From contig JAFZWE010000033.1 of the NCBI GenBank assembly GCA_017617445.1, forward strand, positions 1 to 49,468: a stretch of 49,468 nucleotides of DNA, read 5' to 3'. Made by a program: the position numbers and the translations under genes. Below, in pieces: positions 1-49,468 of the stretch (the stretch's first letter is position 1; each line of letters starts with the position of its first letter). This stretch comes from Bacteroidales bacterium (lineage in GTDB: Bacteria > Bacteroidota > Bacteroidia > Bacteroidales > WCHB1-69). Below the pieces are notes generated by a model. The model was not told the origin of the DNA and ran no database searches. It saw only the letters and a program-made list of their open reading frames with translations.

Positions 1-1
1 C

Positions 2-142
2 CCCCACCCCTCCACCCGCCCCCGCACCGCCTCGGAAAATGTGCTTTCCACAGTGGACGCCTCCGATTTTGATGAAACGGACTATGAAATCCTGGACTTT
101 TTCTCCGATGACATGGCCGACATCGACTATTGGGACCTTTAA
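2..142 (+). CDS. C-terminal fragment of an unidentified acidic protein
   Basis: An open frame enters from the left edge and ends at TAA 140-142, giving 46 residues. The fragment starts proline/arginine-rich and finishes in a strongly acidic tail rich in Asp, Glu, Phe and Tyr, ending DIDYWDL. There is no recognisable domain in what remains, so no function can be given. The following 130 bp gap with its own -7 box suggests this gene is a separate transcription unit from the isoprenoid/cell-wall cluster downstream. Confidence 0.6.
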   Translation, partial: PHPSTRPRTASENVLSTVDASDFDETDYEILDFFSDDMADIDYWDL

Positions 143-220
143 AATCATCCCCCCTGTTCATTCATTGGAATTTTATTCAAAATAATTCCGCCGCATCGCC
201 TTTTATTCCTAATTAAAACG

Positions 221-228
221 TATCTTTG
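221..228 (+). promoter_or_regulatory. Bacteroidota -7 box (TATCTTTG) for the prenyl synthase cluster
   Basis: TATCTTTG fits the Bacteroidota sigma-ABfr -7 consensus TAnnTTTG. It lies 43 bp before the ATG at 272, predicting a leader of roughly 35-40 nt. No clear TTG -33 element is visible at the expected distance. Confidence 0.55.
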
Positions 229-271
229 CCGCGCTATTGCCACATATCAAAGATCTTTTAATTAGAAGATT

Positions 272-1234
272 ATGGAATCCTTAAGCGAATTTTTCCAAAA
301 GATCACGGCCAACCGTGAACCGTCCAACTTATACACTCCCATTGACTACACGATGTCGCAAGGCGGAAAGCGTCTGCGCCCGCGTCTGGTGCTGATGTCC
401 ACCGAGCTGTTCGGCGGCAATACTGAATTGGCCATGTATCCAGCGGCAGCTTTTGAAATGCTTCACAATTTCACCCTTATCCATGACGATATCATGGACA
501 ATGCCCCCATTCGCCGCGGCAAACCCACTGTGTATCAGCAGTGGAACTCCAATATCGCCATCCTTTCCGGAGATGCCTTGGCCGCCATCGCCTTGCAGAT
601 CATGCTTAACACCCCCACCCGCCCCGAAATCGCCCTTGAGCTGTCTAAACTGCTGGCACAAACCTCCGTGGAGGTGTGTGAAGGGCAACAGAAGGACTTG
701 GACTTTGAGACTGCCGATGCCGTCAATATTGATGAGTACCTCCAGATGATCCACCTTAAAACGGCGGTGATGCTGGCCGGCTGCCTGAAAGCTGGCGCCA
801 TCATTTCCGACACTTCCCGCCATAACCAGGAGACCATTTACCGGTTGGGTGTGCATATCGGTCTGGCTTTCCAACTCAAGGATGACCTGTTGGACGTGTA
901 TGGCGATCCCTCTTCCTTCGGCAAGAAAATTGGCGGTGATATCCGGGAAAACAAGAAAACCTACCTCTACCTCCGCGCCTTGGAGGAGGCTACGCCCACC
1001 CTCCGCACGGAACTTCTCCATTATTTCTCCTCCACCCAATTTGACGACACTGAAAAATTCAATGCCGTGAAGAATATCTATGAAAAACTGTCCATCCGGG
1101 AGAAAACCGCCGCGGCCATCGATGAGTACGCCCGGCTGGCCTATGAGGATTTGGAACAGCTGCAAGAGGTGTCGGAAAACAAAATCCCTGATTTCAAAAA
1201 CCTGATTGTGGAACTCAGCCAACGAAACAAATAA
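272..1234 (+). CDS. trans-polyprenyl diphosphate synthase (IspA/IspB family)
   Basis: This 320-residue protein has the all-helical isoprenyl synthase fold. It condenses isopentenyl diphosphate onto an allylic diphosphate, building the chain for quinones or polyprenyl carriers. Both Asp-rich metal-binding motifs are intact: DDIMD (in LIHDDIMDNA, near residue 72) and DDLLD (in QLKDDLLDVYGD, near residue 203), together with the GGKRLRP and GQQKDLDFE motifs. Length is normal for the family. Final chain length (farnesyl, geranylgeranyl, octaprenyl) cannot be read reliably from the sequence, so no symbol is given. The gene is followed after 3 bp by the PBP2 gene, so the cluster is probably one transcript. 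Confidence 0.93.
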   Translation: MESLSEFFQKITANREPSNLYTPIDYTMSQGGKRLRPRLVLMSTELFGGNTELAMYPAAAFEMLHNFTLIHDDIMDNAPIRRGKPTVYQQWNSNIAILSGDALAAIALQIMLNTPTRPEIALELSKLLAQTSVEVCEGQQKDLDFETADAVNIDEYLQMIHLKTAVMLAGCLKAGAIISDTSRHNQETIYRLGVHIGLAFQLKDDLLDVYGDPSSFGKKIGGDIRENKKTYLYLRALEEATPTLRTELLHYFSSTQFDDTEKFNAVKNIYEKLSIREKTAAAIDEYARLAYEDLEQLQEVSENKIPDFKNLIVELSQRNK

Positions 1235-1237
1235 ACC

Positions 1238-3061
1238 ATGAATCCTATTTTCGAACGACGGAAAAGAATCATCATCCTGGCCATGTGCATCCTGGCCAGT
1301 TTGTATCTTTTGAAATTGTTCGGATTGCAGGTGGTGGACAAAAAATACAAGGAAGCTGCGGAACGCAATGCCATCCGCGAAATCACTATCACACCGCCCA
1401 GAGGATTGATTTACGACAGAAACGACTCCCTTCTGGTTTATAACGAAGCCGCCTATGACCTGATGGTCATCCCGAAAGACGTACGTGAGTTTGACACTAC
1501 AGACTTGTGCAACACATTGGATATTACAAAAGAAGAACTGATCAAAAGGTTGGAGAAGGCCCGCAACTACTCCCCGTTGCTCCCCTCCATTATTGAGCAG
1601 CAGATGAAAAAGGAGGATTACGGCTATTTGCAGGAAAAGATGCACAAGTTCCCCGGTTTTTTTGTGCAAAACCGCATTTTACGCTCCTATCCGGTACCCA
1701 TTGCCGCGCATATTCTCGGTTATATCGGAGAGGTCACGGAAGAACAGCTCACCAATGACAGCTATTATCAAATGGGCGACTATATCGGCATCAGCGGCAT
1801 TGAGAAATCCTACGAGGAGGAGCTGCGGGGAGTGAAAGGGAAGCACATGGTGTTGGTGGATGTCAACAATCGCGAACAGGGCTCTTACAAGAATGGTGCG
1901 GAAGATGTGGAAGCCATCCCCGGGAAGAACTTGTGGAGTACGCTGGACATGGGGCTGCAGAAATATGGCGAATGGCTGATGGAAGGGAAGAAGGGGAGTA
2001 TCGTGGCCATTGAGCCTGCGACAGGCGAGGTGCTGTGCATTGTGTCCTCTCCCTCTTACGACCCTAATTTGCTGGTGGGCAAGAACCGGAGCAAGAACTA
2101 TGCCGCCCTGAATGCGGATATGAACAATACCCCCCTCTTCAACAGAGCGTTGAAGGCATGTTATCCCCCGGGTTCCACCTTCAAGCTGGCCAACGGACTG
2201 ATTGCGCAACAAGAGCGGGTCATTGTGCCCAGCACCTATTACAGCTGTGGAGGTGGCTACACTTTTGGCAGCCACCGGCTGAAATGCCACTCCCACGCCG
2301 GCTCCGACCTGATTGACGCCGTGCGCTGCTCCTGCAACGCCTATTTCTGCCATGCCTTTTACAATACGGTCAGCAATAGGAGGTACAGAACCATACAAGA
2401 GGGCTATCAAGTGTGGAAAGATCACATCAACCAGCTGGGTTTCGGACAGAAGTTCAATACCGACCTTCCATACGAATCCAAGGGCATCATCCCCTCAGTG
2501 GAGTTTTTCAATACCCGCTACAATGGACACTGGAACGGGAACTCCATCATCTCTATGGCCATCGGACAGGGAGAGGTAGGGGCTACCCCGATGCAGATGG
2601 CTAACCTGCTGGCTATCATCGCCAACCGTGGATATTATTACAAGCCTCATGTGGTCAGGGCCATCGGTACCAAAGATACTCCGAATACCCGTTATGCGCA
2701 GAAGATAGACGCCGGCATTGAGCAGAAATACTTCACCCCTATCATTGAGGGAATGCGACTGGTGGTGACGAGTGGTACCGGACGGCAAGCCCAGGTGCCC
2801 GGCATTGAGATCGCCGGCAAGACCGGTACCGCGCAGAACCCGCACGGGGAAGACCACTCTGTATTTGCCTGTTTCGCTCCAGTGGACCATCCGCAAATCA
2901 CTGTTTTTGTTTTGGTGGAGAACGGCAGCTGGGGCGGTGTGCTGGCCGCCCGCATCGCCAGCCTCATCACAGAATATTACTTCAACAGGGAAATCAAACA
3001 GACCGAAAAGGAAAAACAGGTCCGGGACCATAAAATCTATTACAGGAACAATGCTCGCTGA
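1238..3061 (+). CDS. mrdA: penicillin-binding protein 2, peptidoglycan transpeptidase
   Basis: This 607-residue class B PBP crosslinks peptidoglycan during lateral wall growth and partners with RodA. An uncleaved N-terminal membrane anchor (about residues 10-30) is followed by the PBP dimerisation domain and the transpeptidase domain. All three active-site motifs are visible: STFK with the nucleophile Ser313, SCN starting at Ser365, and KTGT starting at Lys528. The PPRGLIYDRN sequence near residue 55 is typical of the family. Its last codons overlap rodA by 11 bp, the classic mrdA-rodA arrangement and a sign of translational coupling. mreBCD, often just upstream in this phylum, is replaced here by a polyprenyl synthase gene. 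Confidence 0.96.
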   Translation: MNPIFERRKRIIILAMCILASLYLLKLFGLQVVDKKYKEAAERNAIREITITPPRGLIYDRNDSLLVYNEAAYDLMVIPKDVREFDTTDLCNTLDITKEELIKRLEKARNYSPLLPSIIEQQMKKEDYGYLQEKMHKFPGFFVQNRILRSYPVPIAAHILGYIGEVTEEQLTNDSYYQMGDYIGISGIEKSYEEELRGVKGKHMVLVDVNNREQGSYKNGAEDVEAIPGKNLWSTLDMGLQKYGEWLMEGKKGSIVAIEPATGEVLCIVSSPSYDPNLLVGKNRSKNYAALNADMNNTPLFNRALKACYPPGSTFKLANGLIAQQERVIVPSTYYSCGGGYTFGSHRLKCHSHAGSDLIDAVRCSCNAYFCHAFYNTVSNRRYRTIQEGYQVWKDHINQLGFGQKFNTDLPYESKGIIPSVEFFNTRYNGHWNGNSIISMAIGQGEVGATPMQMANLLAIIANRGYYYKPHVVRAIGTKDTPNTRYAQKIDAGIEQKYFTPIIEGMRLVVTSGTGRQAQVPGIEIAGKTGTAQNPHGEDHSVFACFAPVDHPQITVFVLVENGSWGGVLAARIASLITEYYFNREIKQTEKEKQVRDHKIYYRNNAR

Positions 3062-4301
3062 AAACAAAACCAAGCACAAAAGCTATGACAGGATGCTCAT
3101 TCTGCTCTATATTGCCCTTGTTCTCATCGGCTGGCTCACCATTTTCTCCTCCTCCTATACTCCTGGCAGCGACTTCTCCCTGCTCAACCTTGACATGGCC
3201 TATGGACGCCAGTTTCTCTGGATTATCATTTCCGCCGTCTTCGCTATCTCCATTCTGTTGGTTGACGGCAGGTTTATCCAAAGTCATGCCTATCATATCT
3301 ATTTGATTTTTATGGTATTGTGTGTTTCTGTCCTTTTTCTTGGGACGGAAATATCCGGTGCGAAGTCGTGGATTAAAATAGGGAGTTTCAGTATCCAGCC
3401 CATTGAGTTTGCCAAATTCTCCACCGCTCTGGCTCTGGCCATGTTCTTCAGCGAAGGCAAGACCGCTTCGCAGCGCAAAACCATCTGGCTGTCGGCCTTT
3501 GTTATCATTCTGATTCCTGCCGGCATCGCTATCCTCCAGAAAGATACCGGCTCCGCCCTCGTCTTCTTTGCCTTTATTATCATGTTTTACCGTGAGGGTT
3601 TCAGCAGTGAACTGATGATTTTGGGGCTGTTGACCATCGTCACTTTTGTGCTCACCTTGTGGTGGAACGAACTTTACACCATCGCGTTCCTTACCGTGTT
3701 GCTGGTGATCAGCATTTTCATTGTCAATGGAAATACAAAAAAAATCATCAAGTGCGTCTGTGTCTATGGCTGTTTCATCGCACTGGTTTTTGCCGTCAAC
3801 CTGGCCTACACTCATGTGCTTCAACCCCATCAGCGTCAGCGTATTGACACCATTTTTGGAAAAAGTGTCGATCCCAAAGGTGCAGACTTTAACCTCAACC
3901 AGTCGAAAATTGCCATTGGCTCAGGCGGTTTTTTCGGCAAAGGCTATATGAACGGTACCCAGACCAAGTTGAATTTCGTGCCCGAACAGAGCACTGACTT
4001 TATCTTCTGTGGTATCGGCGAAGAATGGGGCTTCATCGGCAGCCTGTTCATTATCGGGATTTTCATGACCATCATCATCCGCATCATCTTGCTTTCGGAA
4101 AAGCACAAGAGCCATTTCGTTCGGGTTTACGGATACGGGGTGGCCTCCATCTTGTTCTTTCACCTCATCATCAATATCGGGATGACCATTGGACTGGTGC
4201 CGGTCATTGGCATCCCGTTGCCGTTCATCAGCTATGGGGGGTCATCACTATGGGGCTTCACGCTCCTGCTTTTCATTTTTATCAAACTGAATGCTGAATA
4301 G
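3051..4301 (+). CDS. rodA: RodA, SEDS-family peptidoglycan glycosyltransferase
   Basis: This 416-residue polytopic membrane protein of the SEDS family polymerises lipid II into glycan strands for elongation, working with PBP2. The frame is open further upstream, but that part lies inside mrdA; ATG 3051 (MLAENKTKHK) places the first membrane helix correctly and gives a normal RodA length. About ten hydrophobic helices are visible. Family motifs include the conserved GAKSW and QPIEFAK segments (residues about 105-125), KDTGSALV, and the C-terminal GIPLPFISYGGSSL. The gene ends just before a strong bidirectional terminator, closing the operon. Confidence 0.95.
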   Translation: MLAENKTKHKSYDRMLILLYIALVLIGWLTIFSSSYTPGSDFSLLNLDMAYGRQFLWIIISAVFAISILLVDGRFIQSHAYHIYLIFMVLCVSVLFLGTEISGAKSWIKIGSFSIQPIEFAKFSTALALAMFFSEGKTASQRKTIWLSAFVIILIPAGIAILQKDTGSALVFFAFIIMFYREGFSSELMILGLLTIVTFVLTLWWNELYTIAFLTVLLVISIFIVNGNTKKIIKCVCVYGCFIALVFAVNLAYTHVLQPHQRQRIDTIFGKSVDPKGADFNLNQSKIAIGSGGFFGKGYMNGTQTKLNFVPEQSTDFIFCGIGEEWGFIGSLFIIGIFMTIIIRIILLSEKHKSHFVRVYGYGVASILFFHLIINIGMTIGLVPVIGIPLPFISYGGSSLWGFTLLLFIFIKLNAE

Positions 4302-4310
4302 CGCAAAAAA

Positions 4311-4339
4311 AAAAAGGACACCCTGAGGATGTCCTTTTT
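4311..4339. terminator. Bidirectional intrinsic terminator between rodA and a small lipoprotein gene
   Basis: A perfect 10-bp inverted repeat (AAAAAGGACA / TGTCCTTTTT) with a 9-nt loop is flanked by A-runs on the left and T-runs on the right. It can therefore stop transcription from rodA (plus) and from the convergent lipoprotein gene (minus). Confidence 0.88.
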
Positions 4340-4355
4340 CTTCAAAATCAATAGA

Positions 4356-4571
4356 TTACTTGCATTCAATGCCAGTTTTGCCGTTGCCAGTGTCTGAGAT
4401 TGCAGTGGTGGCGTAGTCAGAGCATTTTTTGTCTGAATCTTTGTCAATGGTGTAGGTCTGAGTAGCGGTGACCTTGCCATTGCTGTACCATTTGCAAGTG
4501 CATTTTTTGTCGCAGGATGTCATCCCGAAAATGAAACCGACAGCAACAACTGCCAATAATACTTTCTTCAT
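4356..4571 (-). CDS. small Cys-rich lipoprotein of unknown function
   Basis: The product is a 71-residue predicted lipoprotein. A lysine start (MKKVLL), a hydrophobic core and the lipobox GMTSC give signal peptidase II processing at Cys20, leaving a mature peptide of about 52 residues. The mature part contains four further Cys residues besides the lipidated one (KKCTCKWYSNGK, KKCSDY, GIECK), which could form disulfides in the periplasm or at the surface. I recognise no family. It is monocistronic: it has a well-formed promoter and ends at the bidirectional hairpin shared with rodA. Short Bacteroidales lipoproteins of this type are common and mostly uncharacterised. Confidence 0.8.
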   Translation of the reverse strand: MKKVLLAVVAVGFIFGMTSCDKKCTCKWYSNGKVTATQTYTIDKDSDKKCSDYATTAISDTGNGKTGIECK

Positions 4572-4618
4572 AATCGTAAAATTTTTATAGGTGAATAATA
4601 ACGTTTATTTTTGGTTTG

Positions 4619-4649
4619 CAAAAGTAGGCATATTTTTTGAAAGACCAAA
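4619..4649 (-). promoter_or_regulatory. Bacteroidota promoter (-33 TTTG, 19 nt, -7 TACTTTTG) for the small lipoprotein
   Basis: On the minus strand TTTG (plus 4646-4649) is separated by exactly 19 nt from TACTTTTG (plus 4619-4626), matching the Bacteroidota consensus TTTG-N19-TAnnTTTG. It lies about 48 bp upstream of the start codon. Confidence 0.75.
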
Positions 4650-4783
4650 GGAATTTGCATTTTTTAACTTTACTGTTGAAAAGAAATTGGGAAATCAAAT
4701 GTTTTTCTGTTTGATAGGGATGTTTTTTTTGAAAAAATACGAATAAAATTTAAAACCATAAAAAATAATTCGGGGAAATTATG

Positions 4784-4791
4784 TACTTTTG
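4784..4791 (+). promoter_or_regulatory. -7 box (TACTTTTG) of the pyrH operon; decides the start codon
   Basis: TACTTTTG fits TAnnTTTG. Transcription should start about 4796-4800, so an earlier in-frame ATG at 4781, which precedes the box, cannot be used. The functional start is ATG 4808, giving a leader of only about 10 nt. Confidence 0.7.
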
Positions 4792-4807
4792 CGGCCAAAA
4801 TTCAAGT

Positions 4808-5518
4808 ATGGAATACAAGCGTATCTTACTCAAATTGAGCGGAGAATCCCTGATGGGAGATGATGGCTACGGGATACAGTACGCAGCAGTAAGCCACTTT
4901 GCGGACGAGATCAAGTCAGCAGTAGAGCACGGAGTGCAGGTGGGCGTGGTGATTGGCGGTGGCAACATCTTCCGCGGAGTGAACGGTGCTTCCAAAGGTT
5001 TTGACCGTCGTCAGGGGGATTATATGGGCATGTTGGCCACCATCATCAATGCGATGGCACTCCAGGGGGTGCTGGAAGAGAAGGGGGTGAAGGTGAAAGT
5101 GCTCACCTCTTTGGAGATAGAGGGGATGACGGAGAAGATTTTTTTCAAGAATGCCGTGCGCTATCTGGAAGAGGGTTTTGTAGTGATTTTTGGAGGGGGC
5201 ACGGGCAATCCGTTTTTCACCACCGACACGGGAGCCGCTTTGCGCGCCGTGGAAATCCAGGCAGACCTTCTGCTCAAGGGCACCCGTGTGGACGGCATCT
5301 ACACCGCTGACCCTGAAAAGGATCCCAACGCCACCAAGTTCAGCCACATCACCTATGCCGAAGCATACGAGAAGCAGCTCAAAATCATGGATTTGACAGC
5401 TTTTACCCTTTGCCGCGACAACCATATCAAGTTGTATGTGTATGATGCCAATCGTCCGGGCAACCTGCTTCACGTGCTGCAAGGCGAATCCATCGGAACA
5501 TCTGTCGAAAACCAATAA
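4808..5518 (+). CDS. pyrH: UMP kinase
   Basis: This 236-residue cytoplasmic enzyme of the amino-acid-kinase fold phosphorylates UMP to UDP with ATP, the committed step towards UTP and CTP. Visible motifs are the N-terminal LLKLSGESL phosphate loop, the glycine-rich VVIGGGNIFRG, the GGGTGNPFFTTDTGAALRA nucleotide-binding stretch, and the GTRVDGIYTADP segment typical of bacterial PyrH. The start at 4808 (MEYKRILLKL) is fixed by the overlapping -7 box upstream. It heads a run with a 2TM protein, frr and gcvH; pyrH-frr linkage is widely conserved in bacteria. Confidence 0.96.
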   Translation: MEYKRILLKLSGESLMGDDGYGIQYAAVSHFADEIKSAVEHGVQVGVVIGGGNIFRGVNGASKGFDRRQGDYMGMLATIINAMALQGVLEEKGVKVKVLTSLEIEGMTEKIFFKNAVRYLEEGFVVIFGGGTGNPFFTTDTGAALRAVEIQADLLLKGTRVDGIYTADPEKDPNATKFSHITYAEAYEKQLKIMDLTAFTLCRDNHIKLYVYDANRPGNLLHVLQGESIGTSVENQ

Positions 5519-5530
5519 ATCTTTATCAAT

Positions 5531-5884
5531 ATGGAAAATCAAAGTGAATTAATTGATCCTAAACTTTACAAGCAAGCCAACAAGCGCGTGCATTTCAAAC
5601 TGCATTTTGCTATTTGGGCGCTGGCCATGTTGGTGCTCTGGCTGGTTTATTACTTCGTGTTCAAAACCAGTGAGGCTGCCGGTCCCATCTTTTTTAAAAG
5701 CATCCTGTTTGTCACCCTGCTGTGGACGGTGATTCTGGTGTTTCATTATCTGTTTGTTTATAAGCTTAATAACAATATGTTGGATAGAGAAATCAAGAGT
5801 TTGCAGAAGGAGATTGCAGAGAAGGAGACTTTGAAAAAGGCATTAGAGGAGCAGAAACGTAAAAACGAACTTGAAAAAAAATAG
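5531..5884 (+). CDS. two-transmembrane (2TM) domain protein with C-terminal coiled coil
   Basis: The product is 117 residues. Two hydrophobic helices (about residues 27-48 and 55-77) separated by a short loop match the small 2TM-domain family common in Bacteroidota. They are followed by a charged, lysine/glutamate-rich helix (about 80-117) that reads as a coiled coil. The N-terminus is hydrophilic. No enzymatic motif is present and the function is not established. It lies 12 bp after pyrH and 27 bp before frr, so it is probably co-transcribed with them. Confidence 0.8.
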   Translation: MENQSELIDPKLYKQANKRVHFKLHFAIWALAMLVLWLVYYFVFKTSEAAGPIFFKSILFVTLLWTVILVFHYLFVYKLNNNMLDREIKSLQKEIAEKETLKKALEEQKRKNELEKK

Positions 5885-5911
5885 TCTAACAAAACTTCAA
5901 AAAGATTCATT

Positions 5912-6475
5912 ATGAGTGAAGAAACCAAGAAATGCTTAGATCAGGCCCGGGAAAGCATGAATGCTGCCATTGTGGCTTTTGACAAGGATTTGCAGAAAGT
6001 GCGGGCGGGCAAAGCCAATCCGCAGATGCTGGAAGGGTTGAAAGTGGATTACTATGGCAATCCCACGCCGATAGAGCAGGTGGGCAACATCAATACCCCC
6101 GACGCCCGCCAGATCGTCATCCAGCCGTGGGAACGCAACATGCTCCCCATCATCGAAAAGGCCATCCTCGCCGCCAACCTCGGATTCACCCCCCAGAACA
6201 ACGGGGAGTTTATCCGCATTGTGGTGCCCTCCCTCACTGAGGAGCGCCGTAAAGAACTGGTGAAAAAGGTGAAACAGGAAACCGAACAGCACAAGGTGAC
6301 CGTGCGTAACATCCGCCGCACCGCCAATGATACCGCCAAGAAACTCAAGGACAACGGCGTTCCGGAAGACGAGGTGAAGAAATTAGAGGCCGACATCCAG
6401 AAAATCACCGATGACTCCATCGCCAAATTGGACAAAATGGCGGAGGCCAAGGAAAAGGAAATAATGACTGTATAA
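5912..6475 (+). CDS. frr: ribosome recycling factor
   Basis: This 187-residue protein matches bacterial RRF in length and architecture. After termination it acts with EF-G to split the post-termination ribosome. The N- and C-terminal parts form a three-helix coiled coil: the first helix carries KVRAGKANPQML, and the later helices carry RRKELVKKVKQETEQHKV, the VRNIRRTAND motif and the Lys/Glu-rich C-terminus. The beta domain (YYGNPTPIEQVGNI, RQIVIQPW) sits between them. It is essential in most bacteria. It follows pyrH and the 2TM gene in the same direction with short spacers, so it is probably part of one operon. Confidence 0.97.
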   Translation: MSEETKKCLDQARESMNAAIVAFDKDLQKVRAGKANPQMLEGLKVDYYGNPTPIEQVGNINTPDARQIVIQPWERNMLPIIEKAILAANLGFTPQNNGEFIRIVVPSLTEERRKELVKKVKQETEQHKVTVRNIRRTANDTAKKLKDNGVPEDEVKKLEADIQKITDDSIAKLDKMAEAKEKEIMTV

Positions 6476-6504
6476 TATTTTATCAACGTTAAAAAATTAA
6501 AGCT

Positions 6505-6879
6505 ATGATTCCTGAAAGTTTAAAGTATTCAAACGACCACGAATGGTTGAAAATGGATGGTGAATTCGCATACGTAGGCATTACCGCATACGCAGCAGAA
6601 CAGCTCGGCGATATCGTTTTTGTGGATGTGACCACCGTTGACGAAACCCTCGAAAAAGACGAAGTGTTCGGTTCCATCGAAGCTGTGAAGACCGTTTCCG
6701 ACCTGATGCTCCCCATCGGCGGCGAAGTGGTGGAATTCAACGAAGAGTTGGACGCCAACCCGGCCCTCATCAACACCGATCCTTACGGAGAAGGCTGGAT
6801 CGTGAAGATCAAACCCACTGATCCCGCAGAAGCCGACACTCTGCTCAACGCAGCACAATATGCCGACCTTATCAAATAA
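6505..6879 (+). CDS. gcvH: glycine cleavage system H protein (lipoyl carrier)
   Basis: This 124-residue protein has the usual GcvH length. The lipoyl-attachment lysine is Lys62 in GSIEAVKTVSDL, on the hairpin of the lipoyl domain. The lipoamide arm shuttles the aminomethyl group between the P, T and L proteins of glycine cleavage. Other landmarks are DHEWLK near the N-terminus, GITAYAAEQLGDIVFVD, and the C-terminal DPYGEGWIVKIKP. No gcvP or gcvT is nearby, so the rest of the system must be encoded elsewhere. A strong terminator follows, ending the pyrH-frr-gcvH unit. Confidence 0.96.
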   Translation: MIPESLKYSNDHEWLKMDGEFAYVGITAYAAEQLGDIVFVDVTTVDETLEKDEVFGSIEAVKTVSDLMLPIGGEVVEFNEELDANPALINTDPYGEGWIVKIKPTDPAEADTLLNAAQYADLIK

Positions 6880-6900
6880 TTTTAGGCCGGATTTCCTGAA

Positions 6901-6936
6901 AAAGAATGGATGCACGCTCGTGTGTCCATTCTTTTT
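6901..6936 (+). terminator. Intrinsic terminator after gcvH
   Basis: AAAGAATGGA (6901-6910) pairs perfectly with TCCATTCTTT (6925-6934), with a partly pairing GC-rich loop and a T-run on the 3' side. Confidence 0.85.
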
Positions 6937-6968
6937 ATCCACCAACAACCCCCTAACCCTTCGGATGT

Positions 6969-7136
6969 ATGAACAATCTTAAAGAAAAAATTGACGCACT
7001 GGTACAAGAAATTAGCCAACTCAATGACTTGAATATCAAGCATGATGTGCTGGTTTACATGGAACAACAAGCCAGCTGGATGCTATGGCAGATTGACGAA
7101 GATTACCACGTGGATCAAAATATGAAAAATATTTAA
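6969..7136 (+). CDS. 55-residue small ORF, unknown
   Basis: ATG 6969 to TAA 7134-7136 encodes 55 residues starting MNNLKEKIDALVQEISQLN. The first half reads as an amphipathic coiled-coil helix with heptad leucines/isoleucines; the second half is acidic and contains WMLWQIDEDYHVD. There is no signal peptide or membrane segment. It lies just downstream of the gcvH terminator and upstream of a promoter, and has no obvious promoter of its own. It could be a genuine microprotein (helical, perhaps a binding partner) or a chance frame. The protein-like helical pattern is the only support. Confidence 0.4.
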   Translation: MNNLKEKIDALVQEISQLNDLNIKHDVLVYMEQQASWMLWQIDEDYHVDQNMKNI

Positions 7137-7165
7137 AAAATGGTGTGCATTTCTAATAATTGTTG

Positions 7166-7173
7166 TATTTTTG
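7166..7173 (+). promoter_or_regulatory. -7 box (TATTTTTG) ahead of the T9SS protein
   Basis: TATTTTTG fits TAnnTTTG and lies 40 bp before ATG 7213. It implies that the in-frame ATG at 7171, which sits inside the box, is not the start. Confidence 0.65.
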
Positions 7174-7212
7174 CACCACGAAAACCAATTTATTAACCAA
7201 AAAGTAATTATT

Positions 7213-8061
7213 ATGAGAAAAGCTTTATCCTTTGTAGCAGCTTTATTTGCTGTGGTTGCATTGAATGCACAAATTACTGAAGGTTTTGAAGGCTACGAAG
7301 CCTTCTCAGTTGATCCTACTGGTGATTGGACCTTCTATGATGGTGATGAGGGTACCACTTATGGTTTCCAAAGTGTTACTGTTTCCAACCTGCCTTATAC
7401 TGGTGCCGGTTTCATTATGAATCCAACCATGACCGATCCTGAACTTACCGAAACCCAGGGTGCGCATAGCGGAGATCAATATCTTGCCATGTTCAATTCT
7501 GTCCCCTCTACCATTCTCAATGGCTCAACTACAAATGACTGGATTATTTCTCCCGCCCTCACCAATGCTACTTCCATTTCATTCTGGGCAAGAGAGCTCA
7601 CTGCCCAATATGGTGCAGAAACCATGCGTGTTCTCTACTCCACCACCACTAACGATGTTGCTTCATTCCAGCTGATTCAGCAGGAGAGTGTCAGCGTAGA
7701 AGAGTGGACGGAATTTACCTACAATCTCCCCGCAGGCACAAAATATGTTGCCATTAACTGTGCTTCAAATGACATTTTCGCTCTGTATATTGATGACATC
7801 ACCATCAATGTACAATCTTCTGTTGCTGATCACACCAACAGCACCGTTTCTATCTTCCCGAACCCCGCTACCTCTGTTTTGAATGTTGAAGCTGAAGGCT
7901 ATAACACCATTGAAATCGTGAATGTTCTCGGTCAAGTGGTTTACAATGCCAACGCTACCAGCAACATGCAGATCAACGTTAGCAACCTCAACAACGGCGT
8001 TTACTTCGTCCGTTTGAACGGTGCCAACGGTATTGCTACCCAGAAATTTGTCAAGAAATAA
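7213..8061 (+). CDS. secreted choice-of-anchor J / cleaved-adhesin-like protein with T9SS sorting domain
   Basis: This 282-residue exported protein begins with the signal peptide MRKALSFVAALFAVVALNAQ. The middle (residues about 21-200) is a beta-rich jelly-roll with GFEGYEAF, WIISPAL, SFWAREL and YIDDITI, the hallmarks of the choice-of-anchor-J/cleaved-adhesin family seen in gingipain adhesins. The C-terminal 75 residues are a type A Por sorting domain (SIFPNPATSVLNVE, NVLGQVVY, GVYFVRLNG, KFVKK), directing export through the type IX system and attachment to the cell surface. No catalytic domain is seen, so a binding role is inferred. It has its own promoter and terminator. The start at 7213 gives a proper signal peptide. 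Confidence 0.88.
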   Translation: MRKALSFVAALFAVVALNAQITEGFEGYEAFSVDPTGDWTFYDGDEGTTYGFQSVTVSNLPYTGAGFIMNPTMTDPELTETQGAHSGDQYLAMFNSVPSTILNGSTTNDWIISPALTNATSISFWARELTAQYGAETMRVLYSTTTNDVASFQLIQQESVSVEEWTEFTYNLPAGTKYVAINCASNDIFALYIDDITINVQSSVADHTNSTVSIFPNPATSVLNVEAEGYNTIEIVNVLGQVVYNANATSNMQINVSNLNNGVYFVRLNGANGIATQKFVKK

Positions 8062-8083
8062 TTCTTGTAAAACAATTTATTCC

Positions 8084-8117
8084 AACGGGACGGTGTCATC
8101 ACCGCCCCGTTATTTTT
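8084..8117 (+). terminator. Intrinsic terminator after the T9SS protein
   Basis: A 12-bp stem (AACGGGACGGTG pairing with CACCGCCCCGTT, one A-C mismatch) with a TCAT loop is followed by a TATTTTTA tract. It ends the monocistronic T9SS gene and separates it from the ROK gene. Confidence 0.85.
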
Positions 8118-8136
8118 ATCCATCAACCAAAAACAG

Positions 8137-9084
8137 ATGAACCCTGAACAAATGAAGCCCTCCATAGGTATAGATATCGGCGGTACCAACACCGACATCG
8201 GTCTGGTGTCTCCTCAAGGACAGTGCACCGACAGAATCAACATCAGCACTACCGCTTTTCCTGATTTTGTTGCTTATATTGATGATATTTGTATAAAAAT
8301 CAATGAGTTGCTTAAAAGAAATGGTCTTGCAGTGGAACAGATTTCTGGTGTGGGTGTGGGGGCTCCCAACGGCAACTCGTTTACCCATACGATAGATTTT
8401 GCCCCCAATCTTCCATACAAAGGGCGCTTGCACATCGGCGAGATGCTGGCGGAGCGGCTGCACACGCGCGTGGCGGTGGCCAACGATGCCAACGCCGCTG
8501 CCGTGGGGGAGAAAGTTTACGGCGGAGCACAGACCATGGACGATTTCGCAACGGTCACCCTTGGCACTGGCTTGGGCAGCGGCATCTATGCCAACGGACG
8601 GCTGCTGCTCGGGCATGACGGCATGGCAGGAGAATTGGGTCATACCATCCTGTATCCTGAAGGGCGACGTTGTTCTTGCGGGCGTAGCGGATGTGTGGAG
8701 ACTTATGTCTCTATCCGTGGGGTACAGCAAACCTACCGCGAAATCTGTGAGGAGCAGGGTATTTCGCCTGTTCCGCAAATCTCTTGCGCGGAGATCAGTG
8801 CGGAGGCGGCTACACCGGAAGGAGACGTGGCACGGGAGACGTGGTGCCGTACAGGAAAGCACCTTGGCCTGGCTTTGGCCAACACCGTGACACTGTTTTC
8901 GCCCGAGGCCATCTTTCTGATGGGAGGCTTGGCACAAGCCGGTGACTTGCTGCTGCTGCCTGTCCGCGAGCAGTTTGAGCACTGTGTGCTGCCCTTCCAT
9001 CAAAACAAAATCCGTATAGAGCTGTCACACCTTAAATCCAATGAAGCGGCCATTCTGGGCGCCGCTGCACTCACCTCTATGTGA
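8137..9084 (+). CDS. ROK family protein, probable sugar kinase (glucokinase-like)
   Basis: The product is 315 residues with the actin-like ATPase fold of ROK (repressor, ORF, kinase) proteins. The N-terminal phosphate loop IGIDIGGTNTDIGLV lacks any helix-turn-helix ahead of it, so this is a kinase-type rather than a repressor-type member. Sugar-binding and catalytic landmarks are NDANAAAVGE (catalytic Asp), GTGLGSGI, and GELGHTI followed by the zinc-binding CSCGRSGCVE motif. Substrate (glucose, N-acetylglucosamine or N-acetylmannosamine) cannot be fixed from motifs. A second start, ATG 8152 (MKPSIGIDI), is equally plausible. The gene stands alone between convergent units. Confidence 0.88.
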   Translation: MNPEQMKPSIGIDIGGTNTDIGLVSPQGQCTDRINISTTAFPDFVAYIDDICIKINELLKRNGLAVEQISGVGVGAPNGNSFTHTIDFAPNLPYKGRLHIGEMLAERLHTRVAVANDANAAAVGEKVYGGAQTMDDFATVTLGTGLGSGIYANGRLLLGHDGMAGELGHTILYPEGRRCSCGRSGCVETYVSIRGVQQTYREICEEQGISPVPQISCAEISAEAATPEGDVARETWCRTGKHLGLALANTVTLFSPEAIFLMGGLAQAGDLLLLPVREQFEHCVLPFHQNKIRIELSHLKSNEAAILGAAALTSM

Positions 9085-9137
9085 AAATCACTGTGTAACA
9101 GTTGTTTATATTCTCTTTCGCAAAGAACAGGTAAACC

Positions 9138-10403
9138 CTATTGTATTTGAATCCCGTTTTTGAATGTCATGACGCAGCGGCCTTTGACTTGCCACCCCTC
9201 AAAGGGAGTGGCTTTTCCTTTTGACTTGAAATCTTCCGTATGGATGGTGTATTCGTCCTGAAGGTTGAAGAGGGCAAGGTCTGCGGGTTGTCCCACTTCC
9301 AGACTTCCGTTGATACGGAAGATTTTTCTAGGATTATTTGACATTAAATCAATAAGTTGATTTAATGTAAGGATATTTTTTTCTACAAGATGTGTAAACA
9401 GGACGGGGAAGGCGGTTTCCAGTCCTACGATGCCCATCGCGCTTTTTTCCAGTCCGCGGTTTTTTTCATCTTGGCTGTGTGGGGCATGGTCGGTGGCAAT
9501 GGCATCAATGGTTCCATCCAGAAGTCCTTCTATGAGGGCGGCCTGGTCGGAGGCGCTTCGGAGAGGAGGATTCATTTTGAAACGGCCGTCTTCTTGGAGG
9601 TCGTCTTCGCACAGCACCAGGTAGTGCGGACCGGTTTCGCAGGTGACGCGCACGCCGCGGTGTTTGTATTCCCGGATGAGGTTGACACTTTCGCGGGTGG
9701 AGATATGGCAGACATGGTAGCGGCAGCCAGTGGCTTCCGCGATCTTGAGGTCTCGTTCAATCTGACGCCATTCGCTTTCGGAACTGATGCCTCGATGGTG
9801 GTGGGCTTGTGCGTATGCTCCGTCGTGGATGTATCCCCCATTCAGGTAGCGGTTGTCTTCGCAATGTGCGGCGATAATCACATTTTCGCGGGCGGCAGAT
9901 TGCATCAGGCTTTGCATGACGCTGTCTTCTTGGATGCCGCTGCCGTCGTCGGAAAAGGCGATGGCATAGGGTTTGAGTGCGGCCATATCCACGGGGGTCA
10001 GGCCTTTCCGGCCCAAAGTCAGGGTGGCGTAGGGAAGTACATCCACCACTGCGGTGCGTTGAATGATGTCGGTTTCCAGTGCAATGTGTTCGGGAGTGTC
10101 TGGGGCGGGATTGAGGTTGGGCATGGGGCAGACTGTGGTGTAGCCGCCGTGGGCTGCCGCCATGGAACCGGAATGGATAGTTTCTTTGTATTCATAGCCG
10201 GGCTCGCGGAAATGGACATGCAGGTCGCACAGCCCATAAGTCAGCAGTAGGCCGTCAGCATTCACAATACGCCAGTTTTCTTGCACGGGAATTTCTGTTT
10301 GGATGGCAGAAATCTTCCCGTTCTCCACCAGTATGTCGCAAATTTCAGGGGTGGTGTTGCGCGCTATAGTGGCGCGGCGGATACATAAGGGTGTCGTGTT
10401 CAT
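9138..10403 (-). CDS. pyrC: dihydroorotase
   Basis: This 421-residue amidohydrolase catalyses reversible cyclisation of N-carbamoyl-aspartate to dihydroorotate in pyrimidine synthesis. The metal-binding HVHFREPG motif has His62 and His64; further ligands are visible in SDDGSG, AAHCED, HVCHIST and the catalytic Asp in IATDHAPH. The pattern is that of class I enzymes (about 420 residues), not the shorter E. coli type. Its start codon directly abuts the stop of the upstream Fe-S gene with no spacer, implying co-transcription and coupling with that cluster. Confidence 0.93.
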   Translation of the reverse strand: MNTTPLCIRRATIARNTTPEICDILVENGKISAIQTEIPVQENWRIVNADGLLLTYGLCDLHVHFREPGYEYKETIHSGSMAAAHGGYTTVCPMPNLNPAPDTPEHIALETDIIQRTAVVDVLPYATLTLGRKGLTPVDMAALKPYAIAFSDDGSGIQEDSVMQSLMQSAARENVIIAAHCEDNRYLNGGYIHDGAYAQAHHHRGISSESEWRQIERDLKIAEATGCRYHVCHISTRESVNLIREYKHRGVRVTCETGPHYLVLCEDDLQEDGRFKMNPPLRSASDQAALIEGLLDGTIDAIATDHAPHSQDEKNRGLEKSAMGIVGLETAFPVLFTHLVEKNILTLNQLIDLMSNNPRKIFRINGSLEVGQPADLALFNLQDEYTIHTEDFKSKGKATPFEGWQVKGRCVMTFKNGIQIQ

Positions 10404-12188
10404 TTATCGCAGATTCTCTTTGACGATTTCAGCTATATCCTTGACTTGTAATGTTGTGGCATGGCAGAAGGCTTTTTTGCACATTGGGCAGGCCGTGGCG
10501 ATGACGTCCGGTTTTTTGTACATCAGATTCTCTATGGCGGCATCCCGGATTTTAGTCTGCTGTTCAATGTCAATCAGGGTGTCTCCCAAGGTGATGCCGC
10601 AGCACACACTGTCTTCTCCTTCTTGTTTGGCTTTCACGGTATGGGTGGTGGCTTTCAGTATCTGGCGGGGTTCTTTGTAAATACCGCAGCCGCGTCCCAG
10701 TTCGCAGGGATCGTGGTAAACGGTTTTGAGGTCATCCTGTCGGACAGAGATCCGGCCGGTTTCAATCAGTTTGGCGATATATTCCGTATGATGTACAACG
10801 GGGATGGGGAGTTTGTACTCTTTTTTGAACGACTGGTAGCAGATGGGGCAAGAGGTGATGAGCATGGTGATCTTGGATTTTTTGATAATCTCGGTCACTT
10901 TTCTGCGCAAGTCTGCGGCTTGTTGGTTGTAGCCTTGCTGCAAGAGCGGTCGGCCGCAGCAGATGGTGCGGTTTTCGTCAATATACCAGTAGCGCTCATG
11001 TGCAGCTTCAAAAATGGCTTTCATGGCTTCTGGAATGCCGGGGGTGAGGTGTGACATGCAGCCGCCGAAATAACCCACGCGGCCGATGCCGTTGAAGGGC
11101 TGCACTGTATCCAGATAGTGGTAATTCCCGTCCGTGTCAAAGTTCTGCTTGTTGCGTTCTTGCTGTCGGATGGCCATCAGGTCGATATTGACGGGGCAGT
11201 CGGAGGCACAGCGGCCGCACAGCAGACAGTTGTCTGCAATTTGGGGGTTGTTTTTCTTGTATCGGAGGTCGCGCAGGAAATAGACAGACTGCACGTTGTT
11301 GATGTTGAGTTCGGTGTTCAGGGGGCAATGGTCGATACAGATGCCGCAGCGGGAGCAGGCGCTGAGTTCATACATGGTATAGCCGGTGCGTTCATTTTTC
11401 TCGTGTACGCCCAGTTGCCGGAAATAGATCAGGAGGATTTCTGTGAAGATGTGCATGTATCGGGAGAAGGGGAGTGTGACGAAGAACACGCACAGGGCGA
11501 TGGAGTAGAGAGTCCAGGAGAGGTATTCAAAGGAATCGGCGTAGCCGGCAGGAAAGATCTTGTTGAAAGTGTCTGCTAAGAATTGTGTGAAGAAACCGCC
11601 GTTTCCGTAGATGGCTGCGGTGAGGGTTTCGCTGAGGAGACGGAAGGGGAAGATGCACCACAGGGAGGCTTTGGCAAAGCGGTCAAAGACTACATGTTTG
11701 GTGGCTTTCTTCATGCCTAATGCGCGGGAGTATATCTTTTTGATGACTGCCAGAAGGATGCCCGAAAGCACATAAATCAACAGCAGGTCCATCAGGTTGG
11801 TGAAGAACATGGAGCCAGCGAAGGTGCCGTGTTCGTGGAAGAAGAAACGGTAGAAGATAGCCATCCAAAAGGGGTGTGAGGAGGCAGGGGTCATACGGGT
11901 TTCAATGAAACCGACAAAAATCAGCAAAAACCATCCGAAGGCGATGCTTCTGTGCATATAACCGAGTATCGGATTCTTCCGGGTGATTCTGAGGTGAAGC
12001 AGTCCTTCACAAAAAGCCTCCCAAATGGCCGGAATGATTTTCCATGAAAACATGTTTTTCCGGATGATGGTGCGTTGCAGGCGGTCAAATTTCTTGTACC
12101 AGCGGATGTATTTCCAGATGCAGATACCTACAAGGATAATGGTACCCAGTACAAACGGCAGAACAAAAGGATGAAAATAGTCTAACAT
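10404..12188 (-). CDS. membrane-anchored HdrD/DsrK-like Fe-S oxidoreductase
   Basis: This 594-residue protein combines an N-terminal membrane part (about residues 1-265, around five helices, resembling the cytochrome-b-like anchor of nitrate reductase gamma subunits) with a cytoplasmic Fe-S module. Two 4Fe-4S clusters are marked by CSRCGICIDHCP (278-289) and CLLCGRCASDCP (321-332). Two cysteine-rich CCG domains follow (CCG at 410-412 with CPIC downstream; CCG at 529-531 with CPMC), the signature of heterodisulfide reductase subunit D and related DsrK/TmcB proteins. It probably passes electrons between quinone in the membrane and a thiol/disulfide or unknown cytoplasmic partner. It is the last of a three-gene Fe-S cluster. 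The substrate is unknown. Confidence 0.82.
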   Translation of the reverse strand: MLDYFHPFVLPFVLGTIILVGICIWKYIRWYKKFDRLQRTIIRKNMFSWKIIPAIWEAFCEGLLHLRITRKNPILGYMHRSIAFGWFLLIFVGFIETRMTPASSHPFWMAIFYRFFFHEHGTFAGSMFFTNLMDLLLIYVLSGILLAVIKKIYSRALGMKKATKHVVFDRFAKASLWCIFPFRLLSETLTAAIYGNGGFFTQFLADTFNKIFPAGYADSFEYLSWTLYSIALCVFFVTLPFSRYMHIFTEILLIYFRQLGVHEKNERTGYTMYELSACSRCGICIDHCPLNTELNINNVQSVYFLRDLRYKKNNPQIADNCLLCGRCASDCPVNIDLMAIRQQERNKQNFDTDGNYHYLDTVQPFNGIGRVGYFGGCMSHLTPGIPEAMKAIFEAAHERYWYIDENRTICCGRPLLQQGYNQQAADLRRKVTEIIKKSKITMLITSCPICYQSFKKEYKLPIPVVHHTEYIAKLIETGRISVRQDDLKTVYHDPCELGRGCGIYKEPRQILKATTHTVKAKQEGEDSVCCGITLGDTLIDIEQQTKIRDAAIENLMYKKPDVIATACPMCKKAFCHATTLQVKDIAEIVKENLR

Positions 12189-12193
12189 AATAT

Positions 12194-12526
12194 CTATTTG
12201 GCAGTTAGAATTTTACGCATGTTCATAATGATGGGGCGGAGATTCAGTCCCCGCGGGCATACCAAGGTGCATTTGCCACAGAGCATGCACTTGTTGAGTT
12301 CAATTTCCAGTTGGGTGTATTGGCCTTGGAAAAAGAGGGATTTCACTTTTCTGATATTGAAGTCAGTGAATTGCTGAGCGCTGCAGGTTGCGGTACATGC
12401 ACCGCAGTTCATGCACCGTTTGAAGGAGGGAGTCAGTTTTTCCAGCTTGTGCAGTTTTTCAAAATCACAGCTGTCAAGGTTGATCACCCTGGTTTTTGCA
12501 ATAGAATATCCAAAATTTATAGTCAT
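12194..12526 (-). CDS. HdrC-like 4Fe-4S dicluster protein (110 aa)
   Basis: This short ferredoxin-type subunit has two cluster motifs, CMNCGACTATC (about residues 38-48) and CMLCGKCTLVCP (about 80-91), separated by a helical spacer as in HdrC subunits. It has no membrane segment. It sits 5 bp upstream of the CCG-domain membrane protein and 24 bp downstream of a second HdrC-like gene, so the three probably form one complex in which this protein relays electrons. The first motif has no Pro after its last Cys, a common variation. Confidence 0.83.
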   Translation of the reverse strand: MTINFGYSIAKTRVINLDSCDFEKLHKLEKLTPSFKRCMNCGACTATCSAQQFTDFNIRKVKSLFFQGQYTQLEIELNKCMLCGKCTLVCPRGLNLRPIIMNMRKILTAK

Positions 12527-12550
12527 GGGTGCTTGGCTTGATCTGTTTGA

Positions 12551-13162
12551 TTAATAGTCACTTTCATCCATCAATTGCTCCATCAGGTCCATACCGCCGG
12601 TAATTTCGTAGATTTTGCGGATTTCGTCCAGGTTTTTCTTTTTGATTTCGCGGAGTGCACCCGGGCCGTCGCCGTGGTAGTTGGCTCCCAGTTTGGGTGC
12701 GACATCCTGGATGTTTTTAAAGTACCATTCCCAAATGGGGCCTTGTTCCGGATGCATTTCCGGTTTGACAAGATCGGGATGGATGCAGTAGCCGGTATTC
12801 AGGATGTTTCTTCCCTGGTTGACGGCCATGCGGCGTTGCTGTTCCTTGATTTCGGGATTATAATATCCTAAAAGCTGGGAGTATTTGCGTAGGATGGTGA
12901 CGATTTCTCCGGGAGCGTTACTGCGTGGGCATCTGGCCTTGCAGGACATGCACTGGCCACACAGCCAGATGGTTTCCGAACGCAGGAGCTTTTCTATGGC
13001 CTCTTCATCGTGTCGTTGCACGGTATCGCAAATCTGCCGGGGATCGTAGTCAAAAAACTCTGAGGCAGGGCAGATGGCGGTGCAGATGCCGCAATTCATG
13101 CAGGCTTTCAAAGAGTCTTTGAACCGGATGTCTTGTGATAATAAGTCAATAAGATTTCCCAT
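12551..13162 (-). CDS. HdrC-like 4Fe-4S protein (203 aa)
   Basis: This is the first gene of the Fe-S cluster. Two 4Fe-4S motifs, CMNCGICTAICP (about residues 21-32) and CGQCMSCKARCP (about 68-79), lie in the N-terminal 80 residues in the HdrC arrangement. The C-terminal 120 residues are a specific extension (YYNPEIKEQQRRM, IWEWYFKNIQDV, ending in an acidic tail) not present in short HdrC proteins and probably used for complex contacts. Having two HdrC-like subunits with one CCG-domain membrane protein is unlike methanogen HdrDE. A -7 box lies just upstream. Confidence 0.83.
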   Translation of the reverse strand: MGNLIDLLSQDIRFKDSLKACMNCGICTAICPASEFFDYDPRQICDTVQRHDEEAIEKLLRSETIWLCGQCMSCKARCPRSNAPGEIVTILRKYSQLLGYYNPEIKEQQRRMAVNQGRNILNTGYCIHPDLVKPEMHPEQGPIWEWYFKNIQDVAPKLGANYHGDGPGALREIKKKNLDEIRKIYEITGGMDLMEQLMDESDY

Positions 13163-13185
13163 TTTGCCTTTTGATAAAAACGCGG

Positions 13186-13193
13186 CAAAATTA
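13186..13193 (-). promoter_or_regulatory. -7 box (TAATTTTG) for the Fe-S cluster/pyrC operon
   Basis: On the minus strand TAATTTTG fits TAnnTTTG and lies 24 bp before the start codon at 13162. No well-spaced TTG -33 box is visible. Confidence 0.5.
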
Positions 13194-13228
13194 CGATTTT
13201 TTTCTCAATGGACATCGGGGTTTACAGC

Positions 13229-13954
13229 TCATAGAAGCCCCTCTTCATAAAAGCTGAAGCTGTTGTCCCCATGCAGGATGACGTGATCCCTCACATCTAT
13301 ATTAAAGAATTGCGCCGCTTTTCTGATTTGCTGGGTGAGCGCTATGTCTTCATGGCTGGGTTTGAGATTCCCGGAGGGGTGGTTGTGGCACAGGATCAGT
13401 CCAGTGGCAAACAGTTCTATGGCGATTTTGATGATCATTCGCACATCCACTGTAGTGGAGGTGAGCCCTCCGGAACTGAAACGCTGGCTCTTCAGTATGA
13501 CGGAGGCATTGTTGATAAAGATGACCCAGAATTCCTCATGGCTTATTTCTGCCAGCCGGCATTGCATGAATTCAACCACATCGCATACAGAATGGATGAC
13601 TTTTTGGTCTTCTACCAGTTCGGCACGGCGCCTCCGTCCCAGCTCAAAGGCAGCGTGCAGTGCCACTGCTTTCGCGTGGCCAATGCCATTGATGCGGGTC
13701 AGCTCTTCCACCGACATTTCCGAAAGTCGGTTCAGGCTGTTGCCGCTCGCTTTCAGCAGTCGTTGTGCCAGGCTTACAGCCGATTCCTTGGCGGTGCCTG
13801 TGCGAAGCAGGATGGCCAGCAATTCAGCATTCCCCAGGTTTTGCGGACCGTTGGCGATATATTTTTCCCTTGGCCGGTCGGAAACGGACCAGGAGGTGAT
13901 GGGAAGATTGTTTTGCAGGTATAGGCCCTGGCATTGGGGAAGTTCGTCGTTCAT
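13229..13954 (-). CDS. radC: RadC family JAB/MPN-domain protein
   Basis: The product is 241 residues. The N-terminal half has the helix-hairpin-helix region of RadC (RPREKYIANGPQNLGNAELLAILLRTG, then INGIGHAKAVAL). The C-terminal half is the JAB1/MPN metalloprotease-like fold with the metal motif HNHPSG followed by Asp (CHNHPSGNLKPSHED). The family name comes from a mis-mapped E. coli repair locus, and the biochemical role remains unsettled. All metal-binding residues are intact here. It is separated by about 100 bp from the upstream DUF58 gene. Confidence 0.9.
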   Translation of the reverse strand: MNDELPQCQGLYLQNNLPITSWSVSDRPREKYIANGPQNLGNAELLAILLRTGTAKESAVSLAQRLLKASGNSLNRLSEMSVEELTRINGIGHAKAVALHAAFELGRRRRAELVEDQKVIHSVCDVVEFMQCRLAEISHEEFWVIFINNASVILKSQRFSSGGLTSTTVDVRMIIKIAIELFATGLILCHNHPSGNLKPSHEDIALTQQIRKAAQFFNIDVRDHVILHGDNSFSFYEEGLL

Positions 13955-14057
13955 GTCTGTTTCTTTGTGAGTTTTGTGAGAGTATGATTAGGAAGGCATG
14001 GCTTGAAGGGGGCAGGAAAATGCCGTTGTTGGGTGGGGGGTGGAAGAAGGTGAGAAA

Positions 14058-14993
14058 TTACACGGTCTTCTGGCGTTTCAGTACGTAAGGAAGCAGAATC
14101 TGATCAAATCCTTTGGTGATGTCACACGGAATCATGTCAATCTGATATTGTCCGCACTTGACTTTCAGCTCGCGGAAATAGTCGCCAATCATGGTCTTGT
14201 AGTAGTCCCGGATCTGGTTGGCATGTATTTTCAGTTCTTCTCCGGATTCCATGTCCACGAAGCGGTAGAGGCGATTTTCCAGGGCGAAATCAAATTCCAG
14301 TTTTTTGTGATAGGTGTGGAAAAGGATTACTTCGTGTTTGTTGTGCTTGAGGTGTTGCAGTGCCAGAAGCAGTTCTTCTGTGTTGGCGTTGGATTCCAGC
14401 ATATCACTGAATATGATGACCATGGAGCGTCGGTGGATCTGTTCAGCAATCCGGTGTAAGGTGTCTGTCACCATGGATTTGCGTTGTACTTCGGCGGAGA
14501 TGGGGCGGAGCAGTTTTTCCAGCTCACGGTAGATCATCTTCTGGTGCATTTCGCCACCTCGGGCCTGTGTGTGCAGTTCCAATTTGTCGGAAAACACGCT
14601 CAGTCCCACGGCATCCCGTTGGTTTTTCAACATCTGCATGATGGCCGCCGCCGCGTAAATGCTGAAGAAGATTTTATTGGGAGAGGCGAGGCTGTAGGTG
14701 TTCTGTAATGGGAAATACATGGAGGATGAATTGTCAATGATCAAATGACATCGCAGGTTGGTCTCCTCTTCATAGCATTTGACAAAGAGCTTGTCGGTCT
14801 TGGCATACAGTTTCCAGTCAATGTGTTTGGTGGGTTCTCCTGTGTTGTATTGGCGATGTTCGGCAAATTCCACAGAAAAACCATGCATCGGACTTTTATG
14901 GATTCCGGTGATGAAACCTTCCACCACCTGTTTGGCCACAAACTCCAGATTGTCGTATTGGGTGATTTTTGAAAAATCAAGCGTGTATTCCAT
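14058..14993 (-). CDS. DUF58 domain protein (vWA-like, MoxR-associated type)
   Basis: The product is 311 residues. The start is placed at 14993 (MEYTLDFSKI) because a TAnnTTTG -7 box lies at 15016-15023 and would overlap any earlier start. The DUF58 core is visible as GFSVEFAEHRQYNTGEPTKHIDWKLYAKTDKLFVKCYEEETN, followed by a vWA-like fold with the MIDAS-type motif DNSSSMYFP and a later IIFSDMLES. Such proteins usually accompany MoxR AAA ATPases and Bat (aerotolerance) proteins and are thought to help assemble or activate complexes; no moxR or bat gene is in the window. The protein is cytoplasmic, without membrane helices. Confidence 0.85.
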   Translation of the reverse strand: MEYTLDFSKITQYDNLEFVAKQVVEGFITGIHKSPMHGFSVEFAEHRQYNTGEPTKHIDWKLYAKTDKLFVKCYEEETNLRCHLIIDNSSSMYFPLQNTYSLASPNKIFFSIYAAAAIMQMLKNQRDAVGLSVFSDKLELHTQARGGEMHQKMIYRELEKLLRPISAEVQRKSMVTDTLHRIAEQIHRRSMVIIFSDMLESNANTEELLLALQHLKHNKHEVILFHTYHKKLEFDFALENRLYRFVDMESGEELKIHANQIRDYYKTMIGDYFRELKVKCGQYQIDMIPCDITKGFDQILLPYVLKRQKTV

Positions 14994-15015
14994 TTGAACC
15001 AAAGCAAAAACGGTG

Positions 15016-15023
15016 CAAAGGTA
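15016..15023 (-). promoter_or_regulatory. -7 box (TACCTTTG) of the DUF58 gene; decides its start
   Basis: On the minus strand TACCTTTG fits TAnnTTTG, 22 bp before ATG 14993. An upstream in-frame ATG at 15026 precedes the box and is therefore not transcribed from this promoter. Confidence 0.65.
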
Positions 15024-15045
15024 CAATTTTTTTCCCGACTACTGG

Positions 15046-16722
15046 CTATTTCAGAAATTCACGGATGTATTTCTCTGTTTCGGGCCGCAAGGATGTGACG
15101 GAAAGATCGTCTGGATACAGGTCAGGACCGCTAAGATATTGGGTGTCGCCTGTTTTTTTGTCGTATAGTATCAGCATGGGGAAGGCTTTGTATGAGAGTG
15201 TTTTAAGAAATTCATCCCACTCTGTGCCAGTCAGGTATAGCGTCCCAAAGGGTTGATGGAGTTTCTGCTTGAGGGTAGTCATGCGTTCTTGTCGCAAAAG
15301 TGGATTTTGGAAATCATGCTCCACAATGTAAAGTTTGTTTTTGTGGAGCTTGAGAGTGTTGAAAAAAGAGAGCATCTCCTCTTCGCAGCTGTGGCATTGC
15401 GGCTGGTTGTTGATGATGAAAACCGCCTTGTCGGACGGGATCTGGTCGGGGAAGAACAGTTTCCCTTCGCTGTCAGAAAAGCGTAGTCCTTTGGGTTGGC
15501 CCACCGAGGAGCTGCTTGCTCCGTCTTTTAATTTCAGGACACGGATCAGGGTTTTCGGCTTGTTTTTTTGATAATAGGTGTTCTCATAGTCGGTAAATTC
15601 GCTGAAGGGCCTGCCCGTAAAGTGAGCGGGACTTTTGTCGGAAGACCGGATGATTTGCACGATGCGTTTTTCTCCGCATACGGTCTTCCGGACAGATATG
15701 CCGGTAATGAGGATGGGTACGTCCCCATCGCGGATGACATGGTCCTTGGGATAGGGGGTGCTGAGGCAGATCTGTTCAGATTGTGACCAGTCGTTGTTGG
15801 GGCAGACGAGCATGGTGCGGATTTCACGGGAGTGCAGGGAGTCTTTGCCCTGATGGTAGGTAATGATGAAATGATTTTCATCAACGGGCATGACCATCAT
15901 TGGGAAGAAGTAGTTGCTGCAGGTGTTGCTGATTTCTATGGCGCGATCGACTCCATAGGGGAGGTCTGACATTTCCATGATGTATTTTTCATCCATCTGT
16001 TTCCATTCAGGGACATTGAGCGTCAGGGAGGCCAGCAGGTTCCCGGAAAGGTCGTATTTACCCAATTCTGGTTCCGGGGTGTTGAGCATATACAGCTCTT
16101 CTTTCTGGTTTGTGATTAGGGCGTTGGGACCGAATTGAAGAAGAAACGGGGCCTCAAGAGGGAATGCTTTTAGTTCCTCCATTACATTATTGTCATTCTT
16201 TGCTCGCAGCATAAAACCTATGTCGTTGTGCTGTGTGACGCCGTAAACCTGTCCTTTCGCAATGAAATCAAAATCCCCATCCGTGGTTTTGTATTCCCCT
16301 ATTAGTTTGGTGTTCTGTTTGTTGGTAATATCAAATTCAAAAACGGAAAATTGTGTGGTCAGCAGGAGCCGGTGCTCTTGGACAAACAGATTGTAGAACC
16401 AGTATTTGTTGTCAAAAGCTTTTGCATTTGAATTGGGCGGTAGGGTAATGGTGAAATGGGACAGACTTCCTCTGGCAATGTCCATACAATAGATGATGTA
16501 TGCAGATCCCTCTTTCTTGGTTTTTTTGACGGAGTTTCCCGAAAAATAGAATTGGTTCCCGTCAATGCAGGCGATGACCCTTCCATTTGTGCATTCTTCA
16601 GGTTGCCCGGACAAGACCATCTCCTGTTCCACTTCAAAATAGTCAGACAGGTATTTCTGTGCGGACAGTTTGCATGGCAGGAAAAAAGCTAATAACAAAA
16701 TAAATGGTAGGTGTTTTTTCAT
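15046..16722 (-). CDS. secreted beta-propeller-like protein with C-terminal thioredoxin-like domain
   Basis: The product is 558 residues from ATG 16722 (MKKHLPFILLLAFFLPCKLSAQ), a clear signal peptide. Residues about 25-400 are beta-strand-rich repeats of the kind seen in Bacteroidota six-bladed propeller proteins. The last 130 residues look like a thioredoxin fold: FIINNQPQCHSCEEEM (a CxxC motif, CHSC), a central strand LYIVEHDF, and TEWDEFLKTLSYKAFPMLILYD with the cis-Pro equivalent. This suggests a periplasmic or outer-membrane redox or sensor protein. The substrate is unknown. It precedes the DUF58 gene in the same direction but is probably separate from it. Confidence 0.7.
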   Translation of the reverse strand: MKKHLPFILLLAFFLPCKLSAQKYLSDYFEVEQEMVLSGQPEECTNGRVIACIDGNQFYFSGNSVKKTKKEGSAYIIYCMDIARGSLSHFTITLPPNSNAKAFDNKYWFYNLFVQEHRLLLTTQFSVFEFDITNKQNTKLIGEYKTTDGDFDFIAKGQVYGVTQHNDIGFMLRAKNDNNVMEELKAFPLEAPFLLQFGPNALITNQKEELYMLNTPEPELGKYDLSGNLLASLTLNVPEWKQMDEKYIMEMSDLPYGVDRAIEISNTCSNYFFPMMVMPVDENHFIITYHQGKDSLHSREIRTMLVCPNNDWSQSEQICLSTPYPKDHVIRDGDVPILITGISVRKTVCGEKRIVQIIRSSDKSPAHFTGRPFSEFTDYENTYYQKNKPKTLIRVLKLKDGASSSSVGQPKGLRFSDSEGKLFFPDQIPSDKAVFIINNQPQCHSCEEEMLSFFNTLKLHKNKLYIVEHDFQNPLLRQERMTTLKQKLHQPFGTLYLTGTEWDEFLKTLSYKAFPMLILYDKKTGDTQYLSGPDLYPDDLSVTSLRPETEKYIREFLK

Positions 16723-16740
16723 AATCACATTGATATTTAG

Positions 16741-16878
16741 TGGCATTTGCATTCGGGTTCTGGTGCTGTGAATCACAAGGGAGGGAAAGAGCGTACGGTA
16801 GTGTTGAAATGGGAGCGGCGCGAGTTGGCCCTGTCCGACTTGTATGGCAAACTGTCGTCGCTCCCGGTCAACATATAA
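16741..16878 (+). pseudogene. possible remnant of a protein-coding gene (C-terminal fragment without a start)
   Basis: In the intergenic stretch between two minus-strand secreted genes, one plus frame is open for 45 codons and ends in TAA 16876-16878. It reads WHLHSGSGAVNHKGG and later LKWERRELALSDLYGK, which looks like real protein, and its GC content is higher than the flanking intergenic DNA. No ATG is present, only GTG 16768. It may be the tail of a decayed or truncated gene. I do not recognise the family, and chance cannot be excluded. Confidence 0.25.
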
Positions 16879-16894
16879 TCAAACGAGGAAAGAC

Positions 16895-17404
16895 TTAGAA
16901 TATTCTGTCATTTCCATTGTTATTTTTGTCAGGTATGGAAATTGTTATGGTGATTTTTCCGTTCTTGGCGTTTTTGGTATCGTATTTCCATTCGGCTTTG
17001 ATAAAATACATTTGGCTTCCAGAGGATCTGTCCACCACAGCCACCTTTTTGGAAGCTGATCCCGTGCATTGTTTGCGTTCCGCAGCTTCCTCAGAAAGAG
17101 CGATCAAAGCATTGATGGCATCAATGAGGATGGGATTGTCGGGAATTTCGATGGTGTTGTCGCAGTTCATGCTCATAATGCCACTGGCTGCACGACAGGG
17201 AATCCATCCGGATCCAAAGCAGTCCACCTGGACTTGGGCGATCCCGTTGACGCAACCCACATGCGTGGTCGTGACCCGCCCGTACAGGTTGAGAATCCCT
17301 TGCCATCCGGCATCTGATTTGTTGACTTCAATTACCACTACTTTTCCTGCAAAGGTGGTGAATCCCATGAATAAAAAACTGAGAATGAGGATAATTTTTT
17401 TCAT
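16895..17404 (-). CDS. secreted protein of unknown function (169 aa)
   Basis: The signal peptide MKKIILILSFLFMGFTTFAG is followed by a mature domain of about 150 residues. It has alternating beta-type segments (KVVVIEVNKSD, GRVTTTHVGC, IAQVQVDCFG), five cysteines (GCVNG, VDCFG, IPCRAAS, MNCDN, KQCTG), a helical stretch (PILIDAINALIALSEEAAERKQ) and a final beta hairpin (MYFIKAEWKYD, KITITISIPD). I recognise no family. It is probably periplasmic or outer-membrane-associated and disulfide-stabilised. A promoter with a leader of nearly 200 nt is predicted upstream. Confidence 0.72.
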   Translation of the reverse strand: MKKIILILSFLFMGFTTFAGKVVVIEVNKSDAGWQGILNLYGRVTTTHVGCVNGIAQVQVDCFGSGWIPCRAASGIMSMNCDNTIEIPDNPILIDAINALIALSEEAAERKQCTGSASKKVAVVDRSSGSQMYFIKAEWKYDTKNAKNGKITITISIPDKNNNGNDRIF

Positions 17405-17605
17405 AATTGTTCTTTTTAAGTTTTGATTAGTTGTTTTGGCTTACACTTTCGCAGTATTACATCATGATGATGCAGTATCATCGTCAATTTTGAAATTGAA
17501 GGTTCTCTATCGGATAGGCAGGAAGGTTTTTTGTTTTGTTTTCATAGTGATGGTAGTTCATGGGTAGAAGACGGGTTGCCAGCCCCTTTTTTGAATCTAA
17601 CACAG

Positions 17606-17638
17606 CAAAGATACATCCGCGCCCTATCGTTTTCCAAA
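17606..17638 (-). promoter_or_regulatory. Bacteroidota promoter in the 17405-17748 gap (-33 TTTG, 21 nt, -7 TATCTTTG)
   Basis: On the minus strand TTTG (plus 17635-17638) and TATCTTTG (plus 17606-17613) are 21 nt apart, within the Bacteroidota range. This would drive the secreted gene ending at 16895 with a leader of about 195 nt. The remainder of the 344 bp gap is AT-rich and holds only a small hairpin (GATGAT/ATCATC near 17464-17482); no gene or further signal is seen there. Confidence 0.5.
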
Positions 17639-17748
17639 TGAATTATGAAAAAAAACAAAATTTTTCTTACAGATTTTCAATAAATTGCGCTGCCATGCAG
17701 AAAGTTAGCAGAAACACACCCCGTTTTTTTGGAAGTTTTTGACGTTCC

Positions 17749-18183
17749 CTATCGGTTTTGCTGCTCGAAGTCAGTGATCCTCTCCTTGTATTCTTCTCGG
17801 ATGGGTATGGCTTGTTCCGTCTCTCGGTCAAATCCAGCTAAGACACTATGGCATACGGTTTTGACTGTTCCGCTTTGGCGATCACGCAGCTGTTGCACCA
17901 TTTTCAAACTTTTGACGCCAAATTCGTAAATGGATGTTTCGCAGATGATATGATCGTGTATTTTGATGGGGCTTTTGAAGTCCAGGTCAATGTGTACCAA
18001 TACCAAATCCATGGTTTTCCAATCCACAGGTTGGTGGAACACCTTTTCAAAGTACTGGCTTCTCCCATAGTCGAAGTAATTGCACTGCACTCCGTTGTTG
18101 ACATGGGCGAATGGATCCAAATCGCACATTTTGATTTGAATGGGCACGGAAAAAAGGTATTTTGCAGGTATCGTCTCTTTCAT
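17749..18183 (-). CDS. acyl-CoA thioesterase (4HBT hotdog family)
   Basis: The product is 144 residues, the usual single-hotdog length. The catalytic region reads CDLDPFAHVNNGVQCNYFDYGRSQYF, with the Asp and the HVNN motif of the YbgC/4-hydroxybenzoyl-CoA thioesterase family. Strands VLVHIDLDFKSPI and HDHIICETSIYEFGVKSLKM complete the fold. It hydrolyses acyl-CoA or acyl-carrier thioesters; the natural acyl group is unknown. It is the last gene of the gatE-hldA-ogt-thioesterase run, 5 bp after ogt. Confidence 0.87.
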   Translation of the reverse strand: MKETIPAKYLFSVPIQIKMCDLDPFAHVNNGVQCNYFDYGRSQYFEKVFHQPVDWKTMDLVLVHIDLDFKSPIKIHDHIICETSIYEFGVKSLKMVQQLRDRQSGTVKTVCHSVLAGFDRETEQAIPIREEYKERITDFEQQNR

Positions 18184-18188
18184 GGTGG

Positions 18189-18818
18189 TTAAAACAGGGT
18201 GGGTTCCCAGTTGAAATAACCGGGAATCTTGCGCCCGGAGTGGGATTCAAAATTCAAAAAACGCAGTTTGGTTTCAATTCCCCATGCGAATCCTCCCATT
18301 TTCCCAGATGAACAAATCACGCGATGACAGGGGATGAGGAATAGGACAGGATTTTTGCCCACGGCATTTCCGATGGGTCTTACGGAACGGGGTTTCCCGA
18401 TTTTTCGGGCGATTTCACCGTATGAGGAGATTTTCCCGACGGGGATGTTCAGCAACTCCTGCCACACCTTGACTTGGAAATCGGTACCACGGACATACAG
18501 CTGTATCGGTTCAATGTTTTTCCACTCTTTCAAAAAGAATTTCCTCACATTCTGGTGGGAAGGCAGGGTCTCTTTTTTCAGTTCTGCATGTGGGTATCTT
18601 TGTTGTAATTCACGGATGGCGTCTTCTTTGTTTTCGCCCAGCCCCATAAAACAGATTTTTTCACCTACCGATGCCACCAGCAACTTTCCCAGCTGGGTGT
18701 GTATGATGCTGTGGGAGATGGACAGCCTGTTTTTCTTTCTCATCCATGCGGTGCGCGGCATCTGCTCCAGGGTGATGATTTCGCAATGGGCGTGCCCGAT
18801 GTTTTGCGGTTGTTTCAT
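18189..18818 (-). CDS. ogt: methylated-DNA-[protein]-cysteine S-methyltransferase
   Basis: The product is 209 residues. It transfers the O6-methyl group of guanine onto its own cysteine, a one-use repair reaction. The acceptor motif is IPCHRVICSSGKMGGFAWG with Cys in PCHRV. The DNA-binding helix region FQVKVWQELLNIPVGKISSYGEIA is intact, including the arginine finger region RSVRPIGNAVGKNP. The N-terminal domain (TQLGKLLVASVGEKICFMGLGE) matches the Ada/Ogt ribonuclease-like fold. There is no Ada-type zinc/AraC part, so it is Ogt rather than Ada; it is longer than typical Ogt at the N-terminus by about 25 residues. Confidence 0.92.
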   Translation of the reverse strand: MKQPQNIGHAHCEIITLEQMPRTAWMRKKNRLSISHSIIHTQLGKLLVASVGEKICFMGLGENKEDAIRELQQRYPHAELKKETLPSHQNVRKFFLKEWKNIEPIQLYVRGTDFQVKVWQELLNIPVGKISSYGEIARKIGKPRSVRPIGNAVGKNPVLFLIPCHRVICSSGKMGGFAWGIETKLRFLNFESHSGRKIPGYFNWEPTLF

Positions 18819-18830
18819 GTCAAATAAGGG

Positions 18831-19829
18831 CTATGAATCTAAAAGATGATGTCGTTGGATTTCTTCATGCAGCTGTTGTTTCGGGATGGGGGTGACTCCT
18901 TGGTACTCGCAAACGATGCCGCCGGCAAGGTTGGCGATTTGGCATACGGAGTGCAGGGGAAGGCCCGCCGCAAGACACAAGGTGGCTACGGCAATCACAG
19001 TGTCACCCGCACCGGAAACATCGCTGATTTTTCTCAAGTAGGCTGGTTCTGTCTGAAAGGTGTCTTGTGAGTGGTCATAAAGTGCCACCCCATGTTCGGA
19101 CAGGGTGGTGAATACATGTTCAATCTCTTGTTTTTGAGCTAATTGTTTCATTAACGAATGCACCAATTCCGGTTGGAATTCTGTGGGAGGGGTGCTCGTC
19201 CCTTCCAGAAGCTCTTTCAGATTGGGTTTGAAGAGGGTGACATTTTTATATTGGCTGAAGTTTCTTTTTTTAGGATCGACGGTGACGGGGATGCCTTGGG
19301 ATCGGGCCAAGGCTACCACTTCACCAATCAGCTCGGGGGTGATTACTCCTTTGTCGTAGTCTTCAAAAATGACGGCGTGAATCTTGGAATGTTGGAATAT
19401 TTCGCGGATATTTTCCATGAGCAGGCTGTGTTCTCGGGGAGTGAGGGGGTGCAGACTCTCGTCGTCGATGCGCAACATTTGTCGGCGATTCCCGATGACG
19501 CGGTATTTGACGGTGGTTTTGCGGTCAGGGGAGGGGAGTATGTGTCGGGTGGGAATGCCGTGCTCATCCATCAGTTGCCGGAAAAGCTGTCCTTTTTCGT
19601 CCTCGCCTGTAAGCGAGCACAAGAGGGGAGTGCCGCCCAAGGAGCTGATATTCAAGGCCACGTTGGCTGCCCCGCCGGGACGGTAGGTCCGTTCTTTGAT
19701 GTCCACAATCGGCACTGGGGCTTCGGGTGAAATGCGACCGACGCTCCCGTTAAGGTAAGCGTCGATCATAAGGTCACCAATCACCAGAACGGTGCTGGTT
19801 GAAAATTTCTGGAATAACTGGTCAGTCAT
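18831..19829 (-). CDS. hldA: D-glycero-beta-D-manno-heptose-7-phosphate kinase (PfkB fold)
   Basis: The product is 332 residues. It matches the kinase half (RfaE domain I) of HldE in motif order: VLVIGDLMIDAYLNGSVGRISPEAPVPI, RPGGAANVALNISSLGG, VDPKKRNFSQYKN, FKPNLKEL, and the PfkB signature DVSGAGDTVIAVATL with the catalytic Asp. It phosphorylates heptose-7-phosphate at C1 for ADP-heptose and LPS core synthesis. No adenylyltransferase domain is fused, so the partner HldC is encoded elsewhere. It overlaps the end of gatE by 8 bp. Confidence 0.9.
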   Translation of the reverse strand: MTDQLFQKFSTSTVLVIGDLMIDAYLNGSVGRISPEAPVPIVDIKERTYRPGGAANVALNISSLGGTPLLCSLTGEDEKGQLFRQLMDEHGIPTRHILPSPDRKTTVKYRVIGNRRQMLRIDDESLHPLTPREHSLLMENIREIFQHSKIHAVIFEDYDKGVITPELIGEVVALARSQGIPVTVDPKKRNFSQYKNVTLFKPNLKELLEGTSTPPTEFQPELVHSLMKQLAQKQEIEHVFTTLSEHGVALYDHSQDTFQTEPAYLRKISDVSGAGDTVIAVATLCLAAGLPLHSVCQIANLAGGIVCEYQGVTPIPKQQLHEEIQRHHLLDS

Positions 19830-21798
19830 GGAGAAGGTTTTTCACTTTTTGAACCAGTTCAGCGGGGCTGACCTGTCCTTCGTATTTGGCGCGCAAACAA
19901 CCTACAACAAAATTGAGGCGGTCGGCTGGAGAGGTCCTTTTTCTGCGGGGACGGAAGCCGGCAAGGATGGTGCGAACATCGGTGTCGATATCCATTTTCC
20001 CATTTTTGTTCAGCTGGTAGTGAATGGGGAGCAGTTCGTTGAAGGAGGCCTCGGGTTTTTTGAACAGTTTCTCAATCATGGCAAGGGCCACGCTGAAGTC
20101 TATCTTCTCTTGGGAAAGGAAGGCGAAAACATCGTGGATCTTGTCGTAAGAGAAGGGCATGTTTCTGTATTTCCCGTGCAGGTGTTTGAATCGTTGGCCC
20201 ATGAACGTGCCGATGAATTTGGCATCCAGTTTCAATTCGTCCACCATGCGTACCAGCACTGGATACAGGTTGTGGGTCAGCAGGTAGAAGTAGCAGTCTT
20301 CGGGAATGCCCCAGGCTTTGAATTGGGCGTAGCGTTCGGGCACGCTGACGGCGGGTATGTTTTTGCGGATGCTTTCAATATAGGAGTTCTCCAGCGGAAT
20401 GGGGGCAGAGTCGGTGTCAGGGTACATGCGGTCGGCGCCGGGGAGCACGCGTTCAAAAATGGTGGTGCCGTCCTTGATGGACTTGCGGGTCTCCTGGGGA
20501 ACCCCGTCAAAAGTCATCAGGGCGCGTTCCTCAATGACATCCAGTGCCATGTTGACATCGGCGTCGGGAGCCCAGAAAACAATCTGTGCATCGTCTTCAC
20601 CGGCGTTCATCAGTTTGCTGATTTTGGCGAAAACGCTGTCGCTGACCACATCGTCCAAATCTTCTGAAGTGGCCATGTTGGGGCGTTCGATGCAGGCGAT
20701 GACTTTGAGTCGGCCGGCAAATTCGTCGTAGAACGGGCGGCCGGGTTGGGTGAAGTGGGAGAGCAGTCCGGCAAAGTGCGGAAGGTTGACTGCATACAGG
20801 CGTTCGCCGCGGGCGATGGCTTCCATAATGGGGGTGTAGTAGAACTTGAAATCCTTGGGATTCAACTCCACGGAGGTCATCTTCCAGTCAGCTTTCTTCA
20901 CTCGTTTGTTGAGCTCTTCGCGGATGGCCAGCAGCGCCCACTGACGGAACACTTCGTTGTGTGCCAATTCGGGAATCCATTTGGTGTGCGCAACCCCTTT
21001 GATTTCGATACGGGTGCCGCCAGTGCAGCTGACGTTCACGTCTTCGCGGCCAGCGCCGATACCCGTGCGTACCTTGCCCGTACTGCGGTTCAGGAAACGT
21101 ATCGCATTGCAAGCTTCCTGCAGTTCATCGGGATTCATCAGTTCCGGATAGGTAACGGTTTCAATCAAGGGCATGCCCAAACGGTCGGTGCGGTAAACAC
21201 GGCGGTGACCGACATCAGAGACTTCGCGGCAGGCATCTTCCTCAATGCTCATCTGGATGAGGTTCACTGTCTTGTTTTTCAGCGGCAGTTTCCCTTCAAT
21301 GCCGATGATGGCCGTACGTTGGAAACCGGTGGGAATGGAACCGTCCAAATATTGCTTGCGGGTGATGTGCACTTCGCCCACAATGCTCATTTGGGAGGCA
21401 AGTGCCGTTTCAATGGCTATCTCCAGTGCTTGCTTGTCAATGAAAAACGGAGGAGTGTCATCCACTTCGTATGTGCACGCCGTGGGATTGGCGATGTGAT
21501 AAACGATCTCTTTGCGGGTGCGGAACTCCATCAGGGCAGTGCCGTCATATTCGCCCATCTCCGAAAGAGTGGGGCGCATGTGGCGGATGATTTCCGCATC
21601 AAATTCATTGGGCTTCTGGAACCGACCTGCAGGACAGCGGCAGAAGAGTTTTTTTTCTGTAAGCAATTGTTGGTGAACTTCCAAGCCGGATTTGAATCCC
21701 AAACGGTCATAATCCTTTTGGGTGGCTTCCTTGCGGTTTACATAACCGATGCGTTCACGGGTCTCTTCGTAATTTTGAATAGGGTCAAATTTTTTCAC
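19822..21798 (-). CDS. gatE: archaeal-type Glu-tRNA(Gln) amidotransferase subunit E (GatE-like)
   Basis: This 658-residue member of the GatB/GatE superfamily is longer than GatB (about 480). The N-terminal catalytic cradle shows GLEVHQQL (near residue 38), LFCRCP (51-56), and GAGREDVNVSC (near 245). A GAD-type insertion typical of GatE lies between about residues 335 and 470 and ends in the TDSAPIPLE region; GVPQETRKSIKDGTTIFERV and LPGADRMYPDTD are GatE-like. The C-terminus is the helical YqeY/tail region. In archaea GatE works with GatD (an asparaginase-like amidase) to convert Glu-tRNA(Gln) to Gln-tRNA(Gln). No gatD, gatA or gatC is in the window. It heads an operon with hldA, ogt and a thioesterase. 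Confidence 0.85.
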   Translation of the reverse strand: MKKFDPIQNYEETRERIGYVNRKEATQKDYDRLGFKSGLEVHQQLLTEKKLFCRCPAGRFQKPNEFDAEIIRHMRPTLSEMGEYDGTALMEFRTRKEIVYHIANPTACTYEVDDTPPFFIDKQALEIAIETALASQMSIVGEVHITRKQYLDGSIPTGFQRTAIIGIEGKLPLKNKTVNLIQMSIEEDACREVSDVGHRRVYRTDRLGMPLIETVTYPELMNPDELQEACNAIRFLNRSTGKVRTGIGAGREDVNVSCTGGTRIEIKGVAHTKWIPELAHNEVFRQWALLAIREELNKRVKKADWKMTSVELNPKDFKFYYTPIMEAIARGERLYAVNLPHFAGLLSHFTQPGRPFYDEFAGRLKVIACIERPNMATSEDLDDVVSDSVFAKISKLMNAGEDDAQIVFWAPDADVNMALDVIEERALMTFDGVPQETRKSIKDGTTIFERVLPGADRMYPDTDSAPIPLENSYIESIRKNIPAVSVPERYAQFKAWGIPEDCYFYLLTHNLYPVLVRMVDELKLDAKFIGTFMGQRFKHLHGKYRNMPFSYDKIHDVFAFLSQEKIDFSVALAMIEKLFKKPEASFNELLPIHYQLNKNGKMDIDTDVRTILAGFRPRRKRTSPADRLNFVVGCLRAKYEGQVSPAELVQKVKNLLHD

Positions 21799-21834
21799 GA
21801 TATGTTGTTTTTTTTATTTGCAAAATTCGGGTGG

Positions 21835-21842
21835 CAAAGTTA
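21835..21842 (-). promoter_or_regulatory. -7 box (TAACTTTG) of the gatE operon
   Basis: On the minus strand TAACTTTG fits TAnnTTTG, 37 bp before the start at 21798. It lies in the short gap after coaE. Confidence 0.5.
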
Positions 21843-21902
21843 CAACAAAATCCCGTTGTTCGTACCACTTCATCATTTTTTCATGATAAAAATATGCCGG
21901 AT

Positions 21903-22436
21903 TTACAAATCTACATCGTGTTCAATGATTTCATCTGCCAAAGCACACTTCTTTTCTTGAGGCATTTGCCGGTGGATTCTGGCGAGAATCTCCTGGTCCG
22001 ACAGCTCGGGATTGCGTCTGCGGATGCGCTCCATGCGGACAGGCAGTGAGGCGTTGACCACAATGATTTTGTCAAAATATTTTTCCAGACCGCCTTCAAA
22101 AATGATGGCCGATTCCATCATCACCTTTTCCGCTGACTGTTCGGAGGCCCATTGTTCAAAAGCAGCCATGACGCGGGGATGGATGATGTTCTCCAGTTTT
22201 TTCAGGGCAGCATGGTCGTCAAACACCAATTCCGCGATTTTTTTGAAGTCGGGGCGTCCGTCAGGAAAGACACTCTCTCCGAAAGCGGCACGGATTTCCG
22301 CCAGCACCACAGGGTCTCCATATAATTTCTTGGCTTCTTCATCCGCATAGAATACGGGAATCCCTTGTTCAATGAACATCTTGGAAATGAATGTTTTGCC
22401 TGTTCCAATGCCGCCGGTTAATGCTAATTTTTCCAT
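21903..22436 (-). CDS. coaE: dephospho-CoA kinase
   Basis: The product is 177 residues. It phosphorylates the 3'-hydroxyl of dephospho-CoA in the last step of coenzyme A synthesis. The P-loop GGIGTGKT (residues 9-16), VFYADEEAKKLY substrate motif, ENIIHPRVMAAF, and lid region RMERIRRRNPELSDQEILARIHRQMPQEKKCALADEII are all recognisable. The protein is about 20 residues shorter than average at the C-terminus, but the core is complete. It is divergent from the HMA gene; no clear promoter of its own was found. Confidence 0.94.
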   Translation of the reverse strand: MEKLALTGGIGTGKTFISKMFIEQGIPVFYADEEAKKLYGDPVVLAEIRAAFGESVFPDGRPDFKKIAELVFDDHAALKKLENIIHPRVMAAFEQWASEQSAEKVMMESAIIFEGGLEKYFDKIIVVNASLPVRMERIRRRNPELSDQEILARIHRQMPQEKKCALADEIIEHDVDL

Positions 22437-22473
22437 TTTTTTCTGGGGAAATTGTAATGCGCCAACAATCCTG

Positions 22474-22504
22474 TTTGTTGTTATACGGAAAATATGTATT
22501 TTTG
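22474..22504 (+). promoter_or_regulatory. Bacteroidota promoter (-33 TTTG, 19 nt, -7 TATTTTTG) for the HMA gene
   Basis: TTTG (22474-22477) and TATTTTTG (22497-22504) are separated by exactly 19 nt, a full match to the consensus. The start codon follows 37 bp later at 22542. Confidence 0.75.
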
Positions 22505-22541
22505 TTGCCGATTTTGTTTCAACAAAGTAAAAAAGTCAAAT

Positions 22542-22931
22542 ATGAAGAAAGTTGTTTTATGTCTTGTCGTCGCTTTGATGTCGTTTTCTGTTTTTGCGCA
22601 AAAAGCGGCGTATCAGAAGGTGACGATTCAAACCAATGGGGTTTGTGAAAACTGCAAAAAGCGCATGATGGACCAGGTCCCGCAGTGGAAGGGGGTGAAG
22701 TCGTGCACGTATGATGTACAAACGGGCAAGTTGGAGGTGACGTATGATGCCGCCTTGACTTCTCCCGAAACCCTGAGGATTTCGGTGAGCAAGCTGGGTT
22801 ATGATGCCGATACGGTGAAAGCAGATGCGGCGGCACGCGCCCAATTACCGGCCTGCTGCACCAAGCCCAAGTCGCAAGGTGGCTGCGGCAATCACTCCGG
22901 CGGTTGTGGCGGTTGCGGACACCACCACTGA
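22542..22931 (+). CDS. periplasmic heavy-metal-associated (HMA) protein with Cys/His-rich tail
   Basis: The product is 129 residues from ATG 22542 (MKKVVLCLVVALMSFSVFAQ, a signal peptide). The central domain (about 25-90) has the ferredoxin-like HMA fold with the metal motif GVCENCKKRM (CxxC), GVKSCTYDVQTGKLEVTYDA and LGYDADTVK. The last 30 residues are a metal-ligand tail containing CC, GGCGN, GGCGGCG and HHH. It probably binds copper or another soft metal in the periplasm, as chaperone or buffer. No efflux ATPase is beside it. The earlier in-frame ATG at 22494 precedes the -7 box and is rejected as start. Confidence 0.87.
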   Translation: MKKVVLCLVVALMSFSVFAQKAAYQKVTIQTNGVCENCKKRMMDQVPQWKGVKSCTYDVQTGKLEVTYDAALTSPETLRISVSKLGYDADTVKADAAARAQLPACCTKPKSQGGCGNHSGGCGGCGHHH

Positions 22932-22944
22932 TTCTTGAAAAATG

Positions 22945-22974
22945 AAAAAAGACGGTCAAAAGGCCGTCTTTTTT
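22945..22974. terminator. Bidirectional terminator between the HMA gene and dnaN
   Basis: AAAAAAGACGG (22945-22955) pairs perfectly with CCGTCTTTTTT (22964-22974). A-run and T-run flanks let it act for both convergent genes. Confidence 0.88.
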
Positions 22975-22995
22975 ATTGGAAATAAAACCAAAGTC

Positions 22996-24135
22996 TTAGT
23001 TGTTCAACATCACCGGCATGATCAGCATCAGCAGGTTCTCTTCATCGCTATCGCTTTGGTTTTCCGGATAGATGAGGGCTGCATGGTTCGGCTGCGACAT
23101 GTCCAGTTTCACCTGGGGAGAGTCGATGTTTTCCAGGATTTCTCTCAGGAATCTGGCGTTGAAACCGATTTCCATGTTGTCTCCTGTATAAATGCCTGTG
23201 ATGCTTTCGTGGGCTTTGTTGGAATAGTCAAGGTCTTCCGCAGTGATGTTGGTGATCTCGTTGTTAAGGGAAATACGGATTTGGTAGGTGGACTGGTTGG
23301 CGTAGATGCACACGCGGCGGATACACTGCAGGAAGGAATCGCGGGAGACTATGAAAGATTTGTCGTTTTGCTTGGGAATGACAGATTTGTAATTCGGATA
23401 ATTCCCTTCTTTCAAAGAGGAGTAGAGTACAATGTTGTCAAAGCTGAAACGAATATAGTTGTTGTCGGCGGCATATTCCACATGGATGGTGCCGTTGTTG
23501 CCGGCGATGACATTCTTGAGTTGCTGGAGAGGTTTTTTGGGGAGGATGAAGGAGGTGGGCTCCACAGTTTTCACGGCATTGTTGCGGTATCTGACCAGTT
23601 TGTGTGCGTCAGTGGCCACAAAGGTGATGTTGTCCTCGTTGAGTTCGCAGAAAACACCCATCATGTTCGGGCGGAGTTCATCGGTACCGGTGGCGAAGAG
23701 GGTTTTGGAGATGGCCTTGTGCAGGATGGAGGCGTCAATGTCAAATCCTCTGCAGTCGCCGAGAGACAGCGCTTCGGGGTAGTCGTTGCCCGGATAGCAG
23801 TGACCGTTGTACTCGCCGCCGTCAGCAGTGAACTTCATGATCACTTTGTCTCCCTCCTCTTCAGTCAGGAAGACAATCGGTTTTTCGGACATGAGTTTCA
23901 ATGTCTCCAGCAGGTTTTTGGAGGGGACGGCTACGGTGCCTTCGCCTTCCACATTGTTCAATTCAATGGTTGCGCTCATTCTGCAGTCCAGGTCGGTGGC
24001 TGTCACCTTCAGTTGGTTTCCTGTTACTTCAAAAAGAAAATTGTCCAGAATGGGCATGGTGTTGTTGGAACTCAAAACCCCGCTGATGGCGCTGAGGTTC
24101 TTGAACAGTTCATTGCGGGATACAATAAATTTCAT
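22996..24135 (-). CDS. dnaN: DNA polymerase III beta subunit (sliding clamp)
   Basis: The product is 379 residues, the usual clamp length. It forms a ring dimer that tethers the replicative polymerase and binds partners through a hydrophobic pocket. The N-terminus MKFIVSRNELFKNLSAISGVL and PILDNFLFEV, the domain linkers, and the C-terminal LLMLIMPVML, which belongs to the peptide-binding pocket, match the family. Unlike the classical dnaA-dnaN-recF order, here it lies near clpC, and no dnaA boxes or origin were noticed in the window. No TAnnTTTG box was found upstream. Confidence 0.95.
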   Translation of the reverse strand: MKFIVSRNELFKNLSAISGVLSSNNTMPILDNFLFEVTGNQLKVTATDLDCRMSATIELNNVEGEGTVAVPSKNLLETLKLMSEKPIVFLTEEEGDKVIMKFTADGGEYNGHCYPGNDYPEALSLGDCRGFDIDASILHKAISKTLFATGTDELRPNMMGVFCELNEDNITFVATDAHKLVRYRNNAVKTVEPTSFILPKKPLQQLKNVIAGNNGTIHVEYAADNNYIRFSFDNIVLYSSLKEGNYPNYKSVIPKQNDKSFIVSRDSFLQCIRRVCIYANQSTYQIRISLNNEITNITAEDLDYSNKAHESITGIYTGDNMEIGFNARFLREILENIDSPQVKLDMSQPNHAALIYPENQSDSDEENLLMLIMPVMLNN

Positions 24136-24223
24136 AATGGATATTTTTTTGTTTTTTTTCCGAATGTTGGATGTTTGGTATTTTAAAACTTAAAACTTTT
24201 TTACGGCGATGGAGGTTGATTTG

Positions 24224-24700
24224 TTACAAATCCTCTTGATTTTTTTCAAGCCTTTCCTTAAACGCGAGTTGCTTGTTTTTATTGCATTCTTTCCTTGCGC
24301 AGGAGAAGCGGATTTCCAGTTTTCCGTCCTCTCTCAGGAGCGTGAATACGAAAGCTCCCCAGAACATCAGGGGCAGTAGCAGCCAGAGCAGGGGCAGTAC
24401 CCAGAATCTGCCTATGGTATAGATGCTCCCCTTGTCGGGCGCGTCCGTGGGGAAGCAGACTTCCAGGGGGCGGTAGGCCAGTTCGGTGGATTCGTGGGTG
24501 GTGACATGGTATTCTTTGCCGTTTACATAATAATATAGTATCATGTCCGCTTCCCGGTATTTCAGGTCTTCAGTGTCTATGCAGGCCAGGCTCCCATGGG
24601 TGAAACTCCGGTGGAGGAAGGAGTAGGTGCGCTGTCCGAAGTACCCTGCCAGCAGCAGGGCGAATCCGCAAAAAAATAGTCCAGCGCGCGAGAATTTCAT
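24224..24700 (-). CDS. DUF3592-like membrane protein (158 aa)
   Basis: Two hydrophobic helices (about residues 8-24 and 101-123) bracket an extracytoplasmic beta domain with YYYVNGKEYHVTTHESTELAYRPLEVCF, which resembles DUF3592 proteins. The C-terminal tail is charged and cytoplasmic. It starts 3 bp after the end of clpC, so it is co-transcribed. The function is unknown. It is classed on topology and local resemblance only. Confidence 0.65.
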   Translation of the reverse strand: MKFSRAGLFFCGFALLLAGYFGQRTYSFLHRSFTHGSLACIDTEDLKYREADMILYYYVNGKEYHVTTHESTELAYRPLEVCFPTDAPDKGSIYTIGRFWVLPLLWLLLPLMFWGAFVFTLLREDGKLEIRFSCARKECNKNKQLAFKERLEKNQEDL

Positions 24701-24703
24701 GTT

Positions 24704-27244
24704 CTATTCTTGGTTTTCAATCTGGGGGACCTTTTTTCTGACGACCAGACCTTCCAGTACCTCATCATAGTCCACGATCATCATCTGCCCTTCCAGTCCT
24801 TCGTTGGCCAGGATCTCCTCTGCCAGCAGATCCTCCACATTTTTCTGGATGGCGCGCTTGAGCGGACGAGCCCCATAGTTGGCATCCCATCCTTCGCGGG
24901 CCAGAAAATCGGTGGCAGCGTCGGTAACGGTTACATCCAATCCCATCATTCCGATGCGGCCCAACAGTTTTTTGAGTTCCAGACGGATGATTTTCTTCAC
25001 GTCCTCTTCTTCAATATTGTTGAAAAAGATGATGTCGTCGATGCGGTTCAGAAATTCCGGCGGGAATTGGTTCTTGAGCGCGGTCTCCAGAATTTTTTGT
25101 GTTTTTTTGTCTTTGCCGGCCTGGGTGGCGCTGGTGCTGAAGCCGACATCCTTGCCGAAATCTTTCAGTTCTCTGGAGCCGACGTTGGAGGTCATGATGA
25201 GGATGGTGTTCTTGAAGTCCACTTTGCGCCCCATGCCGTCGGTCAGTACGCCATCGTCAAATACTTGGAGAAGAACGTTATACACATCTTTATGTGCTTT
25301 TTCAACCTCGTCTAGCAGAACGATGGAGTAGGGCTTGCGCCGGATTTTTTCGGTCAGCTGTCCGCCCTCTTCGTAGCCTACATAGCCGGGAGGCGCTCCG
25401 ATGAGGCGGGAGATGGTGTGTTTTTCCATGTATTCGCTCATATCGATGCGGACCATGGCATCTGGAGAGTCAAACAGATAGGAGGCAAGCACTTTGGCGA
25501 GGTAGGTTTTGCCCACGCCGGTGGGACCGAGAAAGATGAAGGTGCCGATGGGCTTGTTGGGGTCTTTCAGTCCGGCCCGGTTGCGGCGGATGGCCTTGGC
25601 AATCTTCAGGATGGCTTCATCTTGTCCGATGACACTGCCCTGCAGTTCATCGGCCATCTTGAGCAGGCGTTCGCTTTCGCTTTTGGCGATGCGCTGTACG
25701 GGAACCCCGGTCATCATGGCAATTACTTCGGCAACTTTCTCTTCCGTCACTTCGGGTCTCTCCTCTTCGTTCTGCTCTTTCCATTCCGCTTTGATGAGGT
25801 CGAGTTGCCGTTGTGCTTCAATGACCTTGTTGCGAAGTTCAGCCGCCAGATTGTATTGCCGGTCCATGATGGCCTTGTTCTTTTTTTCCTGCAAATCGGA
25901 AATGGTTTGTTCAATTTCTACGAATGCGGGGGGGACATGCACATTGAGGATATGTACGCGTGAACCGGCCTCGTCCAGGGCGTCAATGGCTTTGTCGGGC
26001 AGACATCGGTCGGTGATGTAGCGGTTGGAAAGAGAGACGCAGGCTTTGAGCGCTTCGTCGGTATAGGTGACCCCGTGGTGCGCTTCGTATTTGTCTTTGA
26101 TATTTTTGAGAATCTCAATGGTTTCTTCTGGCGTGGTGGGTTCCAGTATGATTTTTTGGAACCGGCGTTCCAATGCGCCGTCTTTTTCAATGTACTGGCG
26201 GTACTCGTCCAGTGTGGTGGCTCCAATGCACTGCACCTCCCCACGGGCCAGCGCGGGCTTGAACATGTTGGAAGCGTCCAGGCTGCCCGGTGAGGAACCG
26301 GCGCCCACCATGGTGTGGAGCTCGTCAATGAACAGGATGACATCGGGGTTCTTCTCCAGCTCGTTGATGATGTTCTGCATCCTTTCCTCAAACTGCCCGC
26401 GGTATTTGGTGCCGGCCACCAGAGAGGTCATGTCTAATGCGATGATGCGCTTGTTCATCAGGGTGCGCGACACACGCCCCTCTTTGATGCGCAGGGCCAA
26501 CCCTTCGGCTAAGGCGGATTTGCCCACGCCGGGCTCGCCAATCAGCACTGGGTTGTTTTTCTTGCGGCGGCTCAGGATTTGCGCAATGCGCTCCAGCTCC
26601 TTTTCGCGCCCCACAATCACGTCCAGCTTCCCCTCTTCCGCGTACCGGGTCAGGTCTTTGCCGAAACTGTCCAGCATGGGAGTTGAACTCTTCTTGCCGA
26701 TATTCCTCCGTTTGCTGTTGAAACGGCGGTCGTCTTCGTCCTCCTCTTCATCCCCGGTGGGCAATGAGTAGCCCGCATCCGAGACCCTGCCGCTGATGTT
26801 GTCGCGGGTGAGGCGGCGCAGGAATTCATTGTAGGTGACCCCCCGCTGGTTGAGCATCTTCTTGACCACATTCTCACTGGACGCCGGGGTCTCCTGCAAT
26901 AGGGCAGCCACAAAATGCTGGGGCTCCACCAGCGGATTGAAAATCTTCTGGGCGTGCAACTTAGACCTCCGGAGAATGTTAGTAGCCTGTATCGACAACT
27001 CCGGCTCGTTGAGCGTGGAACTCTCTTCATCATTGTCCACAAACATGGTTTCCAACTCATATTGCATCTTTTCCGTATCCACGGAAAAAGAGGATAAAAG
27101 CAGTTTGGTGCCCGTCTCTCCAGGGTAACGCAGGATGGCGTCGAATATATGCTCGGTTGTGACTTGTGTGAAACCGTATTGGATGGCGATGGATTTTGCG
27201 TCAACCAACACTTTGTTCATTTCTTCAGAATAATTGATTTGCAT
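24704..27244 (-). CDS. clpC: ATP-dependent Clp protease ATP-binding subunit ClpC
   Basis: This 846-residue AAA+ unfoldase feeds substrates to ClpP. Clp N-terminal repeats (about 1-145) are followed by the first AAA+ domain (Walker A GEPGVGKSALAEG, Walker B ILFIDELH), then a middle region with a UVR-type coiled-coil motif (KKNKAIMDRQYNLAAELRN). The second AAA+ domain follows (Walker A GPTGVGKTYLAK, Walker B VLLDEVEKAH), with the C-terminal D2 small domain. The UVR motif and single short middle region point to ClpC, not ClpA or ClpB. A strong promoter lies upstream. Confidence 0.95.
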   Translation of the reverse strand: MQINYSEEMNKVLVDAKSIAIQYGFTQVTTEHIFDAILRYPGETGTKLLLSSFSVDTEKMQYELETMFVDNDEESSTLNEPELSIQATNILRRSKLHAQKIFNPLVEPQHFVAALLQETPASSENVVKKMLNQRGVTYNEFLRRLTRDNISGRVSDAGYSLPTGDEEEDEDDRRFNSKRRNIGKKSSTPMLDSFGKDLTRYAEEGKLDVIVGREKELERIAQILSRRKKNNPVLIGEPGVGKSALAEGLALRIKEGRVSRTLMNKRIIALDMTSLVAGTKYRGQFEERMQNIINELEKNPDVILFIDELHTMVGAGSSPGSLDASNMFKPALARGEVQCIGATTLDEYRQYIEKDGALERRFQKIILEPTTPEETIEILKNIKDKYEAHHGVTYTDEALKACVSLSNRYITDRCLPDKAIDALDEAGSRVHILNVHVPPAFVEIEQTISDLQEKKNKAIMDRQYNLAAELRNKVIEAQRQLDLIKAEWKEQNEEERPEVTEEKVAEVIAMMTGVPVQRIAKSESERLLKMADELQGSVIGQDEAILKIAKAIRRNRAGLKDPNKPIGTFIFLGPTGVGKTYLAKVLASYLFDSPDAMVRIDMSEYMEKHTISRLIGAPPGYVGYEEGGQLTEKIRRKPYSIVLLDEVEKAHKDVYNVLLQVFDDGVLTDGMGRKVDFKNTILIMTSNVGSRELKDFGKDVGFSTSATQAGKDKKTQKILETALKNQFPPEFLNRIDDIIFFNNIEEEDVKKIIRLELKKLLGRIGMMGLDVTVTDAATDFLAREGWDANYGARPLKRAIQKNVEDLLAEEILANEGLEGQMMIVDYDEVLEGLVVRKKVPQIENQE

Positions 27245-27301
27245 TAAAGGAGGGTTTGTAAATATGGGTGATTAAATCATAAATAATGTGCGAAAAGCGC
27301 G

Positions 27302-27331
27302 CAAAGGTACGATTTTCATGTTATATAACAA
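27302..27331 (-). promoter_or_regulatory. Bacteroidota promoter (-33 TTG, 19 nt, -7 TACCTTTG) for clpC
   Basis: On the minus strand TTG (plus 27329-27331) lies exactly 19 nt from TACCTTTG (plus 27302-27309). The predicted leader is about 50 nt. No CtsR-type heptad repeat was seen. Confidence 0.72.
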
Positions 27332-27369
27332 TTGAAAGAAGAGAAAGTTTGTCAATAGTGGGCAGTTGA

Positions 27370-28635
27370 TTATTTTGAATCGCCATAGACCAGTTGCACC
27401 AAATTGTACAGCAGCATGTAGTCAATCATGTTGCTTTCCCCGGTTTCCGTGTTATGCCAGGGGCAGAACAGCGAGAGGGAGTGCCATGGAGCCGGAGTGC
27501 GGAGGGTTTTCCCATCCTGTAGGGTAGTGATGGCTCCGGAGACGGGAGCTGCATCCAGGTAGGAGTCGTAGGGGGCGCGGGGGGCTAACCGGGAGGCGTC
27601 CACATCGTAAAGTACTGCATGGATGAGGGGAAGATGGGGGAAAATCAGGCTCTGTTCCAGGTCGGGCCGCCGTTTGGCGATTTTTTCGCAGGTTTTCAGC
27701 ATCCATTGGTAGCAGTCGCGGTTCCCGTTTCCGCTGTCGTTGATTACAGCAGACAAAGCCAAGATGCCGTACCAGCGGAAATGGCCGTACTTGCTGATCA
27801 GGATGTTGTCCTGCACGATGTTCCACAGGTTTTTCCAGTTCCCTTTGTCACTTTTCCCGAAACCGAGGCTCCGGCCGCTCAGCTTTTCCCCGGCCAGGGT
27901 GTGGGCATATTGCAGCCACTGGATGTCCATCTCTGCTTGGATGGTCTCGCCGTTGACAGGGTTGACAATCCGCCATCGCTCTCCTTTGGACTCATCCTCA
28001 AACTGCATTCCCTTGACCATCAGATAGGCGATCTCTCCGATTTCTTGCTGGAGGCTTTCATCGTCAACCAGTTTTTGCGCCAAGGCAAAGCCGAGGTAGG
28101 AGCCCCACGCCTGGTCTTGGGAAGGGGCATTGCCCCGTGTGGAGGTCCTGCCGCAATTGCTGGTGTAGCCGCTGCTGAGGTGTTGCAGCCCGAAGCGCGA
28201 GGTGTCAGCCAAGCAGATGTCATCCCGAAGGTAAAAGCCGTTGCATTGGGTGAATGTGTCGCAACCCCAGCACTTTTCCGCCGCCAAGTCCAACCGCTTG
28301 TACACGTCAATGGCACAATGGAGCTCTTTCAGGGTGGGACCGGTGTCCTTGCCCTGCCGTTTCAGCAGGGCGTACTCTGTGGCCAGCAACGCCACATAAT
28401 GCCCCTGCCACCAGATGCCGTCAATGCAGTAGCCGGTCCGCAATCCGTTGGGCATGAAGCGGATTTCCAGCGGTTGATGCGAGCCCCGGTCCATGCCGTT
28501 GCCACTGCAATAAACAAATTCGCTGGTGAGACGGGATCGCAACTTCCAATATTTGGCCTCGTTTTCCAAGGGACTCTGAGACCATACTGCTCCCCAAAAA
28601 ACGATGCATAAGATGGTGAGAGCCAGTTTTTTCAT
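27370..28635 (-). CDS. secreted alpha-helical protein, possible glycoside-hydrolase-like (421 aa)
   Basis: The start is placed at 28635 (MKKLALTILCIVFWGAVWSQ, a signal peptide), because ATG 28635 overlaps the TGA of the upstream acyltransferase in an ATGA junction. The mature protein is tryptophan-rich and helical (IWWQGHYVALLATEYALL, HFRWYGILALSAVIND, QDQAWGSYLGFALAQKLVDD). It has six or more cysteines and a spacing of helices reminiscent of (alpha/alpha)6 barrels of carbohydrate-active enzymes. I cannot assign a family or catalytic residues. It is translationally coupled to the phospholipid acyltransferase and M50-like protease genes upstream. Confidence 0.6.
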   Translation of the reverse strand: MKKLALTILCIVFWGAVWSQSPLENEAKYWKLRSRLTSEFVYCSGNGMDRGSHQPLEIRFMPNGLRTGYCIDGIWWQGHYVALLATEYALLKRQGKDTGPTLKELHCAIDVYKRLDLAAEKCWGCDTFTQCNGFYLRDDICLADTSRFGLQHLSSGYTSNCGRTSTRGNAPSQDQAWGSYLGFALAQKLVDDESLQQEIGEIAYLMVKGMQFEDESKGERWRIVNPVNGETIQAEMDIQWLQYAHTLAGEKLSGRSLGFGKSDKGNWKNLWNIVQDNILISKYGHFRWYGILALSAVINDSGNGNRDCYQWMLKTCEKIAKRRPDLEQSLIFPHLPLIHAVLYDVDASRLAPRAPYDSYLDAAPVSGAITTLQDGKTLRTPAPWHSLSLFCPWHNTETGESNMIDYMLLYNLVQLVYGDSK

Positions 28636-29222
28636 TTCTTTTTTTCTAACCATTCGGGAAAGGCATAAGGTTTGTCTTCCAGATTGAATTGTCCTCTGTG
28701 CTTGCCGTACATTCCGTAATAATTTTTTTCCAATTCAGCGATATCTGCTTCATAATTTCCTGTGGGATAGAAGGCTGGAAGCACGCCTCCGCGGCGACTG
28801 CGGAAATCAAGATAGCCTGGTACAATGGGCACGCCAGCCTCAAGCGCAATGAAATAAAACCCTTTTTTCCAATTGGGATTCAATTTGCGTGTGCCTTCAG
28901 GGGCTATCAGAAAGGCCACTTCCTCCTGCTCTTTGATGAAGTTGGCGGCATAGATTGGGAACTTCTTGACGTGGGCGCGGTCAATGGGCATCCCCCCGCA
29001 TTTGCGGAGAATTGGCCCGAGCGGCCAGAAAAAAGCCTCCTTCTTGATCAGCAGCGTGGCTTTGAACCCCATGACATTGATGCACATGGCCCCAATGACG
29101 AAATCCCAGTAGCTGGTGTGCGGAGCAAACAACAGCACGCATTTCTTGATCTCCGGAGGAATGTTGACAGTATCGGGTGTTATTCTTAAAAGTTTGAGAA
29201 TAAATTTGTTGAATTTTCTCAT
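28632..29222 (-). CDS. 1-acyl-sn-glycerol-3-phosphate acyltransferase (PlsC family)
   Basis: The product is 196 residues with the acyltransferase motifs HTSYWD (HX4D, near residue 35), GGMPIDRA (motif II region), and APEGTRKLN (motif III). Such enzymes acylate lysophosphatidic acid or related acceptors at the inner membrane. This short form lacks the usual extra N-terminal helices, as in many Bacteroidota PlsC-like proteins, so the acceptor may differ from classical PlsC. It lies 9 bp after the M50-like gene and overlaps the next gene by 4 bp. Confidence 0.85.
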   Translation of the reverse strand: MRKFNKFILKLLRITPDTVNIPPEIKKCVLLFAPHTSYWDFVIGAMCINVMGFKATLLIKKEAFFWPLGPILRKCGGMPIDRAHVKKFPIYAANFIKEQEEVAFLIAPEGTRKLNPNWKKGFYFIALEAGVPIVPGYLDFRSRRGGVLPAFYPTGNYEADIAELEKNYYGMYGKHRGQFNLEDKPYAFPEWLEKKK

Positions 29223-29231
29223 ACGGCTTTT

Positions 29232-29915
29232 TTAAATGAGTGTTTTGATGATTAATAACGATTTGTATCCCATGAAGACGGCGAAAGCGAGGAATAAAAT
29301 CCCCCAGATGACGGCGTGCACATGAGTGCTTTTGTGAAGGTTGGTAGCATCTCCGGCTTGGTGCGGGTCACGCAATGACAGCATGAATATCACAATGGCC
29401 GACCAAACCGACTCAATGAGAATCATCAGACTGTAAAACCAGGCTGCCACTTGGATGGCGGTTTCATTTTTGAAGTAAAACAGCAATAGCAGATTCAAAC
29501 CAGTGAAGGACAATACCCAAATCACCCCGTATGTGTTCTGCCTGATCCATAGCAACATGATGAAAAGGAAAAGAATGGACAATCCCGCGATGATCCATTT
29601 TTCATAGCCGACCGACAGTAGAAAAAAACACAGATACGCCGTGACGGACGCAAAGGTGTAGCCGCACAGGCTGATGATGATGGATGCGAATTTGGAACTT
29701 GACTTGGTGAATGTGACGCCAGATGTATCGTTGAAAATCTGTATTTTGATGACCTCACCCTTCAGCAGCAGTGCTGCCAGGGCATGGCCGAATTCGTGTA
29801 TCATGGTGTTGATGATGTTGAAAAACTTGCCTGCCACCGGAATCTTGGGAAGCAGAAAAGCAACGATGACAAGGAGCCAGAAGACAGGAATCCCTAAAAA
29901 TTGAAGCTGGTTCAT
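29232..29915 (-). CDS. M50-type membrane metallopeptidase-like protein
   Basis: The product is 227 residues from ATG 29915 (MNQLQFLGIPVF); an earlier ATG lies upstream of the transcription start implied by the -7 box at 29934-29941. The zinc motif HEFGHAL (HExxH) sits in the second membrane helix, and about six hydrophobic segments follow, like the M50B-like family. The typical second metal motif NxxPxxxxDG is not seen, so catalytic activity is uncertain and it may be an inactive or divergent member. It heads an operon with a PlsC-like acyltransferase and a secreted protein. Confidence 0.75.
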   Translation of the reverse strand: MNQLQFLGIPVFWLLVIVAFLLPKIPVAGKFFNIINTMIHEFGHALAALLLKGEVIKIQIFNDTSGVTFTKSSSKFASIIISLCGYTFASVTAYLCFFLLSVGYEKWIIAGLSILFLFIMLLWIRQNTYGVIWVLSFTGLNLLLLFYFKNETAIQVAAWFYSLMILIESVWSAIVIFMLSLRDPHQAGDATNLHKSTHVHAVIWGILFLAFAVFMGYKSLLIIKTLI

Positions 29916-29933
29916 GGTATCAGTTTGAGCGTG

Positions 29934-29941
29934 CAAAAATA
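29934..29941 (-). promoter_or_regulatory. -7 box (TATTTTTG) of the M50-like operon
   Basis: On the minus strand TATTTTTG fits TAnnTTTG and lies 18 bp before ATG 29915. It supports that start over the ATG at 29936. Confidence 0.62.
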
Positions 29942-30000
29942 CGATTTAGTTGCTAATGTGTCCACCTTTTTTGGGGAAAGTTGCGTGTACGGAGTTCCAA

Positions 30001-30037
30001 GAATGAAAAAAGGCGGGAGCCCCGCCTTTTTTCATTC
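30001..30037 (-). terminator. Perfect 17-bp terminator hairpin after rny
   Basis: Positions 30001-30017 and 30021-30037 are perfect inverted repeats with a 3-nt loop; the core is AAAAGGCGGG/CCCGCCTTTT. Read on the minus strand it directly follows rny and carries a T-run. Confidence 0.9.
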
Positions 30038-30052
30038 TGTAGTCCCGGAAAA

Positions 30053-31633
30053 CTATCGGGCGTAGTTCACCGAACGGGTTTCCCGGATGACGGTGATCTT
30101 GATTTGTCCCGGGTAGGTCATTTCGTTCTGGATCTTTTTGGAGAGATCAAACGAGATCTGGTTGGCCTGTTCGTCGGTGACTTTCTCTGCGCCCACGATA
30201 ACGCGGAGTTCGCGGCCGGCCTGGATGGCGAAGGTCTTGACCACGCCGGGGTAGGTGAGGGCAAGGTTTTCAAGGTCGTTGAGTCGCTTCATGTAGGCTT
30301 CCACCACTTCGCGGCGTGCGCCCGGGCGTGCACCGGAGATGGCGTCGCAAACCTGCACCAAAGGAGCGATCAGGTTGGTCATCTCCATTTCGTCGTGGTG
30401 CGCCCCGATGGCATTGACGATTTCGGGTTTCTCTTTGTATTGTTCAGCCAGTTGGGCACCGAACAGAGCGTGCGGCATCTCGGGTTCTGTGTCGGGCACT
30501 TTGCCGATATCGTGCAGCAGGCCGGCACGTTTGGCCAATTTCGGGTTCAAACCGAGTTCAGCAGCCATCGTGGCACAAAGGTTGGCCACCTCCTTGGAGT
30601 GCTGCAGCAGGTTCTGCCCATAGGAAGAACGGTAGCGCATCTTGCCCACCATGCGCATCAGCTCGTGGCTCATGTTGTGGATGCCGAGGTCAATGCAGGT
30701 GCGTTTTCCGATCTCATTGATTTCCTGTTCAATCTGCTTTTTGGTTTTAGCTACAATCTCTTCAATGCGGGCGGGGTGGATACGGCCGTCGTTGACCAGT
30801 TTCTGGAGCGACAGGCGAGCCACTTCGCGACGCACGGGGTCGAAGCTGGAGAGCAGAATGGTGTCGGGGGAGTCGTCAATGATGACGTCCACGCCGGTGA
30901 GGTTCTCCAACGCACGGATGTTGCGGCCCTCGCGGCCGATGATTCTACCCTTGATTTCATCGTTCTCAATGTGGAATACCGATACCGCATTTTCCAGGGC
31001 AGTTTCCACGCCAGTTCTTTGGATGCATTTGATAACCAGTTTTTTAGCTTCCAAATTGGCCGTGTTTTGAGCTTCGTCAACAATCTCTTTGATGGTGACC
31101 ATCGCTTCGGCACGGGCCTCGTCCTCCATCAGCTGTATCAGCTGTTCCTTGGCTTCTTGAGCGCTCAATTCCGCGATGGATTCAAGCTTGGCCTTCTGGA
31201 TGGAGGTCTGCTTGTCCAATTCCGCCTGCTTGGCTTCGTTGGCCTGAATCTGGTGGTTGAGCTTGTCTTTCAGTGCGTTGTTGTCGTTGATTTTGCGATT
31301 GGCCTCTTCCAACTTCTGGTTGAGGTTGTTCTCTTTCTGCTTGATGCGGTTCTCTGCGGCAGCGATCTGCTGGTTCTTTTCATTGACAGTTTTCTCGTGT
31401 TCTGACTTGAGTTGCAGGAATTTCTCTTTGGCCTGCAGGATTTTCTCCTTTTTCAGCAGTTCCGCATCTTCCTCTGATTTTTTCTTGATAGCTTTCGCCT
31501 CGTCTTGGGCGCGCTTGAGTTCGTCCTGGCTGCGCTTGGTGATGGCCTTGCGGAGAAGAGTATATGATAAGGCCACACCTGCACCACAACCCACGACGAC
31601 ACCGATGATAATACCTATTGTTGTTGGTTCCAT
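30053..31633 (-). CDS. rny: ribonuclease Y
   Basis: This 526-residue membrane-anchored endoribonuclease initiates mRNA decay. The order is one N-terminal helix ([22 protein letters not shown]), a long coiled coil rich in Lys, Glu, Gln (about 25-210), the KH domain ([20 protein letters not shown]), and the HD phosphohydrolase domain with [10 protein letters not shown] and the downstream IGAHHDE. Length and order are typical. Upstream on the same strand lie a candidate 6S RNA and zapA, a gene order I associate with Bacteroidota. Confidence 0.97.
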
Positions 31634-31675
31634 AAGTTTGTTTTGGTTAATATATTGTGGTTTATGTGTTTTTAT

Positions 31676-31846
31676 AAAAAAAAAGCCCGCACAGTCCCAT
31701 AGGGTTCTTGCAAACTCCTACTATATACGGTGAGGGAGCCTTGGCTTCGCAATAGTCCCATGGGTATGAAAATACCTTGCTTCACAGCAATTAGGGCCGG
31801 ATTTTGAAACCAAATGAGCCTATCCCTCTTTTTTATTCTGTTGAGT
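31676..31846 (-). ncRNA. ssrS: candidate 6S RNA (ssrS) between zapA and rny
   Basis: This non-coding stretch of about 170 nt has its own -7 box and folds as a rod. Minus-strand GCAAACTC (plus 31843-31850) pairs with GAGTTTGC (plus 31710-31717) as a closing stem. Inside it GAGGG pairs with CCCTC, TTGGTTTC pairs with GAAGCCAA, and the centre holds GGTAT-TTTC-ATACC and TTGC-TGTGAA-GCAA hairpins with a CCC/GGG contact. The 3' part ends in a T-run (plus 31676-31684). 6S RNA is linked to zapA in many bacteria. The exact ends are uncertain, and I recognise the family by position and shape, not by sequence identity. Confidence 0.6.
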
Positions 31847-31850
31847 TTGC

Positions 31851-31858
31851 CAAACGTA
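31851..31858 (-). promoter_or_regulatory. -7 box (TACGTTTG) of the candidate 6S RNA
   Basis: On the minus strand TACGTTTG fits TAnnTTTG and directly precedes the closing stem, so transcription would start inside it, about 31842-31847. No -33 TTG at the usual spacing is visible. Confidence 0.5.
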
Positions 31859-31894
31859 TCTGGACGTGCGGGTATGCTTTATTCAAAGAACCTT

Positions 31895-32260
31895 TCAATC
31901 AACGTTTTGCGTGGTGAACAAGTCTTCCTGTACGGATATCTCCTCATGTTCTAACGCCTCTAATGCCTCATTCATCTTGTCGGCCAGCAAACTAAGTTTC
32001 TCCATCTGTGGAATCAGATTCGCTTCGTAATTGTTGAGTCTCTCTTCTTTTGCTATATAGTTGACAGTTATTTCAATGAGTAGTTTTGAGAGTAGGTCTT
32101 GCTGGTCGGTGACATTCCATTTTTGAGCAAATGCTGTCGCTTTTTCGTTGATTCTTTTTTCGGCTTCGCGGTAATAGCTCTCATATTCCCTCTTTATCCA
32201 CAGGTCGATGTTCCGTTGCAGAATCTCCAAATTGATGTGGATGATATCACTCGTTTCCAT
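31895..32260 (-). CDS. zapA: cell division protein ZapA
   Basis: The product is 121 residues. An N-terminal globular head (HINLEILQRNIDLWIKREYESYYREAEKRINEKA) is followed by a long C-terminal coiled coil (LLIEITVNYIAKEERLNN to EALEHEEISVQE), the ZapA plan, which bundles FtsZ filaments at midcell. It is weakly conserved in sequence, as usual for the family. Its ATG overlaps the stop of the upstream coiled-coil gene by one base, so translation is coupled. Confidence 0.82.
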   Translation of the reverse strand: METSDIIHINLEILQRNIDLWIKREYESYYREAEKRINEKATAFAQKWNVTDQQDLLSKLLIEITVNYIAKEERLNNYEANLIPQMEKLSLLADKMNEALEALEHEEISVQEDLFTTQNVD

Positions 32261-32550
32261 TATTTACCTTTTAGATAGCCGATACAATTGTCAATCTCCC
32301 GCACTATTTCGCTTATTTCCTTTTTTATTTCTGTTCTGTCCTCTTTTTTTAGCAGGTTTTGTGTCGCCGTCAGCACCTTGTGCTTCTCCCTCCACTCCTT
32401 TTCCACTTGCTCATGGCGCGCAAGTTCCTGCTTCAGTTGTATGTTTTCTTTTTTTAGATTGTTTATAATATATTGATAATCATGTAATTTTGCTAAAACG
32501 GCTGTGAGTTTGGTCTCTACTTCCTGATATTTTTTTTGTGCGACAGTCAT
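32260..32550 (-). CDS. short coiled-coil protein co-transcribed with zapA (ZapB-like role possible)
   Basis: The product is 96 residues from ATG 32550 (MTVAQKKYQEVETKL). The earlier ATG at 32571 is inside the -7 box and cannot be used. Almost the whole protein is a charged helix with heptads (LAKLHDYQYIINNLKKENIQL and ELARHEQVEKEWREK) and a short C-terminal helix (EISEIVREIDNCIGYL). It has no signal peptide or membrane span. Size, composition and coupling to zapA suggest a division partner, but this is inference. Confidence 0.75.
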   Translation of the reverse strand: MTVAQKKYQEVETKLTAVLAKLHDYQYIINNLKKENIQLKQELARHEQVEKEWREKHKVLTATQNLLKKEDRTEIKKEISEIVREIDNCIGYLKGK

Positions 32551-32568
32551 AATTTCAAAATCACGGGG

Positions 32569-32576
32569 CAAAAGTA
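32569..32576 (-). promoter_or_regulatory. -7 box (TACTTTTG) of the coiled-coil/zapA operon
   Basis: On the minus strand TACTTTTG fits TAnnTTTG. It overlaps an upstream ATG at 32571, which decides the start at 32550. Confidence 0.65.
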
Positions 32577-32683
32577 CGTATTATTTTTGGCTTTCCGGAG
32601 TATGGCCGGTATATTTTTCATTTTTTTTCTGTTCATTTCTCATAGTTCCCTCTTTTGTTGTGGGTTATGTGCTGTTTTTTTCT

Positions 32684-32691
32684 TACTTTTG
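32684..32691 (+). promoter_or_regulatory. -7 box (TACTTTTG) of the Ser/Thr kinase gene
   Basis: TACTTTTG fits TAnnTTTG. Predicted initiation near 32697-32700 leaves a leader of only about 11-14 nt before ATG 32711 and argues against the ATG at 32660. Confidence 0.62.
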
Positions 32692-32710
32692 TTCTTTCAA
32701 AATGATTCTT

Positions 32711-34255
32711 ATGAAAAACAGAAACGTATTGAATTACACGCTTTTGCAACTTTTGGGCAAGGGCGGCATGGCCGAAGTGTGGTACGCCGAAAACGAGATC
32801 GGCAATGTGTCCGCGGTGAAAATCCTCAATGCCGACCTTTCGCTCAACGAGAGCATTGTGGAGCGTTTCCGCAACGAGGCCCGCGTCACCGTGAAACTGA
32901 AGCACCCCAACATCCGCCAAGTGTACGACTATGCCGTTCTTGACGGACGCCCCTGCATGGTAATGGAGTATCTGGAAGGCGAGGATCTCAGCTCCCGCAT
33001 GAAGCATGGCGAGCGCTTCACCGGCGAACAGCTCAAAAAGTGGTGGAACCAGTTGGCCTCCGCCCTCAACTACACCCATGCACAGGGCATAGTGCACCGC
33101 GACATCAAGCCCTCCAACATTTTCATTGACCGGGAGAATAATGTGAAGCTGCTGGATTTCGGCATCGCGAAGGTGCAGGAGGGTATCACCATGACCCAGA
33201 CTGGCGACTCCATGGGCACGCTGATGTACATGAGTCCCGAGCAGGTGCGCGACAGCAAGCACATCGACCATAAAACTGACCTCTACTCCTTGGCGGTGAC
33301 CTTCGTGCATTTGCTGACCGGCAATGTCCCTTACGACCGCGACACCACCGACGACTATGAGATACGGAAGAATATTGTGGAAACACCGCTTGTGATGACG
33401 GGCGTGCCATCCCAATGGCAGAATTTCCTGCACCCCTATTTGGCCAAGAACCCTGCTGAGCGTCCCGCGCTGACGGAGTTCTCCGTGGAAGCCGGCTCCA
33501 GCGGTTATGTTCCGCCGGTGGCCCCGCCAGTTCCCGCCTCGGAGGAGACCGTGGTGGGCGGTGTCATGTCTTCTTCCGAAGAAACCATTGTGGGAAATGC
33601 GAAAACTCCACAAGTCAATGTCAATCAAAAGAATGTCAAAACTTCCGCCCCGCAGAAACCCAAGAAAAAGCGCAAGGGGTTGATTATCGGAATTGTTGTG
33701 GCTGTGTTGTTGCTGGGAGCCATTTACATTTTTTGCAATTCTTTTCATGTCTTCGGCTTTGTGCCCATGTGGGTGCTGGCAGGTGTAGTGGTATTGGTGG
33801 GTACTATGGTTTGGCTAAATAAGAAGAAAGTGCCTGTAGATCAGACGATGGAATATGTGGACTTGGGTCTGCCAAGTGGCACATTGTGGAGGGGAATGAA
33901 TGAGGGTGGTGACCATTTCTACAGCTATGATGAGGCAATGAGCATATATGGTAATCAACTTCCCACCACGGAGCAATGGGTGGAATTAGTAGAATCCTGT
34001 ACATGGAAATGGACGGATGGGGGCTACAATGTAAAAGGTCCCAACGGCCACTGCATCTTTCTGCCCACTGCGGGCGTCCGCATTTACAATGGCAATGACG
34101 GTGAGTACGTCGTGGGATCCGGCGGCAACTATTGGTCGTCCACTCCCTACGGTTCAGAGTACGCGTGGGCCCTCGGCTTCAATTCGGGCGGCCATGGCGT
34201 GTACAGCCACGACCGCTGCGACGGTCTCTCTGTGCGGCTCGTCCAAGGTAAATGA
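32711..34255 (+). CDS. membrane Ser/Thr protein kinase fused to a C-terminal FISUMP / C-type-lectin-like domain
   Basis: The product is 514 residues. The Hanks kinase domain (about 8-260) has the Gly loop GKGGMAEVW (16-24), Lys37 in SAVKIL, HRDIKPSN (129-136), DFG (149-151) and SPE (175-177), so it should be active. A Pro/Ser linker with two EET(V/I)VG motifs, possible phospho-Thr sites, leads to two membrane helices (about 323-343 and 352-369) flanked by KPKKKRK and NKKK, which puts both ends in the cytoplasm. Residues 382-514 are a FISUMP-type domain: YVDLGLPSGTLW, LPTTEQWVELV, GNYWSSTPY and the final LSVRLVQ. This C-terminal layout is that of diversity-generating-retroelement variable proteins. 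ATG 32702 is an alternative start. Confidence 0.88.
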   Translation: MKNRNVLNYTLLQLLGKGGMAEVWYAENEIGNVSAVKILNADLSLNESIVERFRNEARVTVKLKHPNIRQVYDYAVLDGRPCMVMEYLEGEDLSSRMKHGERFTGEQLKKWWNQLASALNYTHAQGIVHRDIKPSNIFIDRENNVKLLDFGIAKVQEGITMTQTGDSMGTLMYMSPEQVRDSKHIDHKTDLYSLAVTFVHLLTGNVPYDRDTTDDYEIRKNIVETPLVMTGVPSQWQNFLHPYLAKNPAERPALTEFSVEAGSSGYVPPVAPPVPASEETVVGGVMSSSEETIVGNAKTPQVNVNQKNVKTSAPQKPKKKRKGLIIGIVVAVLLLGAIYIFCNSFHVFGFVPMWVLAGVVVLVGTMVWLNKKKVPVDQTMEYVDLGLPSGTLWRGMNEGGDHFYSYDEAMSIYGNQLPTTEQWVELVESCTWKWTDGGYNVKGPNGHCIFLPTAGVRIYNGNDGEYVVGSGGNYWSSTPYGSEYAWALGFNSGGHGVYSHDRCDGLSVRLVQGK

Positions 34256-34278
34256 TTGCGCGCGCCAGGGCGCAATCA
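34253..34278. repeat. 9-bp palindrome at the stop codon of the kinase gene
   Basis: TGATTGCGC (34253-34261) and GCGCAATCA (34270-34278) are perfect inverted repeats with an 8-nt loop GCGCCAGG. The arm begins at the TGA stop. No T-run follows, so it is not a typical terminator. Palindromes just 3' of variable regions are a known feature of diversity-generating retroelement targets. Confidence 0.8.
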
Positions 34279-34304
34279 CAAGACATTGAAATATGGCTTG
34301 GAGG

Positions 34305-34327
34305 TTCCGTCAGTTGCGCTGGCGGAA
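34305..34327. other. second hairpin downstream of the kinase gene
   Basis: TTCCGTCAG (34305-34313) pairs with CTGGCGGAA (34319-34327) with one G-U pair and a TTGCG loop. It lacks a strong T-run. It may help end transcription of the kinase gene or belong to the same post-target structure. The rest of 34279-34389 holds no gene. Confidence 0.5.
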
Positions 34328-34389
34328 TGGTGGGGTAATTCATTTTACGCCACATACCATTCCTAATTGTTCATTGTCAATTGGGCATT

Positions 34390-35736
34390 TTACCACTCCT
34401 TTTTCGCTTTCTCCAGCAGCTGTATGAACTCGGGGTCGCTGTGCATGCGGGCGAGAATGCAGGCGGCCAGCACCCGCCCCGCCTGTACGTCGGAGGCGTA
34501 ATGGTAGCCTGCCACGATGCGGCTGTAGCCGATCTCATAGCCGCATTTCAATAGTTCATTCTGCCGCTCTGGCATCAGCTCAATCATCACCAATGCGATG
34601 CCCCAGCCGGTGGCGGCAGTGATGGAGGGATACGATGAGTTGTCGGCGTATGTTGGCTCCTCGTCTGGAATCAGGGTTGATTCACCGAACAGCACGTAGG
34701 GTCTTTGGCGGAAAGAATTCTGCTCTTTCAGCAGGAGGGATTGCTTGAACAGGGTTTGGCTTGTCCATGTTAGGAGTGCAACGGTGTTCGGGTTGGTGTG
34801 GTCCGACAGGGGTTCTTCCACCGCGACAGCGAACGCTTTGTACATGGTTTCGGCGTTGTACTCGTTATCGCTGATGGCCTGCCGCCCGCGCTCAGTGCCG
34901 CGCTCGGCTTTGGCCACCCAGTAGGCCGCCACATCACCGTAAAAGAAGTGACTTTCGGTCGTAACGGGCTCGTCCAGAATGCGGTTGCCGTTGGGGTAGC
35001 CGGGCGTCTGCTTTGTCATTTCCGGCCGCAGTTTCAGAAACTCGGCGCGGGCGGCAGCGAGGTCACCGGCATAGTCGGGCGAGGTGTGCATACGGGCAAA
35101 TGCCGCCGACGAGGCCAGCCGCCCCGCATCCACGTCGCTCTGCCAGTGTGCCCCCACAATCACGCGGCTCTGTCCATACTCGAAGCCGCGCCGTAGGATG
35201 GTGTCCTGCAACTCGGGGGCCATCTCCGCCAAGGCCAGCGCAATCGCCCAGCCCGTTGAGGTGTGCCCCGACGGATAGGAACCGTTGTGGCGCAAGCCCT
35301 CTTCATCGTCGAATTGGCCGAACACGTGCTCTCCCATGCGCGCAAAGGGACGCACCCGCATATAGTGCACTTTCGCGGATTTGACACTGGAATCTCCGGT
35401 GACTGCCGCGCGCTGGATGAATTTCCAGAGGGCCGGTGTCTTCTCCTTGTTGATTTTAATGCCCAATGCCTCCCCGAAAACGCTGGCGAAGCGCTCCATG
35501 CCGTACAGCGACTCCCAGCTGGCCTGCTCGCCACGCGGCGTGTTGCGCAACGACTTGCCCCAAATCCAACGGTTGAAGTCGTGAGCAAACAGCAAACTCG
35601 ACGTGTCGGGCGGCGCCGGCAGGTAAACCACCGCATCCGGCGACTCATATTGGTAAAAATAGTGCTTGCTCTGTGCCGTGGCCGAAAAAACAAGACCTGC
35701 CACAAGGACAAGAAATGCCATTTTTCTTCCCAGCAT
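34390..35736 (-). CDS. secreted PAP2 / class A acid phosphatase, tandem-duplicated with degenerate second half
   Basis: The product is 448 residues from ATG 35736 (MLGRKMAFLVLVAGLVFSATAQ, a signal peptide); other starts up to 35781 are possible. The first half has the full non-specific acid phosphatase signature: KVHYMRVRP (KX6RP), YPSGHTS (PSGH) and SRVIVGAHWQSD (SRX5HX3D). The second half repeats the plan (LFGESTLIP, then SRIVAGYHYASD with the same His and Asp), but PSGH has become PSIT and the Lys of KX6RP is shifted. Only the first site should be catalytic. It hydrolyses phosphomonoesters in the periplasm; the substrate is unknown. Confidence 0.88.
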   Translation of the reverse strand: MLGRKMAFLVLVAGLVFSATAQSKHYFYQYESPDAVVYLPAPPDTSSLLFAHDFNRWIWGKSLRNTPRGEQASWESLYGMERFASVFGEALGIKINKEKTPALWKFIQRAAVTGDSSVKSAKVHYMRVRPFARMGEHVFGQFDDEEGLRHNGSYPSGHTSTGWAIALALAEMAPELQDTILRRGFEYGQSRVIVGAHWQSDVDAGRLASSAAFARMHTSPDYAGDLAAARAEFLKLRPEMTKQTPGYPNGNRILDEPVTTESHFFYGDVAAYWVAKAERGTERGRQAISDNEYNAETMYKAFAVAVEEPLSDHTNPNTVALLTWTSQTLFKQSLLLKEQNSFRQRPYVLFGESTLIPDEEPTYADNSSYPSITAATGWGIALVMIELMPERQNELLKCGYEIGYSRIVAGYHYASDVQAGRVLAACILARMHSDPEFIQLLEKAKKEW

Positions 35737-35796
35737 CCCAATAATATGATTTCGCTTTCCTTTAACTTTCATCCCTTTCAATTTTTACTTTTCAGT

Positions 35797-36655
<859 letters not shown>

Positions 36656-36663
<8 letters not shown>

Positions 36664-37972
36664 GATTGGGGGAGGTTTCGTGGGTGGAATGGAGAATTTG
36701 GTGCCAATGGTTTTTCAGTTCTTGGTAATATTGGCGGATATTTTGTGGTGTGATGATGCAGTCGGATATGCGCAAGTGGCTCTGTTTGAGGAAGAGAATG
36801 GAGATGAAGATGGCGTTGGCGGCGTTGGCGCAGGTGGTGGTGATGGCCGCCCCGTAGATGCCGAGCACCGGGATGAGGGTGAAGCCGCACAGCAGGGTGA
36901 ACGCCACGCCGCAAAGGGCGGTGTAGGTGTTGATGTGGTACTTGCCGATGCCGGAGTAGTAGTGTCCGAAGATAAGGGCTAAGCAGTAGAGCAGCGCCCC
37001 CGGCGCGAGGATCCAGATCAGGTAGGTCACTTCGCCGAACTCGGGCCCGAACAGCCAGCGGTAGAAGGCGGGTGGGAAACAGGCCAGCAGGAACATCGCT
37101 GCCGTGGAAACCAGCAGGCAGATTTTGCTCAACTCGAGCGTGAGCCGCTGCGAGTAGGCACGGTCGTCGGCATTGGCGATGCGCGCGTACTGCACCAGCG
37201 CGATGCTGCGGCTGATGATCCAGATCGCCTCCACCAACGATACGGCGTTGGAAAAAACTCCGGTGCTTCCGATATTAACGTAAGTATCTAACAGATAATA
37301 ACTTAAACGAAGGTTGAAGAACTGCACGAAGTGGCTGCTCTGGTTCAGCAGACCGAAGCGGAACAGGTCTTTCAGTACCGCTTGGTACTCGTGCCATGGA
37401 TGGACGCGGAAGCCGCGAAACTCGTTGCGTAGCAGGAATAGTCCGGCGAGCCAGCTGCCGCCGTATGCCACGTACAACGCGATGATGTAGGCGTTGATGT
37501 TCAGCATCCCGATGCCGAAGTAGCAGATACACAGGGTAGATAGAAGTGCTACTGGCTGCCACAGGTTCACCATGTTGGCCGCCGTCACCCGCTCGCGCCC
37601 GATGAGGATGGTGGTGTTGACCGCACTCAGCGACGAGAGCACCGACAGCAGTCCGATATGCAGGGCAACGACGTGCGGAAGGGTAGGGTAGAAGAGGGGA
37701 ATTACTGCCGCTGCCACCAGCCCGACCAGCGTGGACCATACGTAGCTGGGCAGAAAAAGCTTGGAGAAGGGGTACTTGGGGGTGAGATAGACCAGACTTG
37801 CACCGCTTACGATGTCGCTGAAAATCAGTACGAAGGCGATGGTAGAAAGCAGCAGGGTTTGTTCTCCTTTGCCCACGTCGCCCACCGCTTGCGAAATCAC
37901 CACCGCGATGATGAAACTGAGTACTGCACCCAGCACTTTGGTTCCCAGCGTGTTGATGATTTTCTTGAACAC
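36656..37972 (-). CDS. polysaccharide flippase (MATE-like Wzx/MviN superfamily)
   Basis: This 438-residue polytopic membrane protein has about 12 to 14 hydrophobic helices and the N-terminal MFKKIINTLGTKVLGAVLSFIIAVVISQ typical of lipid-linked oligosaccharide flippases. Later features are FGLLNQSSHFVQFFNLRLSYYLLD and an Arg/Pro-rich FGPEFGE loop. It likely flips an undecaprenyl- or similar lipid-linked glycan across the inner membrane. No glycosyltransferase genes are next to it, which is unusual for a classical O-antigen locus. It follows yciO by 14 bp and overlaps the methyltransferase. Confidence 0.85.
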
Positions 37973-37986
37973 GGTTCAGCGTTTGG

Positions 37987-38607
37987 TTAATACAGCATCT
38001 CGATGTCGCCTTTGCCCTCGCGCACCACCTCAATGTCGCCGGAAGTGCAGTCCACCACAGTAGAGGGCACGTTGTCGCCGTAGCCACCGTCGATCACCAT
38101 GTCCACCATGTCGCCGTAGCGCTCGTAAATCAGCTCGGGGTCGGTGGTGTACTCGATGACCTCATCGTCGTCCTTCACGGAGGTGGAAAGGATGGGGTGC
38201 CCCAGCACGCGCACAATCTCGCGGGTGATGGAGTTGTCGGGCACGCGGATGCCGACCGTCTTCTTGTTGCTTTGCAGCAGCTTCGGCACATCGTTGTTGG
38301 CCTCCAAAATGAAAGTGTAGGGACCGGGCAGCGTGCGCTTCATCACCTTGAAGATGTTGTTGCTGATGGGTTTGGTAAAGGTGGAAAGATGGCTCAGATC
38401 GTGACAGATGAAGGTCATGGCGCTCTTCTTTTTCTTGTCGCCCAGTATCTCGGTGATGCGTTCAATGGCCTTCGGCTTGAAAATATCGCACCCGATTCCG
38501 TAGATTGTGTCAGTAGGATAGATGATAATTCCGCCATCCATCAGACAATCCACCGCCTTCTGTATTTCTCGCGGGTTGGGGTTTTCGGGATATATTTTCA
38601 GAAACAT
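37987..38607 (-). CDS. YciO/Sua5/YrdC family protein
   Basis: The product is 206 residues. The YrdC fold is visible as GGIIIYPTDTIYGIGCDIF (the positively charged nucleotide/tRNA groove), KKKSAMTFICHDLSHLS, PGPYTFILEAN, KTVGIRVPDN and LSTSVKDDDE. The family makes threonylcarbamoyl-AMP for tRNA t6A; the shorter YciO branch is of less certain function. Which branch this belongs to cannot be settled from motifs alone. It starts about 18 nt after the SRP RNA and may be expressed by readthrough from it. Confidence 0.85.
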   Translation of the reverse strand: MFLKIYPENPNPREIQKAVDCLMDGGIIIYPTDTIYGIGCDIFKPKAIERITEILGDKKKKSAMTFICHDLSHLSTFTKPISNNIFKVMKRTLPGPYTFILEANNDVPKLLQSNKKTVGIRVPDNSITREIVRVLGHPILSTSVKDDDEVIEYTTDPELIYERYGDMVDMVIDGGYGDNVPSTVVDCTSGDIEVVREGKGDIEMLY

Positions 38608-38624
38608 AGTTATTGTAAATAAAA

Positions 38625-38726
38625 GAGGGTAAGCTACTTACATCACATCGCTACAACCAATGTACCCTTGCTGCATTCCTGCCCTGGGGGAGTTGAAAGG
38701 GAGCAGATTGTATAAGACTTACCCGG
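38625..38726 (-). ncRNA. ffs: signal recognition particle RNA (4.5S-type)
   Basis: The minus strand has the SRP helix 8 apex GCA-GGAA-TGC followed by AGCA (in CAGGGCAGGAATGCAGCAAGG), the GGAA tetraloop and Ffh-binding loop of bacterial 4.5S RNA. A closing stem GGGTAAG/CTTACCC (plus 38718-38724 with 38627-38633) delimits a transcript of about 100 nt, ending in a T-rich stretch. A -7 box lies 4-11 bp before the 5' end. Function: targets ribosomes making membrane or secreted proteins with Ffh. Confidence 0.9.
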
Positions 38727-38729
38727 CGG

Positions 38730-38737
38730 CAAAAGTA
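38730..38737 (-). promoter_or_regulatory. -7 box (TACTTTTG) of the SRP RNA gene
   Basis: On the minus strand TACTTTTG fits TAnnTTTG and sits 4 bp before the predicted RNA 5' end. Confidence 0.65.
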
Positions 38738-38817
38738 CACTTTTTTTCTTTGTGTCCAGTAACCTGATGAAATTTTATTTTTACTGTTTTTTGAGGTATG
38801 GAATTAACCTCTGCGGG

Positions 38818-40413
38818 TCACAGTTTGTCTTCCCGTGTCTGGTTGATGTCGCGGTGTTCTGGATAATCCAAAGAGTAGTGGAGTCCACGGCTTTCCTTGC
38901 GGTCCATGGCATTGCGGATAATCAGGTAGCCCACATTGATGATGTTGCGCAATTCGCAGATCTCGGGAATCAGAATGGATTTTTTGTAAAGGTCCTCGGT
39001 CTCGCGGTACAGGATTTCCAATCGGTCGAAGGCGCGCTGCAGGCGCAGGTTGGAGCGTACAATGCCCACATAGCTGGCCATGATGGTCTGCACCTCTTTC
39101 ATGGATTGTGTGATCAGCACCATCTCTTCATTCAACACAGTGCCTTCGGTGTTCCAGTCGGGGATATCGTCGCAGAAATCTATCTGGGAGACGGCTTCTA
39201 CAGCGTTGACACAAGCGCGATGAGAGAAGACCAACGCTTCCAGCAATGAATTGGAAGCCAGACGGTTGGCTCCATGCAATCCGGTAGAAGCGCATTCGCC
39301 GGAGGCGTACAGGTTGCGGATGGTGGAGCGTCCCCACTCGTCCACCTGGATGCCGCCGCAGGAGTAATGGGCGGCGGGCACCACAGGAATCATCTCCTTG
39401 GTGGGGTCGATGCCGATGCTGAGGCATTTGGCATAGATGTTGGGGAAGTGGGCGAACATCTCCTCTTTTTTGATGAGGGTAGTATCCAAATAGACATGGT
39501 CCACACCCTTGGTTTTCATTTCGTTATCGATGGCGCGGGCCACAATGTCGCGGGGGGCGAGCGAGCCACGCGGGTCGTACTTGTTCATGAAACTCTCGCC
39601 GTCTTTGTTCTTCAGCACGGCCCCGGCGCCACGCATAGCCTCCGTGATCAGGAACGAGGGACGCTCGCTGGGGTTGTAGAGCGAGGTGGGATGAAACTGC
39701 ACGAACTCCATGCCGCGCACTGCACCCTTGGCGCGATACACCATGGCGATGCCGTCGCCGGTAGCCACAGTGGGATTGGTGGTGTTGCCGTAAACGGTGC
39801 CGATGCCGCCGGTGGCCATCATGGTCACCTTCGACAAGACAGTATCCACGGTCTTGGTCTGCGGATTATAGATGTAGGCTCCGTAGCAGGTGATGCCTTC
39901 GGTGTGGCGGTTCACCTCTATGCCGAGGTGGTGCTGCGTGATGATCTCCACCGCAAGGTGGTTGTCGAGAATCTCGATGTTGGGATTCTTGTGCGCCGCC
40001 ATAATCAGCTTCTCCTCAATCTCGTAGCCGGTGATGTCCTTGTGGTGCAACACGCGGAACTCGGAGTGGCCACCCTCCTTGGCGAGGGCGAACTTGCCGC
40101 TCTGGGTCTTGTCGAAGTCCACGCCCCACTCCACCAGCTCCATCACACGGGCGGTGGACTCGCGAATGGTGATCTCCACAATGTGACGGTCCGACAACTC
40201 GTCTCCCGCCACCATGGTGTCCTGAATGTGCTTCTCGTAGGTGTCAGGACTGTACATCACCGCTGCGATGCCGCCCTGGGCGTACTTGGTGGAGGTGTCG
40301 TCAATCTTGGCTTTGGTAATCATGCAGACCTTGCCGAAGTTGGCGGCTTTCAGTGCAAAACACAGCCCCGCAATGCCAGAGCCGATGACTAAGAAATCTA
40401 CTTTTTTTCTCAT
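38818..40413 (-). CDS. nadB: L-aspartate oxidase
   Basis: This 531-residue flavoprotein oxidises L-aspartate to iminoaspartate, the first step of de novo NAD synthesis. The FAD dinucleotide fold GSGIAGLCFALKAANFGKV, TSTKYAQGGIAAV, the TGGIGTVYGNTTNP segment, and the substrate/flavin region AHYSCGGIQVDEWGRS with ASGECASTGLHGANRLASNSLLEALVF are all present. The C-terminal helical domain carries RSNLRLQRAFDRL. nadA and nadC are not in the window. It is transcribed divergently from a Nudix regulator with shared upstream DNA and twin operators. Confidence 0.95.
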   Translation of the reverse strand: MRKKVDFLVIGSGIAGLCFALKAANFGKVCMITKAKIDDTSTKYAQGGIAAVMYSPDTYEKHIQDTMVAGDELSDRHIVEITIRESTARVMELVEWGVDFDKTQSGKFALAKEGGHSEFRVLHHKDITGYEIEEKLIMAAHKNPNIEILDNHLAVEIITQHHLGIEVNRHTEGITCYGAYIYNPQTKTVDTVLSKVTMMATGGIGTVYGNTTNPTVATGDGIAMVYRAKGAVRGMEFVQFHPTSLYNPSERPSFLITEAMRGAGAVLKNKDGESFMNKYDPRGSLAPRDIVARAIDNEMKTKGVDHVYLDTTLIKKEEMFAHFPNIYAKCLSIGIDPTKEMIPVVPAAHYSCGGIQVDEWGRSTIRNLYASGECASTGLHGANRLASNSLLEALVFSHRACVNAVEAVSQIDFCDDIPDWNTEGTVLNEEMVLITQSMKEVQTIMASYVGIVRSNLRLQRAFDRLEILYRETEDLYKKSILIPEICELRNIINVGYLIIRNAMDRKESRGLHYSLDYPEHRDINQTREDKL

Positions 40414-40461
40414 TTTATAAGATTAAGGTATGCCGAATAAGGGCAGTTTCTTTTGAAAGTG

Positions 40462-40491
40462 CAAAATTACAATGATTTTTTGGATTGCCAA
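40462..40491 (-). promoter_or_regulatory. Bacteroidota promoter (-33 TTG, 19 nt, -7 TAATTTTG) for nadB
   Basis: On the minus strand TTG (plus 40489-40491) and TAATTTTG (plus 40462-40469) are 19 nt apart. The predicted leader is about 45 nt. Confidence 0.72.
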
Positions 40492-40604
40492 TTCACGAAA
40501 TAACTTCCGAAAATCTTCCCTATTACAAGGGTATAAGATGTCGATATCGCAATTATTTTTATAAAATTTATTTATAAATAATTGATTATCAACAATAAAA
40601 TATT

Positions 40605-40623
40605 TTGCGTAAATTCTACACAA
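40605..40623. promoter_or_regulatory. palindromic operator 1 (TTGCGTA-N5-TACACAA) in the nadB/Nudix divergent region
   Basis: TTGCGTA (40605-40611), AATTC, TACACAA (40617-40623): an inverted repeat with one mismatch, identical in layout to operator 2. It lies just upstream of the -33 region of the Nudix regulator gene. Confidence 0.7.
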
Positions 40624-40628
40624 AATAG

Positions 40629-40657
40629 TTGCATTTCAAAATAAAGTTGTATTTTTG
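40629..40657 (+). promoter_or_regulatory. promoter (-33 TTG, 18 nt, -7 TATTTTTG) for the Nudix regulator
   Basis: TTG (40629-40631) and TATTTTTG (40650-40657) fit the Bacteroidota pattern. The -7 box overlaps operator 2 and the start codon is at 40690. Confidence 0.65.
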
Positions 40658-40673
40658 CGTACTTTTTACGCAA
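40655..40673. promoter_or_regulatory. palindromic operator 2 (TTGCGTA-N5-TACGCAA) over the Nudix gene promoter
   Basis: TTGCGTA (40655-40661), CTTTT, TACGCAA (40667-40673): a perfect inverted repeat. It covers the end of the -7 box and the predicted transcription start, so bound protein would block initiation. Its centre is 50 bp from the centre of operator 1. Confidence 0.75.
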
Positions 40674-40689
40674 TTAAAAATATACCAAA

Positions 40690-41649
40690 ATGAGTTACAC
40701 CTACGAATATCCCCGTCCCGCTGTGGCCACCGACTGTGTGGTGTTTGGCTTCGACGGACGGGAGCTACAGATTCTGCTCATCGAGCGCGGCAACGAGCCA
40801 TACAAAGGCTACTGGGCGTTCCCTGGCGGTTTTATGAATATGGACGAGTCGGCCGAGCAATGTGCTCTGCGCGAGTTGCAGGAGGAAACAGGCCTCACCA
40901 TCAACATGTTGAAACAGTTGGGTGCTTTTACCGATGTGCATCGCGACCCGCGGGGGCGCGTGGTGTCCATCGCCTTCTACGCGCTGGTGCGTCCCACCGA
41001 GGTGAAAGGCGGCGACGACGCGAGTGAGGCCCGCTGGTTCGCCATCGATGACGTGCCCCGCCTCGCCTTCGACCACGATTACATTCTGCGCAAAGCCATG
41101 CAGCAGATGCGCAAGGACATCCACTTCGAACCCATCGGGTTTGAGCTGCTCAACAAGTCGTTCACCATGTCGGAACTGCAACGGCTCTATGAGGCCATCC
41201 TCGGCGTGCGCTTCGACCGTCGCAACTTTGAGAAAAAAATGCTACAGACGGGCATTCTACAAATTGTTGAAGATGAAGAGAATGACGAAGAACTGTTTGA
41301 GAAATTGCTCCATACACCTGCCTATTCTACGAAGTTTTTCGGAAAAAGAAAGGAGATGCAAACCAAAGAAATTGATGAGCTGTTCGGAGCTGATTCTAAT
41401 AAGGGCAAAACTCCAGACTCCAAAACGTTGTTTGATCCTTATTGGAATTCCAAAAGCTTGTCGGCCCCTCCCGCCCCAACAAAACCGGCTTTTAACTTTC
41501 TGCCCCCTGAGGAATTTAAAATCTGTGCCGAGGGAAGCGTCGAAATGCCCCAACCCCGCAAGCCCGGGCGCAAAGGACGAAAATTCTCCTTTAACAAGGA
41601 AAAGTACGAACACCTCAAGCAGGACAATAATTTCAAATTGGAATTTTAA
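40690..41649 (+). CDS. Nudix-domain transcriptional regulator, NrtR-like
   Basis: The product is 319 residues. The N-terminal Nudix domain (about 10-145) carries an intact Nudix box, GFMNMDESAEQCAL then RELQEETGL, matching GX5EX7REUXEEXGU, so hydrolysis of an ADP-ribose-type substrate remains possible. A winged-helix domain follows (about 150-225: FELLNKSFTMSELQRLYEAIL, DRRNFEKKMLQTGIL), as in NrtR and AraR Nudix regulators. The last 90 residues are a low-complexity, Pro- and Lys-rich extension beyond usual NrtR length. Divergent nadB and the twin palindromes point to NAD control, with autoregulation; AraR-type sugar regulation is the alternative. Confidence 0.85.
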   Translation: MSYTYEYPRPAVATDCVVFGFDGRELQILLIERGNEPYKGYWAFPGGFMNMDESAEQCALRELQEETGLTINMLKQLGAFTDVHRDPRGRVVSIAFYALVRPTEVKGGDDASEARWFAIDDVPRLAFDHDYILRKAMQQMRKDIHFEPIGFELLNKSFTMSELQRLYEAILGVRFDRRNFEKKMLQTGILQIVEDEENDEELFEKLLHTPAYSTKFFGKRKEMQTKEIDELFGADSNKGKTPDSKTLFDPYWNSKSLSAPPAPTKPAFNFLPPEEFKICAEGSVEMPQPRKPGRKGRKFSFNKEKYEHLKQDNNFKLEF

Positions 41650-41680
41650 CCTATTCAATCATTTATAAAACCATATTACC

Positions 41681-42829
41681 ATGTTTCAAGATTTAGAATG
41701 TGCTAATGCACAAAACAACAATGGCCATCCCATGAATGGCGAAAAATTGCAGGTTTATAACCTTATCATTCTCGACAAAAGCGGCTCCATGAACAGCATC
41801 GCGAGGGCAGCAATTTCGGGATTCAACGAAACCGTGGGCAGCATCCGCTCTGCACAAGAACGTTACAAAACCACGCAACAGCATTTTGTCTCCCTCTTTG
41901 TTTTTTGCAACTGCGACAAGTCGTACATCTATGAGAATGTACCCGTAGAAGATGTTAAAGAGTTGACATCCAGAGAGTACCGTCCATGCTGTGGCACTCC
42001 ATTGTACGATGCCATGGGCATTTCACTGAATCAGCTACTCAGCAAGATTCAAGAAGACAAGAACGCCACGGCGGTCGTGACGGTTATCACCGACGGGATG
42101 GAAAACGCCTCCCGCGAGTACAGTGGCAAAGCCATCAAGTCGCTGGTCAACAAGCTGAAAGAGGAGGAAGGTTGGAACTTTGCCTATATCGGCACCAACC
42201 AAGATGTGGACAAGGTGGCGGAAAGTATCGCCATCGAGAATTCGATGTGGTACGAGTGTACGCCGATGGGCATGTCCAACGCTTGGAATAGCGAGAAAAA
42301 GTCGAAGATGCGGATGTACGACCGACTGGAAGAAGATCTCATGTGTCTTTGCGCAGCTCCAGTGCAGATGGACGTATCAGAGGTTAAAAAATTTCGGGCA
42401 AAGCGCAACCGTGAGACGAAGAACTACCGCAGCATGGACGAGTTCCGCAACAGGATTGCTCCCGACAATATCAAGTCACTGAAAGACAAGGAGATATTTG
42501 TGTTCGGCAGCAATTTGGCAGGCGCGCACGGCGGCGGCGCAGCGCGGGTAGCCGCGGAGAAGTTTGGTGCCATCATGGGACAGGGAGTTGGCTTGCAGGG
42601 ACAGAGTTATGCCATTCCCACCATGCAGGGCGGCGTGGAGACCATCCGTCCCTACGTGGATGAGTTTGTGGAATTTGCCAAGAATCATCCCGAAATGACC
42701 TTCCTGGTGACACGCATCGGCTGCGGTATCGCAGGATTTGACGACAAAGAGATCGCCCCGCTGTTCATCAAGGCCATCGATGTTCCGAACATCCATCTGC
42801 CCGAAAGCTTCTGGAAGGAGCTGGTGTAA
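41681..42829 (+). CDS. vWA domain fused to an A1S_2505-like (macro-like) domain
   Basis: The product is 382 residues. The N-terminal vWA domain (about 24-225) has the MIDAS motif DKSGS (32-36), a Thr in CCGTPLYDAMG and VITDGME. The C-terminal domain (about 270-382) reads FVFGSNLAGAHGGGAARVA, GQGVGLQGQSYAIPT and VTRIGCGIAGF, the signature of the phage-related A1S_2505 group, which I take to be related to macro/ADP-ribose-binding folds. It starts 31 bp after the Nudix regulator and is probably co-transcribed, linking it to NAD or ADP-ribose metabolism. The enzymatic activity is unknown. There is no signal peptide. Confidence 0.8.
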   Translation: MFQDLECANAQNNNGHPMNGEKLQVYNLIILDKSGSMNSIARAAISGFNETVGSIRSAQERYKTTQQHFVSLFVFCNCDKSYIYENVPVEDVKELTSREYRPCCGTPLYDAMGISLNQLLSKIQEDKNATAVVTVITDGMENASREYSGKAIKSLVNKLKEEEGWNFAYIGTNQDVDKVAESIAIENSMWYECTPMGMSNAWNSEKKSKMRMYDRLEEDLMCLCAAPVQMDVSEVKKFRAKRNRETKNYRSMDEFRNRIAPDNIKSLKDKEIFVFGSNLAGAHGGGAARVAAEKFGAIMGQGVGLQGQSYAIPTMQGGVETIRPYVDEFVEFAKNHPEMTFLVTRIGCGIAGFDDKEIAPLFIKAIDVPNIHLPESFWKELV

Positions 42830-42892
42830 AATGGGTTAACCTTGGAGGGGAATCCTATGTTTCTTTCTGATTTCCAGGGGTATCATTTTCTC

Positions 42893-44911
42893 TCACTTTT
42901 GTTCTTTCAGCAGGCGTTCCGCCTCTTTCAGCCGGTCGCGCAGTTCGGCGGCTTGGATGAAATCCAATTCCTTCACAGCAGACTCCATTTGCTTGCGCAG
43001 TTGCTTGATGCGGTTCTGCAATTGCTGCGGATTGAGATATTTGGACTCGGATTGTTCCGCGGCGGCGACCGCTGCCGCCTGTGTTTTCGTGTATTCCGAT
43101 TTGCTGTTGATGAATTTGTCGCTCCCGATGGCGGCGATCTCTGCTTTTTTCACACTTTTCGGCGTGATGTGGTGCAGCTCGTTGTATGCCAGTTGCTTGG
43201 CCCTGCGGCGCGCCGTCTCGTCTATCGTCGCTTGCATCGACTTGGTGATGGTGTTGGCATAGAAGATGACGTGCCCGTTCACATGGCGCGCCGCCCGCCC
43301 CGCCGTCTGCGTCAGCGAACGCTCACAACGTAGAAAGCCCTCCTTGTCGGCATCCAAAATGGCCACTAACGACACCTCCGGCAGGTCCAGCCCCTCACGC
43401 AGCAGGTTCACCCCTACCAGCACGTCAATCGCCCCGGCCCGCAGGTTCTGCAATATTTCCACCCGCTCCAACGTCTCCACATCCGAGTGGATGTACTGCG
43501 TCTTGATTCCAATGTTGATGAGGTACACCGACAACTCCTCCGCCATCTTCTTGGTGAGCGTGGTCACCAGTACCCGTTCGCCCTTTTCCACCGTGCGCTC
43601 AATCTCCTCCAGCAGGTCATCCACCTGGTTGTCCGCCGGCCGCACCTCTATGACAGGATCCAACAGGCCCGTCGGCCGCACCACCTGCTCCACAATCACG
43701 CCCTCCGATTTCTCCAACTCGTACTCCGCCGGCGTCGCACTCATGTAAATCGTTTGCCCCGTCAAGGCCTCAAATTCGTGGAACTTCAAAGGACGGTTGT
43801 CCAGCGCCGCCGGCAAGCGAAACCCGAAATCCACCAAGTTCTGCTTGCGCGAACGGTCGCCGCCAAACATCGCGCCAATCTGCGAAACCGTCACGTGGCT
43901 CTCGTCAATCACCAACAGAAAATCGTCCGGGAAAAAATCCAGAATGCAAAACGGACGTTCCCCAGGTCGCCGCTTGTCAAAATAGCGTGAATAGTTCTCA
44001 ATCCCGGAACAATATCCCAACTCCCGCATCATCTCCACATCGTAGGTGACACGGTCTTCCAAACGTTTGGCTTCCAGATGTTTGCCAATGGATTTGAAAT
44101 AGGCTACCTGCTCCCCCAAATCCTTCTTGATCTGTATGATGGCATCGTTCAAAGAGTCTTGTGAAGTAACAAAGATGCTGGCCGGGTACAAAGTCATTTT
44201 CTCTAACCTGCTGATTTTTGCTCCACTGGCTGGCTCAATTTCAAAAATATCTTCTATCTCATTGTCCCAAAAAACGATACGGTAAGCGTTGTCGTTGTAG
44301 GGAGGGAATACATCCACGGTGTCCCCTTTCACCCGGAATTTCGACGGTTCCAGCATCATCTCAGTCCGCGCATACAAGCTGTTGACCATCGCCAGCAGGA
44401 GCTGGTTGCGGTCAATGACCATCCCCCGCTCCAGATGGATGACATTCTTGGCAAAGTCGTCAGGATTGCCGATGCCGTAAATACAGGATACGGAGGCGAC
44501 GACAATCACATCGCGGCGGCCGGACATCAGTGCACTGGTGGTGCGCAACCGCAGTTTCTCAATTTCCTGGTTGATGGACAGGTCTTTCTCAATATAGGTG
44601 TTGGTGGCGGGAAGATAGGCCTCCGGCTGGTAATAGTCGTAGTAGGAGACATAATATTCCACTGCATTGTCGGGGAAAAACTGCTTGAATTCGCTGTATA
44701 GCTGTGCGGCCAAGGTTTTGTTGTGGCTCAACACTAAGGTGGGCCGGTTGACTTGCGCCACCACATTGGCTATCGTGAAGGTTTTGCCGGAGCCGGTGAC
44801 TCCTAACAGTACTTGTGCGCGGTCGCCGCGGTTCAAACCATCCACTAATTGCTGAATGGCAGTGGGCTGGTCACCGGAAGGGGAGAAAGAGGAGCAGAGT
44901 TGGAAGTTCAT
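42893..44911 (-). CDS. uvrB: UvrABC excinuclease subunit B
   Basis: The product is 672 residues, of normal length. It is a helicase-like damage verifier in nucleotide excision repair. Walker A GVTGSGKT (near residue 38), the beta-hairpin region YYDYYQPEAYLPATNTYIEKD, the DEAD-like DESHVT, motif V/VI (GVNLLREGLDLPEV, QTAGRAARHVNG), and the C-terminal UVR motif (LRKQMESAVKELDFIQAAELRDRL) that binds UvrC are all visible. It appears to be the last gene of a run with the lipoprotein and T9SS genes. No clear terminator was seen. Confidence 0.97.
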   Translation of the reverse strand: MNFQLCSSFSPSGDQPTAIQQLVDGLNRGDRAQVLLGVTGSGKTFTIANVVAQVNRPTLVLSHNKTLAAQLYSEFKQFFPDNAVEYYVSYYDYYQPEAYLPATNTYIEKDLSINQEIEKLRLRTTSALMSGRRDVIVVASVSCIYGIGNPDDFAKNVIHLERGMVIDRNQLLLAMVNSLYARTEMMLEPSKFRVKGDTVDVFPPYNDNAYRIVFWDNEIEDIFEIEPASGAKISRLEKMTLYPASIFVTSQDSLNDAIIQIKKDLGEQVAYFKSIGKHLEAKRLEDRVTYDVEMMRELGYCSGIENYSRYFDKRRPGERPFCILDFFPDDFLLVIDESHVTVSQIGAMFGGDRSRKQNLVDFGFRLPAALDNRPLKFHEFEALTGQTIYMSATPAEYELEKSEGVIVEQVVRPTGLLDPVIEVRPADNQVDDLLEEIERTVEKGERVLVTTLTKKMAEELSVYLINIGIKTQYIHSDVETLERVEILQNLRAGAIDVLVGVNLLREGLDLPEVSLVAILDADKEGFLRCERSLTQTAGRAARHVNGHVIFYANTITKSMQATIDETARRRAKQLAYNELHHITPKSVKKAEIAAIGSDKFINSKSEYTKTQAAAVAAAEQSESKYLNPQQLQNRIKQLRKQMESAVKELDFIQAAELRDRLKEAERLLKEQK

Positions 44912-44953
44912 GATTTTAGGAATGGTTGCGAGTTCTGTTGGTAGATTTTTCTT

Positions 44954-45493
44954 TTATCGGTTTTTCCTGAATTTTAAATACAAATTGTCGTTGGAAAGAT
45001 CATCAGAGTCTTCATTGTATCGGTATAATGTCAAGGCATCGTCAGTTAATACTATTGAATAATGCCCTTCGGTACGGTATGCATCACCCGGTTTGAATTC
45101 GTGAAAACCTTGGAAAATGTAGAATTCATTGTACTCAGAAATCCACACCGCCAATTGGGGCAGCCGGGATGAGTCTGTGTCATAAAAATGGTATTCTCCG
45201 AATATACCTTCGGGGTAAATGCCATTCATGGTTGCACGGAATTCACCTAATTGATGCGTGTCGTCGTTGGCCGCTTGTGCGGGGGCTCCAAAGGTCCACT
45301 TTGTGCCCACGTATGCGTTTTCAGCGATTTCCAGGTTGCTGATACCCTTGCTCCATGTACATTCCCATTCGCCTTCCAATTTTCCGGCATCTCTGCTGGA
45401 AACTGGGGTTTCTGTTTCCTTGGAGCATGACATCAATGTCATCAGGAAGACCAGACTTGCTGCGAGGGTTAAAAAATTGATTTTCTTTTTCAT
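44954..45493 (-). CDS. lipoprotein of unknown function (lipocalin-like size)
   Basis: The product is 179 residues. The signal peptide ends in the lipobox LMSC with Cys at about residue 23 (MKKKINFLTLAASLVFLMTLMSCSKE). The mature part is beta-rich (GEWECTW, TKWTFGAP, GEFRATMNGIYPE, LAVWISEYNEFYIFQGFH, GHYSIVLTDDALTLYRYN), compatible with a lipocalin-like barrel common in Bacteroidota surface lipoproteins. No ligand or catalytic motif is evident. It lies 37 bp after the T9SS gene, in the same direction. Confidence 0.75.
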   Translation of the reverse strand: MKKKINFLTLAASLVFLMTLMSCSKETETPVSSRDAGKLEGEWECTWSKGISNLEIAENAYVGTKWTFGAPAQAANDDTHQLGEFRATMNGIYPEGIFGEYHFYDTDSSRLPQLAVWISEYNEFYIFQGFHEFKPGDAYRTEGHYSIVLTDDALTLYRYNEDSDDLSNDNLYLKFRKNR

Positions 45494-45530
45494 AATTTAA
45501 AATTTTTCCACCTGTATATGCAGATGAGGG

Positions 45531-46817
45531 TTATTGTTTGATGAATTTTTTTACGGCAAAGTTTCCTTTGCTGCCAGTGATTTTCAGAAAATAGATGGCC
45601 GGCCGATAGGGGAATTCCAAGTGTGTCTCCGTGCGTCCAGCAGCAGTTTCCCGCGCCTGCCGCGATAAAAGCCGTCCGTCCGCGGTGTAGATTTCAAATG
45701 TGAGTGGCTCAGTTTGAGGCAGCTCCGTCCATACAGTGAGGCGGTCTGTGACGGGGTTGTTGATGTGAATGTATCGGCTGATTTCTTGTTCTGTGACACT
45801 GACATTCGCATCTACCACAAAATCCATCACCACCGGCAAGTGGTCGGACATGGTGTACAGCGCATTGGCGATGCCTGCGGACACTATGGTGTTGGTGGGG
45901 TTGTTGATGGACTGGTTCCAGCGGAGACCGTCCTGCCCGTATGCTTTGTAAGTATTGGGCAGACAGCGGATGCCCGTGCTTCCGTTCATGACATTCCCCG
46001 ATACGAGGATGAAGTCAAAGCGGTTGTCCATCCCGCCGCTCGAGTGGCAGGTGGAGCTGTTGTCTGCATGGGTTGATTGCGTGAAGATGTCGGCAAAGTC
46101 GGGGTTGTTGTCCCATTCCCCCTCACGGTTGATGGGATCGTAAAAGCGGAGCAGCGCATTGGAGTTGTGCACCAGGTTCTGGTAGGCGTTTTCCGATGCG
46201 TTGTAGATGTTGAGGTCTCCGCTCAGTACATAGTTCCCTTCCCCCAGGGTCCGGAGCCGGTTCATCAGCTGCATGGTCTGCTGGTAGCGGGTGGTGGCGT
46301 TGGAACTTGAATTTCCCGCTTTGAGATGCGTGACAATGAAGGTCACATATACGGTGTCGCCCTGTGCCAGCTGCTCCGAACGGTAGTACATCCGGAAGGC
46401 GTTGAAATAACCCACCGAGGTGGAAATGTAAAACTTGTCTTTCAAAGCCAGCTTGCGGCTGTCGTAAAAGAAACCGTTGCCAATGGAAATGGAAGCGTTG
46501 GCCTCGGCGGGAATATAGGCAAAATAGGAAACCCCATCCGTGTTCAGCACCCGGTCCAATACCCGCTGCGCATATACGGAACCTTTCCCGATTTCATTGA
46601 CAGTCAGCACATCCGGACAGATGCTTTTGACAATGGACTTGAATGCGGCATCTTTCAAATCCAAATTGTTGTTGGAAGAAGTGCAGTCATCCACGCCATT
46701 TTCTGTGTAATATAAAAGATTGTAGTGCATCATACGGATGGTATCCGCTGAAAGAAGGTAGGGGAAAAGTAATATCGTGCTGATAAACAATAGTATAAGA
46801 TGGTTTCTTCTCTCCAT
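45531..46817 (-). CDS. T9SS-exported endonuclease/exonuclease/phosphatase-fold protein
   Basis: The product is 428 residues with a signal sequence (NHLILLFISTILLFPYLLSAD). The EEP fold shows MHYNLLY, the metal-binding Glu in TVNEIG, the VTHLKAG strand, SGDLNIY with Asp/Asn, DNRFDFILV and SDHLPVVMDF, so all catalytic positions are kept. The last 75 residues form a Por sorting domain (HINNPVTDRLTVW, FEIYTADGRLLSRQ, AIYFLKITGSKGNFAVKKFIKQ). It is probably an extracellular nuclease or phosphodiesterase. It has its own -7 box. Confidence 0.9.
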   Translation of the reverse strand: MERRNHLILLFISTILLFPYLLSADTIRMMHYNLLYYTENGVDDCTSSNNNLDLKDAAFKSIVKSICPDVLTVNEIGKGSVYAQRVLDRVLNTDGVSYFAYIPAEANASISIGNGFFYDSRKLALKDKFYISTSVGYFNAFRMYYRSEQLAQGDTVYVTFIVTHLKAGNSSSNATTRYQQTMQLMNRLRTLGEGNYVLSGDLNIYNASENAYQNLVHNSNALLRFYDPINREGEWDNNPDFADIFTQSTHADNSSTCHSSGGMDNRFDFILVSGNVMNGSTGIRCLPNTYKAYGQDGLRWNQSINNPTNTIVSAGIANALYTMSDHLPVVMDFVVDANVSVTEQEISRYIHINNPVTDRLTVWTELPQTEPLTFEIYTADGRLLSRQARETAAGRTETHLEFPYRPAIYFLKITGSKGNFAVKKFIKQ

Positions 46818-46840
46818 GGGATCCTTGTTTTTGAAGGGAG

Positions 46841-46848
46841 CAAAAGTA
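46841..46848 (-). promoter_or_regulatory. -7 box (TACTTTTG) of the T9SS EEP gene
   Basis: On the minus strand TACTTTTG fits TAnnTTTG, 24 bp before the start at 46817. No well-spaced TTG -33 box is visible. Confidence 0.6.
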
Positions 46849-46995
46849 CAGTATTTTCCCGATTTATGCGAAAAAATGATTTGATTTTTTTCTTCCCAAG
46901 GTATGTGACCAAGTCAGTAAAAGATATTTACTAACAGTTGTTCAAAAGTATTTCAAAAAAAAACCTAATTGTATATTTTTACTGAAAAAAGATAT

Positions 46996-47034
46996 TATTT
47001 TTGCACCGCCTTAAAAAATAATATTTTTTTAAGG
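46996..47034 (+). promoter_or_regulatory. -7 box (TATTTTTG) and leader hairpin in the 46849-47180 gap
   Basis: TATTTTTG at 46996-47003 predicts a start near 47010 and a leader of about 170 nt before ATG 47181. A perfect 10-bp inverted repeat (CCTTAAAAAA 47009-47018, TTTTTTAAGG 47025-47034) sits at the very start of that transcript. The rest of the 330 bp gap is AT-rich, without a gene. Confidence 0.55.
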
Positions 47035-47180
47035 TAATAATCTGTCTTTTAACAAGATAGAGGTTTTAAAACAGGTAGTAATAGCGTTTTTGAAATTCAA
47101 AAATAAACCTCCGCTATTGTTATTATGTAGAAAAAGAGACAATTTCAGTGTGCCGTTGGAGGTTCGGCAGGTGTACAGTT

Positions 47181-48554
47181 ATGAAAAAAACCATAGCCTT
47201 GATTTGCGCCTTATGCCTTTGCAGCGTGGCAACGTATGCACAAGGGTGGGCCGAGCAAAACGCTTTTGTCGTTTCCGGGGATGTGTATAATCCCGCCAAC
47301 GGCTCAACAAGTACTATCGGACAAATCTTCACTGTTGCCGCTGTGGGCAGTGGGATGATGGTCAATGAAGGAGTGCACAACGCCACCTTGGTCATTGAGG
47401 ATAATACCGACGAGGTGTGCGAGGGATACGACTACAGCGGACATGGATTCACCCGTTCGGGGAGTCTCAACCATGTGAGCGTGCCTGGAACGGACGAGGT
47501 GTTTGACACTTCACGCTATTCGTTGGCCGGCATTGAGTTGGGCTACGACAGCCTTATCAACTTGGCATTGACCATCCACGCCACGCACTACAACAAGGAT
47601 ACGACCGTTCTGCTCGCGGGCGATCCGAGACTTTCCGAAGATCCGACCACCCACAAGATAGAACAGATCTACAGCACGGCGACGGGTTGCGACAGCATCG
47701 TGGAGATGCTGGTGTACCGGGTGTCTCCCAACGACACCGTGAAGCAGCAGGGTAGGATCGGCCACGCGTGCGAGGTGCTTACCTCCCCGAACGCTCCCCT
47801 GCAAACCCCGGACATTGTGGACCTTACCCAATATCCTCTCACAGCATCAGAGCTGAACATCACCCACACTCCCGATGAATCCACCTACTGCTTCCCCACA
47901 GGTGACACCACGGAAGTGACTTGGACGGTGACCATTGCGGACTCAACGGTGACCTTCACCCAGCCGGTGATCATCCTCTGGCCTGATTGCCCTGCGCAGT
48001 CCGGCCCCGATGGAGACGGCAACGTGTATAACGCTGTGCGCGTGCTCTACGACTGCTGGACGCAGACGAACCTCCGTCCCGAAAACTATGTCGGCGGTAC
48101 TCCCATCAGCGACGGCGTGATGTCCTATCCCGGCGTGCCCAATCCGACCACTTACGGGAAACTCTATACCTATGAGGCAATGATCGGGCCCTCCACTCCC
48201 GATGCCAACGGCAACTACCAGGGCATCTGCCCCGATGGATGGCACCTCCCCGATGCAGCCAAGCTGACAGAGATCTACACCCTCGTGGAACCTGCCGCTT
48301 TGATGGCTGAGTACGACTGGCTCCCCGAAGGGGGAACCAACGAGACCGGCTTCGGCCTCCTTCCTGCCGGCTTCTATAACGCCACGACCGGCTTCTATGA
48401 AAATCTTTATGTAAAGGCCTACCTGTGGTCCACCACCTCTATGGGGACATACGCCACCGCCTGCGAATGGGGCGCTGGCTGCGTGCCCGGTGGCATTGTG
48501 GACTATAAGAGAGACTACGCCCTCAGCGTGCGTTGCCTGATGAACGCTGAATAA
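47181..48554 (+). CDS. secreted FISUMP-domain surface protein
   Basis: The product is 457 residues from ATG 47181 (MKKTIALICALCLCSVATYAQG, a signal peptide). The N-terminal beta region (FVVSGDVYNPANGSTSTIGQ) is followed by segments such as STATGCDSIVEMLVY, a motif common in Bacteroidales surface proteins. The C-terminal 170 residues form a Fibrobacter-major-paralogue domain: DGNVYNAVRVLYDCWTQTNL, CPDGWHLPDAAKLTEIYTLV, FGLLPAGFYN, LWSTT and YALSVRCLMNAE. No enzymatic site is seen, so adhesion or binding is likely. It is followed by another secreted protein gene 45 bp later. Confidence 0.8.
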   Translation: MKKTIALICALCLCSVATYAQGWAEQNAFVVSGDVYNPANGSTSTIGQIFTVAAVGSGMMVNEGVHNATLVIEDNTDEVCEGYDYSGHGFTRSGSLNHVSVPGTDEVFDTSRYSLAGIELGYDSLINLALTIHATHYNKDTTVLLAGDPRLSEDPTTHKIEQIYSTATGCDSIVEMLVYRVSPNDTVKQQGRIGHACEVLTSPNAPLQTPDIVDLTQYPLTASELNITHTPDESTYCFPTGDTTEVTWTVTIADSTVTFTQPVIILWPDCPAQSGPDGDGNVYNAVRVLYDCWTQTNLRPENYVGGTPISDGVMSYPGVPNPTTYGKLYTYEAMIGPSTPDANGNYQGICPDGWHLPDAAKLTEIYTLVEPAALMAEYDWLPEGGTNETGFGLLPAGFYNATTGFYENLYVKAYLWSTTSMGTYATACEWGAGCVPGGIVDYKRDYALSVRCLMNAE

Positions 48555-48599
48555 TGAAATTGAAATTAAATTAATAATAATATAGAATATAAAAAAGTT

Positions 48600-49468
48600 A
48601 TGAAAAAGTTTGTAGCATTATTGGTTATCTTGGTGATGGGTCTGACTGCTGTCATGGCACAGTCTGCCGCCAAATTGAATTATCAGGCAGTGGTTCGTAG
48701 TAGCGAAAACCACTTGGCAAGCAATGAAACAGTGAATGTGACCATTGACATTAAGGTGGGTGGCACCACGGTGTATTCCGAAACCCATGCCAGTGTGAAC
48801 ACCAACATCAACGGTTTGCTGAACCTGGTTATCGGAGAATCTTCCACCCCCCACACTGGCGATTTCTCCGCTATTGACTGGGCCAACGCCACCATCGACG
48901 CTACCATCGTCTGGGGTAGCAACACCGTTACCACCAGCAATCCTGTCAATGCCGTTCCTTTCGCCCTCAGCACCGACTGTAGTTCAGTGGTCAACTGCGT
49001 GGATGACGCCATCGGTGACGGCGGCTCTACCACCAACAACGCCATCGACACCGTCATCAACAACCACCTCGCCGAATACGAAATTAAAAACTGCGGCGAT
49101 GTGACCAACTGCGTGAAGACTGAGATCGCCGATGGCAGCTCAGAACTCAATCACGCTATTGATACCGTGGTCAGCAACATTGTACGCGACAGCTTGGTTC
49201 CTTACACCATCAAGAACTGTGGTGATGTGACTGATTGTGTGAAGACTGAGATCGCCGATGGCAGCTCAGAACTCAACCACGCCATTGACACCGTGATTGC
49301 CAACAACATCCACGACAGCTTGGTTCCTTACACCATCAAGAACTGCGGCGATGTGACTGATTGTGTGAAGACTGAGATCGCCGATGGCAGCTCAGAACTC
49401 AACCACGCCATTGACACCGTGATTGCCAACAACATCCACGACAGCTTGGTTCCTTACACCATCAAGAA
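48600..49468 (+). CDS. secreted tail-fibre-like surface protein with 42-residue repeats (cut by window edge)
   Basis: An open frame from ATG 48600 runs past the window end (289 codons seen). The signal peptide is MKKFVALLVILVMGLTAVMAQ. Residues about 25-125 match a Bacteroidota N-terminal module (KLNYQAVVRSSENHL, VYSETHASVNTNINGLLNLVIG, PVNAVPFALS). Then 42-residue tandem repeats begin, each with NCGDVTDCVKTEIADGSSEL and a VPYTIK end. The missing C-terminus may carry a FISUMP or other ligand domain. It is probably co-transcribed with the FISUMP gene. Confidence 0.75.
   Translation, partial: MKKFVALLVILVMGLTAVMAQSAAKLNYQAVVRSSENHLASNETVNVTIDIKVGGTTVYSETHASVNTNINGLLNLVIGESSTPHTGDFSAIDWANATIDATIVWGSNTVTTSNPVNAVPFALSTDCSSVVNCVDDAIGDGGSTTNNAIDTVINNHLAEYEIKNCGDVTNCVKTEIADGSSELNHAIDTVVSNIVRDSLVPYTIKNCGDVTDCVKTEIADGSSELNHAIDTVIANNIHDSLVPYTIKNCGDVTDCVKTEIADGSSELNHAIDTVIANNIHDSLVPYTIK
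49089..49466 (+). repeat. 126-bp tandem repeat (three units seen)
   Basis: Units begin at 49089, 49215 and 49341, each 126 bp (42 codons). The second and third are nearly identical, the first is more diverged. The array continues beyond the window. Confidence 0.92.

Follow-up and report, generated by a model that had tools for sequence, protein, structure and literature searches.

A Ser/Thr kinase with a lectin-like C-terminus as a probable remote target of a diversity-generating retroelement in the Bacteroidales

The best known targets of diversity-generating retroelements (DGRs) are phage tail fibres and surface adhesins. In the DGR of Bordetella phage BPP-1 a hairpin follows the variable repeat (VR) and the target, which has a lectin fold, is a single phage protein (Mtd) diversified in cis, unlike the kinase described here. 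The 3' end of a VR is called the IMH. This name is also found in the available part of PMC6642488, the background for the features which the BPP-1 system shares with the present one, i.e. a reverse transcriptase (RT), a template repeat (TR), a VR with an IMH end and Avd.

Kinase-lectin targets and remote targets of DGRs have been described in cyanobacteria, where autoinhibition of the kinase by its sensor was proposed (PMC7517822). The cyanobacterial kinase-CLec proteins and the kinase described here both have an N-terminal Hanks-type kinase, a lectin-type VR at the 3' end and several dispersed paralogues, and in both cases the remote targets were recognised by their identity to the TR, over 50% in cyanobacteria and 78% here (PMC7517822). 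The two systems differ in that most kinases of the present genome have a predicted membrane stretch whereas most of the cyanobacterial ones are cytosolic (PMC7517822), in that the host is not a cyanobacterium but, judging from the relatives of its RT, probably a member of the Bacteroidales, and in that two relatives are found in DGR loci together with FHA and caspase genes, one of them also with PP2C.

For Thiohalocapsa PB-PSB1 the available part of PMC10907252 describes DGR-diversified conflict systems, with Pkinase and TIR among the target domains in a legend, as well as incomplete loci and remote targets, diversified at all but one, and it explores action in trans; unlike the kinases studied here these systems centre, in that part, on STAND NTPase and MoxR/vWA ternary systems, and the words 'FHA' and 'phosphatase' have no occurrence in the main text. 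Within the Bacteroidales, the DGRs of Bacteroides diversify tip pilins and not kinases (Macadangdang et al., available part of PMC12632263), and the word 'kinase' is absent from the main text of Roux 2021 (PMC8144416). The available parts of two papers on conflict systems (PMC7159879 and PMC8195603) mention kinase, FHA, caspase and DGR parts, and the former a kinase-PP2C-vWA theme in actinobacteria; a cluster of FHA, PP2C, caspase and kinase is described in neither of these parts. No title or abstract among the matches listed concerned DGR-diversified kinases in Bacteroidales, subscription papers and supplements lying outside the scope of the search. Kinase-lectin DGR targets are thus already known from cyanobacteria and Thiohalocapsa; in the literature searched, neither their occurrence in Bacteroidales nor the cluster was found.

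The kinase, its C-terminal domain and the hairpin behind it

The window, i.e. the whole stretch of DNA that was analysed, comprises 49,468 nucleotides and is contig C49 of the genome G000 (2.07 Mb in 51 contigs, 80% complete). The following features were identified:

32711..34255, + strand: Hanks-type Ser/Thr kinase with a C-terminal lectin-like (Lcl_C / Fib_succ_major-like) domain (translation, Pkinase; frame open from 32660)
32735..33478, + strand: kinase catalytic domain, residues 26-273, catalytic motifs intact (Pkinase, E 4.9e-52)
33680..33799, + strand: two adjacent hydrophobic stretches, residues 341-359 and 362-380 (Kyte-Doolittle scan)
33845..34252, + strand: C-terminal lectin-like domain, approximately residues 396-531 (alignment; Lcl_C and Fib_succ_major matches)
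34059..34247, + strand: putative VR, 78% identical to the TR at G000:C37:2004-2186 on the minus strand (25 of 37 mismatches at template A)
34232..34247, + strand: IMH-like 3' end of the VR, one base off the TR, C for T (comparison with the TR)
34253..34278, + strand: perfect hairpin with 9-base arms and an 8-base loop, beginning at the stop codon (palindrome search, folding)

The frame 32660-34255 (+) is open and translates into 531 residues, and the start of the protein is probably at 32711 (MKNRNVLNY) since its paralogues on C37, C15, C2 and C45 begin MQNxxVLNY. Inspection of the sequence identified the kinase motifs GKGGMAEV, AVK, HRDIKPSN and DFG. Kyte-Doolittle scanning of 13 other kinases of G000 gave one hydrophobic stretch in 10 of them. 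If both stretches of the window kinase cross the membrane its sensor would face the cytoplasm, unlike those of the single-span sisters.

The sensor domain matches Lcl_C (E 2.4e-4) and Fib_succ_major (E 0.018), which we take to be lectin-fold families, in both cases weakly and under the curated cut-off, and a profile search of solved structures with this domain gave no match at E up to 0.1; the domain is called lectin-like here on the basis of these weak family matches. When the protein was compared with the anti-phage kinases PD-T4-6, Mad6 and Stk2 the best match was PD-T4-6 (E 1e-74, residues 23-270), and the best 25 of the 35 matches leave the sensor uncovered since all of them end by residue 359; a match in the kinase domain says little about function. 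In its own neighbourhood the window kinase stands alone among unrelated genes.

The protein ends in GNYWSSTPYGSEYAWALGFNSGGHGVYSHDRCDGLSVRLVQGK directly before the stop codon, i.e. in ...LSVRLVQGK, and the first three bases of the palindrome TGATTGCGC-N8-GCGCAATCA are the stop codon itself. Its fold has an energy of -11.7 kcal/mol, whereas shuffled sequences average -4.88 (z -4.18; 0 of 200 shuffles fold as well). The palindrome was also considered as a terminator and rejected as such, being without a T run and without a match in the terminator scan. Allowing up to three mismatches, the palindrome pattern occurs at four sites in G000, all four at VR-type tails, and its reversed control at none, which argues that the hairpin is not due to chance. 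The VR tail on C15 has the same arms but was missed by this pattern because its loop has 6 bases. Of the 104 genomes of the family, three have a fuller pattern of tail plus hairpin (four times in G000, once each in G005 and G008; control 0 in every genome), the near-invariant VR end being GTGCGGCTyGTCCAAGG. In G005 (L104:5228-6121) the same tail and hairpin end a CsgG-like protein with a signal-type N-terminus, and in G008 (L105:5051-6160) a TIR-membrane-lectin protein (TIR_2, E 1e-19) carries the VR tail and hairpin of the window kinase. Ten VR tails of other DGRs were viewed by eye: hairpins with different stems follow those of L026, L027, L028 and L030, the one at L025 is shorter, and neither L039 nor the four kinase VR tails in L032 and L043 showed a clear hairpin.

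A sequence-only reading of this DNA had proposed a kinase with a C-terminal lectin-like domain, a palindrome just downstream and a window free of RT and TR, and all three hold: the sole RVT_1 match found in the genome is on C37, and the only match to the VR on C49 is the query itself. The LSVRLVQ motif that it reported is also present but is not, as had been stated, the extreme C-terminus, the last residues being ...LVQGK.

The retroelement on contig C37 and the A-site signature

When G000 was searched with positions 33840-34300, strong matches were obtained on C37 (two), C15, C4 and C2. On the minus strand of C37, a contig of 5.7 kb, a kinase with its own VR is followed by the TR (2004-2186), the RT (887-1990) and an accessory gene (108-995). 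The RT (RVT_1, E 3.9e-16; PHROG RT family, E 3.8e-93) contains IGDLTSQ at 212 and YVDD at 244, the IGxxxSQ type of motif being a label of DGR RTs, and among solved structures its closest relative is 8ub7 (E 6.6e-32), presumably the DGR enzyme of the Bordetella phage. In the accessory protein (L017:108-995, -) residues 173-285 match an Avd PHROG (E 1.3e-10), and the Avd models of NCBIfam and Pfam match under their cut-offs. A trace of MutS domain I (E 0.031, under cut-off) precedes the Avd part, and the N-terminal part is shared with the accessory protein of L043 (37% over 90 residues).

Altogether 71 relatives of the RT were found and A-biased repeat pairs were seen in 52 of the 71 loci, a count set by the threshold of the script and including at least one locus (L063) that is merely a palindrome. 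The four closest named relatives (56-70% identity) belong to Bacteroidales whose assemblies come from goat, reindeer, roe deer and red deer. A phage origin of the RT was considered and rejected, the best segments of its 23 IMG/VR relatives being 33-46% identical and a kinase match being found in 0 of the 23 loci as fetched. In the same-genus genome G001 there is an RT at 45%, and its locus (9 kb) showed neither a same-strand A-biased pair nor a kinase match. The similar G+C content (0.518 for C37, 0.536 for 10 kb of C2 and 0.502 for the window) and the presence of the window-kinase family on several contigs of 50-123 kb in G000 argue against contamination, though not decisively in the case of C37.

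In G000 there are 13 kinases, that of the window included, which match the window protein at E below 1e-100, while the other 12 genomes of the genus contain no kinase near that value; four of them have kinase-domain matches at about E 1e-21 and the rest, at E 1e-20, lectin-only matches or none. The C-termini of the G000 kinases are lectin-like (C49, C37, C4, C32), Fib_succ_major (C2, one on C29), FGE-sulfatase (one on C15, C11) or of other types, and a second kinase lineage on C15 likewise has a VR with hairpin. The FGE-sulfatase-type domain, which ends the family members L018:5834-7843 (C15) and L154:855-2537 (C11), is a fold used by other DGR targets.

A second DGR unit is located on C2, a contig of 61 kb (G000:C2:55776-58587; L020 5777-8588), and consists of a kinase with a Fib_succ_major VR and a distinct N-rich TR, 30 of the 32 mismatches of this pair being at A (p 2e-17). 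Its 133-residue frame matches the C37 accessory protein in the N-terminal part of the latter (33% over 105 residues, E 2e-12); the Avd part is missing, and the frame continues into a first-family VR tail with hairpin. No RT was found beside this unit. The Fib_succ_major-like ends of L118:912-3740 (C5) and L119:1627-2430 (C2) match the second TR with 74-75% identity, that of L119 over 80 bases, and these may be further remote targets.

When the VR of the C37 kinase was compared with the TR, all 19 mismatches were at template A (in the codon alignment 19/48 A sites against 0/132 others, p 5e-13). The window VR shows 37 mismatches, 25 of them at A, so that 25/48 A sites and 12/132 other sites are changed, together with a 6-base insertion; slightly different codon alignments give 26/48 against 14/132 (Fisher p 4.5e-9) and 25/48 against 15/132 (p 4e-8). 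The differences of the window VR are thus not confined to template A, the enrichment being strong but not exclusive, and 7 of its 12 non-A differences are in third positions, 5 of these being silent. In the other VRs the mismatches at A number 24/33 (C15), 25/52 (C4), 23/44 (G005) and 22/42 (G008).

A DGR alters both A of an AAY codon and keeps the third base, which ordinary divergence does not. The third base was therefore scored in those AAY codons of the TR whose VR counterparts differ in the first two bases. It was kept in 12/15 such codons of the window VR, 14/14 on C37, 14/15 on C15, 12/16 on C4, 12/13 in G005 and 11/13 in G008 (75/86 in sum), and in 2/14 to 9/17 codons each (65/190 in total) of 12 hairpin-less lectin paralogues from the G000 species and sister species. 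Compared with these controls, p is 6.6e-4 for the window and 2.9e-17 for the six hairpin VRs, treating codons as independent and ignoring relatedness. The division by hairpin is not arbitrary, because the longest inverted repeat within 60 bases from the stop splits the two groups cleanly, with arms of 8-9 bases in the six VRs and of 3-5 bases in the twelve paralogues. Among codons with a change in the first or second base, the third base was also changed in 35/70 within the kinase halves of the window and C37 proteins and in 4/24 within their VRs.

Of the features by which a DGR is recognised, an RT, A-directed TR/VR pairs in cis (C37, C2), VRs at 3' ends with an IMH-like end and hairpin, and an Avd accessory protein were found in G000. 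As in the remote kinase-CLec targets, a Hanks kinase with an intact active site and a C-terminal VR (C49) is separated from the RT (C37). Because the C37 DGR is in the same genome, the differences are biased to A, third bases are retained and the hairpin is confined to VR tails, it is very probable that the C-terminus of the window kinase is a DGR VR and that the gene is targeted remotely (in trans) by the DGR family to which the RT, the Avd-like accessory protein and the TR on C37 belong.

Alternative origins of the variable repeat

With 12 of its 37 differences at non-A positions and the 6-base insertion, the window VR was not copied recently from the C37 TR. The DGR itself looks recently active, as the number of non-A differences is only 9 in the C15 VR and zero in that of C37. 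Comparison with the TR points to a window VR that was diversified in its history rather than demonstrably today, and its present targeting is given about even odds. The VR may accordingly be a frozen variant, made by this DGR family in a gene that has since ceased to be a target and now drifts as ordinary genes do, which we regard as a serious possibility somewhat short of an even chance. The non-A and silent differences and the insertion are what such drift would leave, two same-genus species (G008 among them) bear the same VR tail and hairpin and gave no RT match at E 1e-10, and a remnant VR without a nearby RT is known from Nostoc (PMC7517822). The reading frame, the near-invariant 3' end and the perfect hairpin are nevertheless all intact, and the low non-A counts on C15 and C37 also speak against a family at rest.

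The window kinase may also be served not by the C37 TR but by a second, close TR lying in the part of the genome that is absent from the assembly, a plausible reading about which we are rather doubtful. The tails of the window, of C4 and of the C2 remnant have CTCGTCC and those of C37 and C15 CTTGTCC, two of the twelve non-A differences (34076 and 34094) face an A in the TR of L025, a close relative, and the unit on C2 demonstrates that a second, distinct TR exists; no TR of the window type is present, however, in the assembled part of G000.

The tail, the hairpin and about 20 further bases are common to C49, C37 and C4, and on C2 a bare tail with hairpin runs into the accessory-like gene, from which it follows that the cassette has moved as DNA. 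Gene conversion between paralogues, instead of retrohoming, could in this way have spread the VR and its tail among the kinases, but conversion neither confines changes to template A nor keeps third bases, and the A-only TR/VR pair on C37 speaks against it as the sole cause; we consider it improbable as a replacement for retrohoming, with which it may coexist.

That the domain is an ordinary FISUMP or lectin domain, VR-like in its N/G/Y/D-rich face by composition or relaxed selection only, is very improbable: lectin paralogues are many in the genus and the hairpin-less ones are partly A-enriched (A-share of mismatches 0.27-0.41, p below 0.003 in 5 of 12), so that A enrichment alone is insufficient as proof, but they have changed 47-66 of 126-132 non-A sites and mostly lost the third base, against 12-15 of 132 and mostly kept in the window domain, and the hairpin accompanies VR tails only.

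By the same comparison with the 12 hairpin-less paralogues, the caveat of the sequence-only reading that ordinary FISUMP domains share these motifs was rejected for the window domain. Its suggestion of a DGR target is supported by the TR, the IGxxxSQ-type RT and the Avd-like protein on C37 and by the third bases kept in the window VR. A genome without TR or DGR-type RT, which it had named as the finding that would speak against this, is not what was observed, and the near-copy that it expected beside a DGR RT does exist on C37, although the two copies differ at more than template A.

FHA, PP2C and caspase neighbourhoods and a proposed pathway

A sample of 29 target frames (27 loci) was chosen from the 52 loci with repeat pairs, leaving out frames cut by contig ends and the Bacilli loci grouped around L074-L095, although L056, which was kept, also bears a Bacilli label; 4 of these 29 frames are kinases, two each in L032 and L043. 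Close members of the window-kinase family (E below 1e-100) were found in 2 of 10 RT-bearing genomes chosen from the 71 loci, and all four members lie inside DGR loci. The DGR locus L043 also contains two FHA proteins, a PP2C and a caspase-type protease, the last immediately preceding a kinase, and in L032 a caspase immediately precedes a kinase and is accompanied by a caspase fragment and an FHA protein.

Among 393 genomes drawn from the order, five contain the window-kinase family at E at most 1e-85 (G000, G139, G312, G450 and G458), the matches in G450 and G458 being identical in place and score to those in the genomes of L032 and L043. The link of the kinase to a DGR locus, with FHA and caspase genes, is thus seen in 2 of the 4 other Bacteroidales genomes with this family. 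In G312 the order is X-FHA-kinase-kinase-PP2C-caspase-FHA-kinase, and in G139 FHA-X-FHA-PP2C is found together with two kinases and without a caspase match; the cluster DNA of G312 (19 kb) and G139 (18 kb) contains no RT match and no A-biased repeat pair.

G000 has a corresponding cluster at C29:83927-90535 (L200 2928-9536) with genes for FHA, an uncharacterised protein X, FHA/zinc ribbon, PP2C, caspase and kinase on one strand, of which the FHA, PP2C and caspase genes have Pfam support. Each gene is homologous to its counterpart in L043 (32-66% identity), and the caspase is the only one found in G000. The DGR of G000 (C37) is on a different contig from this cluster, which has no DGR beside it. 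Another phospho-signalling cluster is present at G000:C31:34089-43679, where five FHA domains lie beside two more distant kinases.

Support at the level of sequence comes from the TR, the RT, the VR signature, the hairpin, the kinase motifs and the cluster with its DGR link in two relatives. Homing in trans, ligand sensing, the order of signalling and any role in defence are what we infer from these. A template RNA with AAY codons would be copied by the error-prone RT, and the A-mutagenised cDNA would replace the VR, recognition occurring through the near-invariant end and the hairpin at the stop codon. Residues of the lectin-like sensor would thereby be altered while the kinase half stays constant, and the membrane-bound kinase would start Ser/Thr phosphorylation once its sensor, in the variant present at the time, has bound a ligand. 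FHA proteins would probably read this signal and PP2C reverse it, and it may control the caspase-like protease of the related C29 cluster; this pathway is proposed from the neighbours in the relatives and on C29, not in the window.

A testable case for signalling sensors retuned by targeted hypermutation in bacteria is offered by a DGR that feeds a family of receptor kinases in the membrane and whose relatives have loci with FHA, PP2C and caspase genes. The paralogues with and without hairpin within one genus form a built-in set of controls, and the VR tail with its hairpin is a portable marker for locating remote DGR targets. The findings suggest a receptor system of a gut bacterium that rewrites its own sensors, somewhat like immune receptors. 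Tentatively, and with more doubt than conviction, some Bacteroidales may possess a self-diversifying receptor-kinase system for immunity or kin recognition, in which a DGR would rewrite, in trans, a portable lectin VR cassette borne by many membrane kinases (in a sister species by a TIR protein), whose signals would pass through FHA adaptors and PP2C to a caspase-like executioner. If true, such a system would parallel, in bacteria, the immune receptors that undergo somatic diversification, and its pathway would run through a kinase and a caspase.
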